Assembly: GCF_011319465.1 (NCBI RefSeq)
Contig: NZ_RCMB01000004.1
Location: 1 to 64,000, forward strand
DNA: 64,000 nucleotides
Source of the DNA: Candidatus Nitrosotalea sp. TS
Lineage (GTDB): Archaea; Thermoproteota; Nitrososphaeria; Nitrososphaerales; Nitrosopumilaceae
Direction: 5' to 3'
The notes under the pieces are model-generated. The model was not told where the DNA came from and searched no databases. It saw nothing but the letters and a program-made list of their open reading frames with translations. The position numbers and the translations under genes were made by a program. This document shows, piece after piece, positions 1-64,000 of this stretch. Every line of letters starts with the position of its first letter. Position 1 is the first letter of the stretch.

Positions 1-182
1 AATGACGGAATCTTTCAAGCGAAGTGAGGAATTACTTGACTTGGAGTTGTCAGTAAAATCTCCGCAATCAAAACAAAAAAGGGTTACAAAGATTTGCCCA
101 TCAAGCTACTGAGTTTGGACAGAAAGCAGTCCATAAGGATAGCTGTTCAAATCGCATCTCTGTTCGAAAAGACAGAGAAAAT
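1..182 (+). CDS. possible C-terminal end of a gene cut by the window edge
   Basis: A reading runs from 2 to a TGA at 110-112. Inserting one base near position 90 lets it continue in another frame as a Lys-rich amphipathic segment up to the tRNA at 183. The composition is protein-like, but no family is recognised. If it is real, it is the tail of a protein that starts left of the window and carries a frameshift near 90. The alternative is that nothing is coded here and the segment is a spacer upstream of bluB. Confidence 0.25.
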
Positions 183-255
183 GGGCCGAGAGAGATTTGA
201 ACTCTCGACCACCCCCGTGTCAGGGGGGTATCCTACCAGGCTAGACCATCGGCCC
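183..255 (-). tRNA. tRNA-Val (GAC)
   Basis: On the minus strand the sequence folds as a complete 73-nt cloverleaf. The 7-bp acceptor starts GGGCCGA and is closed by TCGGCCC at the 3' side. The anticodon stem is CCCCC/GGGGG with loop CTGACAC, giving anticodon GAC after U33. The T-arm loop is TTCAAAT. No intron is seen and CCA is not encoded. It is antisense to the reading described for 1-182, so coding sequence on the plus strand should stop before it. Confidence 0.95.
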
Positions 256-335
256 AATGAAATACGACCTCATTGTGTATGTATTAATGTTTTAAAAAAC
301 AAGAGTAATATGCGAACGCTCTTGATGGATACCGT

Positions 336-1040
336 ATGAATGGTGATTTTTCACCAGAAGAAAAAGATGGCTTTTACAAAGCAGTCTTTTCAAGACGAGA
401 TGTAAGGTCTCATTTTACTTCTGAGCCAATAGATGAAAAGGCCTTGTCAAGAATACTCAATGCAGCTCATCATGCACCTTCAGTGGGTTTCTCACAGCCG
501 TGGAACTTTATTCTAATCAAGGACAAAGAATCAAGAAGAAAGGTAAAAGATTCTTTTGACAAAGAAAGAATCCGCTCCTCCAATCTAATAGAAGATCCCA
601 AGAGATCAAAATATCTTTCATTGAGGCTTGAGGGAATATTGGATTCTGCATTAAATGTCTGTGTCACTTATGACCCTTCCAAGTTTGGGCCTTTTGTGAT
701 AGGAAGGTCCAGCATACCTGAGACCGGGATTTACAGCGTCTGCTGTGCCATACAAAACCTCTGGCTTGCAGCAAGGGCCGAAGACATAGGGGTAGGCTGG
801 GTCAGCATACTTTCAAACGATGATCTCAAAAACATTCTCGATATCCCTGAACATGTCATTCCTGTTGCATACCTGTGTCTTGGTCATGTTACAGGCTTTG
901 CTGAAAAGCCGGATCTAGAAAAGGCAGGCTGGCTTGACAGACTTGCTCTCAAAGATGTCGTATACTATGAAAAGTGGAACAATGTCAGTGATCCAAACTG
1001 GAAGCAAATTCGAGAAATGATAATTTCAAATCTAGATTAG
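336..1040 (+). CDS. bluB: BluB, 5,6-dimethylbenzimidazole synthase (nitroreductase fold)
   Basis: A 234-residue flavin protein of the nitroreductase superfamily. It has the BluB-type N-terminal core SRRDVRSHFTSEPID, the AAHHAPSVGFSQPWNF segment near residues 45-60, and the E-x-G-x-x-S-x-x-x-A-x-QN-x-x-L-A-A-R helix near 130-150. BluB uses O2 to fragment reduced FMN into the lower ligand of vitamin B12. Family length is about 210-230 aa, so the gene is complete. It fits with cobJ, cbiE and a cobalamin-type binding protein elsewhere in the window. A general nitroreductase is the main alternative, but the BluB-like spacing argues against it. Confidence 0.88.
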   Translation: MNGDFSPEEKDGFYKAVFSRRDVRSHFTSEPIDEKALSRILNAAHHAPSVGFSQPWNFILIKDKESRRKVKDSFDKERIRSSNLIEDPKRSKYLSLRLEGILDSALNVCVTYDPSKFGPFVIGRSSIPETGIYSVCCAIQNLWLAARAEDIGVGWVSILSNDDLKNILDIPEHVIPVAYLCLGHVTGFAEKPDLEKAGWLDRLALKDVVYYEKWNNVSDPNWKQIREMIISNLD

Positions 1041-1074
1041 GCTTAAATTGTTACCAAGTTTGATTTGCGTTAGT

Positions 1075-1168
1075 GGGCTCGTGGCGCAGAGTCTTAAATG
1101 ACGCGAAACATGGATAGCGCGGTAGCCTCCTAAGTTACAGGCCGAGGGATCGAAGCCCTCCGAGCCCG
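1075..1168 (+). tRNA. tRNA-Arg (CCT) with a non-canonical D-loop intron
   Basis: The acceptor stem is GGGCTCG (1075-1081) with CGAGCCC (1161-1167). The D-stem is GCGC/GCGC (1084-1087 and 1117-1120). The anticodon stem is GTAGC/GTTAC with loop CTCCTAA, giving anticodon CCT at 1129-1131. The T-arm is GAGGG/CCCTC with loop ATCGAAG. The D-loop is 29 nt rather than about 10. Removing about 19 nt (roughly 1090-1108) leaves a standard AGCATGGATA loop and a 75-nt tRNA. Thaumarchaeota are known to carry introns at unusual tRNA positions, removed by the splicing endonuclease. The exact splice sites cannot be fixed by eye. Confidence 0.9.
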
Positions 1169-1188
1169 CTTTTTCTTGACCTAAAATT

Positions 1189-1608
1189 CTAGGTAGAAGT
1201 GGCGCTCGATGTAGAGTTTACAACATACTTGAAAATTTCAACGGTGTAATCTCCCTCAAAAATGTTGGTTATGTGTCCCGCATGATCAACATTCATGACC
1301 CTGAAATATTTCTGATACGAACCGTCAGAGGTTACATTGCCTTGTGCAAAGTAAACCGGCTTGTTATTTTTGTAAATTTCAATGTCGACTGGATAACCTG
1401 GTGCAGCATTTTGTACCGTTCCCCAAACACAGCCATATGGAAGTTTTGGATCAGCTGGAATATTCATGTTGATTACAGATTTTTGCATTACAACATCATT
1501 TTCAGGAACTAGATTTTGTGCTGGTGCCATTGCCTGTGAAGCCGGAAATGCAAGGCCTGAAACTAAAAGAACTGTTATTGCCAGTATTGCAGGTATGATA
1601 TACCTCAT
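1189..1608 (-). CDS. secreted hypothetical protein
   Basis: About 139 residues. It starts at the ATG at 1608 with an N-terminal hydrophobic segment (residues 3-22, ending in Ala-rich small residues) that reads as a signal peptide or membrane anchor. The mature part is short and beta-rich, with a conserved-looking YGCVWGTVQN segment and a Ser/Thr-rich tail. No catalytic motif is visible. It probably faces the outside of the cell, like many small thaumarchaeal secreted proteins. A weaker TTG start nine bases upstream is possible. Confidence 0.75.
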   Translation of the reverse strand: MRYIIPAILAITVLLVSGLAFPASQAMAPAQNLVPENDVVMQKSVINMNIPADPKLPYGCVWGTVQNAAPGYPVDIEIYKNNKPVYFAQGNVTSDGSYQKYFRVMNVDHAGHITNIFEGDYTVEIFKYVVNSTSSATST

Positions 1609-1646
1609 ATTTTGCAATTTTGCATCGTTAGATATTAAGATGACGT

Positions 1647-1784
1647 ATGATTCTCACTAATCAGTTGATAATAGAAGAAAAGCTAAATGACGGCTGCAGG
1701 TGTGACTGCCACTATGGAGGGGCCATTAGTTGTCCTTCTTGTAAAGAAAATCACGGAAAGCACGAGTGCCCTCACTGCAAGTAG
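1647..1784 (+). CDS. 45-aa zinc-ribbon miniprotein
   Basis: ATG at 1647, TAG at 1782-1784. After a 16-residue start the protein is cysteine and histidine rich. It has CRCDCH, then CPSC with HGKHEC, then CPHCK at the very end, enough for one or two zinc sites. The final CPHCK resembles the end of a rubredoxin-type zinc ribbon. It abuts the convergent gene ending at 1786. A similar small Cys-rich protein lies at 4281-4466. Function unknown; a nucleic-acid or protein interaction role is guesswork. Confidence 0.6.
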   Translation: MILTNQLIIEEKLNDGCRCDCHYGGAISCPSCKENHGKHECPHCK

Positions 1785-1785
1785 T

Positions 1786-2073
1786 TTATTTCTTCTTGGC
1801 ACTTTCTTTTGCTGCAAGCGCCTTGAGATTTGCCAGATCTGTCCTCAGTTTCTCTATCTCAACTAGAGTGTGAAGGCTTGCAATCTCTGCCTTGAGGTTT
1901 TCAATCTCTGTATCTTTGTTCTTCAATGTGCTTTGCAGATCATCCAAGTCAGCACTAAGTTCTGCTTTGGCGTGGCTTAGTTCACTAGAACTTATCTGAA
2001 CAGTGTGTTGTCGACCAGAGTTAGTTGCTAGCTTTTTTTTTTCATCATGCTCATGGCCTCCCAAGTTATGCAT
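1786..2073 (-). CDS. small coiled-coil protein
   Basis: 95 residues. A short His/Asp/Lys-rich start is followed by a long Leu-heptad coiled coil (about residues 30-85, with repeated DLxxL, IExLKxEI and LRTDLANLK patterns) and a lysine tail ending AKKK. No enzyme motif. Its ATG lies inside the end of the upstream small membrane-protein ORF (stop at 2066-2068), so the two are probably translated together. The pair may be a membrane anchor plus a cytosolic scaffold, or one protein split by a frame break. Confidence 0.65.
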   Translation of the reverse strand: MHNLGGHEHDEKKKLATNSGRQHTVQISSSELSHAKAELSADLDDLQSTLKNKDTEIENLKAEIASLHTLVEIEKLRTDLANLKALAAKESAKKK

Positions 2074-2191
2074 GATACTGGGTGCTTTTCAGAGCTAGCC
2101 AGCATACAGCTACTATGAACCATGAGATTGCTGTAAAAACTATGAATATTTGTTTCCCATTATCTGGCACTATAAAATAACATATGGTCAT
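2066..2191 (-). CDS. 41-aa single-pass membrane miniprotein
   Basis: ATG at 2191 (minus), TAA at 2068-2066. About ten polar residues are followed by one hydrophobic helix (roughly residues 14-34, with IFIVFTAISWFIVAV) and a short polar tail. The stop overlaps the start of the coiled-coil gene by 8 nt, which suggests translational coupling. Too short for family assignment. The long uninterrupted hydrophobic stretch and the overlap are the evidence that it is real. Confidence 0.45.
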   Translation of the reverse strand: MTICYFIVPDNGKQIFIVFTAISWFIVAVCWLALKSTQYHA

Positions 2192-2330
2192 AGGCCACTG
2201 CAAGGCAGGATGTTACAATAGTGGGTATGTCATACTGTCGTCCCATAAATTTACTTTTCAGGTGGCAGAATATAATAGTAATGGAAATTTCCAAACTAGA
2301 AAATGTGTTTATAAAAATAGAGGGATTTTA

Positions 2331-2573
2331 CTAGTCACTGCTCTCAGCAGCAGACTTAGAATTGACCTCTAATTCTGGAACCTCAGACTGCAAAATCTTA
2401 ATTTTCTGTAAAAGTTCGTTTCTAAGATCTCTTGCAACCCGTCTTACGGTTGGTCTTGGAACTCCAAGCTCTTCTACAACTTTTGTGTAGATATCTTGTT
2501 TATCTGTAAGACCTTTGTCAAGCAGAGTGTTAATTGCTTGCTTGATATTTGTGCTTTGGGTAGTACGATTCAC
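2331..2573 (-). CDS. small helix-turn-helix protein
   Basis: 80 residues. The central part (about 15-55) reads as a tri-helical HTH: a DKQDIYTKVVEEL helix, then the GVPRPTVRRVARDLR recognition helix. An acidic, Ser-rich tail follows. Such proteins are common and short in thaumarchaea. It is a likely DNA-binding regulator with unknown target. The gene stands alone, with an AT-rich 281-bp gap on its upstream side that should hold its promoter and that of the cyclophilin gene. Confidence 0.75.
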   Translation of the reverse strand: MNRTTQSTNIKQAINTLLDKGLTDKQDIYTKVVEELGVPRPTVRRVARDLRNELLQKIKILQSEVPELEVNSKSAAESSD

Positions 2574-2854
2574 GTTTTTTATTTTTCAGATCTTCTATAT
2601 AAGACTGTTACTATGTTTTTGGTAATAACATGACACATGCAAAAATTGAGTTTTGCGTTTTGACCAAGTCCTGCGATCTTGTGTTTGCATCATAATTTTT
2701 TAAATTTTCCAGAGTTTTTGCCAAATAATTTTATTCAAGCTAAAATGTTTTTATCATACTTGATTTATTACAATAGAACAATCAAAGGAAACTCTTACTG
2801 AAAAAGTAAAATTGTGTAGAAAGGTTATTATGATAAAATGGTGGCTTGTGAAAG

Positions 2855-3334
2855 GTGGCAAGAGCAACTCTAGAGACCAGTTTTGGAAACATTATCTTTG
2901 AATTATCTCCCAATATTGCCCCTGAAACGGTACGAAACTTTACCAAGCTTGCAAAAAGCAATTTTTATGATGGAACTCTATTCCACAGAGTAATACCCGG
3001 GTTTATGATCCAGGGAGGCGACCCCAATACCAAGACTCCAAACAAGAGCAAATGGGGCATGGGAGGGCCTGGCTATACGATAAAGGCGGAATTTAATTCA
3101 AGATCACACCTGAGAGGCATAGTCTCAATGGCAAGAGCAAACGACCCAAACAGCGCAGGTTCACAGTTCTTCATAGTTACTACAGATAGTACATTTCTTG
3201 ACAAGCAGTATACAGTATTTGCAGAGGTAGTGAGTGGAATGGACGTTGCTGACAAGATAGTAAACCTTCCAAGAGACAAAAATGATTGCCCTAATCAAGA
3301 AGCCAAAATACTACGCGTAACCGTATCAGAGTAG
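2855..3334 (+). CDS. cyclophilin-type peptidyl-prolyl isomerase
   Basis: 159 residues, full length for a single-domain prokaryotic cyclophilin. It shows the FHRVIPGFMIQGGDP signature (residues about 48-62), GGPGYTIKAEF, the core SAGSQFFI and the D-K-x-Y-T-V-F-A-E-V segment. It catalyses cis-trans isomerisation at proline during folding, probably in the cytoplasm because there is no signal peptide. The GTG at 2855 is the first usable start after an in-frame TGA. The secreted-protein gene follows after one base, suggesting cotranscription. Confidence 0.95.
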   Translation: MARATLETSFGNIIFELSPNIAPETVRNFTKLAKSNFYDGTLFHRVIPGFMIQGGDPNTKTPNKSKWGMGGPGYTIKAEFNSRSHLRGIVSMARANDPNSAGSQFFIVTTDSTFLDKQYTVFAEVVSGMDVADKIVNLPRDKNDCPNQEAKILRVTVSE

Positions 3335-3335
3335 A

Positions 3336-4250
3336 ATGACCATGTTAAAACTCCTCCTTGCCTGCGTGATAGCCGTAACAATTTTCTCAACTACGGCAGC
3401 ATTTGCTCAGGTGTCTATGGGAGGACCCCCAAATGAAGACATCAAGGTAAGGCTTGATGAAAACGGAGCAGCTCATGTAGTTCATGCTGTACAGGGAAAT
3501 GCCACAAGTCCAATTCATGTCGAGATGATTGCCGGAAATCTTGCCAACCTTACAGTTACTGATCAATTCAACAATTCAGTACAATATTCCACGATTAGCC
3601 AAAGTCCAATGTCTATCCTATTGTTGCCTACTCAAAGAAATGTAACGCTGATCAAATACGACATACCTAACGCACTAACTGACAATAACGGATTGTGGAG
3701 CTGGAATTACTATGCACCAAGCGATGCAGTCTTTACTGATTTTTATTTTCCTAAAGGAGTAGATATGATCTGGTCACAGGACAGACCAGTGTATCTTGGT
3801 GACAAGGCAGGCCTCCGACAGATTGGAAATGGCATGCATCTTGCATACACTATCAACGAGCCTGAAACTATACAAACTGTACAGTGGCAGAACCAGACAT
3901 TTAATGTTGGAGTAAGAAGTCTTGCAAACATAGGACCTCCTGTTTTTGATCAATCATCAAAGGCATATGCATTCAACGTTGACAAGGCAAATTCCTATGT
4001 CACAGTGATAATGCCCAAGGCACTTTTGTGGGGACCATACCAAGCAACAATAAACACGAATCAAACTCTTACTAATCAATTCAATGACAATGGCACTCAT
4101 GTTTGGATAGGAATGAAACCTTCCCATAATGGAACATTACAGATCACAGGAACAACTGCAATCCCAGAGTTCCCAATGTTTGTGCCATTAGCCATTGCAA
4201 TCTCGGCAGTAGTTGCTCTAAGATTTTCAAATAGATTGAATTTCAACTAG
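3336..4250 (+). CDS. secreted, C-terminally anchored protein with PEF-type tail
   Basis: 304 residues. There is a signal peptide (residues 1-25, ending AAFAQ), a long beta-rich ectodomain with many N-glycosylation-type N-x-S/T sites, then IPEFPMF followed by a hydrophobic helix and a short basic end (FSNRLNFN). The tail has the layout of PEF/PEFG-CTERM sorting signals known from archaea. Cleavage by an archaeosortase is plausible, though the exact PEFG motif is not present. It starts one base after the cyclophilin stop. Role unknown; it sits at the outer cell surface. Confidence 0.8.
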   Translation: MTMLKLLLACVIAVTIFSTTAAFAQVSMGGPPNEDIKVRLDENGAAHVVHAVQGNATSPIHVEMIAGNLANLTVTDQFNNSVQYSTISQSPMSILLLPTQRNVTLIKYDIPNALTDNNGLWSWNYYAPSDAVFTDFYFPKGVDMIWSQDRPVYLGDKAGLRQIGNGMHLAYTINEPETIQTVQWQNQTFNVGVRSLANIGPPVFDQSSKAYAFNVDKANSYVTVIMPKALLWGPYQATINTNQTLTNQFNDNGTHVWIGMKPSHNGTLQITGTTAIPEFPMFVPLAIAISAVVALRFSNRLNFN

Positions 4251-4280
4251 ATTATTAATAGTAAAAATTCATCGGGTTCC

Positions 4281-4466
4281 ATGCAATGCGGATGCCATTG
4301 TATAAAATGCGGAAGCATGGAGTTGCAGTCCAATCGTGTTGGAGACATTGAAAATGACGGCTATTTTGACATGCACCACACGTGCCTAAAGTGCAACGCT
4401 CACTTTGATCATCTGGAAGGAGACGTGTTTGATTCCTGCAGCAAGTGCGGCTATAAGGCTAGTTAA
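4281..4466 (+). CDS. 61-aa double zinc-ribbon protein
   Basis: It carries C-G-C-H-C-I-K-C near the start, then CLKC in the middle and CSKC near the end, so up to two zinc ribbons in 61 residues. Its 3' end overlaps the convergent gene at 4459 by 8 nt. This is typical of small thaumarchaeal zinc-binding proteins of unknown function; nothing indicates an enzyme. Confidence 0.7.
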   Translation: MQCGCHCIKCGSMELQSNRVGDIENDGYFDMHHTCLKCNAHFDHLEGDVFDSCSKCGYKAS

Positions 4467-4932
4467 GCTCTATCATCTTGGCAACAGAGTAGTAATTGCG
4501 CTTTTCCCGCAGGTCTTTTTGGAGTTCATAGCCAAAGGCCATGTCTGTTAGTGCCTTGGATACATCAAGGGGAACTGCTGCCCATCCGTACTCATGCAAC
4601 TGGGCAACAACCTCAGAGGTTGTTCGTGGCTGGTCAAAGAACCCATCTTCTGCAAGTGTTCTAATCTTGCTCTTTATTTGCGCCTTGTCAAGGAATGTTG
4701 GCTTGACAAATTCTGGCTCGTGAATCTCTGCATCATTGAGCATGTTTAGGACTTCGGCGCCTTTGGCAGGCTGGCCGTACGAATAATCATGCTGAAGTGT
4801 ACCCGGACTGTAATCTTTGACGTGTACTGAGAGGTTGTTTATCACCTGGTCCACGCTCTGATTGTCTATATAGAAATCCTTGGACTCGATCTCAATCTCA
4901 TTTTGACCATACCTGATTCTAATTTTTGCCAT
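4459..4932 (-). CDS. conserved protein with C-terminal winged-helix-like domain
   Basis: 157 residues from the ATG at 4932. The longer upstream reading has a different character and no good start. The N-terminal about 45 residues form a charged beta-type segment (KIRIRYGQNEIEIE). Residues about 95-155 look like a winged helix: a helix at IKSKIRTLAED, the TTSEVVAQLHEYG helix, then a wing ending RNYYSVA. Likely a DNA-binding or adaptor protein specific to Thaumarchaeota. No partner is evident from the neighbours. Confidence 0.7.
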   Translation of the reverse strand: MAKIRIRYGQNEIEIESKDFYIDNQSVDQVINNLSVHVKDYSPGTLQHDYSYGQPAKGAEVLNMLNDAEIHEPEFVKPTFLDKAQIKSKIRTLAEDGFFDQPRTTSEVVAQLHEYGWAAVPLDVSKALTDMAFGYELQKDLREKRNYYSVAKMIELN

Positions 4933-5069
4933 TTGTAATATCCAGTCCTCGCTATTTTGATTTATTCTGTTAGCTCTAAGTAGCTTTAAAAACAGATCAA
5001 AAAGTTTACACAAGTTATTCGGATTTTTTTCCTACCTGTGCTAAAAAGGGATTTTGTCATTTCACCACT

Positions 5070-5541
5070 ATGGAAAGAAGAAACAAGATCATAATCATAA
5101 GCGCAGTTGTTGCTGGCTATAGGCATATTTGGATACATCCAATATCTATCAGTATCCGATCTCCACGTCTCAATCATTCAAAGCAAGGTAGTGGATAGAA
5201 ATGATACTGGCACGCTCTATAGCCTTCAACTCCAATTCAACAACCCCTCACTGCTGTTTCTAAACGTTGGAAAGACCAATTTTGTAGTATCTGCTAACGG
5301 AGAGAATCTTGGCAGCGGAGTATTGCAGCCATCAGTCATTCCAGCATTGGGAAAAACAGTTGCCCAGACTCCGTTCCTTGCCGACACGACAGTATTGAAC
5401 AAGTATAACAATGCCAACAGTGTTCCCAGCCTAAAGCTAACAGGAACAAGCCAGTATAATGTCCTCTTTGCAACTGTCAGCATTCCGTTTACATACTATC
5501 CGACACAGGACGAAGCTAGAGCATTTATAGACGGCACGTAA
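5070..5541 (+). CDS. membrane-anchored WHy/LEA14-like protein, frame broken near 5115
   Basis: ATG at 5070 opens MERRNKIIIISAVVA. Deleting one G at 5115-5116 joins it to AIGIFGYIQYL and the rest, making one N-terminal transmembrane helix followed by a beta domain of about 125 residues. That domain has the pattern of water-stress/LEA14-type modules (FNNPS-L-x-L, then GxLQPSVIPALGKT). An in-frame TAA at 5098-5100 blocks any intact longer reading, so the break is needed to give the anchor. The protein would face outward. Function unknown. Confidence 0.6.
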
Positions 5542-5553
5542 AACCAGCAAAGT

Positions 5554-6446
5554 ATGCTGACGGTTTTTGGATCTGTCGCGATAGATACCATTAGAACTCC
5601 TTCCAAAATAATTAAAAATGCACTGGGCGGTGCTGCCACATATGCTGCAGTGTCTGCAAGTTTTTTCCAAAAGCCCGGCCTTATTGCAGTGGTGGGACAT
5701 GATTTTCCAAAGGGATATCAAAGTATACTGAAAAGGTTTGTAGATACCAAGGGCGTAGTACATGCAAACGGGAAAACTTTCGATATGACGGAAGCTACGA
5801 CCTTACATTGAGTTCCAGGACAACCAACAAGACTGAATTAAATGTGCTGGGGGATTTCAAGCCAGTAGTTCCCAGCGAATACAGAAAATCAGAATTTGTT
5901 TACCTTGCAAATAACGATCCTGCTCAAAATACAAAGATAATCAAGGAATTTGACAGAGTAAAGTTTTCCATGTGCGATACTATCGATTTTTGGATTTCAA
6001 CTAAGAGAAATGATGTCATAAAGATGATGGGAGCAGTAGATTCTGTTGTCATAAATGACGAGGAAGCCAAGTTGCTTACAAAGACTCACAACCTGATCAA
6101 GGCTGCAAAAAAGATCATGGAGTGGGGCACAAGATTTGTGGTCATAAAAAAGGGCGAGCATGGGTCACTGCTATTTTATGACGATGTCGTCTTTCCCTCG
6201 CCTGCCTTTTCGCTTGAAAATATTGTAGACCCTACAGGCGCAGGAGATTCTTTTGCAGGAGGCATGATTGGATACATGGCTAGCAAAAACAGCACAAAGT
6301 TGTCAACAATCAGAGAGGCAACAGTGTATGGAAACGTGATGGGCTCATTTGCCGTTGAAAAATACGGAATAGCAGGCTTGGTCAAGCTAAGAAAGTCACA
6401 GATCCAAAATAGATTCAATCAGTATAGAAAAATGGTCCACTTCTGA
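5554..6446 (+). CDS. PfkB-family sugar kinase, frame broken near 5780
   Basis: The N-terminal half (from 5554) has GSVAIDTI and the ALGGAATYAA substrate-binding segment. The C-terminal half has VINDEEAKLL and the PfkB signature NIVDPTGAGDSFAGG, where the Asp is the catalytic base. Adding one base in the ACTTTC run (about 5777-5781) joins KTF to RYDGSYDLTL and SSRTTNK in one frame. Total is about 297 aa, normal for the family. It phosphorylates a sugar or nucleoside; the substrate cannot be told from sequence. The cut is most likely an assembly error. Confidence 0.85.
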
Positions 6447-6480
6447 CAAAGGTTATAGATATCAAATAAAAAAAGATCCC

Positions 6481-6813
6481 ATGGAAGACAAGCTGGATAC
6501 AATCTTCACGCTTCAAAAGAATTTAGAAAAGATGATGAATCTAGAGCGCTATCCAAGGGACACGCAAGGAAAAATTTCAGCATTGTGCACTGCCATAATT
6601 CATGAGGCAGTCGAACTGCAGCGAACAACCAATTGGAAATGGTGGAAAAAACCAACAGAATTTGATGAGGCGGCAGCAAGAGAGGAGCTTATTGACATAT
6701 GGCACTTTGTAGTCCAGGCATCATTGGAGCTGAACATGACACCTGAAGACATACTAAAAGAATATCAAAAGAAACACCAGGTCAACAAACAAAGACAGCT
6801 TGACGGTTATTGA
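6481..6813 (+). CDS. dUTPase-like all-alpha NTP pyrophosphatase
   Basis: 110 residues, all helical. It has the metal-binding signature HEAVELQRTTNWKWWKK, followed by EELIDIWHFVVQASLELNM (E-E-x-x-D-x-x-H/D pattern) and the tail YQKKHQVNKQRQ-x-GY. These match dimeric dUTPase/MazG-type enzymes, which hydrolyse dUTP to dUMP and pyrophosphate and keep uracil out of DNA. The length suits a minimal enzyme. A generic MazG house-cleaning role is the alternative. Confidence 0.82.
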   Translation: MEDKLDTIFTLQKNLEKMMNLERYPRDTQGKISALCTAIIHEAVELQRTTNWKWWKKPTEFDEAAAREELIDIWHFVVQASLELNMTPEDILKEYQKKHQVNKQRQLDGY

Positions 6814-6815
6814 AA

Positions 6816-7295
6816 TCAGTTTTTGCCGCCAATTTCCGGCCCAAGATTTGAAATGTCAGTCTCCCCCATCTTATCAATAATTCTTACTTGGTTTTGAAAT
6901 CTTGACACTTCTTCATTTGTCAGCGACAAAATAGGATCCGGGCTTTTAGAGCCAATTATTTTTCCGTCAAAATCCATTCCATTTTGATGCAAACAAAGTA
7001 ACGAATGCCCCGGCCTGTGTCCTACTGTATCTCTGCCACATAAAATAATGACGCGAATGTTTCCGTCAGATATTACATGCCTAACAAGCAGATCAATTCC
7101 CTTGTTTTCTGAAAGCAGTCTTCCAGCAATGTTAACTTTGGTCATAAGTGTAGAGCTTACAATTTCTTCAAGCAGCTTCATGCTGGATAAAGTACATACT
7201 GCTACACTGGATTTTGAATCACCAAAGTAAACCCTGTCCTCAATTGGAAGCAGAATCTTGCACAGCTCCCCTGCCATCTCTGCTATTGGATTCAT
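6816..7295 (-). CDS. MtrA-like protein (corrinoid methyltransferase subunit A family)
   Basis: 159 residues. It contains the family core CGRDTVGHRPGHSLLCLHQNGM followed by GKIIGSKSPDPIL. These resemble MtrA, the corrinoid-carrying subunit of tetrahydromethanopterin S-methyltransferase (CGKE-x-x-GH…G-x-S…LHxNG…G-x-IIGAKG). It lacks the C-terminal membrane helix of true MtrA and no other Mtr subunit is nearby, so it cannot form the Na+-pumping complex. Its start overlaps the stop of the upstream DegT aminotransferase by 4 nt. Role unknown; a soluble corrinoid- or pterin-linked methyl carrier is an inference. Confidence 0.72.
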   Translation of the reverse strand: MNPIAEMAGELCKILLPIEDRVYFGDSKSSVAVCTLSSMKLLEEIVSSTLMTKVNIAGRLLSENKGIDLLVRHVISDGNIRVIILCGRDTVGHRPGHSLLCLHQNGMDFDGKIIGSKSPDPILSLTNEEVSRFQNQVRIIDKMGETDISNLGPEIGGKN

Positions 7296-8382
7296 TTTTC
7301 AACCAATTGATGGATAGTTTTTGAAATATAGTGGAGGTTGTCTTCTGTAACAAGAGGATGCACAGGCAAGCTCAGAACGGTAGAAGCTGCCCAGTCAGTC
7401 ATCGGTAGTTCTATTTTACTTTTGTAAAATGGAGTTTTGTGTGCAGGAATTGAGTAATAGGCAGTTGCGCCGATTCCTTTTTCGTTTAGTTGTTTTGCCA
7501 GCTTGTCGCGATTCTTCGTAGAAATGGTATAAAGATACCAATTTACTTTGACGCCTGTCCTTTCCCTTGGCAAGATGAAATTTAGGTCATCCAAAAGTTC
7601 TGTTAGAATTTTGGCATTGTGTTCTCTTTTTTTGAGAAACTTTGGAAGTTTTTTCATTTGGATCTTGGCTATTGCAGCAGACAGTTCCGGAAGCCTGAGA
7701 TTTAGCCCTAAAATTCTTGTATCGTATCCGTGCAACATTCCATGGTTTCTTATTTTACGCAGTTTTTCAAAGACCTCCTTGTCGTTTGTGACAATTGCTC
7801 CGCCTTCTCCCGATGTCATTACCTTTGCAGCATACATGCTAAAGCATCCTAGTCGTGAGAATGTCCCAGACTGTTTCTTCTTGTATGTTGTTCCCAATGA
7901 CTGTGCCGCATCCTCAACTACATCGATATTGTGCCTGTCTGCTATCTCAGAAATCTCATCCATGTATGAAAAATTTCCATACAGATGCACTGGCATTATT
8001 GCCTTTGATTTTTTTGTAATCTTTTTCTTCAGATCATAAGGATCCATCGTATAATTATCAGGGAGCCACATCAACAAACACTGGCTTTGCCCCAACAGAC
8101 ATGACAGAGTTTGCAGTGGCTACAAAAGTAAATGACGGAAGCAGTACTTCATCTCCGCTTTTTATCCCAAGGGCATAAAGGGCTGCCTGCAGCGCCGCAG
8201 TTCCCGAATTTACCGCTACCGCATATCTTGATCCGGTGTATGATGACAATAGTTTTTCAAATTCTTGAACTCTCTTGCCTCCGGAATATGCCGGCAGTTG
8301 TTAGCGATTTTTCTAGCAAGACATCTCGTACTTCATTGATCTCTTCTTTTTCTATTACTGGAACGTTTATTGGAATTTTCAA
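7292..8382 (-). CDS. DegT/DnrJ/EryC1 aminotransferase, two frame breaks
   Basis: It restores to about 363 aa, normal for the family. The TTG start at 8382 gives KIPINVPVIEKEEI. Removing one base in the GG near 8291 joins LTTA to AYSGGKRVQEFE. Removing one G at 8061-8063 joins VFVDVAP to DNYTMDP. Motifs seen are SGTAALQAALYALG, DAAQSLG with the PLP-contacting Asp, and the FSMYAAKVMTSGEGG region, where the Lys of AAK is the expected Schiff-base lysine. Such enzymes make amino sugars for glycans. The 4-nt overlap with the MtrA-like gene links the two. Confidence 0.85.
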
Positions 8383-8440
8383 TTATGTGTTATCAGGCAT
8401 AATACTATAATTAAACTTCCGAATGAAAGCAAAACCAATT

Positions 8441-8448
8441 CTTATATT
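8441..8448 (+). promoter_or_regulatory. TATA box of the 8473 gene
   Basis: CTTATATT lies about 28 nt upstream of the ATG at 8473. This is the usual archaeal TATA distance from a start site at, or a few bases before, the start codon, so the mRNA is probably (nearly) leaderless. Confidence 0.5.
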
Positions 8449-8472
8449 TCAGGCGGGATCAATCGTAGTTTA

Positions 8473-9024
8473 ATGAGGATCGGTTTAGAGAAGGATCAGT
8501 CAGGATACAAAGTATTTCTTTACATTTTCTACATATGCGGATTCATAATGCTATCCATAACGTTCTATGGGATTTATGGAATGACCATGGAATGGCAAAA
8601 AAATGGAACATATGTGATGGGCGAGATACTAGAAAAGACCGAGTTTCCAACAGCTCATTTTGCCAAGCTGACATCGTGGCTGTTCTTTTCTTCAATAATT
8701 GGCTGGTATTGCGTGACAAGAATTGGGTGGAAGAGAACAGTGGGGGTTCCTTCCTGGCAGCTCACACTGGTGCAGCTTATGCTTGCAAGTCTGGCAGCAA
8801 TCTGCCTGTATGAGGCAATCTACAACTTTATTGTTCTCAATGCACAGATTACAGCCGGAATCATCAATGGAAAGGTTCCAGATATTGACTCTCTAACAAT
8901 AGCTTATCCTGATCCTACCAGGCCATGGAACCTCAACTTTGCAACGAAAATGTTCCTTGCAGCAGTAATCATAAGCTCACACGCACTATATCTTAGCACA
9001 AGGCCAAGAAAGAAACTAGACTGA
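8473..9024 (+). CDS. four-helix integral membrane protein
   Basis: 183 residues with four hydrophobic helices at about 15-38, 68-88, 98-122 and 152-172. A polar loop rich in Asp and Pro (IDSLTIAYPDPTRPWN) precedes the last helix, and the C-terminal end is basic (RPRKKLD). Trp and Tyr line the helix ends. No transporter or enzyme signature is recognised. It is probably specific to ammonia-oxidising archaea. A role as accessory subunit of a membrane complex is only a guess. The tyrS gene starts a few bases downstream, so the two may share a transcript. Confidence 0.72.
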   Translation: MRIGLEKDQSGYKVFLYIFYICGFIMLSITFYGIYGMTMEWQKNGTYVMGEILEKTEFPTAHFAKLTSWLFFSSIIGWYCVTRIGWKRTVGVPSWQLTLVQLMLASLAAICLYEAIYNFIVLNAQITAGIINGKVPDIDSLTIAYPDPTRPWNLNFATKMFLAAVIISSHALYLSTRPRKKLD

Positions 9025-9029
9025 TATTG

Positions 9030-10146
9030 ATGCGTAGTCTTGAGCAAACCCGTAACTTTATAGCATCACAAGGGAAAATTTTACTCAAAGTGGACGTTAC
9101 AGAAAAAATCAATCTTGTTACAAAAGACCCTACTGAAGAAGTAGTTACGCAAGAAGAACTGCTCAACCTGTTTAACACAAACGCCCATCCCAAGCATTAC
9201 ATCGGCTTGGAAATTTCTGGTTTTTTGCACCTTGGAAGTCTGATACTGACTGGATTTAAGATAAATGACTTTATCAAAGCTGGAGTAAAGTGCACCGTAT
9301 TTTTAGCAGACTGGCATACCTACATCAATAACAAGTTGGGAGGAGACTGGGACAAGATCAAGATGGTCTCAAAATATTATGCCGATGCCTTCAAGCTGTT
9401 CTGCCCAGGTGTAGAGATTGTAGGGGGCTCTGATCTTTACGAGTCAAGAAAGGACTATTGGATGGATTTGGTCAAATTTGCAAAAAACATGTCACTTGAC
9501 AGGACAATGCGCTCGCTTACAATAATGGGAAGAAGTGCAGATAAAGACAAGATTGAGCTAGGCCAGCTCTTCTATCCCCCAATGCAAGCCGTAGACATTC
9601 ACTCGATGGATCTTGACATAGTTCATGCAGGAATGGATCAAAGAAAAATACACATGCTGGTGCGAGAGAATATTTCCCAAGATGAAGTGGAAGGTGCCGG
9701 TAGCAGTCCATCACCACATACTTGCAGGCCTGGGCGAGCCAGAGGCTGCAACTGATCCTGATTCACAGTTTATCTCAAGCAAAATGAGCAAGTCAAAGGC
9801 AACGTCTGGAATATTTATCCACGATTCAGAAGAAGAGATAAAATCCAAATTCAAAAAAGCTTGGTGTCCTGAGGGAATCGTAGAGAAAAACCCCATCTTG
9901 GAAATTTTCAGGTATGTCATATTTCACCAATTCAGTGAAATTACCATAGAAAGGCCGGAGAAATTTGGCGGCAATGTAAGCTATACCAGCTACCAACAGC
10001 TAGAGAAGGACTTTGCAGAAAAAAAGATACATCCTTCCGACCTGAAAACCAGTGCAGGAAAATATGTATCTGATATAGTCAGGCCAATAGGAGAGAAGCT
10101 GACCCTGTCTCCAGAGCTTTACGAAGCAATCAAGGGCACTACCTGA
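9030..10146 (+). CDS. tyrS: tyrosyl-tRNA synthetase, one frame break
   Basis: The archaeal/eukaryotic type class I synthetase, which charges tRNA-Tyr. The N-terminal part has the HIGH-type HLGSL at about residue 67, FLADWHTYIN, and the tyrosine-site region YPPMQAVDIHSMDLD. The C-terminal part has KMSKSKA and the family end segment (KKAWCPEG, RPEKFGG). One extra A at 9669-9670 breaks the frame; removing it joins HMLVRE to IFPKMKW. Restored length is about 371 aa, normal. It is essential, so the break is an error rather than decay. ATG 9030 is preferred over TTG 9027. Confidence 0.9.
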
Positions 10147-11119
10147 GAAGCGGAATAACTTTTTTAGAAAATGTTGAAAGCATGTCAAGCGATCTTGACA
10201 GGCCCACAAAATTGACTATGAAATAATTAATGCCAATTTTTTGATAGCGCCCAAGGTATTGCGCCACCTCGTCTGGCGTGCCAAGGGCTATGCTGTCTCT
10301 TGAGCGAAGAAGAAATTCCGCTATTGATTCATTTTTCTTCTTCAGCCCTGAAATAATTTTCTTTACGTCATCGCTGTCTTTTCCAACAAGTACGCGCAAA
10401 AGAACAGAGTTTTCAATTTCTTTGTGGTCTCGCTTTATCATCTTGCATTTTGTCTTCAGCAGGCTGATCTTTTCTTTTAGTATTTCAGGAGTGCCAAACG
10501 GATGATTATACCTAGTAGCATGTCTTGCCACAACCTCCATTAGCTTGCCTCCAGCGCCGCCCACCATTATTGGAGGGGTGGGATTTTGCATGGGTCTTGG
10601 ATTACATGTTGCGTTTTTTATGGAATAGTGCTTGCCTTTGAAACTTGGCTTTTCGTTTTGCCACATTTTTTTGATTATTATAATAGATTCGTTGAGTTGC
10701 TCTATTCTTGCTGCAGCATTATGAAATTTGTAGCCATAGGAATTATACTCGTGTTCAAACCAGCCCGCACCGATGCCAAACTCAAGCCTGCCGTTGCTAA
10801 TTGCATCGATTGTAGATGTCATTTTGGCAAGAAGCGACGGGTGCCTGTAAGAGTTGCACGTAACCACCTGGCCAATCCTCAATTTTGATGTGACAGATGC
10901 AATGGCAGAGATCAGAGTGTATGCTTCAAAAAATGGCCCGCTGCGATTGTTCCCATAATATGGAATGAAATGATCATAAACATATCCTGCAGCATAGCCA
11001 AGACTTTCTGCCTTTAGTGCAACATTTTTGGAAAAGAGAAATTGCTCATGAGAATTTTTTGTAGGGAATTCATCTAGCCATCCCTGCGGCAGGGTGAGTC
11101 CTACCTGAATTGGCGCCAT
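10139..11119 (-). CDS. LLM-class F420-dependent oxidoreductase
   Basis: 326 residues with the luciferase-like TIM-barrel features: VYDHF near residue 48, RIGQVVTCNSYRHP-LLAK, the GRLEFGIGAGWFEHEY segment, and PPIMVGGAGGK. These flavin/F420 enzymes oxidise or reduce small substrates; the substrate here is unknown. It overlaps the tyrS stop convergently by 8 nt and lies 7 nt after cobJ on the same strand, so it may be cotranscribed with cobalamin synthesis. Confidence 0.88.
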   Translation of the reverse strand: MAPIQVGLTLPQGWLDEFPTKNSHEQFLFSKNVALKAESLGYAAGYVYDHFIPYYGNNRSGPFFEAYTLISAIASVTSKLRIGQVVTCNSYRHPSLLAKMTSTIDAISNGRLEFGIGAGWFEHEYNSYGYKFHNAAARIEQLNESIIIIKKMWQNEKPSFKGKHYSIKNATCNPRPMQNPTPPIMVGGAGGKLMEVVARHATRYNHPFGTPEILKEKISLLKTKCKMIKRDHKEIENSVLLRVLVGKDSDDVKKIISGLKKKNESIAEFLLRSRDSIALGTPDEVAQYLGRYQKIGINYFIVNFVGLSRSLDMLSTFSKKVIPLLR

Positions 11120-11126
11120 GGCATAT

Positions 11127-11909
11127 TCAGCGCGCCTGAGGCTCAGCTATATTGTATTTTGATGTGTATCCACGAGGATTTACCATCATGTCCTTGTATC
11201 TATACGTAGAAGAGTTGCCTATTATCACAGTAGTAATCATCCCTAGCTTGTCTTGATGATTTTCCATGTTTTCAAGATCAGTCAAGACAACCTCTTGTGA
11301 TTCTCTGTATGCCCCCTTGACTATGGCTACTGGAGTGTTGGGAGCCCGGTATTTTAGCAAAAGTTTTCTTGTGTCTTGCAGCTGGTGAATTCTTTTCTTG
11401 CTTGCAGGGTTGTAGATCACAATTACAAAATCTCCTTGTGCTGCAGCTTCCACTCTTTTTGTTATAATCTCCCACGGTACAAGCAGGTCGCTCATGCTAA
11501 CTACTGCAAAATCAGTCATAAGTGGCGAGCCAACTAGCGCCGCACAGGAGTTAAGAGAGGAAACTCCCGGAATTATCTCTACATACAGGCCAGTTTTTCT
11601 GTCCCAGCCTTCTTCTGCTAGAACTTCGTAAATCAATCCTGCCATGCCATAAATGCCAGGATCTCCACTTGAGACCAGAGAAACTATCTTTCCTGCCTTT
11701 GCAAGCTCGATGCATTGATGAGCCCGCTCAACTTCTTGCGTCATGGCATATCGATGGATTTCCTTTCCTTCAATGAGATCTTCTACCAAATTGACATACG
11801 TTTCATATCCTACAATTGTATTGCTTTCTTCAATTACCTGTTTAGCTCGAAAAGTCATGTGGTCATGATGGCCCGGTCCGACGCCTACGATGTATAATTT
11901 ACCAGCCAT
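11127..11909 (-). CDS. cobJ: precorrin-3B/cobalt-factor III C17-methyltransferase
   Basis: About 260 residues from ATG 11909. It shows the tetrapyrrole methylase fold: LYIVGVGPGHHDHMT at the start, VSLVSSGDPGIYGM near residue 80, EIIPGVSSLNSCAALVG, and VIYNPASKKR near residue 170. The GDPG-I-YGM form and Asn-Pro-x-S motif are typical of CobJ/CbiH. It methylates C17 with SAM and contracts the ring in corrin synthesis. It lies just upstream of the LLM oxidoreductase on the same strand. Other corrin genes in the window are bluB and cbiE. Confidence 0.93.
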   Translation of the reverse strand: MAGKLYIVGVGPGHHDHMTFRAKQVIEESNTIVGYETYVNLVEDLIEGKEIHRYAMTQEVERAHQCIELAKAGKIVSLVSSGDPGIYGMAGLIYEVLAEEGWDRKTGLYVEIIPGVSSLNSCAALVGSPLMTDFAVVSMSDLLVPWEIITKRVEAAAQGDFVIVIYNPASKKRIHQLQDTRKLLLKYRAPNTPVAIVKGAYRESQEVVLTDLENMENHQDKLGMITTVIIGNSSTYRYKDMMVNPRGYTSKYNIAEPQAR

Positions 11910-11946
11910 CAACAATAAGAAATTTTTAGAGTAAATTTATCCGTTT

Positions 11947-13408
11947 TCATGAGCTGCTCTTTGGAATCTCAACTATGGGGCAGTCAAGCATGTAGTTGTT
12001 GTTGAAAACCAGCGCAGGCTGTACAGTGATTGTCCCTTGAGATTTTTCAAAGTTGATGTCATTCATGGTTTCTAGCAGTGTCGCATTTTGAGGATTTGCC
12101 CAAGTTACCATCGATATTTTGCAGATTGGGGAATATTTCGTATCGCCCAGCTGTGCACCAGAAATTCCTTCTTGAAAACCAAACGAGCCATCGCCCCTGA
12201 TGCCGTTGGCAAAATTGTAAAGATCTCTTGCAGCAGGCAAGAGCGTAGACAGTGCCGGAGTATTCATCAGTCCCATCATTTTTGCAGGACCGTCAGGCGT
12301 ACCTCCTGTAATGATATAATAAATTGTCTTTCCGTCCGGACCCCATCCTCGATGTGCCATGAATGTAACAAACTTGTTTGCAGTATCGATATTGAGCACC
12401 TGGTCTCCAGTGTATGCTGTTTGGCCAGATGATTCAGTGCTGTTTCTCACAGTCCATCTGTCCGCCTGGCCAGACCATTTGTGGAGTGTTGACTACATAA
12501 TCTGTGACGGTTAGTGTTAGAGCGCCTGTTGCATTTGCAGCAAGAATATCTTTTGTAGAGTTTAGGAGTTGGGGCGTTCTTCCCGGGCTCCATGTGGCCT
12601 GCACTATCAGGCTAAGCGGGGTATAGCTGCTATCTGACGGTATATTTGAAAACACTTCGTTTTGGTACCCTTGGGTTCCATTGCCTGTTATTCCATTTGT
12701 GAATACATACATCTTGCTGAGCAATTTTTGCGGGGCTTGGGCCAGGAGAGGAGATTGCTGCACCTTCCAGTTTTGTTTGGCAGACACCTGGCTTGCCTCC
12801 ATGCTGTTGCTTGAATCAGTCATGATATAGTAGACAGGCTGCCCGTTGTATGATCCCTTGTCTAGAGGAATGGTTACAGGAATCTCTGCCCTAGATAATT
12901 TCAAATTGTTTTCAGAAATAATCCGGGTGTTATTTTGCAGAAACTCTGGTGTTGTGCCCCTTATCCATCCATCAACGCTTATCGTTGCCGTAAATTGGGA
13001 TGAGTTTGTATAGTGAAGCCCAATTGCAGATCCTGCAAAATCAAGAGTCCCGCCATTAGAGTCTGAATTAATTATGGTTTCAGCATACATGGTACTGTTG
13101 TTTACAGTCCACACGGGCTGGCCTTTTGAGTCGCTTTTGTCAATCTGATGAAGAATTATTATCTGAACAGGCTCGCTTGCAGTATATGTTAGCGTGCCAG
13201 TATACAGAGTGCCATTGCTTGGCAGCAATACCATTGCAAGCTGCTCATCACTGTGCCCAAGTCCGGGGTCCTGTGATGATGTCAGGGTTTGAGTAAATTG
13301 TATTTTTTTAACAGTTCCTGCAGTAGCTAAATTATTGGATAATAGAGGAATTGAAAATATGACGCCGACAGCAGCTGCAATGATTACTGCAACAAGCAAC
13401 CTGTTCAT
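11947..13408 (-). CDS. secreted protein with two tandem related domains, one frame break
   Basis: A signal peptide or anchor at residues 1-28 is followed by two copies of a beta-rich module of roughly 200 residues. Each copy contains a PVYYIMTD or TIYYIITG strand, an LYxFxNGIxGxGxxGxQ segment, and a W-x-x-P-x-x-x-x-x-LLxxxxDI segment near its end. An extra C at 12453-12454 breaks the frame. Removing it joins PGGQM to TVRNSTESSG and makes one protein of about 486 aa. The repeats pair in order, which shows it is a single gene. Extracellular; function unknown. Confidence 0.78.
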
Positions 13409-13458
13409 GGTTCTCCAAAATGCCTGATCGGCATAAATATGCTTTTAGTAAAATGTAC

Positions 13459-14860
13459 CTAAGTTTTTGACAAATCAAATTCATCGTGCAATGCTTGTAC
13501 TGCAGCATTACAGTCCGAGTCCTTGACAACAAAGGCAATGTTAAGCTCAGACGAGCCTTGTGCAATCATTATCACGTTTACGCCCCTTTTTGCCACTGCA
13601 GTAAATACCTTTGATGCAACACCAGCTATTCCCCTCATTCCGGACCCAATTAGTGCTATAATTGAGACATCTACTGTAACATCGACTTTTTTGATTATTT
13701 TGCCAAGCAGGTTCATCTCAAGTGCATTGACAGCCTTGTCCATGTCATTCTTTTTTACAATAATTGATATGCTTGATTCCGACGGACTCTGGGAGATCAT
13801 CATTACATTGACCCCAGCTTTTGCAAGAGTGGAAAATATTGTGGCTGCAGTTCCTGGAGCGCCTACCATGCTTCCTCCCCGCACATCAATCAGTCCTGTG
13901 TGTCTTATTGCGCTTACGCACTTTACTGTCTCTTTTGTGGCAGCCTTTGGATCCGCCGTTACTAGCGTGCCGGGATTTTTTATGTTAAACGTGTTTCTAA
14001 TTCGTAGTATGATTTTTTTTGAAACTAGCGGCTCAAGTGCTCTTGGATGAATTTGTTTTGCGCCAAATAGAGCCATTTCCATTGCTTCAATATACGACAC
14101 CTCTCGGATGAGCTTGGCATTTTTTACAATCTTTGGATCTGTTGTCATCAGACCATCCACGTCGCTCATCAACCACACCTCATCGGCCTTTATGCTTGAT
14201 GCAATTATTGTGGCGGTATAATCAGACCCTCCCCTGCCAAATGTGGTTATGTTGCCATGCTGATCCGCGCCTGCAAAGCCTCCTATTACTGGCATTATCT
14301 TTTTCTGTGAAAGACTTTCAATTTTATGCGATACGTGCAGCCTTGTGGTATCCATCAATGGCTTTGCTTCGCCAAAATTTGAATCGGTGACAATTCCAGC
14401 ATCTTTTCCTGCAAGCGGCACTGCCTTGACTCCTATGTCATTTAATGTAAAGGCAATCAGGTTAACTGATAATCTTTCTCCAAAGGAAATCAAATAGTCA
14501 GAAGATCGCGGGGTTACTTCCCCAAGAAGCAGCATGCCATGCAGCAGCTCCTCAAGCTCATCAAGATCGGCCCTCATTTTGCTTGCTAGATCCTTTCGGA
14601 TTTTTGGATTTTTCACGCATTGATTAGAAATATCCATGTGCATCTCTGATTATTTTTTTTGCAAGAGAGTTGGCAGCTTCTGTATTCCTGTCCTTGACAT
14701 GACTTGTTATTCTAATCAAGTCGTCTGTAACGCCACTCATTGCAGAAAAGACTGGGATTATCTTGTGATCTTTTGAAAGTGATTTTATCAGATTGGCTAC
14801 ATTTCGAACGTTTGCCGCAGAAGCAATTGATGTTCCGCCAAACTTTAGGACTAGCTTCAA
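13459..14860 (-). CDS. lysC: aspartate kinase with two ACT domains, one frame break
   Basis: It starts with MKLVLKFGGTSIA, the kinase K-F-G-G-T-S signature. The catalytic domain continues with FGERLSV, GGFAGADQHGNITTFGRGGSDYTA and IHPRALEP. Two ACT domains follow from about residue 310, each with GVNVMMISQ or GVNVIMIAQ, for allosteric control. The frame breaks near 14636-14645. Removing about one base joins LAKKIIRD to HMDISNQ. Restored length is about 466 aa. It phosphorylates aspartate as the first step to Thr, Met, homoserine and (by DAP) Lys. Confidence 0.9.
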
Positions 14861-14897
14861 ACCAGTATTACCTGCCTATAATATCCTTAAAATGCTT

Positions 14898-15643
14898 TTA
14901 ACTTTCAACTCTTGGGGCCAGATAGAAATGTATTCTGCCTACGTTTGCAACCTTAAACTCTAGCCGGAGTGGCATTTTGGTAGAGTATTCGCATACAACC
15001 GTACCAGCTACAGCTCCTACTGCCTTTACAATGCTGTTAAGATAATCAAGACTATAAGTTGCCGTACTGTCTTCTTTGACTTCAATTTCTGGCATCTCAG
15101 GCATTCCCTTCTCTAGTGTGATCACTGCCTCACCCGAGTCACCCCTGCCGGAAAATTCCGCCTTGCTGGCACTTGCAGTGATTGAGAGATATTCTGAAAC
15201 CACCTGAATGTCGCCCAGAATTTTATCAAACTCAGTTGAAGTTACAACAACCTTTGCGTTATAGGTAATTTTTGGCAAAGGAGTATCTGTTGCAGAACTT
15301 TCTATTAGCCGCATTTTGTATTTCTTATTTTTTCCAATAGTAACAAGCAGTAATTTGTCCTCTGTAATGCTGATCTCAATATTGTCTTTTTTGTCAGATC
15401 TCTTGATTAGCTTGGCAAACTCGTCAATCCTTACACCAAACTTTACATCTTCATCGCAGACATATTTTTCAAATGCAGAATTAGGCCATGAGATATCAAT
15501 TAATGCAACATGAGAAGGATCCATCCCTCGAAAAGCAATTCCCTCGCCCGTGCCTCAAAGGTTGCTTCTTCTACCAAGGTGGAAATAGCAGATATCACTG
15601 CTTTCCATTCATCAGAGCCTCCGGTCTTTGCAGAAAATACCAA
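14898..15643 (-). CDS. pcn: PCNA sliding clamp, one frame break
   Basis: Restored as about 248 aa. The TTG start at 15643 gives VFSAKTGGSDEWKAVISAIS. Adding one G near 15543-15547 joins ATFEARA to EGIAFRG and then MDPSHVALIDISWP. The fold's domain connector and the C-terminal end FYLAPRVES are present. PCNA trimers hold PolD and other partners on DNA. It sits next to TFS and Rpo11 genes. The break in an essential gene again points to an error. Confidence 0.9.
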
Positions 15644-15748
15644 ACTTATTCACATGTCTAGCATGTTCAAGTTAAAGGTTCTGTCAAGGTTATTTTGTAA
15701 TAACTTTGATCGATGACATAATTATGAATCGCAAACTTGCAAGAACAG

Positions 15749-16063
15749 TTATGCATAGTTTCGCCAAGTATAGCTGCAACTGACACAGCGATAGAATTGT
15801 GTCGTAGGTTCATCAGCGCTTCTTGTCTGCAACATCCACCATACGGCCTCGTTGTGTCCGCACTTGCCGCATTCAATTTTTATGACAGGTAAAGTTTCTT
15901 TTTTCTCTTTTTCGTCTAGTATGTTGATTGTAGAGCGGTCCTCTGCCTTTGCCTGTTTTTTTGCCTTGGTGCCTTTCTCGCTGTAACCACATTTAGGACA
16001 TACAAATTCAACTTCTGAATCAGCTAGCTTGAGCCTGGCATTGCACTTGGGGCAAAATTTCAT
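15749..16063 (-). CDS. tfs: transcription factor S (TFIIS/RPA12-like)
   Basis: 104 residues with two zinc ribbons. The first is at the N-terminus (FCPKCNARL…CPKCGY); the second is at the C-terminus (CGKCGHNEA…YRCVSCSYTW). Between them is a basic linker. The C-terminal ribbon carries the acidic loop position with RSADEPTTQF, where Asp-Glu trigger RNA cleavage in the polymerase secondary channel. The start is one base downstream of the rpo11 stop on the same strand, so the two transcription genes are cotranscribed. Confidence 0.93.
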   Translation of the reverse strand: MKFCPKCNARLKLADSEVEFVCPKCGYSEKGTKAKKQAKAEDRSTINILDEKEKKETLPVIKIECGKCGHNEAVWWMLQTRSADEPTTQFYRCVSCSYTWRNYA

Positions 16064-16345
16064 CTACGCACCCTTAATTTTTGAATTGATTGCTTTTTTT
16101 AGCTCATCAGAATAGCCTATTGCTGCCTTGACGGCCTTTTCAATTTCCTTGATCGGGTTTCCCTTTGAAGTGTTTACGCGCATTGCGTATTCCTTGGTCA
16201 GGGGGTGTTTTAGCACTACACCTGCAAATTCCACTGTAGGATCCTTGAGCAATTCATACTGGACGATGTATAGTGTAGCAATGTCAGATTTTCTTATGTC
16301 TAGGAGAACTTCCTTTGTAGAAGACTTTTTGACCTGAACGTCCAT
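16064..16345 (-). CDS. rpoL: RNA polymerase subunit Rpo11 (RpoL)
   Basis: 93 residues from ATG 16345, with the alpha-N-terminal-like dimerisation fold. Hallmarks are IATLYIVQYELLKDPTVEFAG (helix plus loop) and HPLTKEYAMRV. It pairs with Rpo3 in polymerase assembly. A GTG 15 bases upstream is possible but adds a hydrophobic extension unlike the family. It is followed directly by TFS. Confidence 0.9.
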   Translation of the reverse strand: MDVQVKKSSTKEVLLDIRKSDIATLYIVQYELLKDPTVEFAGVVLKHPLTKEYAMRVNTSKGNPIKEIEKAVKAAIGYSDELKKAINSKIKGA

Positions 16346-16389
16346 AAAGTCAAAAAACACTTATTGATGATATAAATCATTACGAAGAG

Positions 16390-16931
16390 TTGGCCAACGA
16401 AAAAAACACAATAGATGAGGTCTCACTAGAAAAATCTGTTGATAAAGTCACCATAAATGATAACATAGCAATAAATGTCAAGTTCTCCGTAACCGGAGGA
16501 CTTCGTGAAGCATTCAATGAAAAAAATTGGGAGCGTGCATACAACAAACATGATAATGTATTCAAGCTCAAATATGGCGTTAAACTCTATTCCGGCGGAT
16601 TACGAAAACGTGCGATCGGGACACCGCTTGACACGTACAAAAAGGCGCTCTTTTCTGGACACGAAATCCAAAGCTTACCCAGATGGCAGAAAAGAAGGTC
16701 TGGGTACAGATATCCAAGAACTTTGAGCCGCACATCCCAATGAACCAGGTAGAGGCACAGCAGCTATTGCTTGATTTTGACGAAAAAATAGATATCAAGG
16801 CATCAGAACTTGGCCCTGGAAAGCACAAGATTGGTGCAGAAGTCTATGTCTCTTGGTTCAAGCATGACTATGCTGAAGAATTTGATAGCAAGACCAGCTC
16901 TAAAGAAATAGAAATTGAAATCACCAAATAG
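16390..16931 (+). CDS. hypothetical beta-rich protein, frame broken one to three times
   Basis: The N-terminal part (TTG start 16390) and the C-terminal part (ending 16931, with VWVQISKNFEPHIPMNQVEA and a GPGKHKIGAEVYVSWFKH segment) lie in different frames. The stretch 16575-16690 reads best if the frame changes more than once, for example through IPADYENV then PLDTYKKALFSGHEI. The total would be about 180 aa and resembles an arrestin-like beta-sandwich at the C-terminus. Family not recognised. The path through the middle is uncertain. Confidence 0.5.
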
Positions 16932-16960
16932 GATATAAATGGAATTACTAGAGTAACGTC

Positions 16961-17117
16961 ATGGCAAAATTCGATGGTATTAGAGGACAGGAATTGCTTG
17001 AAGTTGAAGACAAGTCTGAAAGAGACAACGAGATAACACTTGATCTTCAAAGACAACAGATTCCTCTTCATCAAACTTGAAAATGGAAAGATGGTAACTA
17101 CATCAATACCAGAGTAG
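16961..17117 (+). CDS. 51-aa small protein, frame broken near 17041
   Basis: ATG at 16961 gives MAKFDGIRGQELLEVED and runs in frame to ITL. Removing one G at about 17041 continues with IFKDNRFLFIKLENGKM to a TAG at 17115-17117. Without the change the reading becomes Gln-rich and stops early. The restored protein is short, with alternating strands. It lies 29 nt after the previous gene on the same strand. Function unknown. Confidence 0.5.
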
Positions 17118-17616
17118 TTAGTTGTGTATGTGCTTGTAGTACAAGCTGATTGCTAATTCCTGAGATTCGGATTGTATCGAACCAGGTCTTTCTTTTCGTA
17201 CTTTTTCTATAGAGTCCTTTGCAGATAATTTTTGATACTTTACAAGATAGCATGCAAGAATGGTTCCAGTCCTTCCTATTCCGGCTGCACAGTGAACCAT
17301 AACGGGCTCGCTATTTTGGATTCGCTCGTTGATGAATTCTACTGCGTGATCAATCTGCTCCATGTCAGGTGCAGAAAAATCTTCTGTTGGAACATGCAGG
17401 TACTTTACATCCTTTACCCACGAATCAGGTCAAGGACTCCTCTGTCATTGTAACTATTGACCGGACTCCCTGCTTTACCACCCAGTCAATTTCTGAAGGT
17501 GTTGTGGGCATTCCACTGCCTGCAAGCTTGTTGTCAAGCAGCCAACTAAAGTTAGTAGGCTTTTTTGTGATCTTGCCGTGCATTTTTCTCCAGAGATTAC
17601 CAGGTTTGCTCAACAT
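17118..17616 (-). CDS. dual-specificity protein phosphatase, one frame break
   Basis: It restores to about 165 aa. The N-terminal part has FSWLLDNKLAGSGMPTTPSEI, the middle has SIVTMTEESL, and the C-terminal part has the catalytic P-loop VHCAAGIGRTGT. In it Cys is the nucleophile and Arg binds phosphate. An extra A at 17427 (plus strand) separates the halves; removing it joins ESLT to DSWVKDVKYLHVPTEDF, which also supplies the general-acid Asp region. It removes phosphate from Tyr/Ser/Thr or a small phosphate ester. Its stop abuts the end of the 16961 gene convergently. Confidence 0.85.
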
Positions 17617-17695
17617 CTAGAGATGGACACATTCCATATATTTAGAAACCGAAGGTTAGGGTGAGAATAATAAAAAGGAGTTATGTTGAACCTGT

Positions 17696-17995
17696 CTATT
17701 CGGCTAGTTCAGTCCAACCTTTGACGAATATAGAGTTTCGATAGAGTGGTACTGGTTGTCCTGGAGTAAAGTCCATTGGTCTCATCCAAAAGATTGCCTT
17801 TGTTGGGCAAACGCCGATGCATGCACCGTCTGAGATGCATCTTTCTGGATAAAATACAAATGCTTTACCTCTCTTCCAGCCTTCTACTGGTTTTACTCTT
17901 AATACGTCTGGGCCTAGTGATGTACAAATCTCTACGCAGAGTGCACATCCTATGCACATTTGTTCGCCGATATCTGGAATAATTCCAACTGGCAT
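17696..17995 (-). CDS. dicluster ferredoxin with an Asp-substituted second site
   Basis: 99 residues from ATG 17995. The longer reading upstream has no ferredoxin character. The first cluster motif is CIGCALCVEIC (CX2CX2CX3C). The second is CISDGACIGVC, in which the second cysteine is replaced by Asp, as in the single-cluster ferredoxin of Pyrococcus. The second cluster may therefore be [3Fe-4S] or Asp-ligated [4Fe-4S]. A loop of about 20 residues between the motifs and an aromatic C-terminal extension are typical of the thaumarchaeal form. It is an electron carrier in the cytoplasm. Confidence 0.88.
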   Translation of the reverse strand: MPVGIIPDIGEQMCIGCALCVEICTSLGPDVLRVKPVEGWKRGKAFVFYPERCISDGACIGVCPTKAIFWMRPMDFTPGQPVPLYRNSIFVKGWTELAE

Positions 17996-18140
17996 GAATG
18001 TATTTCGAGAATAGATCTTAATATAACTTGCTGAAAAAATCGATGTTATAACGGCGTTTGGAAATTTTATAACAGTGTTAGAATTAGATCGGCTCATTCT
18101 AATCTTTTAGAATGAGAGACGATTTTCGAACCGACGTTTT

Positions 18141-18149
18141 TTTATAATT
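18141..18149 (+). promoter_or_regulatory. TATA box of the parvulin gene
   Basis: TTTATAATT is centred about 23 nt upstream of the ATG at 18168, so transcription should begin at or next to that codon. This favours ATG 18168 over GTG 18162 and a leaderless mRNA. Confidence 0.55.
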
Positions 18150-18167
18150 TGCCAACAACCTGTGATT

Positions 18168-18443
18168 ATGGTAAGCAAAATTCATTGCTCGCACATATTG
18201 GTAGAAAAATTAAGTGTGGCCCAAGAGATCAAAACAAAATTATCAAGCGGCGAGAGCTTTTCAAAACTTGCCCAACAATACTCAATTGATGTTTCAAAGA
18301 AAAGAGGCGGAGACTTGGGCCTTTTTGGAAGGGGCGCCATGGTAAAGGAATTTGAAAAAGCTGCATTTGCCCTGGAAAAGGGTCAGATTTCCGATATTGT
18401 AAAAACACAGTTTGGATATCACATAATCAAGAGACTTGATTAA
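18168..18443 (+). CDS. parvulin-type peptidyl-prolyl isomerase
   Basis: 91 residues, a single parvulin domain with no signal peptide. It starts KIHCSHILVEKL, then has the core GGDLGLFGRGAMVKEFEKAAFAL and the end TQFGYHIIKRLD. Both catalytic-site His residues are present (the early H-C-S-H and the late G-Y-H). Stand-alone parvulins of this size are known from thaumarchaea (NmPin, CsPinA). It isomerises prolyl bonds, in the cytoplasm or at the membrane surface. Confidence 0.95.
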   Translation: MVSKIHCSHILVEKLSVAQEIKTKLSSGESFSKLAQQYSIDVSKKRGGDLGLFGRGAMVKEFEKAAFALEKGQISDIVKTQFGYHIIKRLD

Positions 18444-19058
18444 ATAAGAATAGAGTTTGCCGGCAGCACTAGTTTGTTTGAATCTCCCAAGAGAGTTCAC
18501 AATAATTCCTTCCTTTCCTTGCTCAAGCAGTATTTTCTTGCTGTTTTTTGTCTCGATGAATCGTTTTCCGGTTGGTGATAAAACCCATCCCTCTTCTTTC
18601 TTGTATCTTGCCATGCTTGATATGACAATGTAGGACTTGGTGAGGCGAGTAATGCTTGCAATCAATACAATGACTGACGCTACCACCTTTCCAACATCTT
18701 TTTTGTGGTGCAGCATGTTGAAGAGGCCGTTGATTGAATCTATTACAACTGTCACTTGCGATGTGCTTGCCTTGACCAGTATTTCTGTCAATATTTCACC
18801 AATCGTATCTTCAGAAGGCCGGTACAAAGTGAGATTGTCCTGTGCCGGAATCATACCTGACACTACATATCCACTGTACAACAAATCAAGATCCAGATAC
18901 AGTACGCTAGTTTTTGCCTCACTGACAAGTTTTGATATAAAGCCTGCCTTTACAAAAGGATCAGAATACAAAACAGAGTTGATCTGTGTTTGTGAAAGAA
19001 TGTCATTTAGTTTTGGAGTTGGATTGTCAGATTCATCACCATGATTTTTAAACAACAC
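18294..19058 (-). CDS. RecA/RAD55-like ATPase-fold protein, C-terminal end uncertain
   Basis: 254 residues as read. The core has SVLYLDLDLLYSGY and the Walker-B-like VTVVIDSINGLFNML (about residues 100-115), then IVISSMARYK and GRFKQTSAAG near residue 195. A clear P-loop is missing at the N-terminus, so it may not hydrolyse ATP itself. The last 50 residues run antisense through the parvulin gene for 150 bp. The native protein more likely ends near 18440 and the tail comes from a missed stop or a frame break. Related to KaiC/RAD55-type proteins; role unknown. Confidence 0.6.
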   Translation of the reverse strand: MLFKNHGDESDNPTPKLNDILSQTQINSVLYSDPFVKAGFISKLVSEAKTSVLYLDLDLLYSGYVVSGMIPAQDNLTLYRPSEDTIGEILTEILVKASTSQVTVVIDSINGLFNMLHHKKDVGKVVASVIVLIASITRLTKSYIVISSMARYKKEEGWVLSPTGKRFIETKNSKKILLEQGKEGIIVNSLGRFKQTSAAGKLYSYLIKSLDYVISKLCFYNIGNLTLFQGKCSFFKFLYHGAPSKKAQVSASFL

Positions 19059-19085
19059 AATAACTAGCCAGAGCGTAATATAATA

Positions 19086-20234
19086 ATGAATTTGAGTTCT
19101 GATTTTTCACAAGAATTTCCTTATGCAGATAGAGTTTATCTGAACAATGCATCAACATCCAGAATGCCAAAGGAATCCATACAGGCAATGAATGATTTTC
19201 TGGTACAGTACAATGAATACGGCCCCGATTCTGAATTATCAGACAATTTTGTAAAAGAACGACTTAACAGTCTACGTAAAGCAATTTCCCAGATAATCAA
19301 GTGCAAGCAGGAAGAAATTGTCCTAACGCAAAGCGTTACTGATGGAATAAACTTTGTAGCCAATGGCATGAAATTCAAGCAGGGCGCAAACATCATAACA
19401 CGCGGCTCAAATCATGAGCATCCTGCAAATCATTATCCCTGGGTAAGGGCAGGCCAAAAAATAGGATTAAGGGAGATAGCTATTGACGAGACAGGATATT
19501 TCCAGTTTGATTCGTTAAAAAATATGGTTGATGGAAACACTCAGCTTGTTGTTCTAAGCCACGCGCTGTTTAACACTGGAGCAATTCTTCCAGTGGAAGA
19601 GATAGGCGAGTATCTTGCACAAAAGAGCATACCTTACTTTATTGATGCCGCACAAACAGTTGGATGCATCAGCAATGTCGATGTAACCAAAATAAAATGT
19701 GATTTCATGTCATTTAACGGATCAAAGTGGCTTTGCGGCCCAATGGGCATGGGAATATTTTTCTGCAAAAAAGAATCAAGCGAACTGATAGAACCTTTGC
19801 AGATAGGCGGCGAGTCTGCAATTTTTCACGACAACAAAATAGTTCACAAAGAAATGCCTGCAAGATTCCAGGCGGGGTTTCGCAACTGGGTAGGGGCTGC
19901 AGGACTTGAGGCATCTGTAAATTTCCTTCTCAAGACAGGAATTGAAAAGATAAGAAATCAAAACATCAAACTTGCAAACCTGATGCGCGAAGAGTTGTCA
20001 AAGATGCGTGACGTGGTATTGTTTGGACCCCAAGAAGACAGAAAGAGAACAAGCATAGTATCGTTTGCCATCAAGGACCAGAACCCAGAATTACTAGTCA
20101 AAAGGCTGGAGAAGGAAAACATGATACTTGCCGTGCGAGAGATATTTTCCAAGAAAATAATCAGGGCTTCGCCGCACTTTTTTAACACAGAATCAGAGAT
20201 TTTACGGGTAACTGACGCATTAAGAAGAAATTAG
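19086..20234 (+). CDS. class-V aminotransferase (cysteine desulfurase / epimerase-like)
   Basis: 382 residues, PLP fold type I. Seen are VYLNNASTSRMP at the start, the SNHEHPANHYPW segment with the ring-stacking His, FIDAAQTVG with the PLP Asp, and SFNGSKWLCGPMGMG with the Schiff-base Lys (about residue 217). The active-site Cys found in SufS/IscS (RxGHHCA region) is replaced by an Arg/Ser/Pro/His stretch near residue 360. True cysteine desulfurase activity is therefore doubtful; an isopenicillin-N-epimerase-like lyase is a better guess. It ends exactly where the convergent Lrp-type gene ends. Confidence 0.85.
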   Translation: MNLSSDFSQEFPYADRVYLNNASTSRMPKESIQAMNDFLVQYNEYGPDSELSDNFVKERLNSLRKAISQIIKCKQEEIVLTQSVTDGINFVANGMKFKQGANIITRGSNHEHPANHYPWVRAGQKIGLREIAIDETGYFQFDSLKNMVDGNTQLVVLSHALFNTGAILPVEEIGEYLAQKSIPYFIDAAQTVGCISNVDVTKIKCDFMSFNGSKWLCGPMGMGIFFCKKESSELIEPLQIGGESAIFHDNKIVHKEMPARFQAGFRNWVGAAGLEASVNFLLKTGIEKIRNQNIKLANLMREELSKMRDVVLFGPQEDRKRTSIVSFAIKDQNPELLVKRLEKENMILAVREIFSKKIIRASPHFFNTESEILRVTDALRRN

Positions 20235-20492
20235 CTACTTTTCCTGCTCTTCTATTACCATCATTGTCAGGGTAGAGTAGACCTTGTCTATCTTTCGTAT
20301 GTTATTGGTAATGATATTTCTCAAATGATCCATTGAATCAGCCGTGATCTTGACTATGATATCATAAACGCCATAAACCCCCTGAACTTCGTATTTTACT
20401 CCGCTTTCCTTGTCCAGTATTTGCTTGATTTTCTGAATTATCTCGACATCAGAGCCTAGATCAGAATTTATCAGTATGTAAGTAGTTGGCAT
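20235..20492 (-). CDS. stand-alone Lrp/AsnC ligand-binding domain
   Basis: 85 residues, only the RAM/alpha-beta ligand-binding domain of Lrp-type regulators: TYILINSDLGSD, then VYGVYDIIVKITADS and TLTMMVIEE. The DNA-binding HTH is absent. Such proteins oligomerise, bind amino acids and may tune full-length Lrp partners. It is convergent with the aminotransferase with no gap. Confidence 0.85.
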   Translation of the reverse strand: MPTTYILINSDLGSDVEIIQKIKQILDKESGVKYEVQGVYGVYDIIVKITADSMDHLRNIITNNIRKIDKVYSTLTMMVIEEQEK

Positions 20493-20530
20493 GAGGTAAT
20501 TTTCTGTTTCACAATATTTAACTTTTGGTT

Positions 20531-21214
20531 ATGAATGTCAAAATTGATTTGCCACCGATTACAACTAACTTTGTGGAACCAATTGACCTAACACTTGAGA
20601 TTTCAAACAAGCTTCCAAGTTTTCCAGGCTCTCCACGCCCCCAATTCATTTCATGGGCAGACAAAAAATCCGACGGGTACAATCTTGAGCTTATTTTCCT
20701 CAGCTCGCACACTGGCACACACCTTGATGCGCCGTATCATTTCATAGAAAAAGGGATCAAGATAGACAAGATTCCCCTCAACAGACTGGTGACAAGTGCA
20801 ATTTTATGCAACATACGAAAGGGCCCCAACATGCCAATCACACGGGCTGACATTGTCACCTTTGAAGCAAGAAAAGGCAAGATACCACCCAATTGCGCCA
20901 TAATTTTTGGGACTGGCTGGTCAAGGAATACAGCAAGAAAAGACTATTTCACCAAAAACCCGGGGCTTTCACCAAGTGCAGCCAAATACCTGTCAGAAAA
21001 GAGGGTCAGCCTGATAGGCATCGATTCTCCCAGCATAGATTTGGGCAAGGATTCAAAATTTTCTGCCCATCATCTTCTACTGAAGAGTGGAATTTTGATT
21101 TTGGAGAATCTTTGCAATCTTGACAAGATTCAAAAAACCAGCTTCATGCTGATAGTGCTGCCCCTCAAGCTAAAGGATGCCACAGGATCTCCTGTTAGGG
21201 CAGTAGCAATCTAG
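20531..21214 (+). CDS. cyclase family protein (kynurenine formamidase-like metal hydrolase)
   Basis: 227 residues from ATG 20531. The signature SSHTGTHLDAPYHF (about residues 58-71) supplies the His and Asp metal ligands. GIDSPSIDLG and the later AHHLLLKSGILILENL complete the fold. The family hydrolyses N-formyl or cyclic amide bonds; substrate not known. Its stop overlaps the convergent radical-SAM gene by 4 nt. Confidence 0.88.
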   Translation: MNVKIDLPPITTNFVEPIDLTLEISNKLPSFPGSPRPQFISWADKKSDGYNLELIFLSSHTGTHLDAPYHFIEKGIKIDKIPLNRLVTSAILCNIRKGPNMPITRADIVTFEARKGKIPPNCAIIFGTGWSRNTARKDYFTKNPGLSPSAAKYLSEKRVSLIGIDSPSIDLGKDSKFSAHHLLLKSGILILENLCNLDKIQKTSFMLIVLPLKLKDATGSPVRAVAI

Positions 21215-23354
21215 AATACAAACTGAAATCTATTTTGCTTGTAATTTTCTGCCAGCTTTCCTTCTATCGGGATATGGTTGCCGCAGAATTTGCAGTTATT
21301 GTTGTCATCAAGATGCCAGCCTTGGATATCAAATCCATATCTTTTTACCACAATTTTTTTGCATCCAGAACAGTATGTATGCTCAAGAGGATGCCCCGGA
21401 ACATTTCCCAGATATGCATAGTTGAGGCCCTCTTTTTTTGCTATTTCATGGTGTTTTTCAAGCGTCTTAATTGGCGTTGACTCAAATTCCATCATCTTAT
21501 AGTCTGGATGAAATCTTAGAAAGTGAATTGGCATGTCAGGTCCAAATTCATTGTAGACAAATTTGCAAAGCTTGGCAGCATGCTCCAAGTCATCACCCAC
21601 TTGAGGAACCACGAGATCAGTAATCTCCACATGAATTCTGGTCTTGTCCCTTATTTCCTTGAGAGTGTCAAAGATTGGTTGCGGGTCTGGAACGCCAATG
21701 TATTTTCGTGTAAATTGCGGTTCTGCGTTTCCCTTAAAGTCTACAGTGATGCAGTCAAGGAACTCATCCATCATCTTTACAGTTTCCGGAGTGTCGTAGC
21801 CGTTTGATACAAAAATATTGAATAGCCCATTTTTTCTTGCAATGACTCCACAGTCTCTTGCAAACTCGATGAATATTGACGGCTGATTGTATGTGTAAGC
21901 AATTCCCTGAGAGCCCGAGCTTGTGGCCATGTCTACCACCTCTTGCGGTGTCATGTCAGCTCCCTCGATTTTTCTTCGCTGACTGATATCATAATTCTGG
22001 CAATATTTGCAATTGTGCAACAATATGCCATCTCCCACATAATTATGGTTTGGAATACATTCAAAACTAAATACTTGGGTGGTTTTGCCTGTAGGTTTTA
22101 CTTGTTTAACTTCCACCCAAGTTCTTTTGTTTTTTCTTACTAAAGGCGAAACATACTCTATAATGAGAGCTTCAACCTCATCAGCATGACTGTAGATTTG
22201 TCTGCCAGAAATCCGTATGGTTTTCCACCCATTTGCAGCCAAGGCCTTGTCTCTAATTTTATCAGTTTGTTGGATTTTTTCAGAATTGTAGTGCCACCAT
22301 CCATCAATCTCAATATCGATTTTAGCTTCGATTATGGCAGCATCTGCAATGTAGAAACTTTTTGAGCCTTCAGTATGTGTCTCTGTTTTAATTCGATACT
22401 CTTTTTCATATTTTATGCTCATTCGATCAAGAAGATCATAAAGTAATTTTTGAGATTCTGATGGGTGTTTATGAAGCCATTTTCGTAATCTTTCAGCATT
22501 TTTGTGCCAACCATGAGAGGGATCTTCAATGAACCTAGCTTTGCTTGTTTCATGTGATCTTTTTGCTACAAGGGGATCATACATTGGATTATTAGTTTTC
22601 ATTCTAGCGCTATACTTTACTCGCATTTCTTTTGGCATTTCATATTCTTTCAAGTAACAGACTCCTCGATGGCGGTTCCATTCATCAAAACCTACAATTA
22701 CTTGATCACAATTCTTGCATGAGAATTTGGATTCTTGAATTGAATTCAGTCTTTTTTGCTTCCAAACTTTGGTATTTTGATACCACACCTTGACGATTTG
22801 ATCTCCTCTTTCTAATGTTTCAGCTGTTTTCCATCCACGGGTTGTAAATACTGGATGCTCTCGTGTGAGATACAACTTTCCATGTCCTCTACTTCCATAC
22901 CTAACTTCCAAAAGTTCCGCAAATCTTGAACCGGTATGTGTTACAACATTAGGAATTATTTCAAAATTACCCTCAACATTATATGACCACACCTTATTTC
23001 CACTGGTTATTTTTTCAATAGATTTCTTGGAACCATCAGCCATCAAGATTTTAGTTCCTTTTGGCTGACAAAGCCAATTGCAGCCAGTAGTGGCAATGGA
23101 AAATATGCTGGACCCAGGCCTGTAGTGTGTTACGGGTTTTTTCTCGATTGGGTCAACATGGCCTGTTATCACCTTGCCATATGCCAAAAGATCAAGCCTG
23201 CCGTTGTTGTTTGCCCTTATACCACAAAGACCTATCTGGCTTTTCCCGATCTCGCAATATCTAGCGCAGGCTGTGCATCTTACCTTATCGTCAGGTAGTT
23301 TCTGATAAAGAACTGCTTCTTTTGCCGTTACTGTATCAAGCCTGATTTAATCAT
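21211..23354 (-). CDS. AmmeMemoRadiSam-system radical SAM enzyme interrupted by an intein
   Basis: The extein reads RCTACARYCEIGKSQIGLCG (N-terminal Cys motif typical of this family), LLAYGKV, SIATTGCNWL, then after the intein CKYCQNYDISQRRK and on to a C-terminal zinc-binding CSGC…CKFCGNH. Joined, the radical-SAM motif is C-x3-C-x2-C, with the intein just before the second Cys. Near the start one base seems missing in the AAA run at about 23346-23349, which would give MIKIRLDTVTAKEAVLYQ from ATG 23354. Enzymes of this family accompany AMMECR1 and Memo proteins; their reaction is unknown. The extein is about 360 aa. Confidence 0.9.
22012..23070 (-). mobile_element. 353-aa intein with zinc finger, NUMOD3-like segment and Vsr/DUF559-like nuclease
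   Basis: Splice block A starts with Cys 1 (CQPKGTKILMADGSKKSIEK). Block B has LTREHPVFTTRGW with the conserved T-x-x-H. Block F/G ends NHNYVGDGILLHN followed by extein Cys+1. Between them come CKNCDQVIVGFDEWNRHRGVC (C2HC-like finger) and NPMYDPLVAKRSHETSKA, similar to NUMOD3 DNA-binding repeats. Next is a domain with SESQKLLYDLLD, DIEIDGWWHY and RDKALAANGWKTIRIS, the layout of Vsr/EDxHD or DUF559 nucleases. Every expected splicing residue (Cys1, His, His-Asn, Cys+1) is present, so it should be splice-competent. Confidence 0.92.
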
Positions 23355-23359
23355 ATAAG

Positions 23360-25502
<2,143 letters not shown>

Positions 25503-25532
25503 AATTTAATCACCATAAAAAATAAAGGAAGT

Positions 25533-26048
25533 TTATTCAACCTCCACAGTTTTTCCTTTTGGTCGTTCCTCTTCTTTTAGCTGGAACTTTACTTCCAGGA
25601 TTCCGTTGGCATAGGTTGCCTTGACAGAATTTTCATCGACCTTGTGTTTGATGGGTATCTTGGTGTGGTATTTTCTTTCTTCGTGTTCTGCATCAATTAG
25701 GATCGTGTGTCCTACCACTTCGATCTTGATGTCTTTCTTTTCAACACCTGGCATCTCGGCTACAATTTTCAGGGCCTTCTCCTTTTCATCTACAATCACA
25801 TCGGCAAGAGGTTCTCTTGTCTCTGCAGTTGCAGGAAGACCTGGTCTGACGTTTCCGTACTCTTTGACTACAGGTTTGCCATCAGGTCCTACTGTCACAG
25901 AGTAACCATAGTAGTATGGACCAAATGTCTGCACGTTTGTAGAGTCGCCCATATTGTTCCACATGTTGTCTAGTTCCTTGAAAGGTCGCAACATTCTTTG
26001 GAAGAGGTTGTCGAACTCATCTGATTCTATCATGTCATAATTTCTCAT
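25533..26048 (-). CDS. hsp20: small heat-shock protein Hsp20
   Basis: 171 residues. The N-terminal arm of about 75 residues is rich in aromatics (PYYYGYSVTVGPDG). The alpha-crystallin domain follows: PLADVIVDEKEKALKIVAEMPGV, HTILIDA, and the family signature ANGILEVKF near residue 150. No I-x-I motif is obvious in the short tail. It holds unfolding proteins as an oligomer. A good TATA element precedes it, and cdc48 follows 30 nt later, so a shared stress transcript is plausible. Confidence 0.93.
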   Translation of the reverse strand: MRNYDMIESDEFDNLFQRMLRPFKELDNMWNNMGDSTNVQTFGPYYYGYSVTVGPDGKPVVKEYGNVRPGLPATAETREPLADVIVDEKEKALKIVAEMPGVEKKDIKIEVVGHTILIDAEHEERKYHTKIPIKHKVDENSVKATYANGILEVKFQLKEEERPKGKTVEVE

Positions 26049-26068
26049 AGTATGTAATAGTTATGACA

Positions 26069-26078
26069 TTATATAAAG
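26069..26078 (-). promoter_or_regulatory. TATA box of hsp20
   Basis: On the minus strand CTTTATATAA is centred about 25 nt upstream of the ATG at 26048, the classic archaeal TATA spacing for a leaderless transcript. Confidence 0.6.
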
Positions 26079-26144
26079 TTTAAGGAAATTCTATGCCTTA
26101 TTATTACATAAATTAATATAGCTGACATCAGTAAATCTCTTTGT

Positions 26145-26813
26145 ATGCGTACAACTAGTCTTTCAGTCCCAGATACCGTTCGAGAGATAATCACCAAAAA
26201 TAGGTCAATTTATGATTGCGTCAAGATGGACGTGGTAAACTATACAGCACTTGCTGTCAAGATCCAAAAAGAGGTCGAGTCTCAGATGGGCGGGCCTGTA
26301 AATCTCAACACAATTGTGGTGGCAATCAAGAGGTATGCAGATTCCTTTGAGAAAAAGGACGATGTGCAAAGCGAATCTGTACTAAAGAATGCAAGACTCT
26401 CGCTTACAGATGGAATACTAGATATCAAATTCTCCGCGCAAGATTTTGCCATGGAGGATGCCGTGGCACTAATGGATGGATTTACTCGAATTGATCCAGA
26501 TTACGAATTTTTCAGATTTACAGACTCGTTTAGGTTCTTAACTGAAGATATCAGCGATGTTAGAAAATTGCTTGATACCTTTTCTTCGCACAAGAATTTT
26601 TTCCAAACCGGGCTTGCAAAGATAAGTATCCACATCCCACAATCTGAAAATGAGTCAGATGTGGTGTCGTACGTATCAGAGATCTTGCATGATAACGGGA
26701 TTGAACTTGTCAATGCCTTTTTTGGCCAAGATGACATCATCCTGGTATTGCGCGAAAGAGATGCCGCAAGGGCATATGAGATCCTACGTGGAGAAATTTC
26801 CCGAAAAAGCTAA
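26145..26813 (+). CDS. putative ACT-like regulatory protein with N-terminal helical domain
   Basis: 222 residues. Residues 1-65 are helical with an HTH-like pattern (DTVREIITKN, NLNTIVVAIKRYAD). Residues about 155-215 form a beta-alpha-beta unit with AKISIHIPQSEN, VSYVSEILHDNGIELVNAFF and DDIILVLRERDAARAYEIL, the shape of an ACT domain. It is likely a ligand-sensing regulator. It is divergent from hsp20 and no operon partner is present. Confidence 0.7.
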   Translation: MRTTSLSVPDTVREIITKNRSIYDCVKMDVVNYTALAVKIQKEVESQMGGPVNLNTIVVAIKRYADSFEKKDDVQSESVLKNARLSLTDGILDIKFSAQDFAMEDAVALMDGFTRIDPDYEFFRFTDSFRFLTEDISDVRKLLDTFSSHKNFFQTGLAKISIHIPQSENESDVVSYVSEILHDNGIELVNAFFGQDDIILVLRERDAARAYEILRGEISRKS

Positions 26814-26822
26814 TATCGATTC

Positions 26823-27143
26823 CTAGATTCCAAGAGACTCTGCTCTTGTTATTTCTAGATACACCTTATCCCCTACTGAGAGGTTTAGTTCCTTGTATTC
26901 GTGCATATCCAGTTTAATAGAGGTAATTCCACCGCCCATGCCGCCCATTCCTCCTGCCATCATTTTGTTGAGGCCTTTGATCATGTCATCCATGTTGGTA
27001 AATCCCATGACGCCAGAGCCAAAGGGCGACATTGGAGTACTGTTTTGCTCTTTGAAATCTTTAGACGAGGATAGCGATACCACTACATATGGTGCGCCAT
27101 CTGGAGAACCCTCAATCCTTACTACAATGTACTCCTTCTTCAT
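26823..27143 (-). CDS. conserved hypothetical protein with Gly/Met-rich loop
   Basis: 106 residues. The beta-rich ends (EYIVVRIEGSPDG, and LNLSVGDKVYLEI near the C-terminus) flank a flexible [12 protein letters not shown] segment near residue 65. The C-terminal part resembles a small OB- or SH3-like barrel. The Gly-Met loop is reminiscent of chaperonin tails but much shorter. Function unknown. Confidence 0.7.
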   Translation of the reverse strand: MKKEYIVVRIEGSPDGAPYVVVSLSSSKDFKEQNSTPMSPFGSGVMGFTNMDDMIKGLNKMMAGGMGGMGGGITSIKLDMHEYKELNLSVGDKVYLEITRAESLGI

Positions 27144-27305
27144 ACTCTAGTTCTACACAATACGGTATTTTATCTTTCGCTCATTTCCAAAGGATCGGAA
27201 TGATTACAAAATGCAGTAATTTACAGGGTTTCCATTTGTTGGTTTATTTGTTAACCCGTCTTTTGTCCATTACAATAGTTTTCAGGAGAAGGTGGTTTTG
27301 CAGCC

Positions 27306-27980
27306 TTAGATTTTTTGCAATGTTTTTCTTTTTCTTTTAACCATGACTAGGCCCACGGCTAGTGCACCAGCTACTATGCCAATTGAGGCATAGTCAAGCC
27401 AGGAAGACGTGTCGCTGCCAACAAACTTGATTGAGCCCAATAGCTGCTCATAGTTTGGCAGATCACCGTCAAAGTTCTTCTCCTCGCTTGCATAAGTTAT
27501 CGTATAAAATTGATCATTTGCAAGTACGATTGCTTGCTCAAATTTTATCACACTGCTGCTGTTCTGTGAAACAAAGTTTTCTTGTAGCAGTAGTGTTTTT
27601 GCAGCAGCCCCGCCTATGGTTCCGTCCTGCTCTGACAAGAGCGCTATGTTGCCTGACTGGTTGGAGCTGGTCAATCCATTAATTTTATTTTTGACATAAT
27701 CATCAAGTGACGTTCCATTTGCCTTTTCAACAATAAATGAAATCGAGGACACAAGCCCGGTTGAATATGGAGCTATCACTGCAATGTCTGGCGCATTGGG
27801 CTGGGATTTTTTTGGCTCCTGTACTGTCCAGCCTGCCGGGGCCTGAAATGTTATGCCAAGTGACGGATTTGCATAGTTCCCTTGGGAATCTAGCGTAGAG
27901 TTTTGCGATGCAGCAAGAGAACTTGGAACAAAGCTGATCAGAAGTAAAAAGAAAGAGACCGAAATTATCTTGGCATTCAA
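27306..27980 (-). CDS. secreted PsbP-like protein with C-terminal anchor
   Basis: 224 residues. There is a signal peptide (residues 1-24, ending SLAA), then a domain with NPSLGITFQAPAGWTVQEP, the strand-turn typical of PsbP-like modules (YxxxxxGFxxxxPxxW). A C-terminal transmembrane helix (about 197-215) and a basic tail (KRKRKTLQKI) follow. The protein is exposed outside the cell and tethered to the membrane. Such modules are abundant in thaumarchaea. Ligand unknown. Confidence 0.8.
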   Translation of the reverse strand: MNAKIISVSFFLLLISFVPSSLAASQNSTLDSQGNYANPSLGITFQAPAGWTVQEPKKSQPNAPDIAVIAPYSTGLVSSISFIVEKANGTSLDDYVKNKINGLTSSNQSGNIALLSEQDGTIGGAAAKTLLLQENFVSQNSSSVIKFEQAIVLANDQFYTITYASEEKNFDGDLPNYEQLLGSIKFVGSDTSSWLDYASIGIVAGALAVGLVMVKRKRKTLQKI

Positions 27981-28064
27981 TGATAAAGAGTTCTGGCCGG
28001 CAAATAAAAGCTAATTGTGATTCCCAAATTGTGAATTATATTGAACATTGCAAAAGATGTCATA

Positions 28065-28766
28065 ATGGGAAAGGTTTTTGCAGTGGGAGTAGGGCCTGGC
28101 TCACCAAAATATGTTACAGATGTAGTAAAGGATATCGTGATAAATTCTGATGTCATCATTGGTTACAAGTATACGCTCAAGACAATTGAAGAGCTGACCA
28201 AAAATAAAGAAATACATGAAATCACAATGCAGGATCAAGAAGAGGCATACCAAAAGGTCTCAAAGTCACTTGGAAACAGGACTTGTGTTGTGCCGTTTAC
28301 AGGAGACGTAAATTTTTCCGAATCAGAGGTTGTTGATAGATTAATTGAAATTTTCGGCGACGTGCAGGTGATTCCAGGCATAAGCTCAGTGCAGGTAGCC
28401 GCATCAAAGGCAAGAGTGCCGCTTGACAAAAGCCGAGTCATAACTATGCATATATCAACAAGCATTGAAGAAAAAAAGCTCGAGCTCCAAAAAGCGCTAA
28501 TAGATGGACTGAGTGTGGTGCTGGTGCCGCGTCCATGGCCCAAGGAACCATCCAAACATTTCATGCAGTCAGAGATTGCAGTCTACCTGAAAAATCACGG
28601 GTTTGACACATCAAGCATGAAGGTGCATGTTTTTGAGTTTCTCACAACCGAAAAGGAGACTTGCTTTGTTGGAACGGTAAAAGATTTGGAAGGAAGACAG
28701 TTCTCTGATCTTTCCGTAATGGTGTTTGACCAGACAAGATTGGAATCTTATATCAATTTCAAGTAA
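28065..28766 (+). CDS. cbiE: cobalt-precorrin-7 (C5) methyltransferase
   Basis: 233 residues from ATG 28065. This is the tetrapyrrole-methylase fold: VFAVGVGPGSPKYVT at the start, VVPFTGDVNFSES near residue 85 (in place of GDP), VIPGISSVQVAASKARVPL, and VVLVPRPWP near residue 155. The layout matches CbiE/CobL-N, which methylates C5 of the corrin ring with SAM. A CbiT partner is not in the window. It lies alone between divergent and convergent secreted-protein genes. Confidence 0.85.
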   Translation: MGKVFAVGVGPGSPKYVTDVVKDIVINSDVIIGYKYTLKTIEELTKNKEIHEITMQDQEEAYQKVSKSLGNRTCVVPFTGDVNFSESEVVDRLIEIFGDVQVIPGISSVQVAASKARVPLDKSRVITMHISTSIEEKKLELQKALIDGLSVVLVPRPWPKEPSKHFMQSEIAVYLKNHGFDTSSMKVHVFEFLTTEKETCFVGTVKDLEGRQFSDLSVMVFDQTRLESYINFK

Positions 28767-28773
28767 TACTATT

Positions 28774-30471
28774 CTAGTGAAGGGTTGGCATAGGGCCCGT
28801 ATATGTACCGCGATCTAGGATATGAGTCTGTGTGGATGATGGAATTGAGACAATTATGCCATTCATCCATGTGTATGACGGATCATAGAACCTGGTTATT
28901 CCAGTACTATTGATGATTACCTGGAAGGTATGGCCTGGTGCAATTGAGCCGCTCTTAATCTTGCCGTCTGGAACATATGGATTGACTGTACTGTATGTTG
29001 CAGTACCGCTCCATATTGAATGAGGAACAGAGTCGTTGTTGGTCCAGATTACAGTAGTGCCAGGAGTAATCTGTACTTGATCCGGAGTATAATATCCATT
29101 AACATAGTTTTGATTTTGCTGCGAGGCAGCTCCTCCAGATGCGGATGATCCCGGCAAAATACTTACTTGCATTGGCGGCGCCGATGATATTTGCGAGATC
29201 GAAAGTATGTTACCGTTTATCCATGTGTTTGATGGATCATAGAAAGAGTATACGCCTGTTCCGGGTATTGTAAACTTGAGGCTTTGGCCCGGAGCTATTA
29301 TGCCAGTGTCTATCTTTCCATCAGGAGTAAAGGAGGGAGAGGTGATGAGTTGTTGTCCCTTGGTGCCAGTTGTGATAGATTGCTGCTGGCCGCTCACAAT
29401 TCGGTGTGCAACAGAGTCCTGGTTTACCCAAATAATTGTAGAGCCCGGTGTAACTTGTACAGAAGATGGAGACAGGTATCGATTAGTTGTGGCAGTTGAT
29501 GCCCCAGGCAATATGTTGATCTGCACTGTTTGTGTTGCAGTGGATGCTGTCATTGGACTAATCACTCCCACCATCCAGGTATAGCTTGGATCAAAGAATG
29601 TGATATCGCCAGCAGTTTGATCTGCCGGTAAATTGAGGTATTTTGCTGCTGCAGAACTAAGATAAGCTTTGGAATTGAAATTGGTTATTGTGTATTGAAA
29701 AGATTTTCCGGGAGCTATTGTGCCGCTGTCTATCATTCCGTCAGAGGTAAATGTTGGTGCGGAAGAATTTCCTCCATTAACAGATGCAACCCCGCTCATT
29801 ATTCTATGTGGCACATTGTCATTGTTTGTCCAGATTATGGTGGTGCCAGGAGCTACGGTTGTAACCGATGGTGAAAAGAAGACCAAGTTGGTTGGGCTTG
29901 ATGCGCCAGAAACTATGCTTATTCTTACAATGTTTGATTGTGTTGTATTCTGTAATGGGGTTGTTGTTTGCGAAGTTGGCGGAGTAACAGGTGGTGTGTA
30001 TGTTCCAGCAGTAATTACTTTTCCGCTGTAAATAACTTTGAATGTTTCCGAGCCCACTATCTTGCCAGTTATGCTGTAAACAACACCGTCTTGATTGCTT
30101 TGTATCTGTCTTCCAAAGAGATTGACCTGTATTGTGTTGCCGCCCTGGTCCTCTGCATTTCCTTTAAGAAGTAGAAATTTTCCATCCCGCAATAGTGTGG
30201 TTGTCCAGTTGCCAGAGTTGAGATAATTATCGCCATTGATTGTAACAAGCCCGTTATCTAGTGTGGAAAGTATGCTGCTTCCACTCTGGGTGCCTGCAGT
30301 TAGCTGTATGTCAAGTGTGGAATCAAGAATGTTCTGTGTCCCTGCTACAAAGCCTGTAGCCTCAATCAGATATTTGTCGCTTGACACAAAATCAGAATAT
30401 GCGTTAGACGGAAAACATAGTAAAACCAGAAATCCCGTAATTGCAATTAGAGATGATACACTGGACCTCAT
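28774..30471 (-). CDS. secreted protein with three cupredoxin-like domains lacking the copper Cys
   Basis: 565 residues. After a signal peptide (1-25) comes a beta domain (to about 165), a Pro/Thr linker, then three cupredoxin modules. Each has TIIWTNND- or VIWTNND-type strands with VPH/VAH (the first copper His), the SGxIAPGxxF turn, and an end FFDPSYTWMVG, FYDPSNTWING or FYDPSYTWMNG. In plastocyanin that end is Y-C-x-x-H-x-W-M-x-G; here Cys and the second His are replaced by Asp and Ser/Thr. The protein is extracellular. Binding of another metal or a purely structural role is possible. Confidence 0.85.
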   Translation of the reverse strand: MRSSVSSLIAITGFLVLLCFPSNAYSDFVSSDKYLIEATGFVAGTQNILDSTLDIQLTAGTQSGSSILSTLDNGLVTINGDNYLNSGNWTTTLLRDGKFLLLKGNAEDQGGNTIQVNLFGRQIQSNQDGVVYSITGKIVGSETFKVIYSGKVITAGTYTPPVTPPTSQTTTPLQNTTQSNIVRISIVSGASSPTNLVFFSPSVTTVAPGTTIIWTNNDNVPHRIMSGVASVNGGNSSAPTFTSDGMIDSGTIAPGKSFQYTITNFNSKAYLSSAAAKYLNLPADQTAGDITFFDPSYTWMVGVISPMTASTATQTVQINILPGASTATTNRYLSPSSVQVTPGSTIIWVNQDSVAHRIVSGQQQSITTGTKGQQLITSPSFTPDGKIDTGIIAPGQSLKFTIPGTGVYSFYDPSNTWINGNILSISQISSAPPMQVSILPGSSASGGAASQQNQNYVNGYYTPDQVQITPGTTVIWTNNDSVPHSIWSGTATYSTVNPYVPDGKIKSGSIAPGHTFQVIINSTGITRFYDPSYTWMNGIIVSIPSSTQTHILDRGTYTGPMPTLH

Positions 30472-30528
30472 TTGATTAGCTAAACCCAAAACTCGTATTT
30501 AATGGCTGGGTGTAATTTCTTCAAACAA

Positions 30529-31263
30529 TTAGGCAATTCCGGGTTGATTATCTCTTTTTGCCAGTCCATTCATGTAGCTCATTTGCTGTTCCATGAACTG
30601 TTTCCTCTTTTCCTCCTCCTCTAGTTCTTTCATGTCAAGTGGCCCAAGCTCCAAAACTTGCAAAAGTTTTGCAAGTATGAGCTGAGCCGACTTTGGCTGG
30701 ATGACATTTGGGTTGTCTATCTCTCCCAGAATGCAAATGCTGTCAAGCTGCTTTTCCTTTGCAATTCCCAGTACCAACCCATTGAATCCGGTTATCTGGC
30801 CTTGTGTGTTGAGCAGTTCCAACTTTTTCTTCTTCAGCAAGCTCAGGTGCTTTGGTGTTGTTGTAGCTGCAAACAATTTGGGTTCGGCAGGACTTGGCTG
30901 CCTCAAGGCAGCTCCAATGGAATAGAGCGTACTTACCTTGAGTTTTTTTGCCATGCCAACTACCTCATAGCACAACTCGTAGAGACGCCTGGGATCAGAC
31001 GGATTAAACTCTCCTGAAAATAATACAATGTTTTCCTTTTGCAAATAATGAAACTTGTAGCTTGACTGATCATATTTTATCAGTCCTTGCTCATACGATA
31101 CCGCTGGCGGCCAGAACGCATAGATCTCTGCAAATAATTTTGCCTTTAGTTTTTTTACAAGAAACTCCATGCCAATTCCAGCAACGTTTCCCATGTCTGG
31201 AAGTGCAGCTATCATTGCGGGCCTGTTTAGTTTTGGAAGCGTGTGGATCTTAAGGCCAAGCAT
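30529..31263 (-). CDS. PAC2-family protein (proteasome-assembly-chaperone-like)
   Basis: 244 residues. PAC2 features are RPAMIAALPDMGNVAGIGMEFL near the start, VLFSGEFNP, LYSIGAALRQPSP and FNGLVLGIAKEKQLDSICILGEI. A charged helical end (MKELEEEEKRKQF) follows. Archaeal homologues of eukaryotic PAC1/PAC2 exist, but their role in proteasome assembly is unproven; ATP-grasp-like association is another idea. Single gene. Confidence 0.85.
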   Translation of the reverse strand: MLGLKIHTLPKLNRPAMIAALPDMGNVAGIGMEFLVKKLKAKLFAEIYAFWPPAVSYEQGLIKYDQSSYKFHYLQKENIVLFSGEFNPSDPRRLYELCYEVVGMAKKLKVSTLYSIGAALRQPSPAEPKLFAATTTPKHLSLLKKKKLELLNTQGQITGFNGLVLGIAKEKQLDSICILGEIDNPNVIQPKSAQLILAKLLQVLELGPLDMKELEEEEKRKQFMEQQMSYMNGLAKRDNQPGIA

Positions 31264-31299
31264 TACCTTGACTGTTCTTGCGTTAAAATAAAAACGAAT

Positions 31300-31839
31300 C
31301 TAGTGTGCTTTGGGATTGACAAGTGTCGAGCCAAACTGCTGGATCATGGCATATTCAATAAATGCAGCTGCAAGCAACAGTGCAACCACAATTCCTATCT
31401 CGATTACGGTTGGACGTAACGCTTCTCTGAGGTTTCCCCTTCTCAGTATGGCATTGATGAGAAGAAAGCTTCTTGACATTCCAATGGAATATGCAATTAG
31501 CTCCATTACTCCAAAAGGCGAGAGATAGATTATTGCAAGCGGTGGAAGTTTTGCAAGTGCAGGTGTGGTGGACACTAGTGCCTTGAACGCAAGCCCGGTT
31601 GACCATGCGGCAAAGGAGCCCCACGCAATTCCAAAGCCCGGCACGAACATGGGCAGCGCAACAGTTGTGTTATGAGTGAAAATTCCTATTGCGTCAATTC
31701 CTTCCACGGTATGTTGGAACTCTTTGACAAATGATTTAGAGTCTTCTTCTGAGATATTACTTTCACTGCCAATAGAGTATGCAACTGAAAATATTGCAAT
31801 GAAGATCAGAAAAATCAGAAACCGTCTTTTTACCAACAA
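31300..31839 (-). CDS. SpoIIM/DUF95-like integral membrane protein
   Basis: 179 residues with about four helices: 8-25, 60-85, 97-120 and 147-168. FVPGFGIAWGSFAAWSTGLAF and LPPLAIIYLSPFGVMELIAYSIG match the stage-II-sporulation-M family pattern (H/E-rich PhGxxE motif in the third helix). It is a membrane protein of unknown transport or scaffolding role in archaea. The start is a TTG; no ATG is in frame nearby. Confidence 0.75.
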   Translation of the reverse strand: MLVKRRFLIFLIFIAIFSVAYSIGSESNISEEDSKSFVKEFQHTVEGIDAIGIFTHNTTVALPMFVPGFGIAWGSFAAWSTGLAFKALVSTTPALAKLPPLAIIYLSPFGVMELIAYSIGMSRSFLLINAILRRGNLREALRPTVIEIGIVVALLLAAAFIEYAMIQQFGSTLVNPKAH

Positions 31840-31914
31840 CGAGTTTGTCTTGAGGAGTTATTTGAGGGTTGACAGCTCGAACAGATTTAATTAAAAGCTG
31901 TATTATGACAGTTT

Positions 31915-33345
31915 GTGAAAGAAGAGGTATCCTCGGCAGTAACATATGCACTGAGCAAGGGATTTCAGATTCATCCTGATGCCTTTAAGATATTGGAAAA
32001 AATTGATGTAAAGGAACTCCAAAATATCATCAAGCAGGTTGTTCGTGAAAAGGCAAAGCAAAACTTGTTTTTGATAAATCAAAGTGACCTGAAGATGTTC
32101 GTAGAGTCAGAAGTTGACGACAGTGTTGAGGACAGGCATGAGATATTGTTTGACCCTACAAAAAAGGTCACGTCTGCAGAGGGAATAGATGGATTTACAG
32201 CCCTTTTTTCTGACAGATACTCAAAACTGCTTAAAATAATGATGCAGAGATCACAGGCAAAGAAGCTTACACCAATCAAAAATGTGACAGACGGCAAGCT
32301 TGGTGAGGAGGCATTTGTTGCAGGCCTCCTGATGGACAGAAAAATTGAGCGTGATGTAACTAAACTAGTAATAGATGATCCTACAGGTTCTGTTGAGATC
32401 CTTGTATGGAATCAAGAGTTGCAGGAGACTGCAAACTCGCTTTTGATGGACCAGTTTGTAATGGTGGGCGTTGCAAATGGCAAAAATGGAGGATTTATCG
32501 CAAAAGAGCTCCTAGTTCCAGATATCCCAGAACACATAGCAAACCGCTCAAAGACTGAGACGTATGCTGTCCTGATATCAGACATTCACATAGGCAGTAG
32601 ATATTTCATGGAAAAAGAGTTTACAGAGTTTATTTCCTGGCTTTCAAGCCCTGATCCAATTGCAAGAAAGGTCAGGTTTCTTTTGATATGTGGTGATATA
32701 GTTGACGGGATTGGAATCTTTCCAAATCAAGACAAGGAGTTGCTCATCATGGATATGGACGGCCAGATGGCAAAGGCGGCAGAGCTTCTAGACAAGATTC
32801 CAAAACACATCAAGACTTTCATAATTCCTGGCAACCATGACCCAGGCAGAAGGGCTCTCCCCCAGCCTGCCATACCAGAAAAACACAACATGAGTTTGTG
32901 GAACAGAGAGAACTTTTTCATGTTGGGAAATCCTGCCTTTTTGGATCTTAACGGCGTAAAGGTCTTGATGTTTCACGGCCAGAGTCTTGATGATGTAGTG
33001 GGAACCACTCCAGGCCTAAGCTATGCACAGCCGGCAAGGGCTATGCGGGCATTATTGAGGACAAGGCACCTCAGCCCAATTTATGGAAAGCGCACCCCAA
33101 TTGCACCAGAGCTTGAAGATTTTATGGTGATAAATGAGGTCCCCGATATCTTTCATTCAGGCCATGTTCATGTCGTTGATCTTGACATGTACAAGGGAAC
33201 ATTGATAGTAAATTCCGGGGCCTGGCAGAGCCAGACGGGATTCCAGGCAAGTGGCGGCATTGTCCCAACACCTGGAATAGCCGTAATCATAAACTTGGCC
33301 ACAATGAAGGTCTTTACAAAAGACTTTACCGAAAAGGAAGACTAG
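31915..33345 (+). CDS. polB: DNA polymerase D small subunit (DP1)
   Basis: 476 residues. The N-terminal part is helical. It is followed by an OB fold (GLLMDRKIERDV, GSVEILVWN) and a calcineurin-type phosphoesterase domain: ISDIHIGS, ICGDIVDG, IPGNHDPGRR, MFHGQSLDD and HSGHVHV. All metal-binding motifs are present, so the 3'-5' exonuclease should be active. DP1 pairs with DP2, encoded 4.3 kb downstream. Its stop abuts the end of orc1/cdc6, an arrangement seen around archaeal origins. Confidence 0.96.
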   Translation: MKEEVSSAVTYALSKGFQIHPDAFKILEKIDVKELQNIIKQVVREKAKQNLFLINQSDLKMFVESEVDDSVEDRHEILFDPTKKVTSAEGIDGFTALFSDRYSKLLKIMMQRSQAKKLTPIKNVTDGKLGEEAFVAGLLMDRKIERDVTKLVIDDPTGSVEILVWNQELQETANSLLMDQFVMVGVANGKNGGFIAKELLVPDIPEHIANRSKTETYAVLISDIHIGSRYFMEKEFTEFISWLSSPDPIARKVRFLLICGDIVDGIGIFPNQDKELLIMDMDGQMAKAAELLDKIPKHIKTFIIPGNHDPGRRALPQPAIPEKHNMSLWNRENFFMLGNPAFLDLNGVKVLMFHGQSLDDVVGTTPGLSYAQPARAMRALLRTRHLSPIYGKRTPIAPELEDFMVINEVPDIFHSGHVHVVDLDMYKGTLIVNSGAWQSQTGFQASGGIVPTPGIAVIINLATMKVFTKDFTEKED

Positions 33346-34587
33346 CTACACCAAGTCTTCCAAGGACAAGTCTTCCTTGAATGCTTTTTTTACAGTATCT
33401 GGATTTAATGTTAAAGCAAATTTCTTTGTTCTTCCATGCATGCCTTGATGGATTATCTTGCCTGAGATAAGGCCTGTCATCTCGATCTCGCTTAGCATCT
33501 GGGTCACTCTGCGCTGTGTAAGCTCCTTCTGTCTTGTGACCTTGCAGAGGTTCTTGTAGGATTGGTATATCTCGCCTGTCGTGCTGCCGTTTGCCTTCAT
33601 TACTGCAAGTATGAGTAATTTTTCATGGAGGGGGTATGAGTTGAGCGCGGTTGTTTCCTTGTCCTCTTCCATCTTCAGCGAGGCCCTGCGGATGTGGTCT
33701 TCTTTTACCGTATCTGACTGTTCCCGTTCTGCTATCTCGCCTGCCACACGAAGCAGGTCTATTGCCCGCCTGGCATCGCCATGCTCCTGGCCTGACATTG
33801 CAGAACATAGGTTCAGGGCTGCAGGCTCCACTATGTTTGGAACAAAGGCTTCCTTGATCCTGTCTGTCAGTATCTCATTGATCTGGTTAACCGTATAATT
33901 GGTAAAGACAATCTCCTCCTCACTTAGGCTGCTTAGTACGCGGGGGTCCAGCCTTTCCTTGAATGTCAGGTCATTTGATATGCCAATCAGGGTAAGTGAG
34001 CCTTTCTTCAGTCTCTCGTTTGCCCGTGTTAACGAATAGAAGACATCCTTTCCTGACTTTGATACAAGTTCTGCCAGATAGTCAATTTCATCTACCACAA
34101 AGACCGTGTTGAGGCCATTGTTTTGAATTACCGCCATCAGCCTGTTGAAAACTTCACTGATTGATAATCCGGTTGTTGGTAGCTCCTTTTGTGATGTAAG
34201 TCCCAACTGTCGGCCAAACTTTACCAACAGGCCATATAACGTGGTTTCTTCCTTTGCGTTTGCGTATAGTAGTTGTATTGGAAATGAGCCGTCCTTGACC
34301 CTCTCCTGAATCTTATCTAGTACTTTTTTTACAACTAGTGTCTTGCCTGTTCCCGGCTTGCCATATATCAAAAGGTTTGATGGCCTAGCTTTTTTTAGTA
34401 ATGGAATAAGCGATTGGGTAACTATTTTTTGCTCTTCTTCCCTATGCAGTACCATGTTTGGTATGAATGTAAAATGCAGCACTTCCCTATTCTTGAATAG
34501 TGATTTGCCGCTTGTTGCATCATCAAGTAATTTATCAATAGGATCTCTTGTCATCAACCCACACACCATCGTTTCTTCTCTGTCCAC
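33346..34587 (-). CDS. cdc6: Orc1/Cdc6 origin-binding initiator
   Basis: 413 residues. The AAA+ domain has IYGKPGTGKTLVVKKVLD (Walker A) and VFVVDEIDYLAEL (Walker B), then sensor ISNDLTFKERLDPRV and GDARRAIDLLRVAGEIA. The C-terminal winged helix (about 330-400) has TTGEIYQSY and TQRRVTQMLSEIEMTGLI. It binds origin recognition boxes and loads MCM. It is transcribed away from the AT-rich region on its 5' side. GTG 34587 is the outermost start; the internal ATG at 34554 is also possible. Confidence 0.96.
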   Translation of the reverse strand: MDREETMVCGLMTRDPIDKLLDDATSGKSLFKNREVLHFTFIPNMVLHREEEQKIVTQSLIPLLKKARPSNLLIYGKPGTGKTLVVKKVLDKIQERVKDGSFPIQLLYANAKEETTLYGLLVKFGRQLGLTSQKELPTTGLSISEVFNRLMAVIQNNGLNTVFVVDEIDYLAELVSKSGKDVFYSLTRANERLKKGSLTLIGISNDLTFKERLDPRVLSSLSEEEIVFTNYTVNQINEILTDRIKEAFVPNIVEPAALNLCSAMSGQEHGDARRAIDLLRVAGEIAEREQSDTVKEDHIRRASLKMEEDKETTALNSYPLHEKLLILAVMKANGSTTGEIYQSYKNLCKVTRQKELTQRRVTQMLSEIEMTGLISGKIIHQGMHGRTKKFALTLNPDTVKKAFKEDLSLEDLV

Positions 34588-34784
34588 ATATGGACTCTAC
34601 CATACTAATTAGATTAGAATAGAATAACTAATTCAAATTTAGTATATCATTAATTATTTTTATTTTCTTAAAAAAAATTATTTTTAATAAAGCTAGAGTG
34701 GAAGAATAGGTGTGTGGGTGTTCCTAGAACTTGTTAACAATTAGTGAAGTTGGTGTTAAGATGGAGCCACAAAGAGCCCAAAAT

Positions 34785-34872
34785 GACCCCTTTATTTCCA
34801 CTCTAGGCGTGAAGATGGTCCTTAACATTGTTAATATGCTGGAATGGACCCCTTTATTTCCACTCTAGGCGT
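34785..34872 (+). repeat. two 26-bp direct repeats in the oriC candidate
   Basis: An identical 26-bp unit starting GACCCCTTTATTTCC and ending CTCTAGGCGT occurs at 34785-34810 and 34847-34872, 62 bp apart start to start (about six helical turns). A degenerate end CCAGGCGTGGG occurs near 34931. They could be Orc1/Cdc6 sites or regulatory boxes. Confidence 0.85.
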
Positions 34873-35014
34873 AGTTTTGGTCTATCCTTGGATAAAAGCA
34901 TGGAAAGCCTGTTAAGATGAAAAAACTATCCAGGCGTGGGCTAGGCAGTGAATGTTAACAAACTTGATTGTTAACAATTCTTCTATGATCTGTTCAAGTG
35001 TTAAGGTGTTAACC

Positions 35015-35024
35015 TGATCGATCA
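35015..35024 (+). promoter_or_regulatory. palindrome just before the 35027 gene
   Basis: TGATCGATCA is a perfect 10-bp palindrome ending 3 bp before the ATG at 35027. It could be an operator bound by that gene's own HTH protein or part of the origin region. Confidence 0.35.
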
Positions 35025-35026
35025 CG

Positions 35027-35449
35027 ATGGCCCGAAAACGAATACGAATAGACCTGGAAGACGCAGAAGGCGCCAAGTACAACCTTAGCCTAGAAGGCAA
35101 TGTTACCCGCGAAAAGATGCTAAAGATATTTGAATTAATGGATTTGATGAACATAGAGGAACCCGAGGAATCAGTACACCTTGATACCGTCGGGGCCAAA
35201 ATATGGAACATTGTGGACAAGCATTTCCCAATGGGCAAGTTCACCTCATCGGACATACTTGAAAAATATGAGGATGAGTATGAGGAGCCAATCAAACTAA
35301 GCGTGATATCCACATACCTCTCAAGGTTTGCCCTTAAGGGAAGGGTCGCAAGGGAGAGAAACGGAAAGGAATGGAACTACCAAAGTACTCAAACTAGCCC
35401 AAAAAGAACGGCCTTCAACCTAGGAAATCATTGCCTTTTTGACAACTAA
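35027..35449 (+). CDS. origin-adjacent DNA-binding-like protein
   Basis: 140 residues. The N-terminal part is basic (ARKRIRIDLEDAEGAKYNLSLEG). The C-terminal half has a winged-helix pattern (GAKIWNIVDKHFPMGKFTSSDILEKYEDEY, then LSVISTYLSRFALKGRVARERNGKEWNY). It begins right after the oriC candidate and is divergent from orc1/cdc6, so a role in origin control is possible. The last 20 residues overlap the convergent AbrB-type gene by 30 nt and may be misread. Family not recognised. Confidence 0.7.
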   Translation: MARKRIRIDLEDAEGAKYNLSLEGNVTREKMLKIFELMDLMNIEEPEESVHLDTVGAKIWNIVDKHFPMGKFTSSDILEKYEDEYEEPIKLSVISTYLSRFALKGRVARERNGKEWNYQSTQTSPKRTAFNLGNHCLFDN

Positions 35450-35584
35450 ACGGTCCCCCTCTACTGTTACCTTGACATAGTCTCCCTTCTGAAGGTCAAG
35501 ATATCTCCTAAAGTCCTTGGGGATTGAGATCGTGCCTGCCGAGGTTATCTTTATGAGCTGCTCCACGTCTGACACATACTTCAT
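35420..35584 (-). CDS. 54-aa AbrB/MazE-type DNA-binding protein
   Basis: Starts at ATG 35584, ends TAG at 35420-35422. The swapped-hairpin core is plain: KITSAGTISIPKDFRRYLDLQKGDYVKVTV, with the S-x-G-x-I-x-IP-K motif of AbrB/SpoVT domains. Small archaeal AbrB proteins act as dimeric repressors or as antitoxins. No toxin gene follows, so a transcription-regulator role is more likely. It overlaps the 3' end of the 35027 gene. Confidence 0.8.
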   Translation of the reverse strand: MKYVSDVEQLIKITSAGTISIPKDFRRYLDLQKGDYVKVTVEGDRLVVKKAMIS

Positions 35585-35709
35585 TATAAGTTCAATAATT
35601 TAAGATTTTATAATAAAATAAGATTAATAATTTATGCTAATTTTTCTCTATTTTTGACCCAAAAACCCATTTGGATGGTTTTGCAACAACCAAAAACCTC
35701 CAAAACCAA

Positions 35710-35725
35710 GATCAAGTTCTTGATC
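35710..35725 (+). promoter_or_regulatory. 16-bp inverted repeat upstream of the AbrB-type gene
   Basis: GATCAAG-TT-CTTGATC is a perfect 7-bp inverted repeat about 126 bp upstream of the AbrB start and 50 bp after the end of the next minus-strand gene. The surrounding C/A-rich sequence repeats CAAAACC. Possibly an operator or a weak terminator. Confidence 0.35.
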
Positions 35726-35774
35726 AAACCAGAATCAAAACCTTGTCGACTTGGATTAAACTGGGATCAAAACC

Positions 35775-36335
35775 CTACTGGCTTTCCACTGTTGGGGCCT
35801 TGAGCGACCCTATCCTAATGAGCCCTTTCTCCGTTATCTTGTAGGTAAAGGGCTTTGTCCGCATGTCTCGCTCAACCAGACCCTCCTCAAAGAGCTTCTT
35901 CATCATGCGTGATGTATGTTCCCTAGTTCTTCCTATTGTGACCTGGATGTCACGTGATGTCATGGGTTTTTCTGTGATTAATCGCAATACGTACTCTATT
36001 GCGCTTCCAAAACTCATATTATGTGTCCTCTCCTTTGGTTTCTCTTCTTTTACCTCAGTGACTATGATAGGCTCTGCCTTCTGCTCCTTTGGCCTTGGAA
36101 TTTGTGCCTGTACAAGTTCTTCAGGTTCCTTGGCAAGTTCTAGTGAATCTAACTTAATTTTCATATCTATTAACAAATTTTCATAATATTGCAATCGTTC
36201 CACCAATATTTTCAGATCATTGCTCTGTGAACCTAGGCGTGGCTTGACTTTGTTGTATATTGCTATGCACACAATGCCAATTACAAATGAAGCTATTACG
36301 CCCAAAATTGTTCCTACGTCTATGTCTACTAACAT
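35775..36335 (-). CDS. membrane-tethered winged-helix regulator
   Basis: 186 residues. One N-terminal transmembrane helix (about 8-28) is followed by a coiled coil (40-65), a charged linker, and a winged helix at about 105-180 (SAIEYVLRLITEKPMTSRDIQVTIGRTREHTSRMMKKLFEEGLVERD). It looks like a DNA-binding protein held at the membrane, a layout seen in several archaeal regulators. Target unknown. It is close to the origin candidate and other DNA-binding genes. Confidence 0.75.
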   Translation of the reverse strand: MLVDIDVGTILGVIASFVIGIVCIAIYNKVKPRLGSQSNDLKILVERLQYYENLLIDMKIKLDSLELAKEPEELVQAQIPRPKEQKAEPIIVTEVKEEKPKERTHNMSFGSAIEYVLRLITEKPMTSRDIQVTIGRTREHTSRMMKKLFEEGLVERDMRTKPFTYKITEKGLIRIGSLKAPTVESQ

Positions 36336-36460
36336 CACTACATGTCATAAGCTAATGTGATTTATCATCTTTGAGTAAAATAGTTTTACACAATACACAT
36401 CAATCACAAACATCTTTATCACAAACTACGCATGGCCTGTACGCTTACACGCACAAAAAA

Positions 36461-36853
36461 TCACAGCTTGCACATCCGTGTCAACAATTCCTGTATCACA
36501 ATGATGACTTGTTCCTCACGTTCAGGGAAAACATCACTATTTTTTATCACAGAAACCTGTTCTGAGAGGCGATTTATCACATCCATGTCCTCTTCACGAA
36601 GGATACCTAGCGCTTTGAGCAGTATCCATGAATAACATAACGCCTGGAACTTCTCCTGCGACTGTCCAACTTGCCTGTAGAAAGCCCCCTTAGTTATGCC
36701 AAACTGCGAGTTTGATAAGTTCCGTCTTTTTAAAATAATTTCAATTTGACGCTCTGTAAATGATGATTTTTTTATAATTTGTTTTATTATATTATTCAAA
36801 TTATCTTCTGGAAGTGTACTCAAAGCTATACATATCTGTATAACTTTGTTCAA
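36461..36853 (-). CDS. hypothetical helical protein, possibly HTH
   Basis: 130 residues, almost all helical. FTERQIEIILKRRNLSNSQFGITKGAFYRQVGQSQEKF reads as a helix-turn-helix unit (about 32-70), preceded and followed by long amphipathic helices. It ends in a Met-Cys-Lys-Leu tail. Probably a DNA-binding protein specific to Thaumarchaeota. Divergent from the GGGPS gene. Confidence 0.65.
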   Translation of the reverse strand: MNKVIQICIALSTLPEDNLNNIIKQIIKKSSFTERQIEIILKRRNLSNSQFGITKGAFYRQVGQSQEKFQALCYSWILLKALGILREEDMDVINRLSEQVSVIKNSDVFPEREEQVIIVIQELLTRMCKL

Positions 36854-36887
36854 TTAAACTTTTAATGAATAGCCATCAACCAGTCAT

Positions 36888-37637
36888 ATGCAAAGCGTAG
36901 AACAATACCTGACAGCCTCCAGAAAGAAGAAAGGAGCTTTACTCTTCGTATTAATTGACTCTGAAAATGATGGAAAAAACTCTGCCGCACAGCTTGCCAA
37001 GGATGCAGAGAAGAGCGGTGCCTCTATCATATTGGTTGGAGGCTCATCTGCAACTGACCAGATAGCCATGGCAGAGACCGTTAAAAACATCAAAAGATCT
37101 GTCAAGATTCCCGTGATACTGTTTCCAGGAAATGTTACAGGCGTTGTTCCTGGTGCAGATGCCATACTGTTTAGCTCGCTATTGAATTCTGACAACCCGT
37201 ATTTTATTTCACAAGCCCAGGCGCTGGGGGCTCCAAATGTACTCAGATTCGGACTAGAGCCCCTGCCAACTGCCTACATCATAATTGGTGAGGGCACAAC
37301 AGTATGGCATGTCGGCTCTGCAAGGACCATTCCATTTGACAAGCCAAGCTTGGCTGCCATGTATGCCCTGTCTGCACAATTCATGGGAATGAGATTTGTA
37401 TATCTTGAAGCAGGCTCTGGCGCAAAATCAAATGTTAGGCCAGAGATGGTAGCAGCTGTTAGAAAACTCTTCAAGGGATTTCTCATAGTTGGCGGGGGAA
37501 TACGAAACGCCCGTACTGCAGGCGAGATCGTAAAGGCAGGCGCCGATGCCATAGTAATTGGCACATTTATTGAAAAAGGCGGAAGTTTCAAGACAATAGC
37601 AGATATAGTAAAAACCATCCAGTCTGTAAGGAAGTAG
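36888..37637 (+). CDS. geranylgeranylglyceryl phosphate synthase
   Basis: 249 residues, TIM barrel. It has LLFVLIDSEND at strand 1, ILVGGSSATD, VILFPGNVTGVVPGADAILFSSLLNS, the YLEAGSGAK phosphate loop, and LIVGGGIRNARTAGEIVKAGADAIVIGT. It joins geranylgeranyl-PP to sn-glycerol-1-phosphate, the first committed step of archaeal ether lipids. The DP2 gene starts two bases after its stop, so they are cotranscribed. Confidence 0.96.
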   Translation: MQSVEQYLTASRKKKGALLFVLIDSENDGKNSAAQLAKDAEKSGASIILVGGSSATDQIAMAETVKNIKRSVKIPVILFPGNVTGVVPGADAILFSSLLNSDNPYFISQAQALGAPNVLRFGLEPLPTAYIIIGEGTTVWHVGSARTIPFDKPSLAAMYALSAQFMGMRFVYLEAGSGAKSNVRPEMVAAVRKLFKGFLIVGGGIRNARTAGEIVKAGADAIVIGTFIEKGGSFKTIADIVKTIQSVRK

Positions 37638-37638
37638 T

Positions 37639-40600
37639 ATGTCTGAAAATATTGCATTGAGACTCAAGGAAGTCCCAATGCCTGAATCGTATTTTGATTA
37701 TTACAGCAATTTATCAAATGAGGTATTTTCTATTTTTGAAAAAGCTGCTGCAGCAAAAGCCACCCTGGCAGACTCGTCTGGAATGGTAGAGCCCAAGATA
37801 GCGTTTGACTTGGCTGATCGTGTATCCAAAATGCACGATATAGATGTCACAGAAAACCTCCGAAACCTAATCCAGACAACAACAAAGGAGCTTGCAGCGC
37901 TCAAGCTTGCAGAAGAGATTGCACAGGGCAAGTATTCTGGTCCTGAGACAGAGCTGCAAGAGAAGCTTGACCTGGCCGTGCGTGTAGGGCTGGCAATAGT
38001 TACTGAAGGCGTTACAATTGCCCCTCTCCAGGGAATAAGTGAGGTCAAGATAAAGAAAAATGCAGACGGTTCTGACTATCTCTCAATCTCATTTGCAGGG
38101 CCGATACGCTCTGCAGGGGGCACGGAAGCGGCATCCACCATACTAATTGCAGACCATGTTCGCAAAATTGCCGGACTTGACAAGTACCAAGCCAATTCCT
38201 ATGATGATGAGACAGGTAGATTTGTAGAGGAACTGCGCCTCTATGAGAGGGAGGTAGGAAGCTTTCAGTTCCATGTTCCAGATGAGGACGTGGTGGCTAC
38301 CATTTCCAATATTCCTGTGGAGCTTAACGGCATAGATACCGATCCAGTAGAGATTGTAAGCCACAGAAACATGGTAAGGATAAACACCAACAGGGTTCGG
38401 GGAGGTGCACTTCGTGTGCTCAACGACGGACTTATCGGCAGATCCCGCAAGCTGCTAAAACTCATTGATTTATTCAAGCTAGACGGCTGGGAGTGGCTCA
38501 AGGACCTAAAGGGTGCAATCCAGACCGGAGATGAGGATGCAGCAGCCCACAGGATGAGGGAGGTGATCACTGGCAGATCCGTTCTTTCAATGCCAAAAAA
38601 ACTAGGCGGGTTTAGGTTACGATATGGCCGTGCATGCAACACAGGCTTTGCATCAGTAGGGGTTCATCCAGTGGTTGCAGAAATTTTAGATCACGTTATT
38701 GCAGTTGGCACACAGATAAAGCTAGACATACCTGGAAAGGCCTCAACTATTGCATTTGTTGACTCGATTGATACTCCAGTTGTCAGACTTGACAATGGAA
38801 ATGTGGTCAAGATACGGGACACATTACATGGGATTCAGCTAAAGCCACACATTGAAAAAATTCTACACCTTGGGGACATTCTCATAAGCTATGGCGATTT
38901 TCTTGAGAACAATGCAGAGCTTGTCCCAACTGGATATGTAGAGGAGTTTTGGATTGAGGAGCTAAAAGAAAAGGTTGCCAAGTACGAACCAGACGACTCT
39001 GATCTATTAAGCAACATCCACAAGGTTCCGGACCTTGAGGAGGCATTTAGGATATCGCTTAACTTTGGAATCGGGCTCCATCCGCATTATCTGTATTATT
39101 GGGACCAGATTACAGCCGAAGAGCTAGAAAAGATCCTCAATCCCGACAAGATAGAGTCAGACCTGATAGTTTATCAAAAAGATACTAAAGATATCTTGGA
39201 AAAACTTGGCGTGCCCCATGATGTGGCAGGCGATACAATTATGCTAAAAGACGACGAGGCAAAAATTTTCTCTTATCTGCTTTTTAGAAAGCCAATCCAG
39301 CTGGACAAGACACTCTCAGTTCCGGAAATAATCTCAATGTCGTCTGGAATCAAGGTAAGACCCAAGTTCTCAACGGCGGTGGGTGTGAGGGTGGGCAGGC
39401 CTGAAAAGGCATCACTTCGAAAGATGAAGCCCCCGGTACATACGCTCTTTCCGGTTGGAAGCAAGGGCGGCGCATCGCGTGATCTTCTCAAGGCAACAAA
39501 ACAACCCAACTTTTACTGCAACATCAATAACAGAATGTGCAAGAACTGCAATCTTCCTTCAATCAGTATAACATGCCAGCGATGCAAGACCAAGACTGTT
39601 GTAACACATGTCTGCCCAAAGTGTCGCAATGAATTAGAAGAGACCCACTGCCCCAAGTGCAAAGTTAGAACATCTGCCCACTCGTATCAGGCATTTCCAC
39701 TCAAGGAACTGTTGTATTCTGCGCAGGAAAGAACTGGCGTTAGGGCCCAGGAGCCATTCAAGGGGGTAAAGGAGCTCATCAACCAGGACAGAGTGCCAGA
39801 GCCGCTGGAAAAAGGTCTCATACGACAGAGCCTGAACCTCAATGTCTTCAAGGACGGCACAATCAGATTTGATGCAACAAACGCACCCCTCTCACACTTC
39901 AAGCCGTCATGGATTGGCACAACACCTGAGAAACTTGTAGAGCTTGGCTATACGCATGACACTGATGGCAAGCCACTTGTAAATCCTGACCAGCTAGTTG
40001 AGCTAAAAACTCAGGACGTTATAATTCCAAAAGAATGCGGAGAAAATCTAGTTCTAGTCTGCCAATACTTGGACCGCGAACTTGTAAAATTATTTGCCCA
40101 TCCAACATACTATAATGCAAAAAAGACCGATGACTTGGTTGGCCACCTGATAATTGGACTTGCACCGCACACCTCTGTTGGAATTGTGGGAAGAATAATT
40201 GGGTATACCAATACACAGGTTTGTCTCGGCACTGCAGTATGGCATTCTGCAAAAAGAAGGGACGCTGACGGCGATGCAGATTCCATAATGCTGTTGATGG
40301 ACAGCCTGCTTAACTTTTCAAGATTGTTTCTGTCTGACAGGATTGGGGGGCTGATGGATGCGCCGCTGCTTGTACAGCCAATCGTTATACCGCAAGAAGT
40401 CCAAAGACAAGCCCACAACTTTGAGATAACGCAAATCTACCCGTTATCATTTTTTGAGGCAACACTGCAAAAAGAAAAAGCAAGCGAGATCAAAGGCGTT
40501 GAAATTCTAAAATCAAGGCTGGAGACTGAAAGACAGTTCTATGGCTATGGATTTACACATGGTACCAGCACCCTTACCACGTCAAAGTCACGCAGCGCGT

Positions 40601-41013
40601 ATTCCACGCTAGGGTCGGTTCTTGAAAAACTAGACATGCAAATCAGGACTGCAGACATGATCAATGCAGTAGACCCAAGCGAGGTGGTCTCCATGGTAAT
40701 GACTACCCACCTCTTGCCTGATATCATGGGAAACCTTAGGGCATATTCTGGCCAGTCATTTAGGTGCACGGCATGTGGTGCAAGTTACAGGAGAGTCCCA
40801 CTTGCAGGAAAATGCCTCGAATGTGAAAACAAGCTCATTCAAACAATGACAAGGCCTTCTGTCCAAAAATATCTCAAGCTTGCAAAAAGAATGCTTGGCA
40901 AGTACAGCATCGAGCCATATCTTAGAGGAAGGGTCCTCTCGCTACTTGACGAGCTTGAACTTGTATTTGGTAAAGAAGATGGCAGCCAGGCCTTGCTTAC
41001 AGATTACGCCTAA
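37639..41013 (+). CDS. polC: DNA polymerase D large subunit (DP2)
   Basis: 1124 residues, unbroken and without intein. The catalytic region holds RRDADGDADSIMLLMD (about residue 870), the Asp cluster of the two-barrel polymerase. A zinc-binding block with repeated CxxC pairs lies at about 630-680 (CKNC, CQRC, CPKC, CPKC), and another at about 1040-1060 (CTACGAS…CLEC). It is the replicative polymerase with DP1. The last residues overlap the glyA stop by 4 nt (convergent). Confidence 0.97.
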   Translation: MSENIALRLKEVPMPESYFDYYSNLSNEVFSIFEKAAAAKATLADSSGMVEPKIAFDLADRVSKMHDIDVTENLRNLIQTTTKELAALKLAEEIAQGKYSGPETELQEKLDLAVRVGLAIVTEGVTIAPLQGISEVKIKKNADGSDYLSISFAGPIRSAGGTEAASTILIADHVRKIAGLDKYQANSYDDETGRFVEELRLYEREVGSFQFHVPDEDVVATISNIPVELNGIDTDPVEIVSHRNMVRINTNRVRGGALRVLNDGLIGRSRKLLKLIDLFKLDGWEWLKDLKGAIQTGDEDAAAHRMREVITGRSVLSMPKKLGGFRLRYGRACNTGFASVGVHPVVAEILDHVIAVGTQIKLDIPGKASTIAFVDSIDTPVVRLDNGNVVKIRDTLHGIQLKPHIEKILHLGDILISYGDFLENNAELVPTGYVEEFWIEELKEKVAKYEPDDSDLLSNIHKVPDLEEAFRISLNFGIGLHPHYLYYWDQITAEELEKILNPDKIESDLIVYQKDTKDILEKLGVPHDVAGDTIMLKDDEAKIFSYLLFRKPIQLDKTLSVPEIISMSSGIKVRPKFSTAVGVRVGRPEKASLRKMKPPVHTLFPVGSKGGASRDLLKATKQPNFYCNINNRMCKNCNLPSISITCQRCKTKTVVTHVCPKCRNELEETHCPKCKVRTSAHSYQAFPLKELLYSAQERTGVRAQEPFKGVKELINQDRVPEPLEKGLIRQSLNLNVFKDGTIRFDATNAPLSHFKPSWIGTTPEKLVELGYTHDTDGKPLVNPDQLVELKTQDVIIPKECGENLVLVCQYLDRELVKLFAHPTYYNAKKTDDLVGHLIIGLAPHTSVGIVGRIIGYTNTQVCLGTAVWHSAKRRDADGDADSIMLLMDSLLNFSRLFLSDRIGGLMDAPLLVQPIVIPQEVQRQAHNFEITQIYPLSFFEATLQKEKASEIKGVEILKSRLETERQFYGYGFTHGTSTLTTSKSRSAYSTLGSVLEKLDMQIRTADMINAVDPSEVVSMVMTTHLLPDIMGNLRAYSGQSFRCTACGASYRRVPLAGKCLECENKLIQTMTRPSVQKYLKLAKRMLGKYSIEPYLRGRVLSLLDELELVFGKEDGSQALLTDYA

Positions 41014-42332
41014 CGAAGCTTGACATAGTCATATCCGCCCATCTTACTCTCAAAGCAATAGTGGACTTTTTGGAACTTTTTCCTAAATCGCTTTACTTCC
41101 ATTGCAATTTTCTTTTTGTCTTTTTTATCAACAACTACATTTTTGATAAATTCTGCAACCTGCCTCATTTGAGATTCTTTCATGCCAAGTCTTGTTAGCT
41201 CGGCAACCCCAAGTCGCATGCCGCCAGGATGGAAATAGTTACGACCTGCCTTGATGTCTCCTGGAATAAGCTGCCTGTTTATGATTATGTTTGCCTTTTC
41301 TAGATCAGCTTCAATGGTACCGCCATCTCCAAATGAAAGAACATTTACCACAATCTGGTGTGATTTTGTAAATCCACGTTTTTCTCCAAGTACCATAAAA
41401 CCAGATGAGCTCAAGGCTTCTGCCAAGGCCTTTGCATTCTTGACTACCTGGGCTGCATATTTTTTTCCAAATTCCAACATCTCTGCAAATGCAATGGCTT
41501 TTCCAGCCATGTGATGCAAGTGATGATTGCTTGTCATGCCAGGAAAAGTTGCCTTTTTGATATCGTCGCTATACTTGTCAAATGAACATATCATGCCTCC
41601 CTGAGGACCAAACAATGTCTTGTGGGTACTCATGGTCATTGCATCAGCGCCCTCCCTTAGAGGATCCTGAAACTGGCCGCCTGCAATAAGTCCTGCAACA
41701 TGTGCTCCGTCATAATTTATGAACATCTTGTAACTTTTGAGAAAATCTGAAAGCTCCTTTACTGGATGGGGAAACAAAAAGACCGAGCCACCAAACATTG
41801 CAATCTTTGGAGTCTTGCCTGCCTTTTCAAGTTCCTGCACCTTTTGCTTTGTCTTGTCAACATCAATTGTCATCTCTTCGGCATCAAATGGGTAAAACTC
41901 AATATCTAGTCCGTGAACAAGTCCTGCAGTGCCTGCATGCTCCTTCTTGCCGTGCGAGATGTGGCCGCCAGATGGAATCGATGGTGCAAGCATTACGTCT
42001 CCTGGATTGCTAAATGCGGAATAGATTGCCAAGTTAGCAACAACACCTGAGATGGGCCTTACATCGACAAATTCTGCCTTGAATAACTTTTGGGCAAGTT
42101 CCATACACTTGAACTCTACCTTGTCGATGTAGATGCACCCGGCATAGACCCGCTCTCCTGGCCAGCCTTCTGCATATCTATTTGCAAAATCAGAAATGGT
42201 TGCTTCCCTGACTGCGGGGCTTGGAATGTTCTCACTTGCAATTAATGGAATAGAATCTGCAAACCATTGGTTATGTGTCTTAAGCATTGACAGCACCTCA
42301 TTGTAAGCAACACGTGGTGAGGAACGCGCCAT
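41010..42332 (-). CDS. glyA: serine hydroxymethyltransferase
   Basis: 440 residues from ATG 42332. PLP enzyme with PLIASENIPSPAVREA, RYAEGWPGERVYAG, the PLP-lysine segment TMSTHKTLFGPQGGM (about residue 225), and HPGGMRLG for the carboxylate. It converts serine to glycine and passes a one-carbon unit to a pterin, here probably a methanopterin- or folate-type carrier. Full length. A longer reading with an alternative start adds five residues and is less likely. Confidence 0.95.
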   Translation of the reverse strand: MARSSPRVAYNEVLSMLKTHNQWFADSIPLIASENIPSPAVREATISDFANRYAEGWPGERVYAGCIYIDKVEFKCMELAQKLFKAEFVDVRPISGVVANLAIYSAFSNPGDVMLAPSIPSGGHISHGKKEHAGTAGLVHGLDIEFYPFDAEEMTIDVDKTKQKVQELEKAGKTPKIAMFGGSVFLFPHPVKELSDFLKSYKMFINYDGAHVAGLIAGGQFQDPLREGADAMTMSTHKTLFGPQGGMICSFDKYSDDIKKATFPGMTSNHHLHHMAGKAIAFAEMLEFGKKYAAQVVKNAKALAEALSSSGFMVLGEKRGFTKSHQIVVNVLSFGDGGTIEADLEKANIIINRQLIPGDIKAGRNYFHPGGMRLGVAELTRLGMKESQMRQVAEFIKNVVVDKKDKKKIAMEVKRFRKKFQKVHYCFESKMGGYDYVKLR

Positions 42333-42453
42333 GCATTGTTCGCCCACTTTTCCTAATTTAAAAACATCGTTCTGAATTATTCCAAAATTTGGCAGATCAT
42401 GGGGTTTGGTCTACATAAAGAAATAATAAGGGAAAATCGATCTCAGCTAAAAT

Positions 42454-44151
42454 ATGTCGATTCAAGCCTCATCGGGGGGAATTCCGGTTGTTATACTAAA
42501 AGACGGTTCAACTCAGACCAAGGGCCGTGATGCTCAGAAAAATAACATTTCAGCAGCAAAACTGATCGCAGAAATTATTCATACAAGCCTTGGCCCACGT
42601 GGAATGGACAAGATGCTTGTAGACTCACTTGGCGATGTTACAATTACAAACGACGGTGCTACTATTCTAAAAGAAATTGATGTCCAACACCCAGCAGCAA
42701 AGATGCTAGTTGAGATCTCAAAGGCAACTGATAATGAGGTGGGAGACGGAACAACTTCTGCAGTAATACTTGCAGGTGCACTTTTAGAAAATGCAGAAGC
42801 TCTAGTTTTACAGGATGTTCATCCAACGATTATAGTTGATGGTTACAGAAAGGCTGCCCAGAAAGCAAAAGAGCTTTTGGAAAAGATGGCAGACAAGGTT
42901 TCTCCTACTGACAAAGATGTTCTTGAAAGAATAGCAAGGACATCAATGCAGACAAAACTTGTCAGAAGAGATTCTGCAAACCTGGCAGACATGATAGTAA
43001 AGGCAGTAGTGGCAGTTGCAGAAAAAGCCGAGGAAGGATACAGAGTAGACATTGATGATATCAAGGTAGAAAAAAAGGCCGGTGGTTCCATCAAGGATTC
43101 CAGCATTACCAAAGGAATCATACTTGACAAGGAAGTAGTCCACAGCGGAATGCCAAAGAAGATTGAAAAGGCAAAGATTGCAATCATAAACAACGCACTT
43201 GAGATTGACAAGACAGAATTTGATGCCAAGATAAACATACAGAACCCGCAACAGATGAAGTCATTTCTTGACGAGGAAGGCAGAATGATCAAGAACATGG
43301 TTGACAAGGTTGTTGCATCTGGCGCCAATGTTTTGTTCTGTCAAAAGGGCATAGATGACATGGCACAACACTATCTTGCAAAGGCAGGAGTTCTCACTGT
43401 TAGAAGAGTAAAAGAAAGCGACATGACAAAACTTGCAAAAGCAACTGGTGCAAGAATGATTACAAATCTTGATGATTTATTTGAAAAGGATCTTGGTTCT
43501 GCTGAACTAGTAGAAGAGCGAAAGATCGAAAGTGACAGATGGGTATTCGTTGAAGGATGCAAGCATCCCAAGGCAGTAACTCTTCTTGTAAGAGCAGGCT
43601 CTCAAAGAGTTGTTGACGAAGTTGAAAGATCTGTACACGATGCATTAATGGTTGTAAAGGATGTAATGGAAAATCCAATGATAGTAGCAGGCGGCGGTGC
43701 TCCAGAAACTTATGCTGCAACAAAACTTCGCGAATGGGCAAAATCACTTGAAGGAAGAGAGCAATTAGCAGTCGAAAAATTTGCAGATTCTCTTGAAGTA
43801 ATTCCAATTACGCTTGCCGAGAATGCTGGAATGGATCCAATTGATACTCTAGCTTCGCTGCGATCAAAGCAATTGAAGGGAAACAAGTGGACTGGCATTG
43901 ATGTTATGAAAGGCCAGGTGGCAAGCATGCACGCCACAGATATCTTTGAACCATTGTCAGTTAAAAATCAGATAATTTCATCTGCAACAGAGGCAGCATG
44001 CATGATTCTAAGAATTGATGATGTAATTTCAGTAACCAAGACTTCCGGCGGACCTCCAGGTGGCGGCATGGGAGGAATGGGTGGTATGGAAGGAATGGGC
44101 GGCATGGGTGGTATGGGCGGAATGGGTATGCCACCTATGGGCATGGAATAA
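42454..44151 (+). CDS. thermosome (group II chaperonin) subunit
   Basis: 565 residues. Signatures are [14 protein letters not shown] (about 48-61), [30 protein letters not shown] with the catalytic Asp, and GGGAPET near residue 412. The C-terminal tail is a long Gly-Gly-Met repeat ([15 protein letters not shown]…) lining the cavity. It forms a double ring that folds proteins using ATP. Complete and intact. Confidence 0.97.
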
Positions 44152-44204
44152 AAAGAATTTTTTCTTCTCAAAGGTTTATTTGACTAATCTAGATAGGCAA
44201 TCCT

Positions 44205-44483
44205 ATGCAGATAGGCAGCAACAAAATCTTGGCTGGTGCAAAATACATCTATCTGGCAGTCTTCTTTGCGCTGCTCTCTGGAGCTTTCTATCCTGTTATC
44301 ACTCATAGTGCTTGGGATCCAGTCATAGTGGGAACATTGATTCTCTTTGTAGGTCTTGCAGGAGCAGTCTCCCTTTACAAGGCAGGATCTGGAGAACGTC
44401 ACAGGAAAGCCTATCTCATAGTCGGTCTAGCTGTTATGGCACTGGCGTTGTTTCTGGTATACGCCGCAATAGGACGAGTCTAG
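44205..44483 (+). CDS. 92-aa three-helix membrane protein
   Basis: Three hydrophobic helices at about 15-32, 40-60 and 70-88, with small charged loops (SGERHRKA between 2 and 3). No motif recognised. Its last 4 nt overlap the convergent glnA stop. Likely a small thaumarchaeal inner-membrane protein. Confidence 0.7.
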   Translation: MQIGSNKILAGAKYIYLAVFFALLSGAFYPVITHSAWDPVIVGTLILFVGLAGAVSLYKAGSGERHRKAYLIVGLAVMALALFLVYAAIGRV

Positions 44484-45964
44484 ATATCAAAATAAAGATA
44501 AAACTCGTGAGGATGGGGTCTTATTGAGATCTCGTGATCATCTGCCCTTTCTACCTCGATTATCTTGTCAATAGTATCGCCTGAAAATATTGGACTGAGG
44601 AATTTTCTGTCGTTTTCAAGTTCATCAAGTGCTTCTCCTAGCGATGCAGGCAGGTCCTTGATTCCCTTTGCATCGCGTTGAGCTTTTGTCATCTTGTAAA
44701 TGTCTTCATTGACCGGATCGCCTGGGTCCATCTTCTTTTTAATTCCATCTAGTCCTGCAGCAAGCACGGCTGCAAATACAAGATATGGATTTGAGGATGG
44801 ATCAGGTGCCCTAAACTCTAACCTCTTGATCTTTTCATACTTGTCTCCCTTAAAGTGAGCCGGAATTCTAATTATTGCAGATCTGTTGCTTGCACTCCAT
44901 GCAATATACACAGGTGCCTCATATCCTGGAACCAACCTGTGGTAGGAGTTTGTTGTTGGTGCAACAATTGCAGACAATGCCCTTGCATGATTCATGATTC
45001 CACCGCAGTAGTATCTTGCAGTTTGGCTTATCTCCTCTTTGTCGTCTTTGTCATAGAACATGTTCTTGCCATTCTTCCACAGACTCACATTGGTGTGCAT
45101 TCCGGAACCCGCATCCATGGAAATTGGTTTTGGCATCATGGTTGCGACCTTGTCATACTTTGTGGCAATGTTTCTTACAACGTACTTGTAGGTCTGTGCA
45201 CCATCTGCAGCGTTTGTCATGGTGTCATATCTTATGTCGATCTCGCACTGTCCCGCAGTTGCTACCTCGTGGTGATGATTGTCACATAAAATTCCAAAAT
45301 ACTCGTTCAAGCATTCTACACAATCGTTTCTGTATTCTGTCAGGGTGTCAGCCGGGGTGCTAGGATAGTATCCCTTCTTTAGTGCCATCGGGTATCCCTT
45401 TCCTTCCTGATTCCACGGGGCTTCCTTTGACTCTATTGAATATGACTGGCCCTTGTATGGCGTTAATACATCCCATTGGATCTTGTCAAAAACGAAGAAC
45501 TCTACCTCTGGACCCCAATAGCTTGTATCAAAACCCTGCGTGTTGAGATATTTTTCTGCCTTTTGCGTTATGCCTCTTGGATCAGCTTCCAGTCTACCTT
45601 TTCCCCAACCCCAATATACATCACAAATCAATCTTGCAGTCTTGGAATTTGTCATCCAAGGAATTACCGCATATGTGTTGGGATCTGGCTTTAGTATCAT
45701 ATCAGAATCTTGGACGGAGGCAAATCCCACAATTGAGGATCCATCTAGCTTTGGCAGACCGTCTTGCATCTGTTGAGGGGTAAACAAGTTGGCTGAAATT
45801 GTTGTATGATGAAATCTTCCCCTAAGGCCCGTAAATTGTAAATCAATGAATTTTATCTGATCATGTTTAATCTTTGCAAAAACTTCATCAGCCGAATAAG
45901 AAACTGATACTGGCTCTCCACCAATCACTTTATATGGCAATTTTGCACCTTGATCATAACACAA
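44480..45964 (-). CDS. glnA: glutamine synthetase
   Basis: About 494 residues. Beta-grasp N-terminal domain with FIDLQFTGLRGRFHHTT. The catalytic domain follows with YWGPEVEFFVFD, DNHHHEVATAGQCEIDIRYDTM, MDAGSGMHTNVSLWKNGKN, SYHRLVPGYEAPVYIAWSASNRSAIIRIP, and the arginine-flap and RLEFRAPDPSSNPYL regions. It assimilates ammonia into glutamine at the cost of ATP. The start is unclear: TTG 45964 is the first usable codon and no ATG is in frame near it. The adenylylation tyrosine motif of the bacterial type is absent. Confidence 0.95.
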   Translation of the reverse strand: MCYDQGAKLPYKVIGGEPVSVSYSADEVFAKIKHDQIKFIDLQFTGLRGRFHHTTISANLFTPQQMQDGLPKLDGSSIVGFASVQDSDMILKPDPNTYAVIPWMTNSKTARLICDVYWGWGKGRLEADPRGITQKAEKYLNTQGFDTSYWGPEVEFFVFDKIQWDVLTPYKGQSYSIESKEAPWNQEGKGYPMALKKGYYPSTPADTLTEYRNDCVECLNEYFGILCDNHHHEVATAGQCEIDIRYDTMTNAADGAQTYKYVVRNIATKYDKVATMMPKPISMDAGSGMHTNVSLWKNGKNMFYDKDDKEEISQTARYYCGGIMNHARALSAIVAPTTNSYHRLVPGYEAPVYIAWSASNRSAIIRIPAHFKGDKYEKIKRLEFRAPDPSSNPYLVFAAVLAAGLDGIKKKMDPGDPVNEDIYKMTKAQRDAKGIKDLPASLGEALDELENDRKFLSPIFSGDTIDKIIEVERADDHEISIRPHPHEFYLYFDI

Positions 45965-45999
45965 AGGAGTCTATGATTTAAGCATTGTTGGGTGTGTAA

Positions 46000-46557
46000 A
46001 TGTCAGAAATAAAAAAAATTGACGCAAATTCATTGTATGCCTTGCTTGTCAGGGAAGTAGAAAATGATTCAGTACAAGAGCTAGATTCTAAACTGTATAA
46101 CAATATTGCAGAATTTCTTGGAAATTTAAAAAACCAGGACTATGACGGAGCTGAATCGAAGATCAAAGACTCGCTTGTAAAAATGATAACTGAAATGACA
46201 TCACTTCTTTTAAAAATTAGAATTGAGAAAGCAACGGGTCTTGAAGAGATTGATTATTCAAATCTTCTTGATGAAGAGAGATTTATTTTAGATTCTGAAG
46301 ATGAGCTAAGGCAGAGAAAGGAAACCATTCTCTCTGCAACACTAAATGGAAGATTAAAGCTTCTTGAGACCGTGGCAAACAATCACAGGTCTAGAACTAT
46401 TGTTGTGAGGTTTCTCAAGCCAATAGACCAGATTGTGGGAACAGACCTTCAGACATATGGTCCATTTGAAGCCGAAGATGTTGCAACCTTGCCGTTTGAG
46501 AATGCGCGTGCCCTGATTGCCAAAAAGGTAGCAGTAAAGATAAGTTGGGAAGACTAG
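46000..46557 (+). CDS. GINS complex subunit (Gins15/51 type)
   Basis: 185 residues. The helical A domain at the N-terminus (residues 1-125) is followed by a small beta B domain (about 135-180) with IVVRFLKPIDQIVGTDLQTYGPF, EDVATLPFENARALI and a basic end. This A-then-B order is that of archaeal Gins15 (Sld5/Psf1-like). GINS links MCM to the polymerase in the replicative helicase. It lies apart from the PolD/orc1 cluster by 8 kb. Confidence 0.9.
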   Translation: MSEIKKIDANSLYALLVREVENDSVQELDSKLYNNIAEFLGNLKNQDYDGAESKIKDSLVKMITEMTSLLLKIRIEKATGLEEIDYSNLLDEERFILDSEDELRQRKETILSATLNGRLKLLETVANNHRSRTIVVRFLKPIDQIVGTDLQTYGPFEAEDVATLPFENARALIAKKVAVKISWED

Positions 46558-46584
46558 AAATTAGACAACATAGTGTGACACGAT

Positions 46585-46857
46585 ATGCCTAATGAGACCG
46601 ATCTTTACGTTTACTTTGAAATTATACTGTATCCTGTTGTAGGCATGCTTGTCATAGAAATGATTAGCAGAAAAGCCAAGATACCAAACTGGATAAAATT
46701 ACTGGCTCAGGCACTGATGTGTGTTGGATTTGGTATAGCCTATCTTGTCATGCAAATGTCTAACTGGCTTACTGCAGGCGTACTATTGGCTTTGGCAATT
46801 GCCTTGTTTTATCAAGCAAAACTATCAAAATTTCATCCGCAAAAAGCTCTCTACTGA
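46585..46857 (+). CDS. 90-aa three-helix membrane protein
   Basis: Hydrophobic helices at about 10-25, 38-58 and 60-78, with a basic patch RKAKIPNWIK between the first two. It starts 27 nt after the GINS gene on the same strand. Its end overlaps the convergent AN1-like zinc protein by 33 nt. No family recognised. Confidence 0.65.
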   Translation: MPNETDLYVYFEIILYPVVGMLVIEMISRKAKIPNWIKLLAQALMCVGFGIAYLVMQMSNWLTAGVLLALAIALFYQAKLSKFHPQKALY

Positions 46858-47079
46858 CCAAACTTGCCAAATACCTCGTTTCATGAATCCCTGTCTTCCA
46901 ATTCCTTTTCTTCTTTGAACCTTGTTTTCTCCAAATCTTCTTGTTCTTATCTGGTGCAGCTTGACACACCTGTGGTCTTCTGGTAATCTGTGCTCTGCAC
47001 AAAACTTGTCGTTACAGTAATTGCATTGAAAGGGAAGATCTTGTTTTTCTCCGCAATATGCGCAGTCAAATTGCTCCAT
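46825..47079 (-). CDS. AN1-type zinc-finger protein
   Basis: 84 residues. The N-terminal half has CAYCGEKQDLPFQCNYCNDKFCAEHRLPEDHRC, the C-x2-C…C-x2-C…C-x2-H…H-x-C array of AN1 fingers, binding two zincs. The C-terminal half is basic (RTRRFGENKVQRRKGIGRQ). The last about 15 residues overlap the convergent membrane-protein gene and may be wrong because of a missed base. AN1 fingers bind proteins or ubiquitin-like folds; the role in archaea is unknown. Confidence 0.75.
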   Translation of the reverse strand: MEQFDCAYCGEKQDLPFQCNYCNDKFCAEHRLPEDHRCVKLHQIRTRRFGENKVQRRKGIGRQGFMKRGIWQVWSVESFLRMKF

Positions 47080-47199
47080 GGTTTAGATCGCACTTGATCC
47101 TAATTTAGTGTTGAGAAACAAAGTTAATTTCTATAATTATTGGAATTAATTGACAAGACTTATTTACGTAACGTGCACTGATGAAAAATGATTTTTAGT

Positions 47200-47943
47200 A
47201 TGACAATAAAAGGTCAAGTTGCTATAGTGACTGGTGCAAGCAGTGGGATTGGTTATGCTACTGCATTATCAATAGCAAAGGCAGGTGCCAAGGTTGTTGT
47301 TGGTGCGCGAAGAAAGGACAGACTAGAACAACTGCAAAAAGAAATTGAAAAAATTGGCGGAGAATGCATTACTGTATCCTGTGATGTTACAAAACGCAGA
47401 GATTGCGATAATCTAATTGATGCTGCAATAAAAAAATGGGGCAGAGTAGACATTCTTGTCAACAACGCAGGCCTCATGCCATTGAGCTTTGTGAAAAATC
47501 TCAAGGTTGATGAATGGGATCAAATGGTTGATGTAAACATAAAGGGAGTCTTGTATTGTACAGCTGCTACAATACCTCATATGCTAAAGCAAAACTCTGG
47601 TCACATTGTAAACATTTCATCAATTGCAGGAAGAGTGGTCTTTCCTGCAGGAAGTGTATACTGTGCAACAAAATATGCAGTCAGGGCATTCAGTGAGGGA
47701 CTACGACAGGAGCTTTCTGCAAGAAATAACATTCGAGTTACAACAATAGAACCTGGAGTAGTGGACACCGAACTTACAAACACGATTACTGATAAATCAC
47801 TTGAAACATTTGTAAAATCTGCAAAGACCATGCAGGCACTCAAGTCAGAGGACATTGCAAATTCTATATTGTTTGCTATAGAATCACCTTCGCACATGAA
47901 CGTAAACGAGATAACCATAAGGCCGACAACTCAAGAAAGATGA
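47200..47943 (+). CDS. short-chain dehydrogenase/reductase
   Basis: 247 residues from ATG 47200. Rossmann fold with VAIVTGASSGIG near the start, DILVNNAG at about 85-92, the Ser of ISSIAG near 140, and the catalytic YCATK (Tyr-x-x-x-Lys) near 153. The NADP-binding Arg pair in GARRKDR suggests NADPH. The substrate is unknown. Its stop codon overlaps the ATG of the next oxidoreductase (ATGA at 47940-47943), so both genes are translated together. Confidence 0.92.
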   Translation: MTIKGQVAIVTGASSGIGYATALSIAKAGAKVVVGARRKDRLEQLQKEIEKIGGECITVSCDVTKRRDCDNLIDAAIKKWGRVDILVNNAGLMPLSFVKNLKVDEWDQMVDVNIKGVLYCTAATIPHMLKQNSGHIVNISSIAGRVVFPAGSVYCATKYAVRAFSEGLRQELSARNNIRVTTIEPGVVDTELTNTITDKSLETFVKSAKTMQALKSEDIANSILFAIESPSHMNVNEITIRPTTQER

Positions 47944-49099
47944 GTGGCGTTCTGGCATAAGACCAACGAATATAGTAATTTTAGGTGGGGGATTTGGCGG
48001 GCTTGCTGCTGCCAACGAGATTCGTGAGAACCTTACTCAGGACACTAGAATCACAATAGTTGACAAAAAAGACTGGTTCATGATGGACTTGGTCAAGCTT
48101 TGGATAATTGCAGGTTTTAGAGAATTTGAGACCTCAAAGCGACAACTTGAAACCATTACAAAAAAGGGAATTGAATTTATCAATGAAGAGGCAGTAAAGA
48201 TAGATCTTGAGAACAAAATTGTAAGGACAAACTATCGCAGACTGCACTATGATTATCTGATAATTGCACTGGGAGTTGAGCTGGCTCCAGAGCAGATTCC
48301 AGGACTGAAGGAGAATAGCTTGGTGTTGTATGACCTAAACGATGTTCCAAAGATTCGAGATGCAATACGTCACATAAAGGCAGGCAAGATATCTATGGCA
48401 ATTACGGGCCTGCCATACAAATGTCCCCCAGCGCCATATGAGGCGGCACTCTTGATAAGATCAGTTCTTGAAGAGACAGGGACAAGCAATTCCATCCAGA
48501 TGGATTTTTACAGTCCAACTCCCATCACACTTCCGGCAGGGGGTCCTAAGGTAAGCGAGGAAATCTTGCAGATTTTAAAATCAAAGAACATCGAGTTTCA
48601 CGGAAACCACAAGACTATATCCGTAGAGCAAAACAAACTCAAATTTGAGTCTGGAGAGGCAGACTTTGATTTGTTGATTACTGTTCCTCCGCACAAGGCG
48701 CCTTTTGTAGCAGTTGACTGCGGGCTTGCGCAGCCAGGAAAGTTTATTGAAGTAAACAGGGACTGCAAGACAAAATTTGAAAATGTCTATGCAATAGGTG
48801 ATGTAAATCAGATAATGGTAACAGACAAGATAGCAGTTCCAAAGGCAGGAATATTTGCAGAAAGTGAAGGAATAACTGTTGCAAGAAACATTATATCCAA
48901 AATCAAAAAAGAGCAAGGCGTTGCGACATTTGATGGCAAGGGAGGCTGTTTCTTGGAAACAGGAAAAAAGACTGCGGGATATATTCGAGTTGACATGTAT
49001 GCAACTCCATCTCCTGTAACTGAGCTAGATGCACCATCGTCTGATTATTTTTCAGAAAAGGAAAAGTTTGAAAAAGAACGGCTTGAAAAGTGGCTATAA
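47940..49099 (+). CDS. FAD-dependent NAD(P)/quinone oxidoreductase, one frame break at the start
   Basis: About 386 residues. The FAD-binding motif is IVILGGGFGGLAAANEI near the N-terminus. A second nucleotide-binding region follows, and the C-terminal FAD contact is NVYAIGDVNQI near residue 285. It resembles the NDH-2/sulfide:quinone reductase group, but no cysteine pair marks it as SQR. ATG 47940 overlaps the SDR stop. One base seems missing near 47955, which joins MSGVLA to IRPTNIVIL. The C-terminal helices could attach it to the membrane. Confidence 0.82.
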
Positions 49100-49138
49100 C
49101 AATCAGGCCAAATTTTTGTACAAAAGTTAATCCTACCA

Positions 49139-49146
49139 TTTAATAA
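49139..49146 (+). promoter_or_regulatory. TATA box of tRNA-Pro
   Basis: TTTAATAA lies about 28 nt before the first tRNA base, the expected distance for transcription of the tRNA. Confidence 0.5.
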
Positions 49147-49170
49147 TTTCAACAATTCCCTGCAACTTGA

Positions 49171-49247
49171 GGGACCGTAGTCTAGCTTGGTATGATGCTA
49201 GCCTGGGGTGCTAGAGGTCGCCGGTTCAAGTCCGGCCGGTCCCACCA
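49171..49247 (+). tRNA. tRNA-Pro (GGG) with encoded CCA
   Basis: A complete cloverleaf: acceptor GGGACCG/CGGTCCC, anticodon stem CTAGC/GCTAG with loop CTGGGGT giving anticodon GGG, T-arm GCCGG/CCGGC with loop TTCAAGT. No intron. The sequence CCA follows the discriminator A at 49244, so the 3' end is encoded, unlike the other two tRNAs in the window. Confidence 0.95.
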
Positions 49248-49387
49248 TTTGATCTAAAACATGAAGAGCTCAAAAGCAAAGCAACTCAAAATCTCTCCAT
49301 CTCATGAGATCTTGTCATAATTTTTAATGCAGATGCTAGCTCTGATTTGTCAATCCCTCTTTTGTAGAAAATTGTCATTTAGAAAGC

Positions 49388-49694
49388 ATGGGAAAAAGAA
49401 AATTTGTCATAGACCTTGGCAGTGAGAAGATAGAAGTTGAGGGCCATCCAACACAAAAACGTAGCCATCAAGTATCTCATGAAAAGGCGCAGATCCCTTC
49501 TGATGACTCGAGATAAAGTCAAGGTGGAAAAACTGTATGAGGCAGTACCAAAGACAATCTCAATTGTGGGGGGGCATGTGACAAAGACCTACAAGATAAA
49601 CTGGGAACGAGAAGGCACAACAGAATTTGAGGGCTCTAGGTTTGTATTCACACTTGCAGAACTTGAAAACCCAATACACGAGATAGCGTGCTAG
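49388..49694 (+). CDS. conserved hypothetical protein, one frame break
   Basis: ATG 49388 starts MGKRKFVIDLGSEKIEVE. Removing one G near 49443 joins this to AIQHKNVAIKYLMKRRR and the rest, ending at the TAG before 49695 (about 101 aa). The basic helix KYLMKRRRSLLM and the strands KTISIVGG and RFVFTLAEL suggest a nucleic-acid-binding alpha/beta fold, but no family is clear. The gene is tightly flanked by a tRNA and the XPD-like helicase. Confidence 0.6.
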
Positions 49695-49740
49695 ATTTTC
49701 GTTTCAGGTGATAGTATAGCTAATACAATTTCAGAATTTT

Positions 49741-51439
49741 TCACGTAGAGCTTGGATAGCTTGGAAATCCCAAGACATCATGATATGATTTTGGTACCAT
49801 TGACTTGCATTGAAGCAGCAAGTCGATCTGCTGCAGTATCAACTACATACGTCACAGCCCAGTCCTGTTCACTCCTAATCGACCTTCCAAAACCCTGCAA
49901 TAGTTTTACAACTGTTTGTGACTTGTACCACAAGGGAAACCTCTGCATCTTGTTTTTCGTTCTTTTCTCGCTCAGATTGGGATATGGTACCTTTGCTATT
50001 ATCTGGAATCTTGACAAGTCATCCTTCAAATCTACACCTTCCCACAATGAAGATGAAAGCAGTACGCCATTTTCATCCATGGCATGTTCTTGAATTATCT
50101 CGTCTTGGGTCATGCCGTTTTCATTCCTGCTGTGGCAAATCCTAATTCTGCTTCTGTTCTTCTCTGAAAGTTGGTTTCGTATATCCAAGCACTTTTTCTC
50201 AGAGGAAGTAAGTATGAGACCTCTCTCATCGGCATGCTGTGTTAATATCTCGTCAATTTTGGATATCACTGCAAGCTCATCGTCTCTACTTGATGAATAG
50301 CTGAGTTTTCTGATATTTAGAAAATTGATTCTTCTTTTGTCAGGCAAGAAAGGTGATTTTGGTGTATCTACAAACGCAACATCTGACGGCTCAAGACCAG
50401 TATTTTCACAAAAACTTGCCTTGTCTATGGTAGCTGACATGAAGATCTGTGTGTCAATGTCAAAGAACGCCTTGACATATTTTGAAATATCAAGTGGCTT
50501 TATTGAAAGTGACCTAAAATTTCCCCTCTCGTCAATGTAAGGATCATTTAGGACAAAATTTTCCTTGTTTAATTCCAGTTCGACATGGGCATTTGCCATC
50601 TTTTCATATCGTGATTCAAGTTTTGCAAGTAGCATATAATCTGGATTTGTCTGAAATGACCTGCTTTCTTGGAGCTCCTTGATTTGTCTTGAATATGATT
50701 TTGCAAGATCATCGATCAACGTAACAACAAGTTCCATATCGTTGAGGGAATAACTCTTAATGTCAATTCCGCATTCCTGTATCTGTCCATTGTAAATGTC
50801 CACGCCAATGAACTGAATTATCTGGTCCTCTATCTTGTGGGCCTCATCAAATATTGCAACTGGTTTTCCGATATAATCTGCATATGCCTTTCTGCCAAAT
50901 CTCATAAGTTGAAAATAAGATGCGTAATTCCAAATAGAATGGTCAGAAATTAAGGCGCGGTATTTTTGTTCATAGTAAAAACACTGTGGAACTTTGGAGT
51001 CAGATTGCAATTCGCCCATTTTAGGTTTGAATTTGCAGCTCTCTTTTACCTCCTTTCCTTTCATCCTGACTGTCTCCTCGCATAATCCCTTCTCACATGT
51101 AAGCCCTCTCTGTATGGCTTGCTTTACATCAGACTTTTCTATTCCCTGATGTTCCATTAATTTAAGGCATGCAAAGTTTGATTTTCCCTTGACGGGATTG
51201 AGAAACTTGAGATCTTTTGAATACTGGTCTTGGAGTTGTTTTGAGGCAGTAATTATGAACGATTTCCCATAATATCGTGCAAGCGTAGCTGCAATGAGTG
51301 ACTTGCCAACTCCTGTTGGTGCGGAAAGAACAACGATCTTGTAGTCTGACTTGAGCTGTTGCTCTATGCCACGCAATATGTCCTTCTGTATTTGTCTTGG
51401 CTCAAATTCCTCTGGGAAATATTCTACAACTGCAGTCAT
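49741..51439 (-). CDS. XPD/Rad3-like DNA helicase, frame broken near the end
   Basis: About 565 residues. SF2 motifs: LSAPTGVGKSLIAATLA (I), AIFDEAHKIEDQ (II, DEAH), IFMSATIDKA (III), LLSSSLWEGVDL and KLLQGFGRSIRSEQDWA (VI). Cysteines in EKGLCEETVRMKGKEVKESC and nearby (C-x-n-C spacing between motifs I and II) fit the iron-sulfur site of XPD-type helicases. Removing an extra A near 49793 replaces the short end with MVPKSYHDVLGFPSYP and a stop at 49741, matching the family's C-terminus. It unwinds DNA 5'-3' in repair. Confidence 0.85.
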
Positions 51440-51505
51440 CTTTTTTTCAGTTTGATAAAATCTTGCTAAACTGGTACTACTTAATTCATTGGAATGAATC
51501 TTGAT

Positions 51506-51815
51506 TTATTTTCGGATGGAAACAATTAACTTTCCGTTTGACTTGTCTCTGATGTTTATCTGCTGTGGATGTACCTGAAAATAAACATGTCCTAACAACT
51601 CAACTGCCTTGTCCAAATTGTCGGCATCTTTTTTGTCAAATAATTCCACCAAGCTACGCAGTAAGAGTCTGGTCTTTGGAACGCCATGTTTTTTGATAAA
51701 ATTGTCTACGCTTTCACTATTGTAGAACTCTGTCCGCTGTCGTATTGCTTCCTCTGTATCAGGATTGATCGAGGTCGTGGTCTGGTATTGGTCGTCCTTC
51801 CTAATAAGATCTCAT
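51506..51815 (-). CDS. 102-aa conserved hypothetical protein, one frame break
   Basis: ATG 51815 overlaps the TGA of the glycosylase gene (ATGA), which supports the start. Removing one T near 51804 joins MRSY to RKDDQYQTTTSIN and continues through EEAIRQRTEFYNSESVDNFI, LLLRSLVELFDKKDADNLDKAVELL and ending IVSIRK. It is helical with a beta end; no family recognised. Part of the minus-strand repair run between AlkA and the helicase. Confidence 0.55.
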
Positions 51816-52420
51816 CCGATCTTGTCAAATTTTTGTAGGCTTTTCCAGAGATACCAAGTAGCCACGCTTCTGTATGGGCTCCACCTCTTACCAATTCTTT
51901 CAACCTCGCTTGGCTCTGGCAATTCTACAAGTGAAAATGCCTTCTGCACGCCTTTTCGCAACCCAAGATCATGAACTGGTAGAACATCCTGTCTTCCAAG
52001 CGAAAATATGAGAAACATCTCGGCAGTCCATCTTCCAATCCCTTTTACCTGTGTTAGATGTAAGATCACTTCCTCATCACTCATCTTCGATAGCGCTCTC
52101 ATCTTGATCTTGCCTTGGTCTACATTCTTTGCCAAATCCTTGATGTATTCTATCTTCATGCTTGAAAGCCCTACAGAACGCAGTTTGGACTTTTTTGTGG
52201 CAAGTATATCCGGCGCAGTTGGAAACTTTGGATAAAGCGTCCTTGAACCTAGAAAAGATTACCTCAGCAGCCCTTGTTGCAAGTTGCTGGGATATTATGG
52301 ATTCTACCAAGACTGCAAAATGATGATTTCTCTTCTTTAACGAATAATCTCCTACTGAATCAATAATTTTCCTAGTATTGGATCTCTTCTGAGATACCTT
52401 ACTCCATCATGTAATTCCAT
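51812..52420 (-). CDS. AlkA-type DNA-3-methyladenine glycosylase, two frame breaks
   Basis: Restored to about 202 aa. ATG 52420 gives MELHDGVRYLRRDPILG. Adding an A in the run near 52362 joins IIDSVGDYSL to HHFAVLVESIISQQLATRAAEVIF. Removing a C at 52226 joins ALSK to FPTAPDILATKKSKLRSVGLSS. The helix-hairpin-helix LTQVKGIGRWTAEMFLIFSLGRQDVLPVHDLG contains the catalytic Asp (VHD). It removes alkylated bases from DNA. The length suits a minimal AlkA without the N-terminal domain. Confidence 0.85.
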
Positions 52421-52421
52421 A

Positions 52422-53777
52422 TCAATTTGGTTCGGGATGTATTGTTACTATGGCATTTTTTATCTGATTTTTTATCTTGTACTCTATTTCTGAAATGATA
52501 CCATGAACTTCTTCTATTGTAAGGCTGCCGTTAAAGGAGCAGTCAATGTCTACCTTGAAAATGTCTTGAAGCTGGAATGTAATGACACGACCAATTTTTT
52601 TAACACTTGGATATTCTTTGGTGATGTTGGCTACCTGCTCCTCAATTGTCAGGTCCTCCACAGGAACACTTTTTGGAATTGATACATAGGGTTCAAGGTG
52701 AACTGTAATGTGGTTTATGTTTTCAACTGATTTTTTTATCTGGACTTCGATCTCGTCTGATACCTTGTGAGCTTCTTCAAGAGACATGTTTCGGTCAACC
52801 AACACGTGTAAGCTAATAAAGATCCCATCCTTTGCAGTGTAGCTTATGTTGTGAATGCCCTCAACTCCCTTGACAGAAGAGGCTGCATTATTTATGATGT
52901 AATCAATTGGTACATCCTTCCAAGTGGGTTCAAAATGAACGGTGACCTTGCTGTTTGCAATATTATCCTTGATGTTTTTTTCCACGTTTGCACTTATCTT
53001 GTGAGCTTCTTCAAAACTAGCGGTGCCTTTCAAAGATATTGTAACTTCGGCAAAAATATCGCTTCCAGATCTTCGTATCTGTACAGATTCTGTTTTCATT
53101 ACTCCTTCGGTATCATCTACTATGTCATGAACCGTTTTGACCATGCTTTCGGGTACCGCATCGGTAAGCTCCATTGCGTTTTTGTAGATAAGCTTCAGGC
53201 TCAATGCAGCGAGTAAAGCTCCCAGTATCAATGCTGCAACAAAATCACCTTGATAAAATCCCATCATGACAAGCACTATGCCTACAAGAGCCACTGAGGT
53301 GGAGCCGACATCCATGAATGCATGGTAAAAATCAACTCTCAGCGCAGAACCTTCTGTTTTTTTCAATGCCTTGGCCAAGATGCCAATTCTGGCAAAGTCT
53401 GAACATAGGGTGTAAACGGCAGCGCCTATTGCAAGCATGCCTGGCAATACAACAGGACGCGGCTCTTGCAATCTTGAGACTGATTCGAAGATGAAAAAAC
53501 AAGCTATGACAAGTATGATTATACCACCGATGAAACTTCCCATAGTCTCTATCTTTCCATGACCATACGTATGCTCACGGTCGGGCGGCTTTGCAGCCCA
53601 TCTTGCTGTCACAAGCAATATTGCAGTAACCACAGAATCAAGTACTGCATGAATACTATCGGTAACCAGTGCAAGACTGTTTGAAAAAATTCCAATAAAA
53701 ATTTCTACTACAAAAGCAGACAGTATTATGTACAGAGAGAGTCTCAGTGCATTTGTTTTGATATTTTGCAAGCTCAA
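52422..53777 (-). CDS. cation diffusion facilitator with three tandem C-terminal domains
   Basis: 451 residues. Six helices in residues 8-205 contain the metal-site motif in TDSIHAVLDSV and the second in DFYHAFMDVGS (both His-x-x-x-Asp). The cytoplasmic end carries the CDF domain three times (about 215-290, 291-360 and 370-451), each ending V-T-V-H-F-E-P, I-T-V-H-L-E-P or V-T-I-H-P-E-P. Normal CDFs have one. It exports Zn2+, Fe2+ or similar out of the cytoplasm. It overlaps the upstream kinase gene by 4 nt. Confidence 0.92.
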   Translation of the reverse strand: MSLQNIKTNALRLSLYIILSAFVVEIFIGIFSNSLALVTDSIHAVLDSVVTAILLVTARWAAKPPDREHTYGHGKIETMGSFIGGIIILVIACFFIFESVSRLQEPRPVVLPGMLAIGAAVYTLCSDFARIGILAKALKKTEGSALRVDFYHAFMDVGSTSVALVGIVLVMMGFYQGDFVAALILGALLAALSLKLIYKNAMELTDAVPESMVKTVHDIVDDTEGVMKTESVQIRRSGSDIFAEVTISLKGTASFEEAHKISANVEKNIKDNIANSKVTVHFEPTWKDVPIDYIINNAASSVKGVEGIHNISYTAKDGIFISLHVLVDRNMSLEEAHKVSDEIEVQIKKSVENINHITVHLEPYVSIPKSVPVEDLTIEEQVANITKEYPSVKKIGRVITFQLQDIFKVDIDCSFNGSLTIEEVHGIISEIEYKIKNQIKNAIVTIHPEPN

Positions 53778-54454
53778 ACTCTGTGCAACCCCAATACTCT
53801 TAGTACTTCGTCAAAGTTTTCGCGGGACTGGACATGTTTATATTTTTTCAAAGATTCGATCATGTGCTTTGTGTTAGGCACTTTTATGATTTTTTTAACA
53901 ATATTTGAAAGGCCTGATCCAATGAAGATGCCTTGAGTTGCAGAAGTCACATTGGATGTTCTCCTGTTCACACTCGCGCTTTCAAAATCAATTATGCATG
54001 GAGATCTTCCTACAATGACGTGCTTGTGTAGATAACTAAGCTCACCGTGATCAAGATGAGCCATGTCTAAATTATGGCAATCTTCCAATACTTTACGTAT
54101 TACAGTTTTGAGTTTTGCAGCACTGCCCTTGCCCTTTAGCTCCCCAGCCCAATCAATTATCTTTTTTCCTTTCACATATTCCATTACTATGAAATTTTTA
54201 CTGCTATCTATTACTCTTGGACCAACATTTACTTTGTTTGCAAGCTTTAGAAATCTTGCTTCGCTTTGCATCTCTTCCCTGCTTGAATCTATTCGACGTA
54301 TTTTCAGGGCCACCTTTTTTTTGTCTTGTTTGGCAATAACTACTACACCAACATAGCCCTTGCCTAAGACAGGGATGTTATTTAGAACGGTAGGGCCCTC
54401 AAATGATACATTCTTGATTCCAAGTTTTTTTAGCTCGGCAACTCTTCGTTCCAA
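53774..54454 (-). CDS. archaeal Ser/Thr protein kinase (RIO/Bud32-like)
   Basis: 226 residues. A kinase N-lobe with VLGKGYVGVVV (glycine loop) and VALKIRR (Lys) is followed by FIVMEYVKGKKI (hinge), HLDHGELSYLHKHVIVG (catalytic loop-like) and CIIDFESAS (DFE in place of DFG). It resembles minimal archaeal kinases that act in signalling or ribosome maturation. The start is uncertain: TTG 54454 is the first usable codon, and an upstream reading KLQKKNLERR stays in frame to a stop. Confidence 0.75.
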   Translation of the reverse strand: MERRVAELKKLGIKNVSFEGPTVLNNIPVLGKGYVGVVVIAKQDKKKVALKIRRIDSSREEMQSEARFLKLANKVNVGPRVIDSSKNFIVMEYVKGKKIIDWAGELKGKGSAAKLKTVIRKVLEDCHNLDMAHLDHGELSYLHKHVIVGRSPCIIDFESASVNRRTSNVTSATQGIFIGSGLSNIVKKIIKVPNTKHMIESLKKYKHVQSRENFDEVLRVLGLHRV

Positions 54455-54513
54455 GTTCTTTTTTTGTAGCTTTTGGATATCCTAAAACAAGGGAATACGG
54501 TTCCCTTACAAGC

Positions 54514-55848
54514 TTACTTGTTGGTACTAAAAACGAGTCCATCGGTAGAGGTAAGCACAGTCAATGCCTTTTTAATGGATTTGCTTACGGACTGGTCTCC
54601 GTAGAGTATCCTAAAGCCGCGCTTGATGTCTGGTATGATGCCGCTTGGTACCCCTGACTTTGCCAAGTCGCCTCTTAAGAGAGATTCCAAGAACTTTTTG
54701 GCATCATGGAATTGTCGTTCCTGCATGGATAGGACCTTTCCGTTGTCATCAACCCAGGTCAGGATGTTCTTTGAATTTTTTGCAATGAAATGCTCCGAGT
54801 CTGACTTTCTGTATATCTCAGGTCCATTTTTGACCATGAATCTTTCAATTACAAGTGATCCAAGAAGGAAGATCATTGCTGCTTCCGATTCTTCATCAGT
54901 TACTGCATTCTTGCGTAAAACATCAAATCCTGCAAGCTCAAGCTGGCCTGCCAATGCTGTTGTGCTGCGCTTTACCTGTCCCCAAATTATATCAGGACTT
55001 CGCCTTTTGTAGTTGAATTTTATAATTATTGTATTTTTCAGATTCTTTGTATTAGAATCTCTTTTCTTGCCAGAAAAGAATGCAATTGAAGGTTTTTTAA
55101 GAAATGATCTGGCAGCTAGAATAAACTTTGCAACACTTTGACCAGATATAGCTGTACCAAGATTTCTGTTACTGTCAATTGGATCAATTAGCACAAGCGC
55201 TGTATCAAACCTCTTTGTTGGATTTCCTATTGTCTGGCCTTGGACAAAGTTTGATGCTGCCTCTAAAACTCCCATGAATGTTCCATAGTGATATACAAGA
55301 ACCTCTGCTACATATCCGCCAAAACCCTCCGTAGCAATCTCTGCACCATAAATTCCCACCCTCTTTAGGAATTTTTTTAAAAGACGTACCTCGTTCTTTT
55401 TATTTTCATCAAATGTTTCTAAAATGAATTTTGTGTGAAACGAAGATCTATCGGCAGCACTCTTCCATTGCCCTTTCTCAACATCATAGCATGGTACTAC
55501 ATTTACTCTGGTCCCTTCCGCTTTTGCTTCTACATATGGATGCTCAGAGTATCTTACAAACGGCTTGTATCTTTTCATGGAATTGAAGCCAATTTTCTTT
55601 CCAATATACTCAAATGTCTTCTCGTCAGTATCGGTTTTTAGCTTGACAAATATATCAAGATCCATCTGCCCCTTGAGCCAAGTTCCCTTTGCATAAGACC
55701 CCCCAAGTTCCACTGTTACGACTTGGGAATATCTGAAGGCCTCATCTCTTACCTGCTTTACTAGGGAATCTGCAAGTTTTTTCATCTTTTCTTCTTCCTT
55801 CTTTGTAGGGATGGAAATCTTTCTTACATTCTCTAAGATGCGAGTCAT
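54514..55848 (-). CDS. cca: CCA-adding enzyme (archaeal class I)
   Basis: 444 residues. The nucleotidyltransferase core has VVTVELGGSYAKGTWLKGQMDLDIFVKL, with the two catalytic Asp (DLD) and the third carboxylate around VNVVPC. The palm and thumb continue with RLLKKFLKRVGIYG and ALAGQLELAGF. It rebuilds or adds the 3' CCA end of tRNAs, which matches tRNA genes here that lack it. It overlaps thpR by 4 nt. Confidence 0.96.
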   Translation of the reverse strand: MTRILENVRKISIPTKKEEEKMKKLADSLVKQVRDEAFRYSQVVTVELGGSYAKGTWLKGQMDLDIFVKLKTDTDEKTFEYIGKKIGFNSMKRYKPFVRYSEHPYVEAKAEGTRVNVVPCYDVEKGQWKSAADRSSFHTKFILETFDENKKNEVRLLKKFLKRVGIYGAEIATEGFGGYVAEVLVYHYGTFMGVLEAASNFVQGQTIGNPTKRFDTALVLIDPIDSNRNLGTAISGQSVAKFILAARSFLKKPSIAFFSGKKRDSNTKNLKNTIIIKFNYKRRSPDIIWGQVKRSTTALAGQLELAGFDVLRKNAVTDEESEAAMIFLLGSLVIERFMVKNGPEIYRKSDSEHFIAKNSKNILTWVDDNGKVLSMQERQFHDAKKFLESLLRGDLAKSGVPSGIIPDIKRGFRILYGDQSVSKSIKKALTVLTSTDGLVFSTNK

Positions 55849-56383
55849 TGTGCCTTTATCACCTGTAAATCAGAATATATCGGCCCATTTGAAGTTAAGA
55901 TGCTTTTCTTGAACTTTAGTTCACAAATGACATCTTTTCCAAGATCTACTTGCCTGTGTTTTTCTATCTCTTTTGAAATGTCATCTTTGTTCTTTACTCT
56001 AAATATGGTAAGATGAGGCTTGAATGACTTGTCTGACTTGAATCCAAGGGGCACAAGTTTTTTCTCGACCTGAGCTGCAAGCTCTACAAGCTGTTTGGAA
56101 GCGGCATCGTCTACGCCAATCCAAATCACTCTAGGAAATTTTGGATTTGGAAATGCCCCAGGTGGATAAAGCTCAATTCAATTGGCTTAAAGTCAATGCC
56201 TGAAAGCAATTTTTTCACATCTTCTGCGGTATCATCAGTTATCTCTCCCAAAAAAAGCAACGTGAAATGCATGTTTTGTCTGCTGACAGGACTTGCCTTT
56301 ATGTTAAAATCTTTCTGCAGGTTAGCTATTGCATCTAATACACTCTCGCTGTGAACTTCTACTGCTACAAATGTACGCATCAT
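55845..56383 (-). CDS. thpR: RNA 2',3'-cyclic phosphodiesterase (2'-5' RNA ligase), one frame break
   Basis: About 179 residues. The two HxT motifs are HFTLLFLGEI (near residue 40) and HLTIFRV (near residue 128), the paired catalytic His-x-Thr of the 2H family. One G seems missing in the run at 56156-56159; adding it joins FIHLG to AFPNPKFPRVIWIG. It opens 2',3'-cyclic phosphate ends of RNA, useful after tRNA splicing. ATG 56383 or 56380 is the start. Its end overlaps the cca start by 4 nt. Confidence 0.88.
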
Positions 56384-56408
56384 AGAAATTCAGAATCTAG
56401 AGTCTATA

Positions 56409-57002
56409 ATGATTTCCGGTAGCTTCATAGACTGGAGGGTCGAATTTGCGAATGTGACAAAGCTTATTGTCTGTTTGACGGGAATGCCTGGAGCTGGCAA
56501 GACCACTATAGCTGAGGCCCTAAGTTCAAAGGGATTTGATAAGATAACAATGGGTGATGCTGTAAGGGCAGAGGCGACACGAAGAAAAATTGAACCTACT
56601 GGTAGTAACTTGGGCAAACTCATGCTTGATCTTCGAGAAAAGAACGGACCTGGCGCAGTAGCTGAGCTAATCAAAGATCAGATACTGAATTCAAGTTCAG
56701 ATGTTGTACTAGTTGACGGAGTAAGGTCGCTTGCAGAGGTAGAGGTATTAAAAAAAATTGGAACTGTAAAAGTTCTTGCAATACATGCATCAGGGGATAC
56801 TAGATTCAAGTTCTTGACAGGACGTGGTAGATCTGATGCTCCATCTGATAGGGAAGATTTTACAAAAAGGGACTCTAGGGAAATTGGGGTTGGCATGAGC
56901 GAATCAATTGCCCTTGCCGATGAGACAATCTCTAATAACAATCTAACAATAGAACATCTTGTGAATACTGCATATGATATCATCAAAGGCTGGATAAAAT
57001 GA
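56409..57002 (+). CDS. UPF0200-type nucleotide kinase-like P-loop protein
   Basis: 197 residues. The Walker A motif is LTGMPGAGKTTIAEAL at about 23-38. Later features are ITMGDAVRAEA, VVLVDGVRSLAEVEVL (Walker-B-like) and RGRSDAPSDREDFTKRD, the lid. It resembles adenylate/dephospho-CoA-kinase-like UPF0200 proteins. The pairing with a UPF0201 gene that overlaps by 4 nt is common in archaea. Substrate unknown. Confidence 0.82.
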   Translation: MISGSFIDWRVEFANVTKLIVCLTGMPGAGKTTIAEALSSKGFDKITMGDAVRAEATRRKIEPTGSNLGKLMLDLREKNGPGAVAELIKDQILNSSSDVVLVDGVRSLAEVEVLKKIGTVKVLAIHASGDTRFKFLTGRGRSDAPSDREDFTKRDSREIGVGMSESIALADETISNNNLTIEHLVNTAYDIIKGWIK

Positions 57003-57400
57003 AAATTCCTAATATTGCATGTAAGATAGAAACATATGCTGCGGTAAATCCATCAGAAGATCCGGAAAAGATCAAGTCTGCCGTATCTAATGTAATGCTG
57101 GATACTGATTATGAATACAAGGATGGAAGCATAAAGGCAATCTCAAGAGATCTGCACTCTTTATCAAAGATTCAGGAAACAATAGAGAAGCGTAGAGTAA
57201 ACAGAGTGTATCGAAGACAGATGCGATACAACACAAAAGGCGATACTACTTGGTTTTATCTTAACAAGCAGGCAGCATATGTTGATGTCATCGCTATCTG
57301 TGATGAAGCAGAAGAGTCTCCCATGGGGCCAATTAAGGTAATCATACACTGCAAAGATTTGGAAAAAGTAGTTGACTGGCTTGCCCCGGAATCTGTATGA
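56999..57400 (+). CDS. UPF0201-type protein
   Basis: 133 residues. A ferredoxin-like alpha/beta fold: CKIETYAAVNPSEDPEKIKSAVSNVM, then IQETIEKRRVNRVYRRQM (basic helix), and GPIKVIIHCKDLEKVVDWLAP at the end. The pattern E-x-Y-x-x-V-x-P-S-E-D-x-x-K fits UPF0201, thought to bind RNA or nucleotides. It overlaps the UPF0200 gene by 4 nt, so they work or are regulated together. Confidence 0.82.
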   Translation: MKIPNIACKIETYAAVNPSEDPEKIKSAVSNVMLDTDYEYKDGSIKAISRDLHSLSKIQETIEKRRVNRVYRRQMRYNTKGDTTWFYLNKQAAYVDVIAICDEAEESPMGPIKVIIHCKDLEKVVDWLAPESV

Positions 57401-57794
57401 TGAAATTTTACTTTTGTAATTTTATACCAAGACAGGTCTGCATTTTGTAGGGATAATAGAATAAGATACAATTTATGAAAAATTGCAACACGGTAAAACG
57501 GAGCGGAATTGTTGACGGAATAATTTGGAAAACGTAAGGCGTGGTCCTGTATAGGCAAAAGCATTCTCCTGCCACTTGCGCACCTTTGTGCACTCTACTA
57601 TGTACTGTTTTTCACAGGACCACGCAAATTCAGTCGATAGAATTTGCGTGTTTTCTCATGGATTATTATACGTCTTCATAATATTTAACAATTAGTCATA
57701 ATTATCACAATTAAGTATGTCTTTTTCAATAATTCTTTGATCTATAATACTGATTCAATGAAGACGTTATCTTTTTTTGAATAATTTTTACAGT
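57401..57794 (+). other. 394-bp intergenic region between convergent genes with a structured element
   Basis: No gene of reasonable quality is present. The centre (57539-57650) holds two strong inverted repeats described separately. The flanks are AT-rich without repeats and may hold the 3' ends of both convergent transcripts. Confidence 0.7.
57539..57650 (+). ncRNA. candidate structured RNA or attenuator with mutually exclusive stems
   Basis: Stem A: GCGTGGTCCTGT (57539-57550) pairs perfectly with ACAGGACCACGC (57614-57625), 12 bp around a 63-nt loop that itself holds the small hairpin GCAC-CTTT-GTGC. Stem B: CACGCAAATTC (57621-57631) pairs perfectly with GAATTTGCGTG (57640-57650), 11 bp, followed by TTTT. 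Bases 57621-57625 are shared, so only one stem can form at a time. Stem B plus T run resembles a terminator. Function unproven. Confidence 0.5.
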
Positions 57795-58514
57795 TTATCT
57801 CTGAAACACAGTGAGAAGATCAGGCAAGGCCTTTGCGGCAGAAGAGCGAATTGAAAGGCTCATGCTTGTAGACATTGGTGTCTCTTCTGGGTTTACTTCA
57901 ATCACGATGGCTCCATTTTGGCGTGCATATGCTGGTAAAAGATTTGCAGGAGATACAGCAAGTGAAGTACCAACCACAATCATCACATCACAAGAGCTTG
58001 CCTGCTGCATTGCTGCATGCCACACATCCTGCGGTAATGACTCTCCAAACCACACCACATCAGGTCTTAGAATATTTCCGCATTTGCAAATAGGTGGAAG
58101 TTCAGAAAAGCCTGTCACTATGATATCTTTAAAATCACATACAGTGCATTTGATTGTAATAATGCTGCCGTGGAGCTCGTAAACTTTGGTACTTCCAGCT
58201 CTCTGATGCATACCATCAATGTTTTGCGTTAACACATGAACGGGCCTGTATTTTTCAAGCTCTGCCATTGCAAGATGACCAGGATTTGGTTTTGCAGCAA
58301 GAATGTTTGTTCTTCTTTCTTCATACCATTCCCAGACAAGCTTTGGGTTTTCATAAAATGCATCTATTGTAGCAAGTTTCATTGCGTCATATTTTCTCCA
58401 AAAGCCATCCTTTCCCCTAAATGTTGGAATTCCACTTTCCTGAGAAATTCCTGCTCCAGTGACAAAGACTATTTTTTCTGCTTGACGCAGTCTATCGGCA
58501 ACTGGTCCAAACAT
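57795..58514 (-). CDS. Sir2-type NAD-dependent deacylase
   Basis: 239 residues. It has FVTGAGISQESGIPTFRG, TQNIDGMHQRAG, the catalytic His in ELHGS, the zinc site CTVC…CKCG, PDVVWFGE, and VVGTSLAVSPA. It removes acetyl or acyl groups from lysine using NAD+; archaeal Sir2 acts on the chromatin protein Alba. It begins one base after the rnz stop, making it the last gene of the prs-trmG10-rnz-sir2 run. Confidence 0.95.
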   Translation of the reverse strand: MFGPVADRLRQAEKIVFVTGAGISQESGIPTFRGKDGFWRKYDAMKLATIDAFYENPKLVWEWYEERRTNILAAKPNPGHLAMAELEKYRPVHVLTQNIDGMHQRAGSTKVYELHGSIITIKCTVCDFKDIIVTGFSELPPICKCGNILRPDVVWFGESLPQDVWHAAMQQASSCDVMIVVGTSLAVSPANLLPAYARQNGAIVIEVNPEETPMSTSMSLSIRSSAAKALPDLLTVFQR

Positions 58515-58515
58515 G

Positions 58516-59415
58516 TCACTTGATGTTTATCTCTAAAAGATCCTTTGCGGCAATTACGGAATCATGCACCGTCTTTGCCTCTTCTATTAACTCATCTGCA
58601 TTTTCATATCTTGCCGAAAAATGTGTTAAAATAAGATTTGTTACTCCTGCTTTTTTGGCAAGCTCTGCAGCCTCTTTTGCAGTAGAATGATAGTTTGCTA
58701 TTGCCTTATCACGCAATGTATCAGAATATGTGGAATCAAATGTGATATAGTCACAGCCCTTGAAAAATTCTTCCAGTTTCTTTGTAGGCCTTGTATCTCC
58801 TGATATGCCTATCTTTCTACCCTTTCTGCTCTCTCCCATTACGTCAGATGGTTTCACAGTCTTGTTTGCTACTTTTACCTCATTGCCATTCTGAAGCTCT
58901 CTCCACAGTTTTCCTTCAGGTATTCCAAGATGCTTTGCCTTCTCAGGATAGAACTTGCCTGGGCGGTCATTCTCAGAGAAGAGGTAAGAATATGCTGGTA
59001 TGGAATGCTCCGCTTCGCAAACATGAACTGTATATGCAGGGTCATCAAAAACTGGTCCTTCCTTTATTCTAATAATTCTAACAGGAAACGTAAGTCCAAA
59101 GTTTAATATCTTCAAATTTGTTGCAAGAAACTCTTCAATTCCTGTAGGACCAAAGATGTCTATTGGTTCGGTTCTATTCTGAAGTGACATTGTTTGCAAC
59201 AGGCCAAGAATTCCAACACAATGATCCCCATGTAAATGCGTGACGAAGATCTTCATTTTTTTATTCCATCCAAGCTTTGCCTTTTGGAATGCAATCTGGG
59301 CACCCTCTCCTGCATCAAACATCAGTATCTCCTTGTCTAAAACTAGACATGTGCATGTCATTCCGCGCTCTGCTGTTGGTTGAGCAGCTGATGTACCCAA
59401 GAATACCAGTTTCAT
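58516..59415 (-). CDS. rnz: ribonuclease Z (tRNase Z)
   Basis: 299 residues, metallo-beta-lactamase fold. The signature [18 protein letters not shown] (about 60-77) binds two zincs. Also present are [11 protein letters not shown], the C-terminal HFSARYEN, and an exosite arm at about 155-185. It cuts the 3' trailer of pre-tRNA before CCA addition. Its end is adjacent to sir2 and its start overlaps the trmG10 end by 4 nt. Confidence 0.96.
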
Positions 59416-60347
59416 CTTACAACAATAACCCTTGTTAGACTCTTATGCCTATAGATTTCGTATTTCTTTGCTTCGCTTAGCTCTGTGATACCTGTTCCCT
59501 TCTTGTATACCAGTACTAATTTCATTTTCTTTGGTACCACTGAGAGGAAATCTTCAATTATTTTTTTTGGTGGAGCAGATGATCTTGAAGCAGTTCCATA
59601 TGGAACATCCGTAACTATGGCATCTATTTTTTTCTTGATCTTTGGTATGAATTGATAGGTAGAATTTACAACCAGCGGATCATATCCATTATCAGCAAGA
59701 TTCCTTCTAGTGATATTGCACATGTCAGAATCAAAATCAATTCCAATAGAGTGCATTCCCATAGATTCAGCTTCAAGTAATATGGTACCGGTTCCACAGA
59801 ACGGGTCGCATAAAGTATCGCCCTCTTTTAGCTGTGACAAGTTAACCATGCACCTACTAAGCTTCCAATCAAGCTCAGTTGGATATTTGATTGTCTTTTT
59901 TGGCCTTTTGGGCGTCATTATACCATCGGCATAGCCAACATATCTTGCCTTATCAGTAATGATTAGGTATACGATAAGTGATGGGTTTGAGAGAGATACA
60001 CTACAACCCCATCTTGATTTCAGTATTGTTCCAACGTCTCTTTCAATATTGGACACATTGATCTTTTTTGAAGACAGGTTAAATGCTCTGCAGACAAATG
60101 ATTTTGGGTTCTGTACAGGAACATCTATCTCAGAAATGTCATCGAGCATGCCAGAAATATTGCCACAAGCTCTAACAAATGTGGCCCTCTGAGCTATTTT
60201 CTGCCATGGCACGTTGGATTTTATGATTACAAGTTTGGGCTCTATCGAACATGTTGTTTTGACATCATAGCTTTTTGATATGGAAATTACTTCATCTACA
60301 CCAAGTTCTGGGTGTTCACCAGATAATACGAAAAAACTCTGTGGCAT
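59412..60347 (-). CDS. tRNA (guanine-10-N2) dimethyltransferase (Trm-G10 / Trm11)
   Basis: 311 residues. A THUMP-type N-terminal domain (residues 1-150) is followed by a Rossmann methyltransferase with [15 protein letters not shown] (SAM loop, near 185), GIDFDSDMC, and the catalytic DVPYGTASR near 245. It methylates G10 in the tRNA D-stem, as in the Trm11/Trm-G10 family. Cotranscribed with rnz and prs, so a tRNA/nucleotide processing unit. Confidence 0.92.
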
Positions 60348-61232
60348 TCAGCTGATTGCCTTTACTATTACAGGGGAGACATCTACCATGCTTGTCTTGC
60401 CAGGTATGGTATTTGTGCTAACTATTCTTGTAACTCCAGATTTTCGAATCTTTCTTTCGGCATCTCCTATTAGAAGAGCATGAGTACAAGTTGCGTATAT
60501 CTTACCGCACTTTTGTTTTTTCAAATGTTCTGCAGCTTTTACGATGCTACCGCCAGTACTTATCATATCATCAACCAAAATAATGTCTCTGTTTCTTACT
60601 TCATAATGATTTTTTGATTTTATAATGACTTCTCCGGTTTTTCTATCTCTGTGTTTTTCTAGTGCAATATAGTCTACTCCCATCATGTTTGCAAAATTTT
60701 TTGCCCTCTCAACTCCTCCCATATCTGGAGATACTACAAGTGGATATTTCAGATGCAATCTCTTGAAATATTTCACAAGCTCTCCTATGGCAGTAACATT
60801 TTTCGTTGGTATCTGGAAATGTTTCAGCGCCAGAATGCTGTGAATGTCGACTACAATGATTCTTGTTGCGCCTGCCACTTTGAACATCTTTGCAACAAGA
60901 GACATGGTGACAACTTCTCCTGGAAGAAATTCTCTGTCTTGTCTTGCATACCCCATGTATGGAATTACCACATAAACCTCAGAAGAATATTTTTTGGCTT
61001 GTGAGACTAGAGCCAAAACACGAACAAGATTAGAATCGACAGGAGGATATACCGAGTGAACTACAACTATCTTTCCCTTTGGTTTTGTCTTCAAAGTAAT
61101 CTTGCTTTCTCCATCTGGAAAGACTCGCAATTCGCAGCCGATGTATTTTGATTTTAATTTTGATGCTATTTTTCTAGCTAGATGATCAGATGAAGACTCT
61201 CCAATAACTGTAAAGCTAACCAACAGACTCAT
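60348..61232 (-). CDS. prs: ribose-phosphate pyrophosphokinase
   Basis: 294 residues from ATG 61232. It shows ARKIASKLKSKYIG, FPDGESKITL, VHSVYPPVDSNLVRVLALV, the YMGYARQDREFLPGE region, VVDIHS, and the PRPP loop DIILVDDMISTGGSI near residue 210. It makes PRPP from ribose-5-phosphate and ATP. Without it nucleotides and histidine cannot be made. A longer upstream reading has a Cys-rich extension unlike the family and is not used. Confidence 0.95.
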   Translation of the reverse strand: MSLLVSFTVIGESSSDHLARKIASKLKSKYIGCELRVFPDGESKITLKTKPKGKIVVVHSVYPPVDSNLVRVLALVSQAKKYSSEVYVVIPYMGYARQDREFLPGEVVTMSLVAKMFKVAGATRIIVVDIHSILALKHFQIPTKNVTAIGELVKYFKRLHLKYPLVVSPDMGGVERAKNFANMMGVDYIALEKHRDRKTGEVIIKSKNHYEVRNRDIILVDDMISTGGSIVKAAEHLKKQKCGKIYATCTHALLIGDAERKIRKSGVTRIVSTNTIPGKTSMVDVSPVIVKAIS

Positions 61233-61320
61233 CGAGCAAAGGGCTATTCTTAAGTTTTGAGGAATTTTAGCATGGCAACATCGAGTATGTTTAAAGAAAG
61301 CCATTTACAAAATAAGATGA

Positions 61321-62247
61321 ATGGAAAACCGCATCGTTTCCTTTCTCCCAAGCGCAACTGAGATATTGTATGAGCTTGGGGTGGGAGACCAAGTATTTGC
61401 AGTAACACATGAGTGTAATTATCCGTCAGAGGCAAAGACCAAACCAAAAGTGATTCACTCTGTCTTTGATCCAGAAAAGATGACAAGTCAAGAAATTGAC
61501 AAAAAAGTAGTGGATCTCATGAAAGCAGGCAAAGACATCTATGTACTAGATGAACAAGTGCTCAAAAATGCAAACCCAAATCTCATTGTGGCCCAAGGCA
61601 TATGTGAGGTCTGTTCACCCTTTACCAAAGAAATCAATAAGGCAGTTGCCATACTTGGAGTAAAGCCAGAAGTTCTAATCTTAGATCCAAGAAACCTCGG
61701 TGACATACTTGATAATATAATCGAGGTTGGCAAAAAAGTAGGAAAACTAGGTGAATCACAAGCTTTTGTTTATGACCTGAGATCTAGAGTCAAAATTATA
61801 CAACACAAACAGAAGATTGTACGACCACAAGTTCTCTGTATTGAATGGCTTGATCCGCTGTTTACTGCTGGTCATTGGGTCCCACAGATGGTAGAACTAG
61901 CAGGAGGAATAAACGGAATCAGTGCAACAGGAGATCAGTCAAGAAGAATGGAACTAGATGAGATTGTCAAGTTTGATCCAGACATAATTGTGCTTATGCC
62001 ATGTGGCTTTGACGTAAACAGAACCATGCAAGAATATGAAAAACTTGCAGACAAGGAGAAATGGAGATCATTGAAGGCAGTAAAACAAGGCCAAGTTTAT
62101 GCAGTGAATGCAAACGAATACTTTAGCAAACCAGGACCAAGAATTGTGACAGGACTTGAGATCTTGGCAAAAATAATCAATCCTGATACGTTCAAAGATT
62201 TACAGGTTCCAAAGAATTCTATCCAGAAAATAGAGTCTGAATTGTAA
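61321..62247 (+). CDS. cobalamin/metallophore-type periplasmic-binding-fold protein without signal peptide
   Basis: 308 residues with the BtuF/FepB-like fold: RIVSFLPSATEILYELGVGDQVFAVTHECNYP near the start, a long backbone helix at about 130-165, GGINGISATGD, and FDPDIIVLMPCGF in the second lobe. It starts at MENRIVSF with no signal peptide, so it is probably cytoplasmic or exported by another route. Cys residues lie at ECN and at CEVC. No ABC permease or ATPase gene is beside it. A role in cobalamin or cobamide handling fits the other B12 genes but is inferred. Confidence 0.8.
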   Translation: MENRIVSFLPSATEILYELGVGDQVFAVTHECNYPSEAKTKPKVIHSVFDPEKMTSQEIDKKVVDLMKAGKDIYVLDEQVLKNANPNLIVAQGICEVCSPFTKEINKAVAILGVKPEVLILDPRNLGDILDNIIEVGKKVGKLGESQAFVYDLRSRVKIIQHKQKIVRPQVLCIEWLDPLFTAGHWVPQMVELAGGINGISATGDQSRRMELDEIVKFDPDIIVLMPCGFDVNRTMQEYEKLADKEKWRSLKAVKQGQVYAVNANEYFSKPGPRIVTGLEILAKIINPDTFKDLQVPKNSIQKIESEL

Positions 62248-62257
62248 AAATGTCCCG

Positions 62258-62286
62258 ACATCCTCATTGGGTAGGTGTGAGGATGT
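62258..62286 (+). terminator. stem-loop after the cobalamin-type binding protein gene
   Basis: ACATCCTCA and TGAGGATGT form a perfect 9-bp stem around an 11-nt loop, 10 nt after the stop codon at 62247. No long T run follows, so it may be a processing or stability hairpin rather than a classic terminator. The rest of the gap to 62488 shows only AT-rich sequence and the next promoter. Confidence 0.5.
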
Positions 62287-62488
62287 AAGTGACTCCAAAT
62301 GCTTGGTAACATTTACTTGTTATGTCTTTTATTTATCTTGAATCAACCTTTCACTTTCTTATTCTAAGATTTGAGAATATCATGAGCCTATGGAAGACTT
62401 TGATTAATCTGTCATCAATTAGTGGTATGGTTGCAATAGATGAGTAATTTGTATTCAAACGGATACGAAAAATTACAAATTAGGAGAC

Positions 62489-63346
62489 ATGTCGGATAGA
62501 TCATTGGATCTAGTATTTTCCGATATTCATGCAGATATTCATGCTCTAGATACTATACTTGGCATAGCGTCAAGTCCAGAGTTTACAAAAAAGTATGGCA
62601 CTTTTTCAAGAATAATAAATCTGGGAGATATCCTTGAAAGGGGAATCCATCCAAAAGAGGTCATTTCAAGATTAAGGTCATTTGAAACGAACTATCCGCT
62701 TTCTTCTGTAATGGGAAATCATGATGAAGCATTTTTGTATAATAGGTTGATAGGTGGAAGTTCAATTGAGAGCATGGACGCACATGCAAAACTAAACTCA
62801 GAAGATCTCTCTTTTTTCAAAGAAAATAGTGATGGAACATTTGGAAACCAAGAATTTATTGATAAAAAACACGGCCTTTTTTGCGTCCACGGAGGTCCAC
62901 TTGATCCTGAAAAAATAAGGCCAAAAACCACTTCAAGCGAAGAAGCTTGGCTATACCAAAAGTCTTGGCAGAGGCTAACAGAAGAAGACTTTGAATTCTT
63001 CACTTATTCTGGGTATCATTACAAGGCATCTTCTGCTTTTGATGAGGCCAAAAAACATGTGAAAAACCCTATCATTTTATGTGGTCACCAACATAGAGAA
63101 GAAACAATAACGATGCAGGATAATCTCATTCGTAGTATTTACCCCTCCTTGAACGTAGTAAAGGAAAAGTTTTCAGGTCGCATTCTTGAGAGTAAGGAAA
63201 TTGAAATAAACTCTTCTAACAATTATCTTATCAGATTGGGTATTGGTGGGCCTGCAGGTCACTATGTAAAAGACTCCGAGGTTCCTCATTTTGCGATTGT
63301 TCAATATGACCCAAAAAAGGTAATTTTGTTTACAGTATATACCTGA
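62489..63346 (+). CDS. calcineurin-type metallophosphoesterase
   Basis: 285 residues. Motifs: LVFSDIHADIHAL (D-x-H), IINLGDILERG (G-D-x-x-x-R), SVMGNHDEAFLY (G-N-H-D), FCVHGG (H-G-G), and ILCGHQHREE (G-H-x-H). All metal ligands are present. It is closer to PPP-type or bis(5'-nucleosyl)-tetraphosphatase-like enzymes than to nucleases. Substrate unknown. Confidence 0.88.
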   Translation: MSDRSLDLVFSDIHADIHALDTILGIASSPEFTKKYGTFSRIINLGDILERGIHPKEVISRLRSFETNYPLSSVMGNHDEAFLYNRLIGGSSIESMDAHAKLNSEDLSFFKENSDGTFGNQEFIDKKHGLFCVHGGPLDPEKIRPKTTSSEEAWLYQKSWQRLTEEDFEFFTYSGYHYKASSAFDEAKKHVKNPIILCGHQHREETITMQDNLIRSIYPSLNVVKEKFSGRILESKEIEINSSNNYLIRLGIGGPAGHYVKDSEVPHFAIVQYDPKKVILFTVYT

Positions 63347-63364
63347 CCTAGGATAGAATAAACT

Positions 63365-63907
63365 ATGAGTGCCACAGAAATACTAAGAAACGACCACAAA
63401 CAGATGCGTCGTCTTGAAAAGATAATCATTCAATGTTATACGAAACTCTATGCTGAACAAAACATTCCGTTCTCAGATCTAGAAAAAATAGTTGTAATCA
63501 TGTCTGAATTTCTCGATGCCATTCATTATTCCAGAGAGGAGGATGCATACTTTGCCTGCGTTGGAAGCTATGGATCCCTAAAAGAAGAGATACAGGCATT
63601 TATGATCGAGCATGAATTTAGTCGTCGCATTGCAAATAACATTTCAGGATATTTACAGAAATGGAAAGAGGGAGAAAATGAAAGAGAACCTGTTGCAAGG
63701 TTTCTTAAAACTTATGCAATTTATCTAAATGATCATATGACAAAGGAAGACAAGTTTTTCGACACTGCAGAAAAACAAATCTTATCTCCTGAAGAGGAAA
63801 AAATGATGTATGAAGAATTTCGTGCAGTTAATGCTGTTGTGGCAAAACTTGATGAGATGATCAAGTCCTTAGATTATCTGGAACAGACTAGCTGGATGAA
63901 AAATTAA
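63365..63907 (+). CDS. hemerythrin-like (HHE) domain protein
   Basis: 180 residues. A four-helix bundle with His/Glu ligands in NDHKQMRRLE (helix 1), HYSREEDAYF (helix 2), IEHEFSRRI (helix 3) and LNDHMTKEDKFFD (helix 4). Hemerythrin domains bind a di-iron centre and sense or carry O2, NO or related gases. The gene follows the phosphoesterase by 18 nt on the same strand and overlaps the next convergent gene at its stop. Confidence 0.9.
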   Translation: MSATEILRNDHKQMRRLEKIIIQCYTKLYAEQNIPFSDLEKIVVIMSEFLDAIHYSREEDAYFACVGSYGSLKEEIQAFMIEHEFSRRIANNISGYLQKWKEGENEREPVARFLKTYAIYLNDHMTKEDKFFDTAEKQILSPEEEKMMYEEFRAVNAVVAKLDEMIKSLDYLEQTSWMKN

Positions 63908-64000
63908 TAGTCTTCAAAGATAGATTTTACTTTTGGATACAATGAAACTTTGCATTGTTCTAGTTTGTATTTTTGTTGCATGATCTGGGTACGAATCCAC
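63904..64000 (-). CDS. C-terminal end of an unidentified protein, cut by the window edge
   Basis: An open minus-strand reading enters from the right edge and stops at TAA (63906-63904). It codes for about 31 residues ending KYKLEQCKVSLYPKVKSIFEDY. The stop overlaps the hemerythrin gene's stop (convergent). Too short to identify. Confidence 0.55.
   Translation of the reverse strand, partial: WIRTQIMQQKYKLEQCKVSLYPKVKSIFEDY

Follow-up and report, generated by a model that had tools for sequence, protein, structure and literature searches.

An intein with a predicted in-frame EDxHD endonuclease, probably mobile, inside the radical-SAM cysteine motif of an archaeal AmmeMemoRadiSam gene

The window analysed in this work, i.e. 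the whole stretch of 64,000 nucleotides, contains on its minus strand an open frame of 711 codons from stop to stop (21211–23346), which encodes an AmmeMemoRadiSam radical-SAM enzyme interrupted by an intein. The frame is free of stop codons throughout the inserted stretch. A profile search of the precursor bore out the identity of the host enzyme proposed in the initial annotation, with TIGR04337 being matched at an E-value of 9.8e-77 and 258.2 bits against a curated cut-off of 220; the match is split into two parts at 21265–22014 and 23065–23307. The N-extein as delimited by this match (23071–23307, minus strand) ends in ATTGCNWL, which places the first cluster-binding Cys at residue −4 (codon 23080–23082). 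The C-extein (21211–22011, minus strand) begins with CKYCQNYDISQ, wherein Cys+1 (codon 22009–22011) is the second cluster Cys and Cys+4 is the third.

The TTG at 23187 listed as the start of this open reading frame was rejected as the true N-terminus, because the frame holds a conserved N-terminal Cys region further upstream, extending to at least 23307. At 23329–23346 (minus strand) most of the genus relatives that were read possess an ATG, GTG or TTG start codon, and the window copy has GTA. The equivalent codons in four intein-free copies (L063, L060, L062 and L076) are GTA, GTA, ACA and ATA, respectively. None of these five copies has an in-frame ATG, GTG or TTG upstream, and the ambiguity of the start is unrelated to the intein. 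Genes for Memo and AMMECR1 are also found in the genome of the window, on other contigs and hence not adjacent to the radical-SAM gene. The same genome encodes archaeal AmoA and thus probably comes from an (aerobic) ammonia oxidiser.

The intein itself, delimited by its sequence landmarks and by profile and fold matches, consists of 353 residues from Cys1 to Asn353 (22012–23070, minus strand); it runs from CQPKGTKILMADG through ILLHN and is followed by Cys+1. The junctions read GCNWL/CQPKGT and ILLHN/CKYCQN, and removal of the insert gives GCNWLCKYCQN, a normal CX3CX2C motif. The insert hence lies, as had been annotated, between the first and second Cys of the cluster-binding motif, CNWL being joined to CKYC at the spliced junction. 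The following splicing blocks were located, all on the minus strand: (i) block A, CQPKGTKILMADG, at 23032–23070 with the Cys1 codon at 23068–23070, placed from the aligned copies; (ii) block B, T69-x-x-H72 (TREH), at 22855–22866; and (iii) blocks F and G, QVFSFECIPNHNYVGDGILLHN, at 22012–22077, which match TIGR01443 above its cut-off. Residues T69, H72, H352 and N353 are invariant among 15 aligned copies. The Pfam family Intein_splicing was matched at 2.1e-12 in the precursor and at 1.6e-13 by the insert alone, values that chance would not give, and by all 13 of the intein members scanned, while TIGR01445, which describes the intein N-terminus, stayed under its cut-off in the window copy (18.4 versus 24.5). 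A model of the full intein gave a pLDDT of 77 and a pTM of 0.44, the latter leaving the relative positions of its domains unsure. The predicted fold matched 47 PDB chains at E ≤ 0.001, and the best 49 matches listed are inteins, intein-like domains or hedgehog Hint domains. The landmarks on which the initial annotation had based its call (Cys1, T-x-x-H, His-Asn and Cys+1) are all present. These data confirm the stretch as an intein of class-1 type with a Hint fold, for which splicing is predicted.

One rival reading is that the stretch is an ordinary domain which does not splice, or else an artefact of assembly, and one other copy (L097/L117) does have an internal stop. Against such a reading stand 23 distinct copies from many genomes that possess Cys1, T-x-x-H, His-Asn and Cys+1, and 54 homologues that are contiguous and free of the intein: 51 are open frames that continue across the site, to which three further copies (L028, L032 and L035) were added. 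The closest comparison is between the empty locus L071 and the intein-bearing L007, whose N-exteins differ at 2 of 267 bases and whose C-exteins differ at 21 of 798, in addition to the exact insert. With such homologues at hand, the objection raised in the initial annotation, that the stretch might be an ordinary domain of the family, is excluded, and we consider either version of this explanation extremely improbable.

The intein protein was searched against 400 genomes of the class without requiring Cys1, and 18 of these gave matches at 1e-5. In 17 of the 18 the intein resides in the AmmeMemoRadiSam gene, at the same site as far as the ends are present, and the carriers span seven families and nine genera; the remaining match (L023) is a helicase intein. 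Three carriers are incomplete: the intein of G029 is divided between two contigs, G186 has only the tail at a contig end, and G376 is without the first 39 residues. Screening 84,980 genomes, each representing one species, yielded 19 loci, every one of them in a MAG whose label is Thaumarchaeota, Nitrososphaeraceae, Nitrososphaerales, Nitrosopumilaceae, Bathyarchaeota or simply archaeon. A search of 398 genomes of the phylum gave 28 with matches, including ten full-length examples of this AmmeMemoRadiSam intein, among them two families outside the class; nine loci read from the 18 other matches are either different inteins, for example in RtcB-like or helicase-like genes, or short DUF559-like proteins that stand alone. 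Pooling these searches resulted in 23 distinct intein sequences from Thaumarchaeota- and Bathyarchaeota-type genomes, all at the identical site in the AmmeMemoRadiSam gene. The pattern used to select them required the site and the end residues including Cys1; T-x-x-H, which was no part of that pattern, is present in all 23, and when the N-side flank (positions −6 to −1) was left free, the site was again the same in every copy. A viral vehicle for the intein was also sought: viral contigs gave one weak relative, eight records of Vibrio phages were matched (27% over 53% of the query), and the plasmid search gave one partial Hint match.

Two other intein-like regions were noted in the genome of the window (G000). 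The first, on contig C1 at 99963–101198 (L001/L003), lies in a 1019-aa frame that is helicase-like by eye, and the second, on contig C11 at 45223–46670 (L002/L005), lies in an RtcB-like gene with its halves in separate frames.

The splicing landmarks of the initial annotation stood, though it had overlooked a second domain, which was found here by PF04480 and by fold match. Residues from about 116 to 310 of the intein do not belong to the splicing domain and contain three elements. The first is a putative zinc finger, C118-x2-C-x12-H-x3-C138 (22657–22719, minus strand), of the Cys-Cys-His-Cys type, which occurs in 19 of the 20 copies tabulated and is absent from a mini-intein described below. 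The second is a segment of NNPM type (TNNPMYDP..., 22525–22593, minus strand), identified from the alignments as a probable DNA-binding module; NNPM also occurs in a nested endonuclease ORF of a phage. The third is an EDxHD/DUF559 endonuclease catalytic domain at residues about 200–310 (22141–22473, minus strand), with the catalytic motif E254-I-D256-G-W-W-H260 (22291–22311) recognised from the alignments. In the window copy DUF559 (PF04480) scored above its cut-off, and all 13 intein copies scanned matched this family; E254, D256, G257 and H260 are invariant in 19 aligned endonuclease domains, an alignment that omitted L019 and L021, both of which are without an intact motif. A separate model of residues 100–312 (pLDDT 83.8, pTM 0.58) gave I-Bth0305I as its best PDB fold match, with E-values of 4.0e-4 and 8.0e-4 and target-normalised TM scores of 0.82–0.83, and a profile search of PDB sequences led to I-Bth0305I too, weakly (E 0.033). 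The cargo of the intein is therefore predicted to be an in-frame EDxHD (DUF559/Vsr-like) homing endonuclease with the PD-(D/E)xK-like fold of I-Bth0305I. A LAGLIDADG endonuclease was also considered and rejected, no such family being among the 18 Pfam families matched by 13 members at E ≤ 0.1. In ten pairs of intact copies from the genus, the dN/dS of the endonuclease was 0.14–0.26 versus 0.11–0.18 for the splicing parts, values that point to purifying selection on the endonuclease.

The distribution of the intein was resolved most finely in the genus, in which 33 of 37 genomes have a TIGR04337 match. Six of these carry the whole intein, one carries the tail only, 24 are uninterrupted across the site and two (G157 and G321) could not be judged; the intein is hence present in seven of the 31 resolvable genomes, with close sisters that do not have it. 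At the locus of G157 (L080), the left contig end and the right contig start are an exact repeat of 78 bases with nine N between them (1495–1503), and the repeat ends at a TGT (Cys) codon, exactly at the intein site; an occupied and an empty allele would have this codon in common. This arrangement suggests that occupied and empty alleles coexist in one population, since an assembler forking between the two would leave such a trace. Some members of the genus also possess a second AmmeMemoRadiSam paralogue type (SIGTTGCN..C), which is intein-free in the four loci read (L057, L067, L068 and L073); G152 is an example of a genome with a second, intein-free paralogue. The comparison that covered these paralogues took in 20 of 21 intein rows and 51 empties, L094, with no C-extein past the motif, being left out.

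A tree of the host extein DNA was built from the six carriers, 20 empty genus members with loci and three outgroup rows, leaving out four rows of the paralogue type and the gapped L080. The carriers are scattered among the empties, such that six changes are needed (four of them forced by the starred branches alone), and a single carrier clade was rejected with a p-AU of 1.5e-33. Since cdc48 is the neighbour in six of six genus carriers, the locus is the same in each. Divergence and dN/dS were calculated for the six genus copies with both exteins (15 pairs), and the ten pairs that do not involve the decayed L019 are summarised here. Among these five intact copies, the divergence of the intein at fourfold sites was 0.20–0.31 whatever the hosts. 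In eight of the ten pairs the host exteins differ by 0.46–0.56 versus 0.20–0.31 for the intein (permutation counts of at most 20 of 5000), and the control gene cdc48, readable in five of the eight pairs, differs by 0.51–0.68; L009, whose cdc48 was not recognised by the pattern, did not enter this comparison. The remaining two pairs, both with closely related hosts, do not show this clear difference: L006/L008 (host 0.34, intein 0.28) and L007/L009 (host 0.20, intein 0.26). An intein less diverged than its own host gene would be the signature of recent homing. The GC3 of the intein (0.23–0.28) lies below that of most of the five hosts' exteins (0.25–0.45); low GC3 was rejected as the cause of the low intein divergence, as by our estimate it changes the saturation level only slightly and cdc48 behaves like the host. 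Forty codons on each side of the site were examined for a co-conversion tract and showed no reduced divergence, so no long tract is seen there.

These results bear directly on the alternative of an ancestral intein, passed on by vertical descent and lost many times, whose endonuclease is a fossil. The deepest split lends this alternative some support, as it is alike in hosts and inteins: the hosts of L018 and L021 are divergent (44% to that of the window), and their inteins are the ones that diverge most (43% and 39%). Decayed copies (L019 and L021) exist as well. Within the genus, however, vertical descent fails to account for an intein whose fourfold divergence is about half that of the host in eight of ten pairs, and likewise relative to cdc48 where readable; nor does it sit well with the purifying selection on the endonuclease or with the exact insert that separates the close pair L007/L071. 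We therefore regard purely vertical inheritance as very unlikely.

The decayed copies provide the later stages of the series. A loss of 50 aa has shortened L019, in which the motif has become IEVEEWRH, and L021 is a mini-intein of 193 aa without the endonuclease. When L019 was compared with the other five copies, divergence at fourfold sites was 0.51–0.65 for the intein and 0.63–0.69 for the host, a much smaller gap than among the intact copies. Its endonuclease dN/dS (0.10–0.16, five pairs) is not raised, the decay being invisible in this ratio. Lateral homing of active copies combined with vertical descent of the dead L019 would give this pattern, and the shortened and endonuclease-free copies would complete the homing cycle. 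An in-frame TAA stop is found in the zinc-finger region of the endonuclease of L097/L117, which means either that this host gene is broken or that the assembly is in error. Homing predicts that an intein spreads laterally from species to species at one locus and that its endonuclease then decays, and this population pattern is shown here. Since a single site offers closely related alleles with and without the intein, copies in an intact or decayed state and a mini-intein, the homing cycle becomes directly testable in an archaeal group (Thaumarchaeota) for which the literature found on inteins with a homing endonuclease is sparse.

Taken together, we consider it very probable that the locus harbours a mobile, cis-splicing intein of class-1 type with an in-frame EDxHD homing endonuclease, which occupies a fixed site before the second radical-SAM Cys and persists selfishly. 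As judged from its residues and fold, Cys1 would attack and the chain would be transferred to Cys+1, itself a cluster ligand of the host; Asn353 would then cyclise and the exteins would be joined as CNWLCKYC, and the enzyme would bind its cluster only thereafter. The endonuclease would cleave empty alleles at this strongly conserved motif, whereupon the intein would be copied into them by repair. Established radical-SAM chemistry makes it a sound inference that the cluster cannot assemble before splicing. The locus is a natural case in which a metal-cluster ligand doubles as the splicing acceptor, so that cluster assembly would have to wait for splicing.

The initial annotation went further and suggested that splicing might be gated by redox state or metals. 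In a fuller form of this reading, a disulfide or metal site involving Cys−4, Cys1 or Cys+1 would hold the oxygen-sensitive enzyme as a precursor until conditions are reducing. Cys−4, Cys1, Cys+1 and Cys+4 are indeed brought together by construction, AmoA in the window's genome makes its owner probably an aerobic ammonia oxidiser, and a precedent exists in the MoaA intein of Pyrococcus abyssi, in which, according to reviews, a disulfide between Cys−3 and Cys1 blocks splicing (PMC3922620; PMC10663303). However, position −3 is Asn or Ser in all 23 distinct copies, with the motif Cys at −4, and a redox trap of the P. abyssi type, where Cys−3 pairs with Cys1 (PMC3922620), is ruled out by the residue at −3; a bond between Cys−4 and Cys1 is conceivable. 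The extra Cys residues are, moreover, simply the catalytic ligands of the host. A conserved regulatory role is not suggested by an intein that occurs only here and there (7 of the 31 genus genomes that could be resolved, close sisters being without it) and behaves as a mobile element. The gating proposal finds no support in this patchy distribution, and we consider it very unlikely. The role of the intein would rather be selfish persistence at an indispensable site than demonstrated regulation.

Known systems resemble the present intein in parts. NCBIfam NF038136 (Rv2578c family radical SAM, intein-containing) likewise has an intein in the CX3CX2C motif. It represents another host family, and mapping on the profile model alone places its intein before the third Cys, whereas that of the window is before the second. 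An intein-free homologue (L111) aligns without gaps to positions 26–80 of the profile with its motif Cys residues at 69, 73 and 76, and Cys1 of the window intein aligns to position 76. In the intein part of the window precursor, the NF038136 model gave a match at 3.2e-8, with 32.9 bits against a cut-off of 700, and membership was rejected by insertion site and score. Since by this mapping the two inteins precede different cysteines, inteins have entered the motif on at least two occasions and at different codons. MoaA, too, belongs to the radical-SAM enzymes. The P. abyssi MoaA intein is likewise archaeal and resides in an oxygen-sensitive enzyme; the enzyme is a different one, and the Cys−3 partner of its intein would fit a site at the third Cys. 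In the two reviews, a disulfide between an N-extein Cys (Cys−3 in PMC3922620) and Cys1 is reported to control splicing (PMC3922620; PMC10663303).

In the incomplete literature covered, no intein in a radical-SAM enzyme was found beyond the MoaA and NF038136 cases, and none was described in AmmeMemoRadiSam or at the second motif Cys, an absence that weighs little since most subscription papers fell outside this scope. The initial annotation knew of no described intein at this site, and within that scope the same was found for AmmeMemoRadiSam and the second Cys; inteins in radical-SAM Cys motifs are known in kind. What appears new here is the insertion site, the host and the in-frame EDxHD endonuclease, the last of which was not found described in the same incomplete literature.

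With respect to the endonuclease, a DUF559 gene has been assigned to the EDxHD family (PMC9403480). I-Bth0305I and the EDxHD homing endonucleases (DUF559/Vsr-like) have the ExDGxxH motif and fold in common with the window intein; the I-Bth0305I entry 3r3p is labelled as a mobile intron protein, whereas in the window the domain forms an in-frame part of an archaeal intein that is contiguous. In the "fractured genes" of Dassa et al. 2009, Vsr-like endonucleases are said to be associated with split inteins, a free-standing endonuclease gene reportedly lying between the intein halves, mainly in phage metagenomes. Unlike that arrangement of split intein and free-standing endonuclease, the window has a contiguous intein and an in-frame domain. 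Two viral genes were observed in which a DUF559/EDxHD ORF lies inside an intein gene in a different frame. In L106, an IMG/VR contig gene that is terminase-like by eye (Intein_splicing 1.9e-7, below cut-off), the ORF at 2588–3499 (plus strand; PF04480 2e-11) lies within the intein gene at 1855–4812 (plus strand). In L129, a Vibrio phage helicase (Intein_splicing 1.2e-9, above cut-off) with the NNPM motif in common with the window intein, the ORF is at 2360–2989 (plus strand; PF04480 3.2e-13) within the intein gene at 1684–4272 (plus strand).

It is our tentative proposal, possible but rather less than probable, that no lineage of contiguous inteins with an in-frame EDxHD endonuclease had been recognised before this one, that it is still homing in a genus of probable ammonia oxidisers at the codon of a cluster ligand, and that radical-SAM Cys motifs are a recurrent target of inteins, hit at least twice at neighbouring codons. 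The same tentative proposal would place the window intein at the end of a capture series that leads from an endonuclease beside a split intein, through one out of frame as in L106 and L129, to one in frame. The in-frame EDxHD domain, together with the out-of-frame ones in viral inteins, bears on how endonucleases enter inteins.
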